Source: Ignavibacteriales bacterium (lineage in GTDB: Bacteria > Bacteroidota > Ignavibacteria > Ignavibacteriales > Ignavibacteriaceae). Taken from it: DNA of 38,344 bases. The notes beneath the pieces are model-generated. The model saw nothing but the letters and a program-made list of their open reading frames with translations. It searched no databases and was not told where the DNA came from. The stretch lies in contig JAGUYG010000059.1 in assembly GCA_020061465.1 (NCBI GenBank), positions 1-38,344 on the forward strand. The letters run 5' to 3'. Shown here piece after piece: positions 1 to 38,344 of this stretch. The position numbers and the translations under genes were made by a program. Within the stretch, counting starts at the first letter, position 1. Each line of letters opens with the position of its first letter.

Positions 1-25
1 AGTAACTTTATACTTTTTCATTGAA

Positions 26-51
26 ACTCCATCAATAATTTTTGATGGAGT
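26..51. repeat. Perfect 10-bp hairpin
   Basis: ACTCCATCAA at 26-35 pairs exactly with TTGATGGAGT at 42-51 around a 6-base loop. No clear T-run follows on either strand, so terminator function is not supported. It lies just beyond the truncated DUF6064 remnant and could belong to whatever truncated that gene. Confidence 0.5.
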
Positions 52-64
52 AATTTACTAAATA

Positions 65-187
65 TTATACGACATTACAAGTATGACGTGACACTAGTAG
101 GTTGAAGACTATCTGAGCCGGAAAAACACTTTCGTTGTAATTCTTGAACACATTAAGAAACTGTTCAACTGTAAATGGAATTTGCAT
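65..187 (-). pseudogene. DUF6064-like gene remnant (N-terminus only)
   Basis: A 40-codon frame starts at an ATG at 187 with an AAGGGG ribosome-binding site 6 bases upstream. Its first ~30 residues (MQIPFTVEQFLNVFKNYNES, then VFPAQIVFNLL) match what I remember as the conserved start of DUF6064 membrane proteins. That family is several times longer and continues into transmembrane helices. Here the similarity ends at about residue 31, and a short unrelated tail (VSRHTCNVV) runs to a stop at 65. The most likely reading is a gene cut by a deletion or insertion, leaving start signals and first helix. It is too short for ordinary gene callers. The family match is from memory. Confidence 0.55.
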
Positions 188-267
188 TTGATTACCCCTT
201 ATTTAATTTATTAATCGCATCGATAAGCGATGGATAGAACCAAATAAGAATAGAAACGATTTAGATT

Positions 268-1131
268 TTACTCTATTAGTTTAAACATTTGTGCCCAGGC
301 TAAAAAGCCTGGATTAATTTTCTCCAAAATATCTAAAGAATAATAATTGCTTGAGTTGGTTAAATTAACCTTTAATAACTCTTTAATGAATTCGTGTCCA
401 TTTTCAGCGTTTACTTCTGCTGCCCGCAGAAGAAAAACTGCCTGATACCATGCATAATTTTCTACTCCGACACGCACATAAAGCTTTTCAAAATCGCTTA
501 GACTTGTATGAATAGGCTTTATCTCTTCGATTAATATTTCAGCTACCTTTTCCCAGATTTGGCAGTCCGATGGATTATCATCAAATAAGAAGCGATAAGC
601 AAAGTAGGTTGCGGCAAATTCAAAAGTCCATTTATTGGGGAACTTCAATCCGTATGCTTTAGAATAGATATGTCCTAACTCATGAAAACCGATTAGTGAG
701 ATAAACAGATTTATGATTTCATCATTCTCTATAGAATATCGTTCGTTTAAATTATAACCGGAAATCGATTCTTTAATAATTTTTCCAAGTTCATTATCGG
801 AAGAAGCAGGAATGCAAACGATGTATGGGGGACCGGAGACAAACGGAAGACCGTACGGAATTTCGGTAATTTTATTCCAATCACCTGAATCTAAAACTGC
901 AATTGAAAAAGTTTCTTTAACTCCAAATTTGTTTTCAAAATAATCAGATGATTTTTTTAGCAGGTTTTTTGTTTGTACAGCACGAAGATAATATCCATTC
1001 GAATAATACACGGTAATTGTATCTTCGCTTTGATTTATTCTTAACGATTTAACTTTCTCTAAATTCGATTGACTAAATATCCTTGAACAACACAATAAAA
1101 TAATTATTGGGATGAAACTGATTTTATACAC
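268..1131 (-). CDS. Secreted HELGH (zincin-like) protein
   Basis: The protein has 287 residues and a GTG start; no internal ATG near the N-terminus offers an alternative. An N-terminal signal peptide (hydrophobic IPIIILLCC, then SRIFSQ) predicts export. In the middle is FHELGHIYSKAYG, which contains the zinc-binding HExxH motif. About 17 residues further on is a glutamate in FEFAATYFAYRF, a spacing that would suit the third ligand of gluzincin-type metallopeptidases. This suggests a peptidase-like fold in the periplasm or cell surface. I do not recognise a named family, and activity is inference from the motif. It stands alone: the preceding minus-strand operon ends at 1217, 86 bases upstream. 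Confidence 0.75.
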   Translation of the reverse strand: MYKISFIPIIILLCCSRIFSQSNLEKVKSLRINQSEDTITVYYSNGYYLRAVQTKNLLKKSSDYFENKFGVKETFSIAVLDSGDWNKITEIPYGLPFVSGPPYIVCIPASSDNELGKIIKESISGYNLNERYSIENDEIINLFISLIGFHELGHIYSKAYGLKFPNKWTFEFAATYFAYRFLFDDNPSDCQIWEKVAEILIEEIKPIHTSLSDFEKLYVRVGVENYAWYQAVFLLRAAEVNAENGHEFIKELLKVNLTNSSNYYSLDILEKINPGFLAWAQMFKLIE

Positions 1132-1216
1132 AATTATACGTTCAATTTTTATAGAAACTTACAAACAACGGAATAACGAAGCTATTAATTGACCCGATAA
1201 CGCATTGACCAACATA

Positions 1217-4200
1217 CTATTTTGCGAGAACCATCTTTTTTACGCTTACAAACTCACCCGCTTCAATTCTGTAAAGGTAAACACCGCTTGCTAATCCGCC
1301 TGCGGCGGACCTTCCGTTAAATTCTATTTCGTAATAACCGGTTTGTTTGCTTTCGTTCACAAGCGTGGTAATTTCTTCGCCTAATATGTTGAATACTTTA
1401 ATCGTTACGTGGTTATCCTTCGGAAGCTGGTATTTTATTTTTGTAACCGGATTAAACGGATTTGGGAAGTTCTGTGATATCGCAAATTCCTGCGGCAGCA
1501 CTTGCGTTAATGAGTTAAGCTTTTCATTAATAAATTCTTTTGTGCCGATAATTATTTTAAGCCTTCGTTCACTTTTCTTTTCCAATTCAATTTGCATCAG
1601 AGTATCGATTGGCAGTAAAGTTTGTAAATCGATAATCGTAGAATTAAAATCTTGCGGTATATTGCTGGCAATTTCAGCGTTAACTTTTACGATTGAAGCG
1701 TAGCTTGAATTAACAATTACCGCTTCCCATTCACCTCCGTCCTGATTTACTACAATACTTGCTGCTGACTTCTTTTTGCCGTCGCTTCCAACAATGTAGT
1801 ATTCCAAACCTCTTTCCAAATTTGGTGCGGTTAAGTATTCCAACTGCTCATCGGCATTCATCTGCCGTGATAATTTCTGTTCATTTCTTTTTACCGAAAA
1901 CAAAAGCTCACCGGAACTCTTACTGTCTTCAACTTTTAGACTTAGATACCACCCAATATCGTTAATAATTTTGGGCATCAACATCGGATAGTACTTGCCG
2001 AAAGTTTTAACGCGTATTTCATTAACTCCGGGTTCAACAAAATATCCTTCGCCGGGTCTCATTGTATTTGTAAGTCTGTATGATCTATTAACCGTATCGA
2101 ATCTTCTCAACATTACAGGCGGCTGTACTTCAACATCAAAAGTAAACGGACTCGAAATAGTTCTCCATCCTTCACCTTCAACAGTAATTACCGTATCGGT
2201 TAATCTTCGTGCCGTTACTGGATACTCAAATGTGTGGTTGATAATAAAAGTATCAACTAATCCTTGCACAAAGTATAAAGCTGAATTCGGTTGTATATAA
2301 TTAGCCTTGAATAAAGAGAACGAACCCGGTGCAGCCGGATTATATTGGTACAGCACCCATTCGCCATCAGCCATATTTTCTACGCCGCCGAAAAATTTGA
2401 ATATCCGATCTGTTGGAATTTCTCTGAAAGGAAATCCGAAGAAAACCCATTTTGTATTTGCCTTATCCGCTGTCTCAGCAGGAATTGAACGCGGCACAAT
2501 TATTTGCGGAGTAGTATAATTAATAACGATTATTTGCGGGTCCATAAGATTGAATACGTTAATTGAATCTACTACTTCCCAATCGTTGTTACGCACAACC
2601 AGTTCACCATAAAATATTATACCGCGGTGTGTTATCTCGCTTTCGGAAATAAGGTATCGTGATTTGCCCGTGTGCACCGCATACAGCTTATCGCCCGGTC
2701 CGCCTTTGAAGTACGGCACTCTAAAATCGAGTGCGGGCGAATCGCGGAACTCAAGCGTATCTAATTTTATTACAATCCTCGAATCCACTCTAAATTGTTC
2801 AACAGGGATGGGAAGATGCATTTCGTTAATCGTCAGCTTTTCTCTTATTCGTGTTACGGATTTTGTACTGTCGAAGCTACCTCTCAATTCAAATTCTAAT
2901 TCGTTTATTCCGAAGCCATCGTGCGAAATTTTTATTGTATCTAAATTCAACGTCTTAAAATTCGGAATGATATATTTAACCGGCACAACAACCGAATCAC
3001 CGGAATCAAGAAAGAAATGATAGAGGCTGTCGGTTGTAAGCTTAAAATAATTTTTTGCGAAACTAATTTTTATTTCGGCTTTATCGCTGCCGGAATTTAT
3101 AAGCAGAAAATTATCGTAGTTATCGGTAACCGCTTCAAAAACCTTTGATGATAGCACTTGAAGCGATTGTATCGTGGTTTCGGATATAACACCCCCTTTT
3201 CCTGAGCCAAATAATTTAATTCTTAAAATTTTATTAGGATACGAGTTTGTCTCCATTACAAGCTCCGCTTCGTTCATACCAAATTTTTCCGGTCTAAATT
3301 CAAGCGCAAAGTAACCGGAGCCGCCGCCCAATATGCTGTCGACCTTCATAAATACATTAAAGTATGCTGAATCTTTCCCGGATATAAAAATGGAATCTAT
3401 AATAAGTGTATAGTTTCCCTTAAAGTTATTCAAAAAGAAATCTCTATAACTATTCTTATTGTAATTAACAGAATCGAAGAGCAAAGTATCTTCTTTAATT
3501 TCAGCCACGGCTTTCATTAAAAACAGCGAGGCATCGAAAGATAACGAGTCGTTTCCTTCCGATTCATTAATTCTTGTGAAACGAATACGTGTTTTATTAA
3601 TTCCGTTCTTAACTTTATCGGTATAAAATTTTAAATAGAAATTATAAGATGAGTCGGGCGGTACTACAAAACTTTTTACTTGAAGATAAAATATGGAATC
3701 ATTCAAAGTAACTACGACAGAGTCGACTCTGAAAGGACTCTTCGAACGATTAATTAATGAAATTGCCGAAAGTGTATCAATTTCCTTCACGGACAAATTA
3801 ACCGTATCAATTGAAATTCTTTGTCCAAAGAAAGTATGATGAATAGTTTTGAATTTGAATGTTTCCGAAAAGTGACTCGAGTCCCCTTCTGCATTCGCAG
3901 CATAAATCCGCCAGTAAAATGTTGTGTCTGCATCTAATGAATCAAGCTGCAGATGAGCTGAAGCGGTAGTTGTATCAAGGTAAAGACTAATAAATAAAGA
4001 ATCGGTACTAAGCTTTATGTAATAAGTATCCGCACCAGTAGAACCAAACCATTGCAGCTCAACATTTAACGGTACTTTAACAGAATCTTGAGCAGGAAAC
4101 TGAAGCACCGGTGCGGCTAATCTTGTTTTGAAGCTGCTTATATCCGACCAATCGCTCGCTGCACTATCTACATTGAATGATTTTACCCGCCAGAAATATT

Positions 4201-4774
4201 TAATATTCAAACCAACATCGTTAAAAGTAATTGAGTTTTGTGCCAGCATTGTATCTATCGCTATAAAACCTAATGTAGAATCATAAGTAAGCTGAAGCCG
4301 GTAAAAAATATTTACGGTGTCCTTTGTCCATTCCAATGTTACGGTTGTATCTAAATTTCGAATTGAATCTTGAGGTGATAATAAAAGCGGAACAACCGGC
4401 AGCGGCGTGGTTCTGAAGTTCCATACTTCCGACCATTCGTTCTGCGCTTCCTCTCTTCTCACGCGCCAGTAGTAAGTAATATCGTTCAATAACGTATCTA
4501 TAAATCCATAGCCTCTTCCAAGATTTTGAATTTCGGTCGTTGCATCCGGTGTGAAAAGACTGTCAAAAGAATACTGCAGTACGTGGAATCTATTTTGCGG
4601 CTGGCTTTCCCATAAAAGGTACATTCTCAATGTAGGCAGGTACATTGAATTATTCGGCGGATAATAAGGTTGCGGAATGTTAGAGCCTTGCTGGGCTTCT
4701 ACAAAACTTTGACTGTTTAAAATTAAAACAAAGATAAAAATATATTTTCGCATAGTGTTCAAATCGGCTCTCAT
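1217..4774 (-). CDS. Large secreted Fn3-repeat protein with type IX sorting tail
   Basis: The product is an 1185-residue exported protein. After a signal peptide come three Fn3-like repeats, roughly residues 30-315, each ending in a YYWRV/FYWRI...FKT pattern typical of surface proteins in this lineage. A beta-rich region follows (about 320-640) that resembles ASH/DUF1573-type modules. The last ~85 residues (NFPNPFNPVTKIKY ... GVYLYRIEAGEF ... KKMVLAK) are a type IX secretion C-terminal sorting domain, so it is probably delivered to the cell surface or released. The start at 4774 overlaps the stop of the upstream gene by one base (TAATG), implying translational coupling; the ATG at 4753 (MRKYIFIF) gives a more normal signal peptide. 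It is the last gene of the 7980-1217 operon. A GC-rich palindrome interrupts the sorting domain at 1295-1309. Confidence 0.85.
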   Translation of the reverse strand: MRADLNTMRKYIFIFVLILNSQSFVEAQQGSNIPQPYYPPNNSMYLPTLRMYLLWESQPQNRFHVLQYSFDSLFTPDATTEIQNLGRGYGFIDTLLNDITYYWRVRREEAQNEWSEVWNFRTTPLPVVPLLLSPQDSIRNLDTTVTLEWTKDTVNIFYRLQLTYDSTLGFIAIDTMLAQNSITFNDVGLNIKYFWRVKSFNVDSAASDWSDISSFKTRLAAPVLQFPAQDSVKVPLNVELQWFGSTGADTYYIKLSTDSLFISLYLDTTTASAHLQLDSLDADTTFYWRIYAANAEGDSSHFSETFKFKTIHHTFFGQRISIDTVNLSVKEIDTLSAISLINRSKSPFRVDSVVVTLNDSIFYLQVKSFVVPPDSSYNFYLKFYTDKVKNGINKTRIRFTRINESEGNDSLSFDASLFLMKAVAEIKEDTLLFDSVNYNKNSYRDFFLNNFKGNYTLIIDSIFISGKDSAYFNVFMKVDSILGGGSGYFALEFRPEKFGMNEAELVMETNSYPNKILRIKLFGSGKGGVISETTIQSLQVLSSKVFEAVTDNYDNFLLINSGSDKAEIKISFAKNYFKLTTDSLYHFFLDSGDSVVVPVKYIIPNFKTLNLDTIKISHDGFGINELEFELRGSFDSTKSVTRIREKLTINEMHLPIPVEQFRVDSRIVIKLDTLEFRDSPALDFRVPYFKGGPGDKLYAVHTGKSRYLISESEITHRGIIFYGELVVRNNDWEVVDSINVFNLMDPQIIVINYTTPQIIVPRSIPAETADKANTKWVFFGFPFREIPTDRIFKFFGGVENMADGEWVLYQYNPAAPGSFSLFKANYIQPNSALYFVQGLVDTFIINHTFEYPVTARRLTDTVITVEGEGWRTISSPFTFDVEVQPPVMLRRFDTVNRSYRLTNTMRPGEGYFVEPGVNEIRVKTFGKYYPMLMPKIINDIGWYLSLKVEDSKSSGELLFSVKRNEQKLSRQMNADEQLEYLTAPNLERGLEYYIVGSDGKKKSAASIVVNQDGGEWEAVIVNSSYASIVKVNAEIASNIPQDFNSTIIDLQTLLPIDTLMQIELEKKSERRLKIIIGTKEFINEKLNSLTQVLPQEFAISQNFPNPFNPVTKIKYQLPKDNHVTIKVFNILGEEITTLVNESKQTGYYEIEFNGRSAAGGLASGVYLYRIEAGEFVSVKKMVLAK
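1295..1309. repeat. GC palindrome inside the sorting-domain coding region
   Basis: TCCGCC-TGC-GGCGGA is a perfect 6-bp-arm palindrome in otherwise AT-rich DNA. It encodes the AAGG part of NGRSAAGGLASGVY, where I would expect the tail to run from NA/NGS almost directly into LASGVY. It may be a small palindromic insertion tolerated in a surface loop of the sorting domain. Confidence 0.45.
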
Positions 4775-5400
4775 TAATTAGGTGATATAGGAATTCCGAA
4801 AGTTAAGCTTGTCTTTGCTGCCTCCGAACCTCTATCAGGCAATAAGAAATAAATGATCACCGCAGCAGCAGCCCCTCCAAGAAAATAATAAATAGCAGGA
4901 GTTATGCTGAAAGTTTTTTCTTCAACCTGCGGAGTATTTTGGTTAGTCTTCTCATTTAAATCATCTAAAGAAAATATTGAGCTGATTCCTACGTAATCGA
5001 TGCTCGACCCGATCGTAGGATTGAGACTGTGTAATAGAATCGATCCTCCGGAAAACTCATTTAAGGGATCCAGTTTGTGTAAAAACTTATCCATAGGATC
5101 CTTAGGAAAATTGTTATTTCGCATGCCTGCTGCAGGCAGGAAGGAGCGGAGTCCCGCAAAGCGGGAAGAATTCTTTACTAAATGCAAGATTTCTCTCCCG
5201 AATGCTTTCGGGATCGAAATGACAGAGGGATTTTTCATGCCGTCTCGTTTTAATTGAAAAGTATTTTCATTGGAAATTACAAACACATCCTCGTTGAAGA
5301 AAGTAACGTACGCGAATTGATTTACGTTTGCTTGCTGAGCTTTCGACAGTACCGCTCCAAGCATTAGTATTATGAGTATCATAGTAAATCTCTTATTCAT
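4774..5400 (-). CDS. Exported/membrane protein of unknown function with in-frame repeat insertion
   Basis: A 208-residue protein not recognised as a known family. It has a signal peptide (MILIILMLGAVLSKAQ) and a second hydrophobic segment near the C-terminus (AIYYFLGGAAAAVIIYFLLPD), so it is probably anchored in the membrane with most of the chain outside the cytoplasm. The start at 5400 is an ATG preceded by GAGGA. It follows the TonB-type receptor by 10 bases and overlaps the next gene by one base, so it belongs to the same envelope operon. The middle, roughly residues 50-95, is encoded by a string of palindromes listed separately and reads like a translated intergenic repeat (KNPSVISIPKAFGREILHLV). 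The ancestral protein was probably ~45 residues shorter. Confidence 0.75.
   Translation of the reverse strand: MNKRFTMILIILMLGAVLSKAQQANVNQFAYVTFFNEDVFVISNENTFQLKRDGMKNPSVISIPKAFGREILHLVKNSSRFAGLRSFLPAAGMRNNNFPKDPMDKFLHKLDPLNEFSGGSILLHSLNPTIGSSIDYVGISSIFSLDDLNEKTNQNTPQVEEKTFSITPAIYYFLGGAAAAVIIYFLLPDRGSEAAKTSLTFGIPISPN
5116..5240. repeat. Palindromic repeat element inserted in frame in a gene
   Basis: Three hairpins occur in a row: TGCCTGC-T-GCAGGCA at 5124-5138, TCCCGC-AAA-GCGGGA at 5152-5166, and TCCCGAA-TGCT-TTCGGGA at 5196-5213. The segment then runs on as GATCGAAATGACAGAGGGA. From memory, similar strings are dispersed intergenic repeats in Bacteroidota/Ignavibacteria genomes. Here the element lies wholly inside the 208-aa gene and keeps the frame open. 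Boundaries are approximate. Confidence 0.65.
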
Positions 5401-5410
5401 AACTTTTTCC

Positions 5411-7372
5411 TCAGATAAAAATCGAATTTAAGTAAAGATGAACTTGCAGATAAAATCTTAAATCGAAACGGGCGCCAATCGGATGGTATTTTTCATTCTG
5501 ATTAAAAATATTTCTGAAGATAATGCTGCCCCAAATTCGTTTGTTCCAAAACCATTTAGATGCCGAAAGATCGAGAAGCAAACCAGATTCAATTTCTTTA
5601 TTATATAATCCGCCGGATTGCGAAGAAACATACTTGTATGAAAACCATTTTGAAGGAGAAGTGTATCTCAACCGTCCCCATAGTGTGAAAGTTGGTACCG
5701 GTTTAAATAAAACAGAGTAGGTTATGGTGTGTGCCGGATACATTTTCCACAACTCTTTAAACAAGGAACTGCCTTCCAAATCTTTTTGAAAACTATAAAA
5801 GATTTTATGGCTAAGGGTTGAAGTGATATGATGCTCAAGTTCAATATTAAATGCGGAAACATCCAAACCAGCTTCCGAAAAAATATTAACAGGAGATGAA
5901 TAAAAAGTAGATTCATAAATGCGATATAAATACAACTGCCATTCAATGTTCTGGTTGATAAAACTTCGCCAGCTTCCTTGTATTGCAGCTTTGAATCTCT
6001 CCGATTTAAAAGAGTAACTTACATCGGCAGTGAATGTACTGCCGTTATTTATTTCGCCAAAGAACTGATAAAACCGTGGTTGTGCTTCTGAGAAATTGTA
6101 GCCTCTAAAGTACCAATTCCAATAACTGTCGTACTCGGAAAATAGATTTTGGAAATAAGCAAAATTCGATTCAATAAAATGCCCGCGCATAACTTCCCAT
6201 TTATTTGCAAAGAATCCTTTCCATAAAGTAATTTCGCTGCTGCCGAGAGCCATTATGCCTAAGGATTGCATGAAATTATCGGATAACCTATAAGAAAATT
6301 CACCATAGATTTTTTTATAAATCAAATCGGGATTAATAAGCGGCTCAAAGGGTTTCCCCTTTGTATAATCGTAACTCAAACCGGCAATTAAGTTAAAACG
6401 ACTTCCTGTAAGTTTTCCTTCGATCGTTGCACTGTAATTTTCGGTGGTAAAATCAAAATCAATATTTTTTTTGTTCTCCCATTCCTTAAGGCTGTTTAAG
6501 GAATATACTGCCGAATACCGCAACGATAAATTTCCTCTTTTATTAATACTGCCGCTTAAACCGGCATGACGATAAATCCGGTTAACGGGAATTTCGTTTC
6601 CATGGGGTGCAAAGAAAAAGTAATCATAACCCGATGAGCTTCCGTAGAAAATTTCGTTTTTGCTTTCTAAAAAATTAAATCCAAATTTACCATAGTATGT
6701 GCTGTAGCGTTCTTTATTGAAACTTGTTGATAGGTTTGCTATTCTAAATTTAATAGAAGGATCCGTTAGAAAGTTATCGGAATAAGTAGTTCCGCCTTTC
6801 AGATACCAATTAGCACCCGCCGCATCAATGCTTAGAGAAAGGATATAATTTATCTTGTCAACGTTGGGTGAAGAATATTCGGTAAACTTATACGGACCCG
6901 GATCACCCGTTTCGTTACCTACACTGTGCATCCCTTGAACAGAAAATCCTTTCTCAGCTTTTTTTGTATGGATATGAATTAAACCCCGACCGGTAAAATT
7001 ACCAAAATAGATTTGCGGCATGTTGATCAACTCAACATAATCAATTTGATTTAGCGCTACAGGAATCATCGTAAGATTATATGAATCAAAAATATTTAGA
7101 TTAAGCGGCTGTCCGTCTAACAGAACCGTATAATTTTGATTTTTGTTTAAAGACAAATAGCTCGAGGAAAGATATGCAGTAACGCCGTCAATTGTTGTGA
7201 GGTTCCATTTATCCGATAACGCAATAATATCTGCCAGGGTGAAAGCCCCGCCATCTTTAATCATCTCTTCGGTAATTACCTGACGAAAAGAGGATTGCGC
7301 ATCGAGCGTAGAATCCTGCGCTACAGAAAACGCCGGAAAAATAAACAACAGCGGATATATAAATTTTTTCAA
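5411..7372 (-). CDS. TonB-dependent receptor-like outer membrane protein
   Basis: A 653-residue outer membrane protein. After a signal peptide (FIYPLLFIFPAFSVAQ) comes a plug-type domain at about residues 30-140. Recognisable parts are FRQVITEEMIKDGG, the LLDGQPLN strand and the VELINMPQ...YFGNFTGRGLIHIHTKK ending. The remaining ~500 residues are aromatic-rich alternating strands ending in a beta-strand, as in a 22-strand barrel. No TonB box is obvious, and no carboxypeptidase-like extension precedes the plug. The start is TTG at 7372, overlapping the upstream stop (TTGA), with AAGGA nine bases upstream inside that gene, so translation is coupled. The substrate cannot be read from the sequence. 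The neighbours are envelope proteins, not a SusD partner, so a polysaccharide-uptake pair is not supported. Confidence 0.8.
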   Translation of the reverse strand: MKKFIYPLLFIFPAFSVAQDSTLDAQSSFRQVITEEMIKDGGAFTLADIIALSDKWNLTTIDGVTAYLSSSYLSLNKNQNYTVLLDGQPLNLNIFDSYNLTMIPVALNQIDYVELINMPQIYFGNFTGRGLIHIHTKKAEKGFSVQGMHSVGNETGDPGPYKFTEYSSPNVDKINYILSLSIDAAGANWYLKGGTTYSDNFLTDPSIKFRIANLSTSFNKERYSTYYGKFGFNFLESKNEIFYGSSSGYDYFFFAPHGNEIPVNRIYRHAGLSGSINKRGNLSLRYSAVYSLNSLKEWENKKNIDFDFTTENYSATIEGKLTGSRFNLIAGLSYDYTKGKPFEPLINPDLIYKKIYGEFSYRLSDNFMQSLGIMALGSSEITLWKGFFANKWEVMRGHFIESNFAYFQNLFSEYDSYWNWYFRGYNFSEAQPRFYQFFGEINNGSTFTADVSYSFKSERFKAAIQGSWRSFINQNIEWQLYLYRIYESTFYSSPVNIFSEAGLDVSAFNIELEHHITSTLSHKIFYSFQKDLEGSSLFKELWKMYPAHTITYSVLFKPVPTFTLWGRLRYTSPSKWFSYKYVSSQSGGLYNKEIESGLLLDLSASKWFWNKRIWGSIIFRNIFNQNEKYHPIGARFDLRFYLQVHLYLNSIFI

Positions 7373-7980
7373 TTTAGAAATTCCTTAAGCCAATACGGCG
7401 AATCGATTAAGATAGATATTCCGGCTTTGACTAAAAACATTTCAATTTTTTTTTGTGTAAAAATTGCCGTATGCTCGGCTGAGAAGTAAATGAGAAAATT
7501 TTTTGTCAAATAGAGATTTAACCTTCCTTCAATGCTTGCAGCCAACTCACTTTCATTTCGTTCGTATGCATTTAGGCTTTTATCTTGAAAGTTCATCAAA
7601 AACGAGCCAGTTTTCCCTCCGGCGTAAATAGAAAAATTAAACGGCAGAAAAAGCTCTTTGTCCCAGCCGAGGAAAATATAATTGCTCCCAAAATCCGGAT
7701 ATTTATTCTCTCTTCCATAAAATTGGATATGCATTAACCCCGCTTTAATGCTTCCGAAATAAAACGGAAATTCAATTTCCCCGGCTCCTCCGCGTTCTAT
7801 ACTCCAAAATGAAGTAAAAAAATTATCGGTTCTGCTTTTGGTAATTTCCGCGGTTAATTTTATATAATCGAATGCCTCTGAATTCTCCTGCCCGGAAATC
7901 GACCCGGCAAGAAACAGCAGCAATAATAGGAATAATTTGAAATTCCACACAAAAAGACTGTTTTTGCTAAAAAATTGCAT
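7369..7980 (-). CDS. Small barrel-like exported protein, first gene of envelope operon
   Basis: A 203-residue protein with a long signal peptide (LFLLLLLFLAGSISGQ) and then alternating hydrophobic/polar segments rich in F, Y and G (FPFYFGSIKAGLMHIQFYGRE, LPFNFSIYAGGKTGSFL). These look like beta-strands of an outer membrane or periplasmic barrel. I do not recognise a family. It starts at an ATG with no clear Shine-Dalgarno sequence, as expected for a first gene in this lineage. Its stop overlaps the TTG of the receptor gene, so the two proteins are made together and may work together. The promoter should lie in 7981-8250, shared with the divergent OmpA gene. Confidence 0.7.
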   Translation of the reverse strand: MQFFSKNSLFVWNFKLFLLLLLFLAGSISGQENSEAFDYIKLTAEITKSRTDNFFTSFWSIERGGAGEIEFPFYFGSIKAGLMHIQFYGRENKYPDFGSNYIFLGWDKELFLPFNFSIYAGGKTGSFLMNFQDKSLNAYERNESELAASIEGRLNLYLTKNFLIYFSAEHTAIFTQKKIEMFLVKAGISILIDSPYWLKEFLN

Positions 7981-8250
7981 AAAATCGACAGGTTCGTTTT
8001 CTTACCGATAAAAATAACGATTAAATAAATTTTATCAATATCAAAAATGCTCTACCAGATCTGCCGGCAGCAGAAAATTGCCCTAAAATTTTGTGACATT
8101 TCTCAAAAGCTAAAAATAAAATTTTCTTTTTATTTATGTTATAAGTTATTATTTTATAACAAGTTCATAAAAAATAAATATTTAAATTTATCTTCGCGGA
8201 AAATTTGTACTTCAGGAATTTACAACTTAATATTATAAATAAGGAGGAAT

Positions 8251-9420
8251 ATGAAAAAAATACACGTGCTCTTAAGCGGTTTATTGATCTTTGTGCTGGC
8301 AGAATCAACCTTCGCCCAATTAGCAAAAGACAGTTGGAGTTTGGGGTTTGGATTTTCATATCCGAGATTTCACAGCACAGATGTTCGCCCGCTCGAAGAA
8401 AACTATGGGGGGTTTTTATCGCTCCAAAGAAATTTTTCTGAGAATGTGGCGCTTCGGCTAATGGGTAACTACCATTACATTATGGGAAGAATACCGGGTC
8501 CATCTGGTATCTACCAATTTAAATATACTGACGGTACCATAGTTCCCAGCATGAAAGAAGAAATGTCTACAACAATTATTGGCGGTAACCTGGATGTTAT
8601 GTATTACTTTACTCCATGTTCGCCGGTTAATCCTTATTTTGCTTCAGGTGTCGGTGTAGTTTATTACGATCCAAGCTGGCCTGATAATATTGTCAATCCT
8701 GGTGTCGAAGCTAAGGCAACTGTTCAATTCAATTTGAGAATCGGAACCGAATGGAGATTGGGCAGAAACTTTAATCTTATTACTGAAATTGGATTTCACA
8801 GCCTCGATGGTCAAGTTGATGGAATCGTAAATAACAACCGGCAGGGTATGCTTGGTTCACATGCCGATGGATATATTTCCGCTAATGTCGGTTTCAATTG
8901 GTACTTCTCCAAAGGAGAACCTTCGAGATATTGCGAAATTTATGAAGGTATCGATGCAAGAGTTGAAGGCAGATTCCCGACGCTCAACGAAATTGAAGCT
9001 TTAATTGAAAAGCATATACCAAAAGAAGTAATAAAAGAAGTTGTTGTTGAAAAACCAACGGTTGGCGTAGCGCCAAGAGAACATTGGGTTCTGTTCGGCG
9101 TGAACTTCGACTTTGATAAGGCTACTTTGCGTCCCGAATCTTATCCGATTCTCGAACATGCGGTTCGTGTATTGAAGGATAATCCGGGAATTAAAGTTGA
9201 GATACAAGGTTATACCGATAACGTAGGGTCCGATGCTTATAATCAAAAACTTTCTGAACAAAGAGCAAAGACTGTTTACGATTATCTCGCTAAAGCCGGA
9301 GTAGCTTCCAACAGATTAAGCACAGTAGGATTCGGAGAGAAGCAGCCTATTGGCGATAACTCAACAGCTATGGGTAGAGCTCAAAATAGAAGGATCGAAT
9401 TCAGAGTAACTGCACAATAA
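8251..9420 (+). CDS. OmpA-family outer membrane protein
   Basis: A 389-residue protein with a signal peptide (about 1-23) and an N-terminal beta-barrel domain of about 190 residues (WSLGFGFSYPRFH ... YISANVGFNWYFSKGE). A short linker follows (IPKEVIKEVVVEKPTV). The OmpA peptidoglycan-binding domain spans about residues 275-388. The latter shows the usual VNFDFDKATLRPES, VEIQGYTDNVGSDAYNQKLSEQRA and NRRIEFRV segments, which bind diaminopimelate in the cell wall. The role is to tie the outer membrane to peptidoglycan; a porin role is possible. The start is ATG at 8251 with AAGGAGG eight bases upstream, the strongest ribosome-binding site in the window, consistent with high expression. A terminator follows at 9441. 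It stands alone as a single-gene unit. Confidence 0.92.
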   Translation: MKKIHVLLSGLLIFVLAESTFAQLAKDSWSLGFGFSYPRFHSTDVRPLEENYGGFLSLQRNFSENVALRLMGNYHYIMGRIPGPSGIYQFKYTDGTIVPSMKEEMSTTIIGGNLDVMYYFTPCSPVNPYFASGVGVVYYDPSWPDNIVNPGVEAKATVQFNLRIGTEWRLGRNFNLITEIGFHSLDGQVDGIVNNNRQGMLGSHADGYISANVGFNWYFSKGEPSRYCEIYEGIDARVEGRFPTLNEIEALIEKHIPKEVIKEVVVEKPTVGVAPREHWVLFGVNFDFDKATLRPESYPILEHAVRVLKDNPGIKVEIQGYTDNVGSDAYNQKLSEQRAKTVYDYLAKAGVASNRLSTVGFGEKQPIGDNSTAMGRAQNRRIEFRVTAQ

Positions 9421-9440
9421 TTTTTCTTTCGTTATTTATT

Positions 9441-9472
9441 AAGGGTTCGCTGAATAAGTGAACCCTTTTTTA
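9441..9472 (+). terminator. Rho-independent terminator of the OmpA gene
   Basis: AAGGGTTC-GCTGAATAAGT-GAACCCTTTTTTA forms a GGGTTC/GAACCC stem followed by a run of T. It begins 20 bases after the stop of the 389-aa OmpA gene. Confidence 0.85.
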
Positions 9473-9572
9473 TTTCTTCACCTTTTTCTCTATTTGAAAT
9501 ACCTCTTTTACCTTCGTAACTTTTATACCAAAATTGTTAATTTTAATACATGTAGAAAAGCCAAATTCCTTA

Positions 9573-11837
9573 ATGAAGCTTAATAGAAATAAAATATTAT
9601 TTCTTTTCCTTTTCTTATCCGGATTATCGGTAATTCTTTATTTGCTAATCCATAAAGTTCAAAAGCCGGGAATTTTACCAACCAATATCTATCACTATTC
9701 AATCCAGCAAGGGCAGGAATTTAGCGAGATTAGTCTAGGTGATCTTATACCGGGGAAACAAGCTTCTGATCTGCGGTGGAGTTTTGAAGGTAATAAAATC
9801 GTGAATCTGATTCTTTTACCTAGTGCAAGGGTAAGGGTAAATATTCCTGATAAGAATTGGACAGGAACTGATACAATTTCGTTTGTAGCAGTAAACAGAG
9901 ATAACCAACAATTTATAACGCTTGGTGTTTTCACCGTGCTGCCCGGGAAAAACCCACCCGAGCTTTTAAATATACCGGATCAAACAATTACAGCCGGCGG
10001 TTCATTCAAACCAATCGAGCTTGATGATTTTATATTATTTTCCGTATCAGCTACTGAATCAATACAATGGTCATGGAGAGGTAACGAAAACCTAATCTTA
10101 AAAATCGATTCTCAAAATAGATTGACCGTTAAACCGATAAATAAAAATTATACCGGCAAAGAAACAGTAACACTGGTAGCGACAAATCAATACGGCTTGT
10201 CCGTAAATCAGGATGTTTATTTTACAATTTTGCCCGAAAAAAAATCAATCGGTTTTTCATTGCCGGAAGAAATCCAATTAAATTCTTATGAGGATGACCT
10301 GGTACTTAAACTTGATCAAACATTCATGAATCAATCTTTTGAAAACGAAAATCTTTTATGGCAGGTAACCGGGTTAAAATACTTATCCGCTCAGCTTATC
10401 GATAATCGCTATCTTCATTTAAGAAAATCCAATCCAAATTGGTACGGGATTGATACAGCTAGTATCTCTATTAGTAATAAGCAGGGATTTAGCGGGTTAT
10501 CAAAGCTTGTCATATCATTAACTCCGAAAAGCGTAGTTAATCTAAAACCATTTATAATTATATCTGGAAAAGAAAATTATCCGATTAATCTTAAAGAATA
10601 TATTTACACAAATAACGATATCCCGATTACTTTTTCTGTTGAAGATAATGATAATTTCTTTTCCGAAATTGGGCAGGATAATCTTCTTAAAATTTCAAAT
10701 AAAAATTTAAGATGGGAAGGAAGCGACACAATCTACATTGCAGCGCACTTAACGGATGATTTTATCATCAGAGCTTCGCTGCCTGTAATTTTTGTTTCGA
10801 GATTCAACCCTCCTTCTGTTATTCAACTTTCAGAACAAACTATTGAGCAGGGTGAATCTTTTTCAACAATAAATTTAAATAATCATCTCATTTACGAAGG
10901 GAAAGAGAAGGAAGAAATTGCGTGGTCTCATTCCGGCGGCGGTAATCTTCAAGTAGATATTAGTTCAGAAGGATTAGCGTTTGTCAGCTCAATAAATCCC
11001 GATTGGTATGGAAGCGATACAATAACCTTCAGTGCGAATATTAATGACAGGTATCAGGTTAACACTAAAGGCATCTTTACGGTTTACGAACCGTTCTTTT
11101 ACGATAAACAGCCGTTCAAACCGATTAAAAATATTTTTTTTACAGGAGTTAACGATGGTATTTCACTTATTAAAGCTCCGTTAAGTTGGGATTCCGATGA
11201 TTTAGCTGCTCTGCAGTCTATTATTATCGGGACTCTCATTCTTTCCAGGTATGATCAACCGTTGCAGAAACAGGTTATAAAAGATAGAAGATATTTTAAC
11301 AGCTTTGTAATGGAGTTTGGTGAATGGTACGGCAGGTCCAGCACACCTCAGCTTGCTGCCTTAGCGGTTGCAGGATTTGGATTGGCAACGGGGAATGATA
11401 AAGCAACGAGAATAGGCTTAGAGATATTTGAAGCCTACTTCTTTGCCAACAATATTAATTCTATTATGAAGAGAACATTCGGCAGAGCGCGTCCGGGCGA
11501 GGAAAAAGGTTCTTACTATTTTACTCCGTTCGGCGATAGACCCAATCCACAAAATGCTCTTCCGTCGGGGCATGCAACATTATCATTTGCACTTTCTTCG
11601 GTACTAGCAGCACATACCGATCAAGTTTGGCTTAAGGCGTTGATTTTTACTCCGGCTGTAATAACGGGCGTCTCAAGAATATACCACAACAGCCACTGGC
11701 TGTCGGATGTTTTTTTAGGATCTGCGATTGGCTATTTTGTCGGCAACTTTGTAGTAAGCCGGCATTCCGACAAGGTTGATAAGAATTTTATTATTAACCT
11801 TTTGCCTGGCGGAGTTGGCTTTTATTATAAGTTATAG
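9573..11837 (+). CDS. PAP2-family phosphatase fused to five extracytoplasmic repeats
   Basis: The start chosen is ATG at 9573 (754 residues); the TTG at 9534 is less likely because a membrane anchor (ILFLFLFLSGLSVILYLLIH) begins right after MKLNRNK. Five repeats of about 95 residues follow, each with a tryptophan-rich strand and an NxxWxGxDT-(I/V)-x-(F/V) signature (KNWTGTDTISF, KNYTGKETVTL, PNWYGIDTASI, LRWEGSDTIYI, PDWYGSDTITF). They look like Ig/cadherin-type folds. The last ~200 residues are a PAP2 lipid phosphatase domain with all three motifs: K...RARP (KRTFGRARP), PSGH, and SRIYHNSHWLSD, where the histidine and aspartate are catalytic. It likely dephosphorylates a lipid phosphate or pyrophosphate on the outer face of a membrane, with the repeats binding cell-wall or surface material. 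The fusion is unusual; PAP2 proteins are normally 200-300 residues. Confidence 0.85.
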   Translation: MKLNRNKILFLFLFLSGLSVILYLLIHKVQKPGILPTNIYHYSIQQGQEFSEISLGDLIPGKQASDLRWSFEGNKIVNLILLPSARVRVNIPDKNWTGTDTISFVAVNRDNQQFITLGVFTVLPGKNPPELLNIPDQTITAGGSFKPIELDDFILFSVSATESIQWSWRGNENLILKIDSQNRLTVKPINKNYTGKETVTLVATNQYGLSVNQDVYFTILPEKKSIGFSLPEEIQLNSYEDDLVLKLDQTFMNQSFENENLLWQVTGLKYLSAQLIDNRYLHLRKSNPNWYGIDTASISISNKQGFSGLSKLVISLTPKSVVNLKPFIIISGKENYPINLKEYIYTNNDIPITFSVEDNDNFFSEIGQDNLLKISNKNLRWEGSDTIYIAAHLTDDFIIRASLPVIFVSRFNPPSVIQLSEQTIEQGESFSTINLNNHLIYEGKEKEEIAWSHSGGGNLQVDISSEGLAFVSSINPDWYGSDTITFSANINDRYQVNTKGIFTVYEPFFYDKQPFKPIKNIFFTGVNDGISLIKAPLSWDSDDLAALQSIIIGTLILSRYDQPLQKQVIKDRRYFNSFVMEFGEWYGRSSTPQLAALAVAGFGLATGNDKATRIGLEIFEAYFFANNINSIMKRTFGRARPGEEKGSYYFTPFGDRPNPQNALPSGHATLSFALSSVLAAHTDQVWLKALIFTPAVITGVSRIYHNSHWLSDVFLGSAIGYFVGNFVVSRHSDKVDKNFIINLLPGGVGFYYKL

Positions 11838-11851
11838 TTATTGGAAGATTT

Positions 11852-11901
11852 AGAGATGACATCTGTTGGGTTGTTAGCCCGCAGCGACAGATGTCATCTC
11901 T
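11852..11901. repeat. 15-bp inverted repeat between convergent genes (copy 1)
   Basis: AGAGATGACATCTGT at 11852-11866 pairs perfectly with ACAGATGTCATCTCT at 11887-11901 across a 20-base loop. It sits between the convergent PAP2-fusion and heme-protein genes, 14 bases after the plus-strand stop. The same arm sequence occurs at 37009-37057. It may act as a two-way terminator, though neither side here has a T-run. Confidence 0.75.
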
Positions 11902-11919
11902 GTTGAAAATCAGTTAGAT

Positions 11920-13080
11920 TTAAAATGCCGTTACACAGCCTACTGCAAATTTGCCGTACTTATCAGTAAAGTTGTGAGAATATTCGGCAATTAGCCTTAT
12001 ATTTCTTTTCAATAAATAACCTAAATGAAAAGCTGCTGTTTTTAAGTTAAGCGCTGCAAGGTCGGATTCGATCCAATTAAACAACCATGCAGAATACCAC
12101 TTGCTGTCATCTCCTTCCGGTCTAAAAATTACTTCACCTAAAGCACCGCGGGTTTTTAATTCAATTTCATCGGTGAGCAAAAAATGCGGATTCTTATCTC
12201 TTCGTTCAATGTACTGTAAATTTATTTCGAACGGACCAGCAGATACCGAAGCATCCGGACCTGCCATCCATGTTTCATTCACAACTTCTGAGACCTCTTC
12301 TTTTCCAAGAAATCCAAATGCACCTATTCGGAAATGATCGCCGATGCTTTGCGAAATTCTTCCCAGGAAGTTTTTATACTGATCGTTATCGAACAATTTT
12401 GCCGGAGAAATTTTACCAATACCGCTTCCGTTCAATACTTCAAAAGTAAGATCAGTACCGGTTTCTAAACCGTAAGTAAGCATTATTCCTCTGTCATAGG
12501 TTAGATTTACATTAGATTGTCCAACTTTCAATCTGTATATCTGATAGTCGTCCAAAGTTAATCTCAATTCTCTTTTAAAGAGAGGATCGGAAATTTGAAA
12601 CTGACCGATGTAAACATCAAGCTCGCTTCCTAACAAATTATTGAACATTATGAAGGCATCTTCAATTCCAGCAACCTCACCCCGTTCATCAAAGAAAAAG
12701 TAAAAATAATAAGCGAAATCTTTAGCAAGAGAACCGCCCGATAAAAATTTAAGCAGATATGGTGCGGCAAATTCTGCCTGCTCTGCGTTTGCAGTGTTGT
12801 AAGTAACATAAGCTTCCAGGCGCATGGCTACAGGTATATCTCTTATCAAAGATAGTTCCTCATCGCCTGTATCGATAAAATACCTTGGCGCATCCTGGTC
12901 CGGTAATACAAAACCATTACCGGCAAATTCATCGCCAAAATCTTTCAGATGAGGAAAGGGGGAATGACATGTTTTACAAGTCATGTTATATTTTCTCGCA
13001 AATGCCGGTATTGCGGATATGCTTTCGCTTGCTAAAAAGATAAATATTAAACAGAGTAAAATTGAATTGTATGGTTTCAT
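11920..13080 (-). CDS. Monoheme outer-membrane-type protein
   Basis: A 386-residue exported protein with one c-type heme site, CKTCH at residues 35-39, just after the signal peptide (PAFARKYNMTCKTCHSPFPHLKDFG). The rest (about 70-386) is a run of amphipathic strands with a terminal HLGYLLKRNIRLIAEYSHNF...VGCVTAF that fits an outer membrane barrel. From memory, proteins with this IPAFARKY...C.TCH...FP.LNDFG start are widespread in anaerobic and metal-cycling bacteria and are annotated only as cytochrome or hypothetical. It lies 8 bases downstream of the pentaheme cytochrome, with AGAGGAAGAA before its ATG, so the two are an operon. A plausible role is passing electrons across or into the outer membrane; this is inference. 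Confidence 0.8.
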   Translation of the reverse strand: MKPYNSILLCLIFIFLASESISAIPAFARKYNMTCKTCHSPFPHLKDFGDEFAGNGFVLPDQDAPRYFIDTGDEELSLIRDIPVAMRLEAYVTYNTANAEQAEFAAPYLLKFLSGGSLAKDFAYYFYFFFDERGEVAGIEDAFIMFNNLLGSELDVYIGQFQISDPLFKRELRLTLDDYQIYRLKVGQSNVNLTYDRGIMLTYGLETGTDLTFEVLNGSGIGKISPAKLFDNDQYKNFLGRISQSIGDHFRIGAFGFLGKEEVSEVVNETWMAGPDASVSAGPFEINLQYIERRDKNPHFLLTDEIELKTRGALGEVIFRPEGDDSKWYSAWLFNWIESDLAALNLKTAAFHLGYLLKRNIRLIAEYSHNFTDKYGKFAVGCVTAF

Positions 13081-13088
13081 TTCTTCCT

Positions 13089-14441
13089 CTAAGGTAAAAT
13101 TGTAATAGTTGTGGAATGTTCATTTACTTTTATTATTTCTGATTCCTCAGCCAGAACGTTTAAGAAATCTGCAACAGGTTTAACAAGCTTTTGATAATTT
13201 AACACTGCCGTAACTTTAAGTTCGCCGGTGGCAATATCATACGGAAGATTAAAAATGCAAGTTTCTATTTTAGTTTCTCTTGGCGCAAATCTATAATCTG
13301 CACCTAAAGATTTCGTATTCCATTGCTGTATAGTCATTCTCCCTTGCGGATCAAAATAGGGCATACGGAAAATTCTATCGCCTAATGGAATACCGTCTCT
13401 TTGTACTCCTTTAAAATCAGGATCGTCAAGTGCGATACCCATATCTTGATATGCAAGAACATCGGTACCGATAGTATATTCTTCACCGTCAAATCCTTTT
13501 CGATCTACAGGCAAGTGATAAATATTTCCTTTCGAGTCTACCGCTTCAACATGCATCCAAACAATTCTGTCTTCAACCGAACCGGTCGGAAATTTATGTC
13601 CGGTTTTTTGGTTGAAGAGAGCGATAGTAAATTTTACTTTTTCTCCAGGTTCCGCTTCTCTTATATCGGGGTAAATCCTAAGTTCAATTGTGCCTTTAAC
13701 TTTTCCGGGGTCATGTGCGCCGTGGAATAGATGTTGTCTTGCATCGGGATATTTAGTGCCCATCGATGCGGTTATTCCTTCCGCATTAGTCATGTGGCAA
13801 TTGTGGCATTTTACTCCCTCTTTTGAATAAGGTCCTTCTTTCCATTCAAGATGAGTAGACTTTACCCAAACATCATAAGGGGATTTTTCATTATGACACG
13901 TGCCGCAAAATTCGGCAGTTCCTAAGAAATCACTTTTTACAATTTGATGCTCGGGGGAATTACCTTTTCCGCGGGGTCCGTATTTGGTTTTACCCGGCTG
14001 ACTGATGTAATTGAAATTATAAGGAACATCCCCCTCAAATCCGGTAATTGTGTGGCATACATCGCAATTAACAGATTCGTTAGCCATTGACATTTTTTCG
14101 GGAAGAGGCGGAGGAACATCACCGGCTAAAAATGAAATTGGTGCATGGCAGCCATTGCAGCCTGCTTTCACTCCGGCAACTACAGGATCTTTTTCTGCAT
14201 GAGGCACAGCAAGCTTAAAATATTCAATCTCATCCCAATGGTGAGTGTATGCCTGTGACATCATTGCTTGTGTCCACTGCTGATAAAAATCAACGTGGCA
14301 TGAAGCCCCGCAAAATTTTGCTTTTTGAAAATCTTCATACTTCCTAGTTCCTAAAGCGGCATCGCCCGCTTTTACTTGCGGAAAAGACTCAAGCTGAATT
14401 GCCAGAAGTGAAATAATGCAGACGAAAATGAATTTTTTCAT
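13089..14441 (-). CDS. Pentaheme cytochrome c (cytochrome c554-like)
   Basis: A 450-residue periplasmic protein with a signal peptide (FIFVCIISLLAIQLESFPQ) and five CxxCH heme sites at residues 44-48, 95-99, 126-130, 179-183 and 212-216. Further histidines (THHWD, HAEKD, HLFHGAHD) can act as distal heme ligands. The first half resembles the cytochrome c554 family of multiheme electron carriers. The second half, from about 250, is a heme-free beta domain (ELRIYPDIREAEPGEKVKFTIALFNQKTGHKFPTG) often found joined to such heme domains. It probably carries electrons in the periplasm between quinol or hydrogen-derived donors and an acceptor. AAGGGG precedes the ATG. It is cotranscribed with the monoheme barrel protein. 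The physiological partner is not visible. Confidence 0.88.
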   Translation of the reverse strand: MKKFIFVCIISLLAIQLESFPQVKAGDAALGTRKYEDFQKAKFCGASCHVDFYQQWTQAMMSQAYTHHWDEIEYFKLAVPHAEKDPVVAGVKAGCNGCHAPISFLAGDVPPPLPEKMSMANESVNCDVCHTITGFEGDVPYNFNYISQPGKTKYGPRGKGNSPEHQIVKSDFLGTAEFCGTCHNEKSPYDVWVKSTHLEWKEGPYSKEGVKCHNCHMTNAEGITASMGTKYPDARQHLFHGAHDPGKVKGTIELRIYPDIREAEPGEKVKFTIALFNQKTGHKFPTGSVEDRIVWMHVEAVDSKGNIYHLPVDRKGFDGEEYTIGTDVLAYQDMGIALDDPDFKGVQRDGIPLGDRIFRMPYFDPQGRMTIQQWNTKSLGADYRFAPRETKIETCIFNLPYDIATGELKVTAVLNYQKLVKPVADFLNVLAEESEIIKVNEHSTTITILP

Positions 14442-14581
14442 GTTTCACCCCTTTCTTATTTTTTGTAGGACCTAATTAAGAAAAAACTTTAACAGGTAAA
14501 TTCCAAAGAGCAAAACACAAATAACAAATAAATTTCAATTACCAAAAATCAATTTCCCAGATTTCATGGAATTAAATTTAA

Positions 14582-15967
14582 TCATTTCTCTTGTTTAATC
14601 GGAAGCTTTATTCTGAAACATGCCCCGGGTCTGCCTTCGCTTGCTAATTTGGAAGGACTTAATGCATCAACTTTTCCGCCGTGGCGTAGTACAATCTGTT
14701 TTACGATTGATAATCCCAAACCGATTCCTTCCTGCTTCGTTAGTTTTATGTTGGAGGCTCTATAGAAATCTTTAAATATATTGCTTAACTCCGATTGCGG
14801 AATTCCGATTCCGTTATCGCAGATATGAACCTCAACTTCATTGTCACTTCCGAAGAGTGTTATCTCGACTAGTCCTTCATGATTAACGTACTTAACGGCA
14901 TTACTGATTAAATTTGAGAAAGCAACTTCTAATAGAAATTTATCTCCTAAAATATTATGCTTTTCTTTCCTTTCATCTTTTAATTTAAATTGAACTTTCT
15001 TTTGAACTGCCGCAGCTTTCTGCTTAACAAGCACAGAAGCTAAAAGCTCGTAGAGATTCACTTCCTCTTTATTAATTTCATCAAGCAAACGAAGGTTAGA
15101 TATTCTTAAAACATTGTTTATCATTTCAACGCCTTCGGCAGCGCGTATCTTAACCCTTCTTAGTCTCGCTTCAAGTTCTTTGCTTAAAGGTCCTAGATAA
15201 TTTTGAAGTATAACGTCAAGGTAGGAATGAACAGCCGAAAGAGGCGTTTTTATCTCGTGAACAATACCCATAATATATTTTTGCTTTTCTTTTTCGGCAG
15301 CGTTTAATTTATTGAACGATTCGATTAAATCCTGTTCCATTTTATACAACTGTTTTACAATTCTGTTCGCGATAATAACACTCATAACCATTACGAATAT
15401 AAAAACAGTTAGATAAGCTGCAATATATTCATAGTCATTATAGAACGGAACTTTGAGTATTCCCTCAACGCTGTGATGTTGAATTACACCGAAGTATTCA
15501 AGAAACACCATTGAACTGAATGCGGTAATTAACAAAGCTGTTAGTGAATAAATAACCCATCCTGGTAAGATCAGACTCCCAATAATGATGTGAAAAATAA
15601 AAAGAAGATACAGCGGCGATTCGATGCCGCCGGTAAAATGGACTAATAATCCGAGTGACGTAAAATCCAAAAGCATCTGAACTAAAGAAAAATGAAGGGG
15701 ATTGAATTTATTCGGATCGCATTTTAGGAATTGTCTTACCCAATGAAGAGATAAATTGTATAATAAGATAGAAATATTAATTGCAGCAATAGCCGTTATC
15801 TGTGTGCTTGTAAACTCAAGCCCTAAGAAAAATTCTGAAGCGATTATAAAGCCTAACAGCATAACAACCGCACCGTAGCGTAGTTTGATCAGCCATAGAT
15901 TCCGGCGTCTTATAGTCTGCCAGAATTCATCGTAATGATGCGCCCATGCCGGAACTAATTGAATCAT
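14582..15967 (-). CDS. RegB/PrrB-like membrane histidine kinase
   Basis: A 461-residue sensor kinase. About six transmembrane helices fill residues 28-205, with GGIESPLYLLF at 113-123 in the place where RegB-type redox sensors carry the GGxxNPF quinone-binding motif. Only the GG and P are kept. A short helical linker leads to a HisKA domain with the phospho-accepting histidine at 237 (GIVHEIKTPLSAVHSY). The ATPase domain follows, with the N box NLISNAVKY (362-370), DNGIGIP and GIGLGLSIVKQIVLRHGG. It is a complete kinase. No response regulator is adjacent; the nearest is the CheY-like receiver at the head of the hydrogenase operon 4 kb upstream on the same strand. Redox or quinone sensing is inferred from the membrane-domain resemblance and the hydrogenase and cytochrome neighbours. 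Confidence 0.85.
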   Translation of the reverse strand: MIQLVPAWAHHYDEFWQTIRRRNLWLIKLRYGAVVMLLGFIIASEFFLGLEFTSTQITAIAAINISILLYNLSLHWVRQFLKCDPNKFNPLHFSLVQMLLDFTSLGLLVHFTGGIESPLYLLFIFHIIIGSLILPGWVIYSLTALLITAFSSMVFLEYFGVIQHHSVEGILKVPFYNDYEYIAAYLTVFIFVMVMSVIIANRIVKQLYKMEQDLIESFNKLNAAEKEKQKYIMGIVHEIKTPLSAVHSYLDVILQNYLGPLSKELEARLRRVKIRAAEGVEMINNVLRISNLRLLDEINKEEVNLYELLASVLVKQKAAAVQKKVQFKLKDERKEKHNILGDKFLLEVAFSNLISNAVKYVNHEGLVEITLFGSDNEVEVHICDNGIGIPQSELSNIFKDFYRASNIKLTKQEGIGLGLSIVKQIVLRHGGKVDALSPSKLASEGRPGACFRIKLPIKQEK

Positions 15968-16274
15968 TGGTGATGCCTTATTTATTGCTTATTATAATTC
16001 ATATTTCAAACGATATTCTCTTTCATTGATCCTAAACGAGTATTTATTAAAATTTTATTGAAAATTCTAGCTACAATATTAGACATTTATCTGTTATCTG
16101 TCATCGCTGCGATAACCTCGTGCAGAGCATCCTTCGGATAGAGGTCATACTATTGTAGATTTAATTCTACATTAAAATTAATAATCCTCGTAGATGATTA
16201 ACAATTAACCTCAAACTAAAACTTCCAAATAAAAAATGCAGCACTGAATACTATTCTGTGCTGCGATCTTTAAT
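15968..16274. other. Intergenic region between hydA and the histidine kinase
   Basis: This 307-base gap holds the hydA terminator (listed separately), a small GTAGA...TCTAC hairpin near 16155-16170, and a stretch with short palindromes (ATCGCTGCGAT, ATCCTTCGGAT) at about 16101-16145 that may be a degenerate dispersed repeat. No coding frame is convincing. The kinase promoter must lie here on the minus strand, but I could not pick it out. Confidence 0.5.
16228..16265 (-). terminator. Terminator of the hydrogenase operon
   Basis: On the minus strand, GCAGCAC pairs with GTGCTGC (16238-16264) around a 13-base loop and is followed by ATTTTTTATTT. It begins 10 bases after the hydA stop. It separates the receiver-hydC-hydB-hydA operon from the downstream histidine kinase. 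Confidence 0.85.
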
Positions 16275-18152
16275 TTACGAAATATATTTCCCTCGCTTTG
16301 TATAATGAGTATGAAGAAGCTTATGTGATAGTTCACCGCATGGTCCTTCAGTGAGAAAATTCTCATAGATGTATTTGATATGAGGATTCTCATGTGATTT
16401 TCTGATTGGTAAAGATTCTTCCTCTTCATAAATCGCTTGTGCGCGTTTCTTTCTTATTTCTTCTGAAGTAGGAATAGGCTGCCCGCCGCCGCCGAGGCAC
16501 CCGCCAGGACAAGCCATTATTTCAACAAAATGAACGTCGGATAATTCACCGCGTTTCAACATCTCCATCACGATTTTTGCGTTAGCAGTACCGTGCGCAA
16601 CGATAAACTTTAATTCTACACCTTCGAGAAAATTATACTTTTCAACGCATCTCTCAAGTTTCACCGAAGCTTGTTTTACTCCTTCAAAACCGCGGCAAGG
16701 TTCAATTCGAAGATTATCAAAAGGTACAACTCTTCCTGTAACCAATTCATAAACAGTTCTTAGTGCTGCTTCCATTACACCGCCGGTGGCACCGAAAATT
16801 AAACCTGCACCGGAAGCCTCACCAAACGGATCGTCAAAATGTGACTTTGGCATTTCCGGCAAATATATTCCGGCTTCTTTAATCATCTTTGCCATCTCGC
16901 GTGTTGTTAAACCATAGTCAACGTCTTTATAACCTGAGGCGTTCATTTCGGGACGGTTACACTCGAACTTCTTTGCTGAGCAAGGCATTAAGGCTACCGT
17001 AACAATATTTACAGAATCGATGCCTGCCTGCTGTGCGTAAAAAGTTTTTGTGATAGCACCAAACATCTGCTGGGGCGATTTCGCGGTTGATAAATAATCC
17101 AAATATTCGGGATAAAAATGTTCAATAAATTTTATCCAGCCCGGTGAGCAAGATGTAAATTGAGGCAGCTTAACAGATTCATCTTTATCAACTAATGCTT
17201 TCTTCAATCTGTTTAACAGCTCGGTACCCTCTTCAATAATCGTTAAGTCAGCCGTAAAGTTTGTATCAAATACTTTATCGAAGCCGATTCTTTTAAGTGC
17301 CGTGTTCAATTCGCCGGTAAAAGATTTGCCCGGCTCGATTCCGAATTCTTCTCCGATGGCTGCTCTTGGTGAGGGAGCTGTTTGAATTACAACATGTTTT
17401 GTGGGGTCATCTATTGCATCCCAAATATCATCGGAAGGATCGTTTGCTCTTAAGGCACCGGTGGGACAACGGTTTATACACTGTCCGCAGTAAATACAAA
17501 TTACATCAGCCAGCGGTTTATCTAAAAAAGTTCCGACTTTAGTGTCATGCCCCCTATTCAACGCTTCGAGCACTCCGACTTCCTGCAAATCTATACAAGT
17601 TCTTACACATCTTTTACACAGCACGCATTTGTTCATATCTCTGATTACCGAAGTTGACGAATTATCGATCTCATGGCGCGGTGAATTAATATGACCGAAC
17701 GTATATTCATCAACCCCGTATTCCTTTGCCAAAGTCTGCAGCTCACAGTTTTCATTTCTAAAGCATGAATAGCATTCACCGTAGTGTTCGCTTAAAAGAA
17801 GATCAACAATATGCCTTCTTGCTTTTCTAACCATCGGAGTTGAGGTATGTATTTTTATCGGCGCAGTAATCGGAAATGTGCAGGCGGTTTGAAGAGTACG
17901 CATTCCTTCCACTTCCACCACACAAATTCGGCATACACCTGCCACACAAAGATCATCATGGTTGCAAAGCGTGGGTATGTGAATTTGATTTTCTTTACAT
18001 GCTTCAAGAATGGTAGTACCTAACGGAACGGAAACTTTCTTTTCGTTTATCTGAACCGAAACCATTCCTCCTATGTAGCTTGTATCAGTCGGCTTGGGAA
18101 CTACATGCGGTCGCTGGCTTACCGGTGTTCTTAAATTATTTCGCTTTCCCAT
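16275..18152 (-). CDS. hydA: [FeFe] hydrogenase catalytic subunit HydA
   Basis: The start chosen is ATG at 18152 (625 residues), with GGAGG six bases upstream; a longer frame from 18170 lacks one. Numbering here is from 18170. Domains in order: a [2Fe-2S] ferredoxin-like domain (Cys69, 80, 83, 97), a His-ligated [4Fe-4S] site (His129, Cys133, 136, 142), two [4Fe-4S] sites (Cys182-192 and 225-235), then the H-cluster domain. Its signatures are TSCSPGW (339-345), MPCSAKKFE (395-403) and EIMACPGGCLGGGGQP (550-565), ending in the small-subunit-like tail. It interconverts protons and hydrogen in the cytoplasm and exchanges electrons with HydBC. The first signature has Ser where TSCCPxW enzymes have the second Cys. 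It overlaps the hydB stop by 17 bases and ends the operon. Confidence 0.95.
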   Translation of the reverse strand: MGKRNNLRTPVSQRPHVVPKPTDTSYIGGMVSVQINEKKVSVPLGTTILEACKENQIHIPTLCNHDDLCVAGVCRICVVEVEGMRTLQTACTFPITAPIKIHTSTPMVRKARRHIVDLLLSEHYGECYSCFRNENCELQTLAKEYGVDEYTFGHINSPRHEIDNSSTSVIRDMNKCVLCKRCVRTCIDLQEVGVLEALNRGHDTKVGTFLDKPLADVICIYCGQCINRCPTGALRANDPSDDIWDAIDDPTKHVVIQTAPSPRAAIGEEFGIEPGKSFTGELNTALKRIGFDKVFDTNFTADLTIIEEGTELLNRLKKALVDKDESVKLPQFTSCSPGWIKFIEHFYPEYLDYLSTAKSPQQMFGAITKTFYAQQAGIDSVNIVTVALMPCSAKKFECNRPEMNASGYKDVDYGLTTREMAKMIKEAGIYLPEMPKSHFDDPFGEASGAGLIFGATGGVMEAALRTVYELVTGRVVPFDNLRIEPCRGFEGVKQASVKLERCVEKYNFLEGVELKFIVAHGTANAKIVMEMLKRGELSDVHFVEIMACPGGCLGGGGQPIPTSEEIRKKRAQAIYEEEESLPIRKSHENPHIKYIYENFLTEGPCGELSHKLLHTHYTKRGKYIS

Positions 18153-19362
18153 CGTATCCTCCGTTTCCATTTGTGTGGAATATTTCTTCCTTAAAATTTT
18201 CTAGAATTGAAATGAACGAATTCGGACTTGACTGTCCTAAACCACATTTTGATGCAACTTGCATTGTTTTTCCCAATTCCTTCAGTGTGTTTATATAAGC
18301 AAAAGTGTAATTACCTTTTTCAATTCTCTCTACGCCTTCTAACAGCTTAATGTTGCCAACTCTGCAGGGTGTACATTGTCCGCATGATTCTTCAACAAAA
18401 AATTCCATAAAGTTTTTTAAAACCTTCAACATGCTTCGTTTCTCGTTAAATATCATTATTGAACCTCCGGTAGCAGCATCTTCATAAGCTAACACTCTAT
18501 CGAACTGTGATTGGGGCAGACATATTCCGGATGCACCGCCAACTTGAACAGCTTTTGTATTTGCTGCACCTACTAATTCCAGCAGTTCACTTATTTTTGT
18601 TCCCCACGGTAATTCATATACGCCGGGCTTTTCACAGTCACCGGATACTGAAAATAATTTAGAGCCGGTTGATTTATCTGTTCCATGCTGTTTAAACCAT
18701 TCTCCTCCTTTTGTAATTATGTGAGGAATAGCCGCAAGTGTTTCAACATTGTTTACCACTGTAGGATAACCTAAATAACCGGTGTTAACGGGATACGGCG
18801 GACGGTTGCGCGGTTCTCCTCTATGTCCCTCAAGTGATTCAATCAATGCAGTTTCTTCACCGCAAACATAGGCGCCTGAACCAAAACGAATTTTTATGTC
18901 GAAATCAAAACCTTCTTTTCCAAGAATATTCTTACCTAATAAATTTTCGTTTCGCATCTTTTCAAGACAGCTTTCCAGATGTTCCAGCATAAATTCATAT
19001 TCGCCGCGGAGATATACTATACCGGTTTTAGCTCCGATTGTATATCCGCCAACAACCATTCCGTCAAAAATTAATTTTGGATATTCGAGAAGAAGCACTC
19101 TGTCTTTAAAAGTGCCGGGTTCGCCTTCATCCGCATTGCACACAATAAATTTTTTATCGGCTACGGCGGCAGCAGAAAGCATCCATTTGGTTGCTGTTGG
19201 AAATCCGGCTCCTCCTCTTCCTTTCAATCCGGAAGCCTTTAATTCGAACAATACATCTTGTCTATTGATGCTCAATGCTTTTCTAATACCTTCACCGGCT
19301 TGGTATTCCGAAAATATCACCGGTCCGGTTCTTTTTATTTTCTCTTCAATTACTAATTCCAT
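18136..19362 (-). CDS. hydB: NuoF-like NAD(P)/FMN subunit HydB of the hydrogenase
   Basis: The start chosen is ATG at 19362 (408 residues), preceded by AAGGTG at a normal distance; the frame extends back to 19389 inside hydC. It is a NuoF-type diaphorase subunit: GRGGAGFPTATKW and GSGAYVCGEETAL form the FMN/NAD(H) site, and SCGQCTPCRVG with a later Cys (SKCGLGQSSPN) binds one [4Fe-4S] cluster. It moves electrons between NAD(P)H and the iron-sulfur chain of HydA. HydB of the well-studied bifurcating HydABC enzymes is about 600 residues, with an extra N-terminal thioredoxin-like domain and a C-terminal ferredoxin domain. Both are missing here, and the C-terminus ends ~35 residues after the last cluster ligand. 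That makes non-bifurcating, NADH-linked activity a real alternative. Confidence 0.93.
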   Translation of the reverse strand: MELVIEEKIKRTGPVIFSEYQAGEGIRKALSINRQDVLFELKASGLKGRGGAGFPTATKWMLSAAAVADKKFIVCNADEGEPGTFKDRVLLLEYPKLIFDGMVVGGYTIGAKTGIVYLRGEYEFMLEHLESCLEKMRNENLLGKNILGKEGFDFDIKIRFGSGAYVCGEETALIESLEGHRGEPRNRPPYPVNTGYLGYPTVVNNVETLAAIPHIITKGGEWFKQHGTDKSTGSKLFSVSGDCEKPGVYELPWGTKISELLELVGAANTKAVQVGGASGICLPQSQFDRVLAYEDAATGGSIMIFNEKRSMLKVLKNFMEFFVEESCGQCTPCRVGNIKLLEGVERIEKGNYTFAYINTLKELGKTMQVASKCGLGQSSPNSFISILENFKEEIFHTNGNGGYDGKAK

Positions 19363-19375
19363 ATTTATTTTCACC

Positions 19376-19849
19376 TTATTTAATTTCATTCAAAATATTA
19401 ACTGCACGTTCGGGGTCGAGGTGTGTGTAAACCCTATCGTTCACAATCATAGCAGGGCCCATATCGCACATACCCAAGCAATTAGTGTACTCGAGCGTTA
19501 TTCTGTTATCTTTAGTGGTCTGCCCGAAAGATATTCCTAATTCTCTTTCGATTGCTTGTTCAACTTTTTCTTTTCCTGCATGTTCACACATTATCGTTCT
19601 GCATAAACGTACTATGTTCCTTCCCTGCGGGTGAGAATGCAGAAAAGAATAAAATGAAATAACGCTGTTAACTTCAACAGGATGAATATTCATTAATCGT
19701 GCAACTTCCTGCTGAGCAAAATCGGATATGTATTTGTGTTTGCGCTGAATGTCCTGAAGTATTTCCAAAAGGGCAGGGCGATCGTTACCGTATTTCTTGA
19801 CCAGGTTTTCTATTTCTTCAGATAAAGCATTCTGTTCATATACCAGCAT
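19376..19849 (-). CDS. hydC: NuoE-like [2Fe-2S] subunit HydC of the hydrogenase
   Basis: The start chosen is ATG at 19849 (157 residues), with GAGAGG five bases upstream. A GTG at 19855 would leave no room for a ribosome-binding site. It is a thioredoxin-fold NuoE/HydC subunit. An N-terminal helical part (ALLEILQDIQRKHKYISDFAQQEVAR) is followed by the cluster ligands CRTIMC and CLGMC, i.e. C-x4-C and C-x3-C at residues 83, 88, 124 and 128 from this ATG. It relays electrons next to the flavin subunit. The ATG lies two bases after the receiver-protein stop, so the two are translationally coupled. The hydB ATG follows 13 bases beyond the hydC stop. Length matches the family. Confidence 0.93.
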   Translation of the reverse strand: MLVYEQNALSEEIENLVKKYGNDRPALLEILQDIQRKHKYISDFAQQEVARLMNIHPVEVNSVISFYSFLHSHPQGRNIVRLCRTIMCEHAGKEKVEQAIERELGISFGQTTKDNRITLEYTNCLGMCDMGPAMIVNDRVYTHLDPERAVNILNEIK

Positions 19850-19851
19850 AA

Positions 19852-20232
19852 TCACCTCTCGATATGGGAATGTAATAGTTTTTCAACTTTTTCAATTAGT
19901 TCATCGGGCGAGATTGGCTTTTCAACAAATTCATCCACAGGAACCATTTCGCTTACACCAAAGTCCATTCCGATTGTTTTTGAAACCGATGTATACATTA
20001 TAATCGGCGTTTGTATTCCTTCCTTTCTGAATTTTTGCAGAAGGAAAAAACCGTCATCCGGTTCATTCATCATTACATCAAGAATAATTAAATCGGGTGA
20101 TTTTTCTTTTACTATTTTGTAGCCGTCTTCCGGATTTGCAGCCGTAACCGTATCATATCCTCTTGAACCAAGCACTAAAGTACTGGCATCGAGGATATCC
20201 GGATCGTCGTCTATTATTGCTATTAGAGCCAT
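19852..20232 (-). CDS. CheY-like receiver protein leading the hydrogenase operon
   Basis: A 126-residue stand-alone response regulator receiver domain. It keeps the acidic pair (IIDDDPD, residues 7-13), the phospho-acceptor Asp52 (LDVMM), the switch Thr81 (MYTSVS) and Lys105 (EKP). There is no output domain, so it should act through protein contact or a phosphorelay rather than by binding DNA. AAGGGG precedes its ATG, and hydC begins two bases after its stop, so it is made in step with the hydrogenase. A partner kinase is not adjacent; the RegB-like kinase at 14582 and the propeller kinase at 29316 are candidates in the window. Its inclusion in the structural operon suggests control of, or response to, hydrogenase activity. 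That is inference. Confidence 0.85.
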   Translation of the reverse strand: MALIAIIDDDPDILDASTLVLGSRGYDTVTAANPEDGYKIVKEKSPDLIILDVMMNEPDDGFFLLQKFRKEGIQTPIIMYTSVSKTIGMDFGVSEMVPVDEFVEKPISPDELIEKVEKLLHSHIER

Positions 20233-20625
20233 TTTGTACCCCTTCTAGTTTGATTATTGTGTTTTTAATTTTAGTTGATTTTCTAATCTAAATTTATTTA
20301 TCGCTTTATTTTTTCTGAGCAGTTAACATTCATTTTGACAATTATTACTTCTCAATTAGTTATTTATTACACTCATATTAAATGCCATAAAACGACTTGA
20401 AATAAATCGGTTTATGTGAAGATTTGAAATCAAGAACTGCCGGAAGCTATTGTTTTTCTTACTTTTGGAAAGAAAATTTTCAAAAAGGATAAGGTTGGTT
20501 GATGATCCTGAAAGATTGCCGAATGTCAACTGACGGAGAATTGAATCAGTTTGCTTAAGGACGAAGGAATACAGTCTTATGAACTTTACGTAACATGAGT
20601 ACGGAATTCGTCTTAGGCTACGCGA

Positions 20626-20724
20626 AGAGACAACATCTTTTTAAAGTTCATGCCAATCTTCATTTCTAAGTGATGAAAACTATTTTTGTTAATTTTTCTA
20701 TTAAATAGTAAAGATGTCATCTCG
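20626..20724. repeat. Diverged copy of the AGATGACATCT inverted repeat (copy 2)
   Basis: AGAGACAACATCTTT at 20626-20640 and AAAGATGTCATCTCG at 20710-20724 match the arms of the repeats at 11852 and 37009 with two and one mismatches. The interval is longer (69 bases) and itself contains an unrelated arm. Confidence 0.5.
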
Positions 20725-20793
20725 CCTCACCATATCTTTGCATAACATGATTACGTAAGACAAAATCATGTCCAAGAGTTCTGCATGTATATT

Positions 20794-20952
20794 TTAATTA
20801 CTCATGTTACGCAGATTACTAAACCTCCGAGGTTTCAATGAATGTTTTTAGGAGAATATTCTTGATTTTTATCCAACAAACAAGTTTCAGGATATATCGA
20901 TTGCCAAAACCTCGGAGGTTTTCCACTCACTTGCGTAAGGTGAGTTAATTAT
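20794..20952. mobile_element. MITE-like element with terminal inverted repeats (copy 1)
   Basis: The left end ACTCATGTTACGCAG (20800-20814) and the reverse complement of the right end TTGCGTAAGGTGAGTTAAT (20931-20949) match at 12 of 15 positions. The interior carries two palindromes, AAACCTCCGAGGTTT (20821-20835) and AAAACCTCGGAGGTTTT (20906-20922). There is no coding frame, so it would need a transposase in trans. The same right end recurs exactly at 35976-35994. Confidence 0.55.
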
Positions 20953-20956
20953 TGCA

Positions 20957-22213
20957 TCACTTTACAAATGAAATATCCGCTTTACCCACCGCCTCTTTCA
21001 CTTTTTCCCATTCAGCCATTGCCTCTTCAAACGGTTCAAGTACACGCGGAACTGCGCCGTGCATGTATGAAATAAGCACACCGTAATTTATCATCGGAAC
21101 ATCAAGCAGTTTTGCTTCCTTTATTCTTACCTGCATCATCTGTCTTGTAATCATGCAGGCGCCGCAGTGAATAATTAATTTGTATTCGGATAATTTCTCG
21201 GGAAAATCTTCACCGCTTCTTATATCAAACAAAAGATTTTTTTTTAAGTGCAAGCGCAGCCAGCGAGGTATTTTTACTCTGCCGATGTCATCTGCTTGAG
21301 CGTGGTGCGTGCAAGCTTCGGCAATTAATATTCTATCTCCGTCTTGCAATGTTTCTACTTTTTTAAGCGCACCGACAAACGCAGTTAAATCTCCTTTGTG
21401 TCTTGCCATCAGAATTGAAAAAGTTGTTAATTTTACTTCATCGGGAACTTCTGCCACAACTTTCATTATTGCCTGACTGTCGGTGACCACCAAATCCGGC
21501 GGTGATTTAAGGTTGTCTATCACAGCCTTAAGCTCTGTATCCTTAGCAACAATAACAATTGCGTCTGTGTCCAAAGCTTCTCTTAAAGTTTGTACTTGCG
21601 GCAAAATTAATCTTCCCTTCGGTGCACCGGAATCAATCGGAACAACAAGTATTACAACATCACCCCGGCTGACAAGATCGCTTATTAAAGGCGGTTCATT
21701 TTCGGAAGGAAGCATGCGGGTAATTTTTTTCTTTAACGTATCAATGCCTACATTTTCTTTGCATGATATTTCGAAATGAGTTGCTTGTAAAATTTTGATT
21801 TCATCTAATAACCCTGCATTAACTCCGTTTTCAATCTTATTAACTGCTATAAGAAAAGGAACGGAAATTTTATTCAAATACTTAATGATGTCCTTTTCTT
21901 CCCTGGACATTCTTACTGTTGCTTCAAGAACAAGTACGGCAAAGTCTGCAGTTGAAATTGCTTTAATGGTTTTGTTGATTCTCTTTTGTCCTAATTCACC
22001 AACGTCGTCTATTCCGGCTGTATCAATTAGAACGACGGGTCCATGCGGAAGCAGTTCCATTGCTTTTTTTACTGGATCGGTGGTTGTGCCTGCAACATCA
22101 CTAACTATACATAAATCCTGTCCGATAAATGCATTAACTAATGACGATTTGCCAACGTTTCTTCTGCCGATGAACACGATGTGCTTACGTTTTGATTGGG
22201 GCACCTTATCCAC
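20957..22213 (-). CDS. hydF: [FeFe] hydrogenase maturation GTPase HydF
   Basis: A 418-residue protein with the three HydF parts. The GTPase domain has a P-loop GRRNVGKSS (16-24), DTAG (64-67) and NKIE (125-128). A dimerisation region follows, and then the cluster-binding domain with Cys301 (EACTHHAQ) and the HCGAC pair Cys350/Cys353. HydF is the scaffold on which the diiron subcluster made by HydE and HydG is assembled before transfer to HydA. The start is GTG at 22213 with AGGTG seven bases upstream. It lies on the same strand as the structural operon but is separated from it by the 724-base repeat region, and it diverges from hydG. Length is typical. Confidence 0.96.
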   Translation of the reverse strand: MDKVPQSKRKHIVFIGRRNVGKSSLVNAFIGQDLCIVSDVAGTTTDPVKKAMELLPHGPVVLIDTAGIDDVGELGQKRINKTIKAISTADFAVLVLEATVRMSREEKDIIKYLNKISVPFLIAVNKIENGVNAGLLDEIKILQATHFEISCKENVGIDTLKKKITRMLPSENEPPLISDLVSRGDVVILVVPIDSGAPKGRLILPQVQTLREALDTDAIVIVAKDTELKAVIDNLKSPPDLVVTDSQAIMKVVAEVPDEVKLTTFSILMARHKGDLTAFVGALKKVETLQDGDRILIAEACTHHAQADDIGRVKIPRWLRLHLKKNLLFDIRSGEDFPEKLSEYKLIIHCGACMITRQMMQVRIKEAKLLDVPMINYGVLISYMHGAVPRVLEPFEEAMAEWEKVKEAVGKADISFVK

Positions 22214-22571
22214 TTTTTAACACCTAATTCTTTCGCAATATGTTTGACCTTCGTTTTCCAAAATATTTATTGCCAGAAGCTGGGCAAAAAGTGTTCCACC
22301 TTCTTTCAATCGAACAACATAAAGATTAAACGTTTTTAAGATTATCTAATCGAATTATTCTTCTTAATGAACTAAATGAATTTCATTTTTTACAAAAGAT
22401 TTCTCTTTTTTAAGAAAATAAAGTGTGAAAGTTGAAAGATTCTGCCTGTCTTCTGTTTTATTTGATGGTATGCTTATTGACTCTTACCAATAGAGATAAA
22501 CTTATACTTTAGCATTGATACCACGATAGTAAAACGATTATAAGCAACCACCAATATTTGGGGAGTAACAA
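22214..22571. other. Divergent hydF-hydG regulatory region
   Basis: This 358-base gap must hold the promoters for hydF (minus) and hydGE (plus). A weak plus-strand candidate is TTGACT at 22477-22482 with TATACT at 22503-22508; the 20-base spacer is long for a sigma-70 site but suits the Bacteroidota spacing. On the minus strand, 22217-22345 is an open run of 43 codons ending ...ENEGQTYCERIRC four bases before the hydF GTG. It has no ATG and may be a gene remnant. Confidence 0.4.
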
Positions 22572-23963
22572 ATGTATTTTATCAATGAAGATTATATCAA
22601 CAGCTTAATTTCAGACGATACTCTTTTTAATGAAGCAATGCAGCATGATATTATTCAGAAGGCATCCGAAGCAAAAGGAATTACATTAAAAGAAAGTGCG
22701 GTTTTACTCAACATTAATTCACCGGATTTGTTAGATGAACTTTTCCATACCGCCAAAAAAGTAAAAGAAAAGATTTACGGCAACCGGCTTGTTTTATTTG
22801 CACCGCTTTACTTTACGAACGTTTGCATAAACAATTGTCTTTATTGCGCCTTTAGAAGAGAGAACAAAGAGCTAAAAAGAAAAACATTAACAATAAATGA
22901 AATCGAAGAGGAGGCGCTATATCTTGTTCTGCAGGGACAAAAAAGACTGCTTCTTGTAGCGGGCGAACATCCTCAAAAATCTAATTTGCATTTTATCGGA
23001 CAAGCAATCGAACGGATTTACAGCATTAATCTAAGCGGGAATAACATAAGACGGTTAAACGTCAATACTGCACCACTATCGGTTGAAGATTTCGAAACTC
23101 TTAAAAGTTTTGGAATCGGCACTTATCAATGCTTCCAGGAAACATATAAATTTTCAACTTATAAAGAGATGCATCCGGTGGGTCCGAAGAGTAATTATCA
23201 ATGGCGCCTTTTCGCAATGGATAGAGCGCTGCAAGCATGTATTGACGATGTTGGCATTGGTTCACTTTTCGGATTGACCGATTACCGATTTGAAACTCTC
23301 GCATTGTTAAGTCATGCTTTTGATCTTGATGAAAAGTATGGAATTGGACCGCATACGATTTCAATTCCCAGACTTGAACCGGCTCTAAATGCACCGGCAG
23401 CGTTAAACCCGCCTTATGCCGTGGATGATTTATCATTTAAGAAATTAGTTACGGTAATAAGATTAGCCGTGCCGTATACCGGGATTATTCTTTCAACACG
23501 CGAAAAAGCCGAACTAAGAAGAGAGCTATTTGAAGTGGGGGTGTCACAGATAAGTGCCGGAAGCCGTACAGCACCGGGAAGCTATAAAGAATCAATTGAC
23601 AGCCTTAAAGAACACGAACTCGAACAATTTCAGCTTGGTGATCACAGAAGCCTTGATGAAGTAGTTAGGGATTGTACATCGCTCGGTTATATGCCAAGCT
23701 TTTGCACAGCATGTTATAGATCGAACCGCACTGGAGACAGATTTATGGAATTAGCTAAAACCGGAAACATCGGAAAGATTTGTGTGCCCAATGCGTTAAC
23801 AACTTTTCAAGAGTACTTAAATGACTTTGCATCAGATGAAACAAAAACTATAGCTAAACCTTTCCTTCAAAACGAAATCGAAAGGATTAACGGTGCCGCG
23901 CGAAAAAAAGTTGAAGTTATGCTTCAACGTGTAAACAATGGTGAAAGAGACGTGTACTTATAG
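22572..23963 (+). CDS. hydG: [FeFe] hydrogenase maturase HydG (radical SAM tyrosine lyase)
   Basis: A 463-residue radical SAM enzyme that splits tyrosine to give the CO and CN ligands of the H-cluster. The SAM-binding cluster motif is C85-x3-C89-x2-C92 (CINNCLYC). The HydG-specific C-terminal cluster motif C378-x2-C381-x22-C404 (CTACYRSN...KICVPN) is intact, which separates it from ThiH and HydE. GGGGAG precedes the ATG at 22572. It is followed 20 bases later by hydE, so the two form an operon. Length fits the family. Confidence 0.97.
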   Translation: MYFINEDYINSLISDDTLFNEAMQHDIIQKASEAKGITLKESAVLLNINSPDLLDELFHTAKKVKEKIYGNRLVLFAPLYFTNVCINNCLYCAFRRENKELKRKTLTINEIEEEALYLVLQGQKRLLLVAGEHPQKSNLHFIGQAIERIYSINLSGNNIRRLNVNTAPLSVEDFETLKSFGIGTYQCFQETYKFSTYKEMHPVGPKSNYQWRLFAMDRALQACIDDVGIGSLFGLTDYRFETLALLSHAFDLDEKYGIGPHTISIPRLEPALNAPAALNPPYAVDDLSFKKLVTVIRLAVPYTGIILSTREKAELRRELFEVGVSQISAGSRTAPGSYKESIDSLKEHELEQFQLGDHRSLDEVVRDCTSLGYMPSFCTACYRSNRTGDRFMELAKTGNIGKICVPNALTTFQEYLNDFASDETKTIAKPFLQNEIERINGAARKKVEVMLQRVNNGERDVYL

Positions 23964-23983
23964 GAAAATTAAGCTAATTAATT

Positions 23984-25024
23984 ATGAAGACTGCAGCGAT
24001 ATTAAATAAAAATCAGTTAAGTAAAGATGATATCACTCATCTTTTGATGCTTCAAGATGAACATGAAATTGAGCTTCTTTACAAAAAAGCAGATGAAGTA
24101 AGAAAGAAATACTGCGGTGATGAAGTGCATCTTCGAGGTATAATTGAATTTTCAAATTACTGTGAACAGGACTGCCTTTACTGCGGATTGCGAAAAAGTA
24201 ACAACAAGTTAAAACGATACCGGATGAGCGTCGATGAAATTTTGTCCAGTGCAAAAGCAATTCACGATACAGGTATTCGAACAATCGTTTTGCAATCGGG
24301 TGAAGATATATATTTCGGCTCTGAAGAGATTAGAGATATAATTAAGAGCATAAAAACAAAATTCAATACGGCAGTTACGCTCAGCTTAGGTGAACGGAGC
24401 TTCGAAGATTACAAAATGTGGAAGGATGCAGGAGCCGATCGATATTTACTTAAGCATGAGACTGCAAACGTTAAGCTCTATTCCATGTATCACCAAGCGC
24501 AAAGTTTAAGAGACAGAATCGGTCATCTGCTGTATCTAAAAAAATTAGGATATCAGATCGGAAGCGGTAATTTGATAGGGCTGCCTTTTCAAACCATTGA
24601 GGATATTGCAGAAGATCTTTTGCTATGCAGAGAACTTGATGTTGATATGGCTTCTATTAGTCCGTTCATACCTTCTCCGTATACGCCTTATAAACATCAT
24701 CAATCGCCTGCCCTTACGGACACTTTAAAAACTATCGCTTCTGCCCGGATTGTATTAAAAGATGCTCATATACCTGCCACTGCCGCTTTATCCGCCTTAG
24801 ATGAAAAGGGACGAGAGCGGGGGCTTCGTGTCGGTGCAAACGTAGTAATGCCGAATTTTACGCCTGCACCTTACAAAGCATACTATGAAATCTATCCAAA
24901 CAAATATTTAACAACGGAGGATCCGGTTAAAAGAACTTTACGCATTACAGCTATGATTGAATCATTAGGCAGAAGAATTTCTGCTTCGCAAGGAGATTCG
25001 CTGAAACAAAAAGTATTAGCCTAA
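23984..25024 (+). CDS. hydE: [FeFe] hydrogenase maturase HydE (radical SAM)
   Basis: A 346-residue radical SAM protein with C60-x3-C64-x2-C67 (CEQDCLYCGLRKSN), followed by the conserved YRMSVDEILSSA and TIVLQSGED segments and an IGSGNLIGLPFQT strand. It acts with HydG and HydF to build the diiron subcluster of the [FeFe] hydrogenase. The extra C-terminal cysteines that some HydE proteins use for a second, dispensable cluster are absent here. It is second in the hydGE operon. The gene converges on the bPH2 protein with only 16 bases between stops, and no terminator is visible. Confidence 0.96.
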   Translation: MKTAAILNKNQLSKDDITHLLMLQDEHEIELLYKKADEVRKKYCGDEVHLRGIIEFSNYCEQDCLYCGLRKSNNKLKRYRMSVDEILSSAKAIHDTGIRTIVLQSGEDIYFGSEEIRDIIKSIKTKFNTAVTLSLGERSFEDYKMWKDAGADRYLLKHETANVKLYSMYHQAQSLRDRIGHLLYLKKLGYQIGSGNLIGLPFQTIEDIAEDLLLCRELDVDMASISPFIPSPYTPYKHHQSPALTDTLKTIASARIVLKDAHIPATAALSALDEKGRERGLRVGANVVMPNFTPAPYKAYYEIYPNKYLTTEDPVKRTLRITAMIESLGRRISASQGDSLKQKVLA

Positions 25025-25040
25025 GTCATATTCAAGTTTA

Positions 25041-25640
25041 CTATCTTCTCTCTAAAGCTTTTCTTATTTCACGCAGCTCTTCTATAATAACCGCTAAATA
25101 CCTCTCGTTTAATAAAGCAGAGGTATCATCCGGCTTCCCAGTTAACCGGGTTTGCGGCTGAAGTGTTTTTATCCTTGATTGAAGTTCAACAAGCAGACTG
25201 CTGTAATTTATCAGTCCCGCTAAAACACCTTCATAACCTACTGCCCCTGTCGATTGCCCTGCAGTTTGAATTTTTATTGAAGCTATACCAAGAAATCTAT
25301 CGTAAAGCGAGCGGTGCAGCATGAAATCGGTGATGGCTCTGTAAGGAATGTTTTGTTGGACCTTTGTGAGAATCCCCTTAAAAACTACTATCCGATCTTC
25401 CTGAATTGAATATGAAAGATTTTTTATCCAAAGTATAATTATAGGAGTGGAGATCAGCCACAACAAAATTATAAGTCCAAGTACGATAGGCCAGAGTATT
25501 TGTGCTACTTCATCCGATGTTGCTTCACCCAACGGAACGGTGATTTGCAGGATAAGACCTGCCAACAATAATACTACCGTAAATGTAAATACAATAAGGA
25601 AGGATTTTGTTATTAATTTTTTATCGGGTTTGATTTCCAT
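25041..25640 (-). CDS. bPH2-domain membrane protein (YdbS/YdbT-like)
   Basis: A 199-residue inner membrane protein. Two transmembrane helices lie at about 10-32 and 45-72 (FLIVFTFTVVLLLAGLIL; WPIVLGLIILLWLI). A bacterial PH (bPH2) domain follows at about 75-150, recognised by LSYSIQEDRIVVFKGILTKVQQNIPYRAITDFMLHRSLYDRFLGIASIKIQTAG. The last ~50 residues are charged and helical. Such proteins are common and poorly understood; some affect stress tolerance or envelope homeostasis. The start is ATG at 25638-25640. It is a single gene, convergent with hydE, and unlikely to be linked to hydrogenase function. Confidence 0.8.
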   Translation of the reverse strand: MEIKPDKKLITKSFLIVFTFTVVLLLAGLILQITVPLGEATSDEVAQILWPIVLGLIILLWLISTPIIILWIKNLSYSIQEDRIVVFKGILTKVQQNIPYRAITDFMLHRSLYDRFLGIASIKIQTAGQSTGAVGYEGVLAGLINYSSLLVELQSRIKTLQPQTRLTGKPDDTSALLNERYLAVIIEELREIRKALERR

Positions 25641-25890
25641 GACTGCATTCCGCTGTTATTGTGAAGATGTTATTAAAAGAATTCAATGCTTGTCTAAACA
25701 TAAATATAAATTTGAAATAAAGACAGGCTCGCCTGAAATAAACCGATGAAACCCGCCAAGCTTGTATGAATAAACATTCATGTTATTAGTTGATTTGTTT
25801 TAATGCTTTCTTCTGACTGTTGTTCGCTATAAGGGATTGGTGAATGCAGACTGAATATTGTATGATGCCAATTGTTATATTACTAAAAAA

Positions 25891-26586
25891 CTACTCGTTG
25901 TTTACCCCTTTAATCCGATTTGCAAAATAAGCTGCAAGCCAGCATAATAAAGCCCAAACTAATCCGATTGACCATCCTGCTAAAACATCCGTAGGATAAT
26001 GAACGCCCAAGTAAATTCTGCTTATGCCGATTAAAAAAGTTAGAACCAATGCAAGCGACAAAACATAAATTTTTATTCTTCTTGTCGGTTGAATTCGAGC
26101 AATAAGAGCAGCGAGAGATAAATAAATAACAGCAGACATCATTGAATGTCCGCTTGGAAAGCTGTATGAATCCACACTTATTAAGGAAATTATTTGAGAT
26201 GGTCTTTCCCGTGCAAAAATTTCTTTTAACGTGAAGCTTAGTATGATGCCGCCTGCTACTGCAATTAAAATAAGCCAGAATGCTTTGTAATCTTTATGAA
26301 ACAAATAGTAGCCTGAAACAGCGATAGTTAATAACAATATTACTGTTCCGCTGCCTAATGCTGTTAGGTCTTCCATAACCATATTCAGCCACTGCTGATT
26401 GATGATGGTATTACTCTTGCCTATTAACTCTATCGCTAATCTATCAAAATTATCCGATGATCCTTTATTTACGCTGCCCGCTAATTGAATGAAGATCCAG
26501 CTTCCTGCTACAACAAGAATCAACACCAATAGAATCTTCAGCTCTGTAAAACCGGCATGTTTTAACTTAAAGAGTAGTTTGTTCAA
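25891..26586 (-). CDS. PAP2-family membrane phosphatase
   Basis: A 231-residue integral membrane phosphatase with about six helices and all three PAP2 motifs: K121...R128-P129 (KEIFARERP), P144-S-G-H147 (PSGHSMMSA), and S189-R190 ... H196 ... D200 (SRIYLGVHYPTD). The histidines and final aspartate are the catalytic residues. The substrate is likely undecaprenyl pyrophosphate or a phosphatidate on the periplasmic side. The start is TTG at 26584-26586, with GGAGAG eleven bases before. It may be cotranscribed with the upstream C45 hydrolase gene, 64 bases away. Confidence 0.9.
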   Translation of the reverse strand: MNKLLFKLKHAGFTELKILLVLILVVAGSWIFIQLAGSVNKGSSDNFDRLAIELIGKSNTIINQQWLNMVMEDLTALGSGTVILLLTIAVSGYYLFHKDYKAFWLILIAVAGGIILSFTLKEIFARERPSQIISLISVDSYSFPSGHSMMSAVIYLSLAALIARIQPTRRIKIYVLSLALVLTFLIGISRIYLGVHYPTDVLAGWSIGLVWALLCWLAAYFANRIKGVNNE

Positions 26587-26650
26587 GCTTTATTACTCTC
26601 CATCATTTGATTTGTTGAGCACTATATATAAAAGCCTTTTTATCGGCATC

Positions 26651-27886
26651 TTAATCCAAAATTTCTTTTCCAAATTTTTTCTTTAAAGATCGGGCAACAT
26701 ATTCTTCAAGCCATTTATAAAATTCAAGGATTTTATCTTTAGCGGTTGTGTGCTTTCGCCATTCGTCAAGTCTATTATAAGTTTCCAAAAATATTTCATC
26801 TTCGACAGGTATTATTTTCTGTAGTATGCCTGTTTCTTCCATATTTATTAAAGAGCTAAGATTTATGTATTTATAACCCGATCCTCTATTAACCGGAAAA
26901 CAATATTCTTTTAATTTTAAAGATGCTTTACATATTAGAGCATTTCCGGTTGAATCTGCCGTTATTAAATACGGGAGTTGTTCACCGCCTGCAATCCATA
27001 CGGGAATAGCTATGGAAGTCAATGGAAAGCCAAGTATCGTCCACATAGTTGTAAGTCGAACATCTTCATTTTCTCTAACACCGTGAATCACTACAGAAGA
27101 AGTGCTGATATACCGCGGGATATAATCTTCAAAATGAAAATAGTTCTGCACAAATTCGTTTTGCAGAGGAAACTTCTTTAGATCGGTTTCAATTAAAGAG
27201 TGTTTTAAGCTCCGGCTTACTTCGGTTAATATAAATTTGGGTGAAAGATTTTTTTCGTTTCTTGCCTGTTCGAATAGTCCTTCTGCTGTTTTATATCTTA
27301 TGTATCCATGCCCTTTATCTTCTTCACCGGAGAATGAAAAGTTTGTTCGGATAAGGTAACCATTCGGAGCTTGTTCCGGATCGTTTGCATCAAATTTAGT
27401 AAATGAAAAATTATCACATTCATAGTATGCAGCACTTCCCGAAGCGTCAATTACTCCAAAGTTTGCCTCAACACCTAAAGGTTTTGGAAGAGTATCCAAC
27501 AAAACTTCAAAGTCATATACTGTGCGGCAGTTTTGTAATGCCAGTTTCATAATAACGCCTTCAAGGTCACGGAGAGATGTTGTATCTCCTCGTCTAAGGT
27601 TGTAAGAGGCGGAATTCATAATTGCAAAACCGGTTTCGTTATAACCTGCCCATACCTCTTTACCTTCAACATCGGATGAGTTAATCAAACCTATATATTC
27701 AAACCGTCCGTCTTTAAAAAACATTAGTCTGTTTTGAAATGAGTTTGAATCCCTATGCTTCAAGAGAATCGGTCTTCCGTCTGCCGACGCTTTGCTTGAA
27801 ATAATAGCCGTTGTACACGGATTAATTTCGATTAGATATAAAGAATATAAAATGCAAAACAATGCGACGATATTTAAATGTTTCAT
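26651..27886 (-). CDS. C45-type Ntn hydrolase / acyltransferase-like protein
   Basis: A 411-residue exported protein resembling the peptidase C45 (isopenicillin N acyltransferase-like) family. A hydrophobic N-terminus runs to Cys24 in NPCTTAIISSKASADGRPIL. In this family, cleavage exposes that Cys as the N-terminal nucleophile. Family-like context follows: KHRDS, WAGYNETGFAIMNSASYN, ANFGVIDASGSAAYYECDN and GYLIRTNFSFSG. It likely cleaves or transfers a small amide (linear C-N bond); the natural substrate is not readable from sequence. Two different processing events are possible: signal peptide removal just before Cys24 would itself expose the nucleophile. The ATG has GGGGAC close upstream. 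Confidence 0.75.
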   Translation of the reverse strand: MKHLNIVALFCILYSLYLIEINPCTTAIISSKASADGRPILLKHRDSNSFQNRLMFFKDGRFEYIGLINSSDVEGKEVWAGYNETGFAIMNSASYNLRRGDTTSLRDLEGVIMKLALQNCRTVYDFEVLLDTLPKPLGVEANFGVIDASGSAAYYECDNFSFTKFDANDPEQAPNGYLIRTNFSFSGEEDKGHGYIRYKTAEGLFEQARNEKNLSPKFILTEVSRSLKHSLIETDLKKFPLQNEFVQNYFHFEDYIPRYISTSSVVIHGVRENEDVRLTTMWTILGFPLTSIAIPVWIAGGEQLPYLITADSTGNALICKASLKLKEYCFPVNRGSGYKYINLSSLINMEETGILQKIIPVEDEIFLETYNRLDEWRKHTTAKDKILEFYKWLEEYVARSLKKKFGKEILD

Positions 27887-27962
27887 ACTGTCCCCACAAA
27901 ACGGTAAAGTTTTAATTCGCTAATAAATTTTTTTGCTGAAATAATTATCAAATTAGCTTTGT

Positions 27963-27997
27963 AAACCTCCGGGGTCTCGAAAACCCCGGAGGTTTTT
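27963..27997. repeat. 13-bp-arm CCTCCGGGG palindrome
   Basis: AAACCTCCGGGGT (27963-27975) pairs perfectly with ACCCCGGAGGTTT (27983-27995), and TTTTT ends the plus strand. It looks like a plus-strand terminator, yet no plus-strand gene precedes it. Palindromes of the same AACCTCCG type sit inside the element at 20794-20952, so a dispersed repeat is more likely. It is 12 bases beyond the stop of the 123-aa gene and could still end that transcript. Confidence 0.65.
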
Positions 27998-28008
27998 CAT
28001 CTTATGGA

Positions 28009-28380
28009 TTAATAACCGTTGTTGAACTCACTAAAAAATCCCATCAAAGCCACACCGAAAACAAATATTAAAATTATGTACAGAATTATGAGTGCCAGCG
28101 CGATTATCATCAATACTTTCTGAATGAAAAAGAACTTGCTTTGCCGTTCTATTGCTCTTTCCAACATTGAGCCGTCGTTAGTTGAAATGTACATGTTGAA
28201 TGAGTCTGCAGATTCGCGAAGACGAATACCGCAAATGATAAACGGTATTCCGATTACTGCGCCCACAATAGTAAGGCAGTATAAAACTCCAAGGATCATA
28301 TAAAATACACCGACGAACTTCATGTCACCCGACATTTTGTTTACGGTATATTGCAGCATTTGAGAGATGTTCTCGTTCAT
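28009..28380 (-). CDS. Small two-helix membrane protein (DUF5362-like)
   Basis: A 123-residue protein with two hydrophobic regions, about 20-48 (FVGVFYMILGVLYCLTIVGAVIGIPFIICGIRLRES) and 85-115, separated by a polar segment (FNMYISTNDGSMLERAIERQSKFFF). From memory this layout matches DUF5362, a Bacteroidota membrane family with no known function. GAGGAG precedes its ATG. It sits downstream of the NarL-type regulator, 103 bases away, and may be a separate unit. Confidence 0.65.
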   Translation of the reverse strand: MNENISQMLQYTVNKMSGDMKFVGVFYMILGVLYCLTIVGAVIGIPFIICGIRLRESADSFNMYISTNDGSMLERAIERQSKFFFIQKVLMIIALALIILYIILIFVFGVALMGFFSEFNNGY

Positions 28381-28483
28381 AATTGGCTCCTCTTTTAATT
28401 GATAAGATTTATTTTAAAGTGAACCGAATGCAAATACATTGTAATCTCCTTATACGTATTAGTTGCGAACAAAATCAGTCCGC

Positions 28484-29164
28484 TTAAACTTGCTGCCTTT
28501 CCAGGCTCGCTTTGTTTTCAATAGCAAATTTTAAAAGACTGTTTGAACCGCGCAGTTGAAGCTTTTCGCAAATGTTCTTTCTATGGTTTTCAACTGTTTT
28601 CGGACTGATATGAAGTTCACCCGCAATTTCGCGGCTGGTTTTATTTAATGCAATTAATTTAAGTATTCTCTTTTCGGAAATGGTTAATTTCGATAAGCTC
28701 GATTCAATAGCACTGACACCTTTTACGGAAGCATCATTGATTAGATGATGCGAAAGCAGCGGACTGATATAAAACCTTTCCGCCAGAACTGTTTTGATGC
28801 AATTTAATATCTCAGCAGATGTATGTTCTTTTAAGATGTAACCTTTAACCCCAAGCCTTATTGCCTCATCTAAAATCTCTTTATCATTATACATAGTTAA
28901 AAAGATTACTTTACAATTTAATTTTTCTTTTTGAATTTCTCTTGCAATCTCAATACCGCTTAATTCAGGCAGCTCGATATCAAGCACAGCCATCTGCGGT
29001 TTTTCTTTTCGAATTAGTGCAAGCGCTTCATTGCCGGAAGATGCTTCACCGATTAAAAATAATGATTGGTCCTTAGCTATAAGATTTTTCAATCCTTCCA
29101 TGAACAGCGGGTGGTCATCGGCAATAACAATTGTTGAAATATTATTCGGTTTGGTTTGTGGCAC
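28484..29164 (-). CDS. NarL/LuxR-type response regulator
   Basis: A 226-residue regulator. The receiver domain (about 10-130) has the acidic pair in IADDHP, the phospho-acceptor Asp62 (LDIELPELSG), Thr in FLTMYND and Lys in YILKEH. A LuxR-type helix-turn-helix at about 160-215 (LTISEKRILKLIALNKTSREIAGELHIS, then KTVENHRKNICEKL) binds DNA. The start is GTG at 29162-29164. It lies 151 bases downstream of the propeller histidine kinase on the same strand; HisKA_3 kinases normally pair with NarL-type regulators, so these two are almost certainly partners. Target genes are unknown. Confidence 0.92.
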   Translation of the reverse strand: MPQTKPNNISTIVIADDHPLFMEGLKNLIAKDQSLFLIGEASSGNEALALIRKEKPQMAVLDIELPELSGIEIAREIQKEKLNCKVIFLTMYNDKEILDEAIRLGVKGYILKEHTSAEILNCIKTVLAERFYISPLLSHHLINDASVKGVSAIESSLSKLTISEKRILKLIALNKTSREIAGELHISPKTVENHRKNICEKLQLRGSNSLLKFAIENKASLERQQV

Positions 29165-29315
29165 TGATAGTTCTCTCTAAAAACTTACCATATATTAAAG
29201 TTGATAGAAAACGGGATGAACGACGGCTATAAATTAACTAAATGAAATTAGATTCGAAACATGTTAAGTTAATTCACTCTTTATTTGAATTTTACGATTT
29301 ATTGAAGAAGTTAAA

Positions 29316-32300
29316 TTATATCGTTTCGTTCATTGTTACCGGAATTTTTATGCTTATCGATGTTCCAAGCAAAGGAACCGATTTGATTTCGATTTTACCT
29401 CCCATCACCCGTGTTCTTTCAAAAATATCGGATAAACCATAATTTCCGTTAGTTGAGTTCACTCGCTCCTCAACATCAAATCCTTTCCCATTATCTTCGA
29501 TATCAACATGTATGATTTTGTTCTTTAACGAAATCATCACCGATGCTTCTTTTGCACCGGAGTGTTTGATAACGTTATTGATAGCCTCCTGTATCAGTCT
29601 GAACAAGTTAATATCAAGCTCCTTCGGAATCAGTCCGTCAATCCTTTCAATGCGGTAATTAAATTTTATATTCGAAGAGCTTTCCAGACGATAGAAAATT
29701 GATTCTATTGCTTTCGATACTCCTAGTTTTTCTAACTGATGAGGATGAAGATTATAGGATATTTCTCTTATCTCGTTAAGCGATTCCAATGCTAACGATT
29801 CAATATCTGCAGCCGTATTGTTCTCCTGATTATTGCGGTTACCGCTTAAAAAACCTGCAGCTTTATTTTTTATTATAAGCAAATTTTGTCCTAAGCTGTC
29901 ATGCAATTCTCTTGCAATTCTTCTCCGTTCATTCTCTTGTGAGAGGATAAGATTCTTAGAAAATTTTTCCTGCTGTTCTTTTTCTTTCTTTAACTTTTGA
30001 ATCTTCAAATTAAGTATTAAACCGGCTGCAAGAATTATAAATGAAGCTGCAAAAAATCTAAACCACCAGGTTTGCCAGAATGGAGGTGAAATGATAATCG
30101 TAACTGCAGCACCGCCTTCACTCCAAACACCGTCGTTATTAGATCCTAGTACTCTAAAGATATATTTGCCGGGATTAAGATGCGTATAGCTTGCTGCTCT
30201 GTCATTTCCGGCTGCTATCCAATTTTCGTCTAACCCCTCAAGCTTATAAAGAAATTTATTTGATGAGGGATCGATGTAGTCTAGCGATGCAAATTCAAAC
30301 GAAAAGTAATTTTGATCGTGAGAAAGATTTATTTCATCGGTAAAAGAAATTTCTTTCCCGGCATTAAAACTTTTGTTGAACAATTTGAAATCGGTTATAA
30401 CTATCTGCGGCACATTTCGATTTAATTGAATTTCGGAAGGTTCAAAATAATCGATTCCGTTTACTCCACCAAAATACATAATTCCGTTTTTATCTTTATA
30501 ACAAGCCCTCCGGTTGTATTCCAGGTTAATCAGTCCATCGGATTGATCATAATTTACAAAACTGTCGTTTTTAGGATCAAATTTGGAAAGCCCTTTGTTA
30601 GTGCTGAGCCATAAACTTCCCAAACGATCTTCGAGGATACCATAAACCGTATTATCGGGCAATCCATTGTAAATGGTATATTGATAAAATGTTTCTTTTT
30701 CCTTGTCGAATTTAATTAAGCCGTCGCCGTAAGTGCCAAGCCATAGATTTCCTTTTTTATCATTATGGATAAAATAAATAAAATCGGAGATTTCTTTGTT
30801 TGAAAAATATTTCGAGGGAAGATATTTATTTATTGTGCCTCTTACCTTTGATAATTTTATAAGTCCTTTTGCACCAATCCATATAATACTATCATCATCA
30901 CATAAATGATTAACCTGCTCTCCAATATGATAGAATTGAATATTACTAATAGTTTTTTGATCTACGTTTTCCCGGAAACGAATTACGCTCCAAGAATCAC
31001 CGCCCCAAAAGCTGCCTAAGGAATCGCGAAGCATTGAACTGAAATTGAAGGAAAGCGGATAAGAGTAGTTTAATTTTATGCTCATAGCTTTGTCAATTGA
31101 GTAGCTATATATGTTTTGGTAATCGAAAACAAAATATTTGTTATCATCGTACGGAAATGCGAAGTAAAAAATATTTCCGGCAGTTTGAGTTAATTTTTTC
31201 AGAAACTGAGTGTGGTGAAAGAATTTTGATTTCGATCGATTATAAACTGCAAATCCCTTATCAAGCGAAGAAACAAAAAGATTATTCATTGCGTCGCCGT
31301 AAATATGCATTATAAAATTGAATTCAAGTCCTCCGCTTCCTTTCTTTTGATTTCCCTCAAAGCCGTAAAATTTTTTTTGATTCAGGTTTATTTTGTTAAC
31401 ACCGCTGCCGAACGTACCTATCCACAGCAGTCCGGATTTATCCTCTCCATAAGATTGCGTCGAAAGCATCGTACTTATTCTATCCGAGCTTATTGTTTTT
31501 TGATTAAATGGATCATTACGGAACAAAAAATATTTTTTATTTAACGGATCATACTTTAATAAGCCGGCATTTGTACCGAACCAAACATCTCCATGCGTAT
31601 CTTTTAAGATTGATCGCACCTGAAAATCTTTATCCATTCCGCTTTGCCTTATGTCTACAAACTTTACCAATGCATTTTTTGTGTTGATTGTAAAGTAACC
31701 GTTGGCATTTGCTGCCCATAATTCATCTTCATCGAATTGAATTATCGACCAGATGTTTTTCCCCAGGAGTTTTTCAAAATTATATTTATTCAATTTTACT
31801 TTAACAGTATTATCTACAATATCATATACAAATAAGCCTGTGCCTGAAGCTACGATAATTGAACCGTCATCAAGTTTCAAAAATTCGTTTATTGCCGCCG
31901 GGTAATTTTCATCATCACTATTAACCAAATTGAATTTACCGCTTTTTTTATTAAATGTATGAAGTCTACTAAATGTCCCTGCTAATAAAGTGCTTTCGTT
32001 TAATTCTGTTAAAGCATCTATTGCATTATCGCCGGAATTAGCTTCACTGCCGTTATTATGAAAATGTACAAATGCTTCTATTTCCGGATCGAATCTATTT
32101 AAACCGCCGGCTGTGCCAATCCACATTATTCCGGCTTTATCTTCCAATATGCTTATAATTTGATTGTTGGAGGGTGTACTACCAATCGTTGTTCCCTTTT
32201 TATACACTTTCATTTTATAGCCGTCGTATCGGTTCAAACCCCCTTGAGTTCCAAACCACATAAAGCCGCGGATGTCACGGAATATGCAATGCACTACTCC

Positions 32301-32489
32301 TTCAGACAAACCATCAGCCGGCTGAATGCTGGTAAAAGAGTACTTCTGCTCCGATGCATTTAGATTAGCGGAAAGTGAAAAAACAAGAAATGATATTGTA
32401 AAGCGAACAAGGAAAAAACTTTTGAGACGGACACACTTATCCACGATTAAAAATTGAGTGTTGCCACCTATAAAAATGAGTGAATACAC
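29316..32489 (-). CDS. Two-component propeller histidine kinase (HisKA_3)
   Basis: A 1057-residue hybrid of periplasmic sensor and kinase. After an N-terminal hydrophobic segment (SFFLVRFTISFLVFSLSANL), about 12-14 propeller repeats fill residues 50-700, seen as GFMWFGTQGGLNRYD, GIMWIGTAGGLNRFD, DVWFGTNAGLLKYD, NLWLGTYGDGLIKFD and SLWLSTNKGLSKFD. A Y_Y_Y domain follows (about 730-800, FEFASLDYIDPSSNKFLYKLEGLDENW), then one transmembrane helix. The HisKA_3 domain has His863 (RIARELHDSLGQ), and the ATPase domain has EAINNVIKH and DNGKGFD. No receiver or AraC output is attached, unlike the SusR/HTCS proteins of Bacteroides. The start is uncertain: GTG at 32489 or GTG at 32444. The ligand is unknown, perhaps an extracellular sugar or peptide. 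Confidence 0.9.
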   Translation of the reverse strand: MYSLIFIGGNTQFLIVDKCVRLKSFFLVRFTISFLVFSLSANLNASEQKYSFTSIQPADGLSEGVVHCIFRDIRGFMWFGTQGGLNRYDGYKMKVYKKGTTIGSTPSNNQIISILEDKAGIMWIGTAGGLNRFDPEIEAFVHFHNNGSEANSGDNAIDALTELNESTLLAGTFSRLHTFNKKSGKFNLVNSDDENYPAAINEFLKLDDGSIIVASGTGLFVYDIVDNTVKVKLNKYNFEKLLGKNIWSIIQFDEDELWAANANGYFTINTKNALVKFVDIRQSGMDKDFQVRSILKDTHGDVWFGTNAGLLKYDPLNKKYFLFRNDPFNQKTISSDRISTMLSTQSYGEDKSGLLWIGTFGSGVNKINLNQKKFYGFEGNQKKGSGGLEFNFIMHIYGDAMNNLFVSSLDKGFAVYNRSKSKFFHHTQFLKKLTQTAGNIFYFAFPYDDNKYFVFDYQNIYSYSIDKAMSIKLNYSYPLSFNFSSMLRDSLGSFWGGDSWSVIRFRENVDQKTISNIQFYHIGEQVNHLCDDDSIIWIGAKGLIKLSKVRGTINKYLPSKYFSNKEISDFIYFIHNDKKGNLWLGTYGDGLIKFDKEKETFYQYTIYNGLPDNTVYGILEDRLGSLWLSTNKGLSKFDPKNDSFVNYDQSDGLINLEYNRRACYKDKNGIMYFGGVNGIDYFEPSEIQLNRNVPQIVITDFKLFNKSFNAGKEISFTDEINLSHDQNYFSFEFASLDYIDPSSNKFLYKLEGLDENWIAAGNDRAASYTHLNPGKYIFRVLGSNNDGVWSEGGAAVTIIISPPFWQTWWFRFFAASFIILAAGLILNLKIQKLKKEKEQQEKFSKNLILSQENERRRIARELHDSLGQNLLIIKNKAAGFLSGNRNNQENNTAADIESLALESLNEIREISYNLHPHQLEKLGVSKAIESIFYRLESSSNIKFNYRIERIDGLIPKELDINLFRLIQEAINNVIKHSGAKEASVMISLKNKIIHVDIEDNGKGFDVEERVNSTNGNYGLSDIFERTRVMGGKIEIKSVPLLGTSISIKIPVTMNETI

Positions 32490-32919
32490 CTATTTGTTTC
32501 CAATCATTGATGAATGATGTTACAACCGTGCAAATAGAAGTGAATTAGCCTTGATTGAAATTAGCGATTATTGATTCTAACTACAAGATTTAATCCTTTA
32601 CCAAATGGGAAATATTTAGTACAGCTATAATAGGGCTTCACAATACTGAAGAAGCGGGATAGAAATTCGGTAGGAAGGATTTGATATAATCGTTGAAATT
32701 AAAGAAGGATTATAAAATAATAAGGTAATAAGGTTCGGTTCTATGGTGTTAGTCAGAGTTACTAAGGTTTAGATGAAAAAGCAGTTTCTAAAAACCGTAT
32801 TTGTGGGTTTAACCTTAGTAACAAATCAAATACAAACCTCTCTAAACCTTATTTCCTTATTCATAACCTCATAAATAGTTTTGTGAAGGGCGCTACAGAA
32901 ATAAAACAAGGAGATCTTT
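32490..32919. other. Divergent promoter region with nested inverted repeat
   Basis: This 430-base gap separates the propeller kinase (minus) from the receiver-OmpA cluster (plus). It has no credible gene. 32719-32861 is a nested inverted repeat listed separately; the remaining ~230 bases beside the kinase should hold its promoter, which I could not identify. Confidence 0.5.
32719..32861. repeat. Nested inverted repeat (AATAAGG/AAGGTT family)
   Basis: The outer arm AATAAGGTAATAAGGTT (32719-32735) matches the reverse complement of AACCTTATTTCCTTATT (32845-32861) at 16 of 17 bases. Inside it, GTTACTAAGGTT (32758-32769) pairs with AACCTTAGTAAC (32811-32822) exactly. The size (~140 bases) and nesting look like a non-coding mobile or dispersed repeat. 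Confidence 0.6.
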
Positions 32920-33267
32920 TTGAAATTAATGCTGATAGAGGACAGTGACAGAATGAGAAAATTTATAATCGATTACGTAAAAGAATATGCAAGCAGTATT
33001 ATCGAATATAAATCGGGTGATGATGCCGTTAAAATGTACTCCTCCGAAAAACCCGATGCCGTTTTAATGGATATTGAATTGGAGGGAACTGATGGTTTAA
33101 CAGCTGCAGCGAAAATCAAGGAACTTGCTCCTAATTCAAAAATCATATTCCTATCAGACTATAATGATAAACAATACCGTGCAAAAGCGGCAGAAATTGG
33201 TTGCATTGCCTATATACTAAAAGAAAATTTATTTGAATTAAATAAACATTTAAAGGAGCTACAATGA
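32920..33267 (+). CDS. Stand-alone receiver domain protein coupled to an OmpA gene
   Basis: A 115-residue CheY-like receiver. Acidic residues lie in LIEDSD, the phospho-acceptor is Asp51 (LMDIELEG), the switch residue is Ser79 (FLSDYND) and the lysine is Lys101 (YILKEN). No output domain is present. The start is TTG at 32920 because AAGGAGA lies seven bases upstream; the ATG at 32929 would be too far from it. Its stop overlaps the ATG of the OmpA-domain gene (ATGA), so the two proteins are translationally coupled. Pairing a cytoplasmic signalling domain with an exported wall-binding protein is odd. The kinase partner is not evident; the propeller kinase is divergent next door but already has a NarL-type partner. 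Confidence 0.85.
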   Translation: MKLMLIEDSDRMRKFIIDYVKEYASSIIEYKSGDDAVKMYSSEKPDAVLMDIELEGTDGLTAAAKIKELAPNSKIIFLSDYNDKQYRAKAAEIGCIAYILKENLFELNKHLKELQ

Positions 33268-34280
33268 AAAAAAATATTCATTTTCTATTTGCCGCTTTAA
33301 TTATCCTTACTTATGCAGATATAAATAGAGCGCAAAATTATCAGAACTACGATTTCGTTCCTGGTAATGAATTAATCTTTGAAGATAATTTTGAAAGCGA
33401 TATGGCGGGTGAATGGGCTGCACATTGGGATTTGGAAAACGGGCAAGGAGCTGTCACTACAATTGATGGAAGGAGAATGCTTACAATGACAGAAGCATTC
33501 ACTGTATTCCCTTTAATGAAAAATAAAAATTACTTGAGCAATAATTTCTCAATCGAGTTTGATGCCTATACAAATGACATGTGGCTGAGCTGGCCCTTTT
33601 ACATAAATTTTTATGATGAGAACGATGATTATGTAGAAATATTATATTCCCTTGATAAAGTGGTTTTTAGCGGAAATAATAAGCAATTATCTTCAGAATG
33701 GTACAAAGATAATTATGAAGAAGCAAGCAATAAATTTTATCATTTTGCAATCGCATATACAGACAATCAGATGAAAATTTATATAGGCGAAAAAAGATAT
33801 TTGTCAATCCCAAATCTTGGTTTAAAGCCAGTAAGATTTGCATTCTACGGTGGCGCAGAACCGGAAAACACTAAATCGTTTACAAATGTTAGAGTAGCAA
33901 ACGGCGCTCAGATGAATCTTCTTAATGCCCTTATGACCGATGGAAAATTCGTTACTTATGGAATCACTTTCGATGTAAACAAAGCATCGCTTAAGCCGGA
34001 AAGCATGGGGACGATTAATCAAGTGCTTGCAATGCTTAAAGAAAAACCTGATCTGAAACTTGAGGTAGGCGGGCATACCGACAGCGACGGCAGCGATGAA
34101 AATAATCTTAAGCTTTCACAGCAAAGGGCAGATGCAGTTGTTAAAAAGCTTGTCGAACTCGGAATTGACGCCGGAAGACTTACAGCAAAAGGTTACGGTG
34201 AAACAAAGCCGGTTGCCGATAATAATTCCTTTGAAGGGAAAGCTAAAAACAGACGCGTTGAATTCGTGCTGGTAAAATAA
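33264..34280 (+). CDS. OmpA-domain protein with N-terminal jelly-roll-like domain
   Basis: A 338-residue exported protein. After the signal peptide (HFLFAALIILTYADINRA) comes a ~180-residue beta domain (ELIFEDNFESDMAGEWAAHWDLENGQGAV ... YLSIPNLGLKPVRFAFYGGAE). It resembles concanavalin/laminin-G-like carbohydrate-binding folds; that part is inference. The C-terminal OmpA domain (about 225-338) has ITFDVNKASLKPES, VGGHTDSDGSDENNLKLSQQRA and NRRVEFVLVK and should bind peptidoglycan. There is no membrane barrel, so it is probably periplasmic or attached through another protein. It overlaps the receiver gene by four bases and is followed 26 bases later by the Yip1-like gene. Confidence 0.87.
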   Translation: MKKNIHFLFAALIILTYADINRAQNYQNYDFVPGNELIFEDNFESDMAGEWAAHWDLENGQGAVTTIDGRRMLTMTEAFTVFPLMKNKNYLSNNFSIEFDAYTNDMWLSWPFYINFYDENDDYVEILYSLDKVVFSGNNKQLSSEWYKDNYEEASNKFYHFAIAYTDNQMKIYIGEKRYLSIPNLGLKPVRFAFYGGAEPENTKSFTNVRVANGAQMNLLNALMTDGKFVTYGITFDVNKASLKPESMGTINQVLAMLKEKPDLKLEVGGHTDSDGSDENNLKLSQQRADAVVKKLVELGIDAGRLTAKGYGETKPVADNNSFEGKAKNRRVEFVLVK

Positions 34281-34306
34281 AAAATCAACTAATAAAAGGA
34301 GCATAT

Positions 34307-34903
34307 ATGAGTCTCTTCGATAGAGCAAAAAACATTTTACTAACTCCCGCAAATGAATGGGGAGTAATTAAAACAGAAACCGCAACAGTAAAAGATCTGT
34401 TTATGAAATACGCTATAGTTCTTGCTGCTGTGCCGGCAGTTGCCGGTTTTATCGGTTTTTCTTTCTTCGGAATTTCGTGGGGCTTCGGCTCATACGGATT
34501 ATCTATTGGCTTCAGCTTAAAGTGGGCTATTGTAACTTACTTGCTAAATCTCGTGGGTGTATTTGTTGTTGCATTAATTATGGATACACTAGCACCAAAT
34601 TTTGGTTCAAGTAAAGATATGGTCTCTTCTATGAAAGTTGTTGTTTATGCATACACGGCTTCATGGGTCGGAGGTGTTTTTAATATTTTTCCAAGTTTAT
34701 CTTTAATCGGAGGGTTAGCCGGTATCTATTCTCTTTTCCTCATGTACCAGGGAATGAAAATAGTAAAACAAGTTTCTCAAGATAAATTGGTAGGATATTT
34801 TGTTGCAGTTATAATTGCCGCAATTGTTGTTTATGCAGTAACGGGATGGATTGTTACTGCCTTTACATTTGGCGGGGTGACTACATTGATGAATCCGTAC
34901 TAG
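34307..34903 (+). CDS. Yip1-family membrane protein
   Basis: A 198-residue integral membrane protein with about five helices. The short cytoplasmic start (MSLFDRAKNILLTPANEWGVIKTETATVKDLF) is the hallmark of bacterial Yip1/DUF1282 proteins. The helices include YAIVLAAVPAVAGFIGFSFF, the AYTASWVGGVFNIFPSL turn, and GGLAGIYSLFLMYQGMKIVK. The function in bacteria is unknown. AAAAGGAGC precedes the ATG. It lies in the receiver-OmpA operon and may be cotranscribed with the secreted 248-aa gene 39 bases downstream. Confidence 0.85.
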   Translation: MSLFDRAKNILLTPANEWGVIKTETATVKDLFMKYAIVLAAVPAVAGFIGFSFFGISWGFGSYGLSIGFSLKWAIVTYLLNLVGVFVVALIMDTLAPNFGSSKDMVSSMKVVVYAYTASWVGGVFNIFPSLSLIGGLAGIYSLFLMYQGMKIVKQVSQDKLVGYFVAVIIAAIVVYAVTGWIVTAFTFGGVTTLMNPY

Positions 34904-34942
34904 GAATAATAATTTCATTATGAATCATAAACAGGAGAGGTT

Positions 34943-35689
34943 ATGAAAAAAATATTTTTTTTAATATCAATATTATTAATCACATTCGCTTATTATCAAG
35001 ACGCTGAAGCACAGGACAGTCCAAAAAAAATATTTGACCTGATACCAACTATACCAAAGAGTTATGAAGAAACACTTGATCCAGAACGTTGTCAAAGATT
35101 AACCCAATTCAAAGAAAATATTGAATCAGTTTTTAAATTAATAACACCTGCACTTCAAGAATTACATCCCAAAGTTCAAGCAGCGATGATGTCGAACCCG
35201 ATGATCTTTGCCAATGAAGCAATGCTTAATCTTATGCAATATGGAAGCCACGAATATTTCGAGCAGCTAAATGAAGAATTCGTACGCGTGAAAGATATTA
35301 TAGAAGCAAAAAGAACCGAATTGTACCAGAATCTTTCCGATATAAATGATGAAGTAAATCAAAAATATAAGTGCGATTTTCCCGCCGGTTCTACACAGGA
35401 GACTGAATGCCTGAAGGCAAAAGCAAATGAGTTATTCAGCAAAGAGGTTAAAGCATACAATCAATATTTATCGGATGCCTCTCCGGATTTGAATGAGTTA
35501 TACCTGAAGCTGAAAAAATTTATATTGTACATTCATGATAACATAACAGCCATACCGGATCAAACTAACGATGCTGTACGTTTTCATATTCTGAGTGCAA
35601 ATCAAATTTCAAATACATTTATAATGGAGTTTACAACTCTTATCGATATTCATTGCATACACCCGGATTTTATTCATAAACCGGAGTAA
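34943..35689 (+). CDS. Secreted four-cysteine helical protein of unknown function
   Basis: A 248-residue protein I do not recognise. A signal peptide (IFFLISILLITFAYYQDAEAQ) is followed by a mostly helical, charged chain. After the signal there are four cysteines (DPERC, KYKC, TEC, DIHC), enough for two disulfides in the periplasm. AGGAGAGG precedes the ATG. It is the last gene of the 32920-35689 cluster. No terminator is clear after it. Confidence 0.7.
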   Translation: MKKIFFLISILLITFAYYQDAEAQDSPKKIFDLIPTIPKSYEETLDPERCQRLTQFKENIESVFKLITPALQELHPKVQAAMMSNPMIFANEAMLNLMQYGSHEYFEQLNEEFVRVKDIIEAKRTELYQNLSDINDEVNQKYKCDFPAGSTQETECLKAKANELFSKEVKAYNQYLSDASPDLNELYLKLKKFILYIHDNITAIPDQTNDAVRFHILSANQISNTFIMEFTTLIDIHCIHPDFIHKPE

Positions 35690-36085
35690 ACTTGGGTAAT
35701 TAACATCAAAAGCGGATGGGATAATGAAATCAATCAAATACTTTTACGATTTTAATCGATGAGAGCTATAAAAAAAATATTCAAAAAAAACATTTAATAA
35801 CTCGTGTTACGTAAAAATCTAAGTGTTAGAAAAAAAATCAGAACGTAAAGACGGGGTAACTTGTCCCGAATGCTTTTCCTAAAGAACCTTTGGTCGGGAT
35901 GCCCCGTCTCTACAACCGTATAACACCTAACCAATTAAATAATTTGATAATTATTTCAAACATTTTGGGGCAAATTTGCGTAAGGTGAGTTAATAACAAC
36001 ACCCCGAAAGGTTAATCAATGATCGGAGTGTTGGATTCGTAAAGATAAATCACTGGTATTAATTAATAATTATATGGAGTTAGTC
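35690..36085. other. Repeat-filled intergenic region before the sorting-tail gene
   Basis: Almost all of this gap is structured non-coding DNA: the MITE-like copy 2 (35793-35997) and then an 11-base near-perfect hairpin, CAACACCCCGA (35997-36007) with TCGGAGTGTTG (36023-36033). No gene is seen. The promoter for the next gene should lie in about 36030-36070. Confidence 0.55.
35793..35997. mobile_element. MITE-like element with terminal inverted repeats (copy 2)
   Basis: The left end TAATAACTCGTGTTACGTAA (35795-35814) and the reverse complement of the right end TTGCGTAAGGTGAGTTAATAA (35976-35996) agree at about 16 of 22 aligned positions. The interior is a nested hairpin: AGACGGGG (35849-35856) with CCCCGTCT (35902-35909), and inside it TCCCGA (35864-35869) with TCGGGA (35894-35899). 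The right end is identical over 19 bases to that of copy 1, but the cargo differs. Confidence 0.55.
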
Positions 36086-37003
36086 ATGAGTAAATGCATG
36101 TACAAAATATTTTTTATTGCTGCCATTTTATTGCAGCAAATAATTTATGCTCAAATTCCAAATCCCTCGTTTGAGAATTGGACAGACGGTGAACCGGATG
36201 GGTGGTTTACACCAAATGTTCCCGGATTTTTAACAGTTGTAGAGCAAACGACTGATGCCCATTCAGGTTCATTTGCCGTAAGAGGCGAAGTCAAAAGCCT
36301 AAGTGGTTTCAACATACCACCGGCAATTACTCCAGCCGAGGGTGAAGAGCCAGGTATTCCTATTTCGGTACGATATTATTCATTAAGTGGATACTTCAAG
36401 TTTTTCCCCGTCGAAGGAGATCAATTAACAATTAGCGTAGGAATGTACAAGAACGGTAATCTTATTGGTTACGGAGGCGGATATATTTCGGCAACTACAT
36501 CTAATTATACTTATTTTGCCGAAAATATTACCTATATCACTGAAGAAATTCCTGATACTTTAATCCTTATGATAACCATTTGCGGAGTTGGAGGAACAAT
36601 CGACTTATCATTTCATGCAGGAACAGTTTATTATGCAGATGATCTTGCTGTTTCTACGAATCCGGTAAGTGTTGATGACAATGGATCTAAATTAAATTTA
36701 TTCTCGCTTAAACAAAATTATCCCAATCCTTTTAATCCAACAACAAAAATAAAATTTACGCTTCCCCATTCTTCTTACTCTGGAGATGAACAGGGGGTGA
36801 GATCGGTAACATTGAAAGTGTATGACATACTCGGTAACGAGGTTGCATCACTATTAAATGAAGAATTAGCACCCGGAATTTATGAGGTGGAATTTTCCGT
36901 AGGATCCTTTGGAAATGCCGCAGACTTATCAAGCGGAGTTTATTTTTACCAACTTCAAGCGGGGGATTTTATCGAAACAAAGAAGATGGTATTGATGCGC
37001 TAA
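36086..37003 (+). CDS. Secreted protein with type IX sorting tail
   Basis: The start chosen is ATG at 36086 (305 residues), with TGGAG six bases upstream; the earlier ATG at 36074 would place that ribosome-binding site inside the gene. A signal peptide (IFFIAAILLQQIIYAQ) leads to a ~190-residue beta domain beginning IPNPSFENWTDGEPDGWF. That is the usual opening of carbohydrate-binding-like jelly-roll modules in this lineage. The C-terminal ~85 residues (KQNYPNPFNPTTKIKF ... LKVYDILGNEVASLLNEE ... GVYFYQLQAGDFIETKKMVLMR) are a type IX secretion sorting domain. It is probably a surface-displayed or released binding protein; the ligand is unknown. It appears to be a single-gene unit ended by the repeat at 37009. 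Confidence 0.85.
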   Translation: MSKCMYKIFFIAAILLQQIIYAQIPNPSFENWTDGEPDGWFTPNVPGFLTVVEQTTDAHSGSFAVRGEVKSLSGFNIPPAITPAEGEEPGIPISVRYYSLSGYFKFFPVEGDQLTISVGMYKNGNLIGYGGGYISATTSNYTYFAENITYITEEIPDTLILMITICGVGGTIDLSFHAGTVYYADDLAVSTNPVSVDDNGSKLNLFSLKQNYPNPFNPTTKIKFTLPHSSYSGDEQGVRSVTLKVYDILGNEVASLLNEELAPGIYEVEFSVGSFGNAADLSSGVYFYQLQAGDFIETKKMVLMR

Positions 37004-37008
37004 AAAAT

Positions 37009-37057
37009 AGAGATGACATCTTTTTCGCCGGGATAGAATTCCAAAGATGTCATCTCT
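37009..37057. repeat. 15-bp inverted repeat between convergent genes (copy 3)
   Basis: AGAGATGACATCTTT (37009-37023) pairs perfectly with AAAGATGTCATCTCT (37043-37057) across 19 bases. On the minus strand it is followed by ATTTTTTAG, so it could terminate the lipoprotein gene at 37083. The arms share AGAGATGACATCT with the repeat at 11852, in the same position between convergent genes. Confidence 0.75.
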
Positions 37058-37082
37058 TCTCTAAACTAAGCTATCTGCCAAA

Positions 37083-38066
37083 TCAAAACCGTATATCAAA
37101 CTGCATCATCGGAGTAATGAAAGTGGTTTTGGAAGCATCTTCTAATCCGGTAAGGTAGAGAATTCTCGTTCCTACAATTACACGGCTGTTTTCGGATAGA
37201 TTCAAAAATATGCCGGGATTTATCTCGGCATAAGTTGCCATTGATTCACCGCGTGCATCAATTCTATAAACATCATATAACAAAAAAGGGTAATGTTCTT
37301 CATCTGGTTTATCCGGCTCGAAGTTTACGAGTGTTTGAGTAAAAAACCCAAGCTTCAAAAAGAAGTTTAATGGTAAATCGGTATATGCTGAATTGTATGT
37401 AAGGCTTGAATAAAAATTAATATGCGAAGAGCTGCCCTTATCTCTATAAAAAGAAACATAAGTCTCTTTATCCGATGAGAAATATGAAGTGTACTCAGTA
37501 ACCACGACCGTAGCCGCATCATACTTAAGATTTTGCCAGACAATGCCTGCGTCTAATCGAAGACCGTGATTTCCTTCAATACCAAATAATCCGAATCCTG
37601 CCGTTCCTCCTAAGTAACTGTTTTTACTATCAGACGAGTGAGTTAATCCTAATGCAAGTGCAAAACTTTTTGAGAGCCTTACGTCTAGATCAAATCCCAC
37701 CGAATATTGGGGAATTTCCCAGAAAAGATTTTGTCCGTTAAATGAGTATTTATTTTCTTTCGAAGGAGTGTAGCTCCATCTTCCGTCAGAATTACGGGCT
37801 GTATCCACACGGTATTTCCCTCCCTGATCAACCGATGTATGTTCTTCCACTCTTCCATTCACATTTGTGGATGAATTGAATGAAAAATGAGGGGAAATAA
37901 CCACATCTTTTTGCCGGCTCAAGCTGTCGGTTAACCGAACCGGTGTATTTGGTATTTGTCCGTTTAATTTAATATTCTGTAAATAAATAGTTTCAACAAC
38001 TTTACCGCATCCGGCGGAAAACAGTAAGATAGTTACAGCAGCGAGGAATTTGATTTTAGTTTTCAT
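37083..38066 (-). CDS. Outer-membrane-type lipoprotein with barrel-like body
   Basis: The start chosen is ATG at 38064-38066 (327 residues), with GAGGAG five bases upstream; the frame extends four codons further without such a site. The N-terminus is a lipoprotein signal, with lipobox SAGC (TILLFSAGCGKVV). The rest has repeated amphipathic strands (YSVGFDLDVRLSKSFALALGLTHSSD, GLRLDAGIVWQ, DLPLNFFLKLGFFTQ) ending in MMQFDIRF, whose final aromatic residue is typical of outer membrane barrels. I do not recognise a family. A lipid-anchored barrel is uncommon but is seen in Bacteroidota. It converges on the sorting-tail gene. Confidence 0.72.
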   Translation of the reverse strand: MKTKIKFLAAVTILLFSAGCGKVVETIYLQNIKLNGQIPNTPVRLTDSLSRQKDVVISPHFSFNSSTNVNGRVEEHTSVDQGGKYRVDTARNSDGRWSYTPSKENKYSFNGQNLFWEIPQYSVGFDLDVRLSKSFALALGLTHSSDSKNSYLGGTAGFGLFGIEGNHGLRLDAGIVWQNLKYDAATVVVTEYTSYFSSDKETYVSFYRDKGSSSHINFYSSLTYNSAYTDLPLNFFLKLGFFTQTLVNFEPDKPDEEHYPFLLYDVYRIDARGESMATYAEINPGIFLNLSENSRVIVGTRILYLTGLEDASKTTFITPMMQFDIRF

Positions 38067-38344
38067 ACTTCTCCTCAAAATTATATTTTTAACTTTTTAT
38101 ATGAACGATATATAATTTGATTTATAGAGTCAATTATAAATTAATCCTTTTCCACCAAAAAAGGTTTGTAAATTATATAATTTCTTCGGGTGGGAAAATA
38201 AAAAATGTTATAAGGAAGGATGTCAAAAAGTTGTCATTACAAGTAAAATAAAAAACAAAAAACGTTTAAGCAGATAATTCGTTCAACATTAATTATGAAC
38301 TTTAATCTGTAATGGTTTAAACAAGGTTATTTTTAGATATAATG

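Follow-up and report, generated by a model that had tools for sequence, protein, structure and literature searches.

A probable IS1182-type MITE with an inverted pair of TGTC-tagged hairpins, carried in frame in the linker of a small gene of an Ignavibacteriales bacterium

Introduction

Three described systems come closest to the element reported here. MITEPye1 of Paracoccus yeei is an IS1182-associated element of 159 bp with 18-bp terminal repeats and 4-bp direct repeats, which has no open reading frame (ORF) of its own, is foldable, and is presumed to be activated in trans by IS1182 elements (PMC11578231, in excerpt). CGTC- and TGTC-tagged REPs have been reported in Chlorobi and Bacteroidetes, some of them within ORFs and some within larger palindromes, and the CGTC-type REPs are said, in the excerpts of that source, to have no dedicated transposase (PMC3733652). 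The Rickettsia palindromic elements RPE-4 and RPE-6 are also CGTC-tagged repeats, and in many repeats the tag is altered to TGTC (PMC3733652, in excerpt).

We analyzed a stretch of 38,344 nt from an Ignavibacteriales bacterium (the window; contig JAGUYG010000059.1 of assembly GCA_020061465.1), where an original prediction had placed a palindromic repeat in frame inside a 208-aa gene and likened it to the Rickettsia elements. We consider it highly probable that this repeat is an IS1182-type MITE with an inverted pair of TGTC-tagged hairpins, inserted in frame in the linker of the small gene. As in MITEPye1, the family of copies has IS1182-like terminal repeats, 4-bp direct repeats and no own ORF, and since MITEPye1 has such ends and repeats, the class of transposon is a known one. 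Unlike MITEPye1, which is described as intergenic and present in one to three copies per chromosome, one copy here lies in frame within a gene, and the interior consists of a TGTC-tagged double hairpin in which further hairpins are nested (PMC11578231, in excerpt). With the CGTC/TGTC-tagged REPs, as far as the excerpts of PMC3733652 describe them, the element shares the TGTC tag, A-T as the first two stem pairs and inverted dimers; TGTC-AT...AT is found in most aligned copies, and the left unit of the window copy reads TGTT. However, the tagged REPs have a stem of 8-9 bp, a loop of 4-5 bases and a CCA-like tail, whereas our comparison by eye on the alignments gives a stem of ~5 bp, long nested loops and a CT tail, and we therefore call the core REP-like and not a member of that group; the dimer is, in addition, enclosed here by IS1182-type ends with 4-bp repeats, unlike the tagged REPs of that source.

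The likeness to Rickettsia holds in part. A palindromic element of ~150 bp adds in-frame residues to a protein in both (PMC10969869, in excerpt), the frame being kept, and the TGTC-tagged core recalls the CGTC-tagged RPE-4 and RPE-6 (PMC3733652, in excerpt). The likeness does not extend to frequent residence in genes, since nearly half of the Rickettsia elements are reported in ORFs (PMC10969869, in excerpt) and we find one clear case (in the window) and one possible case (contig C117) among 25 loci of the genome, nor does it extend to the likely machinery, for which the IS1182-type ends and the 4-bp repeats speak here. Both intragenic REPs and MITEs of IS1182 flanked by 4-bp repeats have been published before, and what is new is the combination of IS1182-type ends with a TGTC-tagged double hairpin, and the in-frame copy. 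Among the papers listed by our literature searches, on palindromes and MITEs of Ignavibacteria, intragenic REPs of Bacteroidetes, MITEs and target duplications of IS1182, and in-frame palindromes with the T9SS, with few subscription papers included, there was no report of the element or of the 18-bp insert described below.

Results

The small gene is part of a tight operon

The 208-aa gene sits in a tight, coupled operon, as had been predicted, between genes for proteins of 653 aa and 1185 aa and with TAATG as the junction to the gene downstream.

1217..4774, minus strand: downstream operon gene, 1185 aa, with a T9SS sorting tail (Por_Secre_tail, 32.2 bits, cut-off 27)
4774..5400, minus strand: host gene, 208 aa, an ORF
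5411..7372, minus strand: upstream operon gene, 653 aa, outer-membrane type (weak match to a TonB-receptor plug, below cut-off)

The 208-aa frame (4774-5400, minus strand) is uninterrupted through the hairpins, and a ribosome-binding-like site, GAGGAAAA, stands upstream of its start. The protein has a signal-peptide-like start, a variable linker, a C-terminal hydrophobic helix and a TFGxPxxP tail; it gave no match in a Pfam search, and an Rfam search of 4700-5500 gave a single, sub-threshold match. An AlphaFold model built with 11 sequences is of low confidence (mean pLDDT 55.8, pTM 0.25), with a helix at residues 168-186 (block means 67-89) and the insert mostly at pLDDT 50 or below, and this model is consistent with the insert being a disordered addition.

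The hairpins form the interior of a larger element with two possible left ends

All three hairpins of the original prediction are present (5125-5137, 5152-5166 and 5196-5213), and the fold of the region 5100-5260 is better than that of 198 out of 200 dinucleotide shuffles both as plus-strand DNA (z -2.38) and as minus-strand RNA (z -2.36). The ~125-base unit proposed around them (5116-5240) is repeated in the genome; it was drawn too small, since outer arms are common to copies elsewhere. The hairpins are the interior of a MITE of ~224 bp at 5023-5246, or of 5071-5246 if counted from an inner arm: the left boundary has two readings because the window copy has two left arms, and the start at 5023 is the more likely.

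5017..5056, plus strand: outer arm, a variant with an inset of 18-19 nt (agrees with the copy on contig C69 in 35 of 40 aligned columns)
5019..5022, no strand: left target-repeat candidate, GATT (three of four letters match the GTTT at 5247-5250)
5023..5246, plus strand: IS1182-type MITE, wider reading, 224 bp, residues 52-126 (arms and core common to copies in the same genome)
5071..5246, plus strand: IS1182-type MITE, narrower reading, residues 52-110 (from the inner left arm)
5071..5089, plus strand: second (inner) left arm, CAGTTTGTGTAAAAACTTA (by alignment with copies)
5090..5107, no strand: 18-bp palindrome, TCCATAGGATCCTTAGGA (exact match to TCCNNAGGATCCTNNGGA)
5112..5174, plus strand: tagged hairpin unit A (TGTT-ATTTCG ... 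AGAATTC-T), with the hairpins 5125-5137 and 5152-5166
5187..5224, minus strand: tagged hairpin unit B (AGATTTCTC ... TCGAAAT-GACA), inverted relative to A, with the hairpin 5196-5213
5225..5246, minus strand: right outer arm, in diverged form (agrees with the IS end at 12 of 17 letters)
5247..5250, no strand: right target-repeat candidate, GTTT (right end placed by alignment)

Unit B is part of a match of 30 bits (E 6.9e-9) to model R1 at 5187-5248, and the left half of the window copy scores 16.9 bits with the half-element model. The outer arm at 5020-5058 reaches only E 0.38 in the window with that model alone. When 5017-5056 (5005-5066 aligned) is compared with the arms of three other copies, it scores 45-51, against a best of 29 among 3796 other pieces of the window (4950-5300 excluded) and a best of 27 when each arm was shuffled 2000 times. 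The copy in the window shows wear: against the end of the IS1182 element described below it keeps 13 of 17 letters in either left arm and 12 of 17 on the right, where a search with the end pattern at up to three mismatches did not detect the end and alignment alone places it. Its candidate 4-bp repeat agrees in three of four letters (GATT/GTTT) when counted from the outer arm and in two of four from the inner arm.

Orthologs of the small gene lack the element

We collected 15 distinct orthologs that adjoin a homolog of the 653-aa gene, from other relatives and from named Ignavibacteriales, Melioribacteraceae and Chlorobiota MAGs. The first set came from 16 other loci with such a homolog, 10 of which had the small gene, which was absent at the further six (L085-L090); the second came from 39 of 72 named loci that were checked, 10 having the small gene and five of these repeating the first set. 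The start codons of two orthologs were set by hand, and no genome of the same genus was among the relatives retrieved. The orthologs are 126-176 aa long, so that the window protein is the longest. The expectation that orthologs would be without the insert was borne out, in that the element model matched at none of the 15 loci and no ortholog carrying the segment was found among them.

The original prediction had put the addition at ~45 residues (~50-95), and this needs revising to residues 52-126 or 52-110, i.e., ~60 to 76 aa. Together with one 4-bp repeat, the insert amounts to 228 bp (76 codons, from 5023) or 180 bp (60 codons, from 5071), and since both are multiples of three the frame is kept. 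In the aligned orthologs a hypervariable linker separates a conserved hydrophobic start from a C-terminal helix and a TFGxPxxP tail that are conserved as well, which is why the alignments show the window protein to be longer and do not place the insert to the residue. SILLHSLN, at residues 120-127 and encoded by the outer arm, resembles the ortholog strings SILLRLN, SILLLND, HILLCDVN and HLLTSLNP; this likeness would fit a native origin of the outer-arm part and so speak against the wider reading, but the DNA match of the outer arm is much stronger.

Copies elsewhere in the genome

The genome that contains the window (4.2 Mb, 122 contigs) holds further copies of the unit, as the original prediction had supposed. 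A search with the hairpin region as query yielded 46 matches with E values of 1 or less, many of them short; with a clean sibling copy from contig C69 as query there were 24, with E values of 0.1 or less. With the half-element model we found 37 half matches at 25 places (E 0.1 or below), one of which is an end of an IS. The alignment of copies (A2) holds 18 half-elements, mostly from 26 that were excised, some with trimmed ends. The outer arms GATCGAGACTGTGTAAAAA ... TTTTTACACAGTCTCGATC are common to copies, and they enclose two units in inverted orientation, TGTCATTTCGA...GAGAAATCT and AGATTTCTC...TCGAAATGACA, with smaller hairpins optionally present within. The 15 complete copies are 117-279 bp long, and the element, present in several copies, has no transposase of its own.

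An open frame is not inherent to the element. In a search of the host protein against the genome, six sibling places matched over the insert (E 2e-7 to 0.07), and each carries one or two stops in frame. Among the 10 complete copies longer than 150 bp, an open frame is present only in the window copy (two frames; taken as 5023-5247, one base over the final end) and in the C117 copy (one frame); such frames are not rare in short copies, since four of the five complete copies below 150 bp have one. We also surveyed 25 loci of the genome, drawn from the searches with the hairpin region and with the C69 copy, a set that differs from the 25 places of the model in omitting C37, C48:22783, C96, C120 and the IS end and in including five weak loci (C13, C17, C24, C51 and C61). 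A frame of at least 80 codons spans the element at 10 of these loci, and the window's frame alone was compared with orthologs; of the others, six are 80-135 codons long, that of C49 extends from the element into a frame of 443 codons, and one belongs to the C117 copy described below. The tenth, a 748-aa ORF on C24, was considered as a further in-gene case and taken as chance, its match to the element being only 22 bp.

Two siblings border on ORFs. The C117 copy (L006, 1469-1632) runs into a MORN-repeat ORF, with ATGACAATG in its right arm as a possible start, and from its sequence this sibling may be where translation of the MORN-repeat protein starts, its first residues then being encoded by the element. 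In the C6 copy (L005), two ORFs end within the element, one of them with an apparently cut type IX sorting tail.

It could be argued that the window's frame is open by luck and that no functional protein is made, the gene being a pseudogene in waiting. The host gene evolves fast, and in shuffles of the window copy a given frame is open in ~2% of cases, so that with ~25 copies one lucky open case would not be absurd. Against this, the start with its ribosome-binding-like site, the hydrophobic helix, the TFGxP tail and the junction to the next gene are all intact, and the window copy has diverged yet gained no stop. We regard this alternative as unlikely, and infer that the longer host protein is made and that the location of the insert, in a disordered linker, allows it to be tolerated.

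Ends, target repeats and a resident IS1182 element

Examination of 22 copies gave 14, besides the window copy, with both ends. Perfect 4-bp direct repeats flank 10 of these 14 (TGTA, TTTA, AATC and GATT once each, GATC six times), the repeats of three others agree in three of four letters, and in one they are shifted by one base. The end motif GAGACTGTGTAAAAA occurs 51 times in the genome at up to two mismatches, compared with 11 times for a reversed control, and 14 of the 51 matches belong to a different family with the ends GAGACTGTCGAAAAA. This second, MITE-like family is ~150 bp long and was seen at L296 and L298 (C24) and at G000:C113:22976-23124.

On contig C119, two perfect end motifs face each other and bound an element of 1729 bp that encodes a 492-aa protein with DDE transposase domains and a score of 396.6 bits to the IS1182 transposase model NF033551 (cut-off 270). 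This element is flanked by GATC on the left, and its right flank is cut by the contig end; a second end of the IS lies at the edge of contig C14, where 94 of 94 bases match, and the transposase gene was found once in the genome. Compared with the 17-bp ends of the IS, the C49 copy has one end identical at 17 of 17 positions, and two other copies match at 15-16 of 17. Since the ends of the best-preserved copies agree in all 17 bp with those of a resident IS, the copies are best explained as an IS1182-type MITE that is moved in trans, and we infer from these sequences that the resident IS1182 transposase probably mobilised it. A MITE with IS1182-type ends would have transposed into the fast-evolving linker of the small gene; the IS1182-family transposase, encoded elsewhere in the genome, would recognise the 17-bp ends and generate a 4-bp duplication, in many cases of GATC; and with the insert and one 4-bp repeat adding up to a multiple of three, the frame would be kept and the downstream part still read. 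The copies, the ends, the 4-bp repeats of the siblings, the resident IS, the open frame and the orthologs without the element are read from the sequences themselves.

Since the core resembles a tagged REP dimer, the element might instead be a dimer of the REP type whose mobility depends on a RAYT (Y1_Tnp), a single-strand transposase, in the way that has been proposed for GTAG REPs, and the genome has 10 Y1_Tnp matches. Single 10-mers resembling the core or the ends (one mismatch) were found near four of the eight RAYTs inspected, and the RAYT on contig C109 (G000:C109:59304-60327, L107) has end-like 15-mers (two mismatches, same orientation) within ~0.5 kb on both sides. However, no paired element was found at the eight places inspected of the 10 matches, other palindromes flank the RAYTs, the half-element model did not match in their surroundings, and 4-bp repeats with ends common to an IS1182 element fit a DDE transposase. 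We judge mobilization by a RAYT to be improbable. Two 18-bp palindromes also lie near the C109 RAYT. That the segment is ordinary coding sequence, palindromic by chance in a linker that is variable in all aligned orthologs, is next to impossible, as DNA copies occur elsewhere in the genome, arms included, and already refute it.

The TGTC-tagged core in relatives

At E 0.001, the half-element model matched in 18 of 59 genomes, counting the one that contains the window. In most of the 15 copies listed from relatives the core is bounded by other ends, and one, L267, has the same end. Several relatives (L231, L250, L256 and others in L230-L269) have a TGTC-tagged core between the inverted ends GAGACTGTTGCACAACT, GAGTTTCTGCAAAATA and GAGACTTCTGAAAAAT. 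These sequences are suggestive of a core that has come to lie between different ends from one lineage to another, as though several transposons had captured it. An IS1182 transposase above the cut-off was found in none of the 10 relative genomes with the core that were searched (two had matches below it), and 10 relative loci had no convincing ends matching the IS1182 element, with one word at two mismatches; support for the link in trans is therefore confined to the window's own genome.

Residence in ORFs was assessed at 40 relative places, which derive from 59 of 70 matches in seven genomes, the remainder being further partial matches in the same stretches. Among the matches listed, none of the 40 places lies wholly inside an ORF of more than 119 codons and nine lie wholly within ORFs of 85-119 codons; L256, one of the 40 listed, falls for nearly all of its length within what would be the N-terminal portion of an ORF of 320 codons with a putative start.

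An 18-bp palindrome in sorting tails

The 18-bp palindrome inside the window copy is abundant in its own right: TCCNNAGGATCCTNNGGA occurs at 120 places in the genome at up to one mismatch, compared with none for a reversed control and 0-6 in each of 58 relatives. GATC, its center, is also the commonest 4-bp repeat of the MITE. Of the first 47 distinct exact sites among the 120 places, 16 lie in frame within sorting-tail proteins, all at one position, where the palindrome adds SVGSFG or a near variant (six codons), and one more site is at another spot of a tail; at least 16 such genes of the genome thus carry it. Four of these 16 proteins were searched with Pfam; all match Por_Secre_tail, three of them above the cut-off. 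Three of five sorting tails in independently fetched stretches of the same genome are without the palindrome, and none of three in relatives carries it. Because 14 of the 18 letters are prescribed by the exact search, the identity of the copies is partly a matter of ascertainment, and duplication of sorting tails may be an alternative source of in-frame copies.

In the window itself, the 18-bp palindrome TCCGTAGGATCCTTTGGA at 36896-36913 is in frame in the sorting tail of another gene (ORF 36074-37003, plus strand), adding SVGSFG, and the IS1182 transposase gene (L300, ~890-920) has a GATC-centered, palindrome-like stretch that is read as SERSFGK.

Discussion

A broader possibility, which we put forward tentatively and hold to be less likely than not, is that palindromes of several sizes remodel secreted and envelope proteins in this lineage. 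The 18-bp palindrome would spread in frame and also serve as a landing site for the MITE, and the MITE would ferry TGTC-tagged hairpins and, in the window, have become part of a protein.

If our reading of the element is true, the small gene of this operon would show concretely that a mobile palindrome can turn into protein sequence outside Rickettsia as well, with the likely mobilising enzyme encoded in the same genome. The presence of tagged hairpin cores between IS1182-type ends would also bear on how CGTC-type REPs, as described in the excerpts of PMC3733652, can move.
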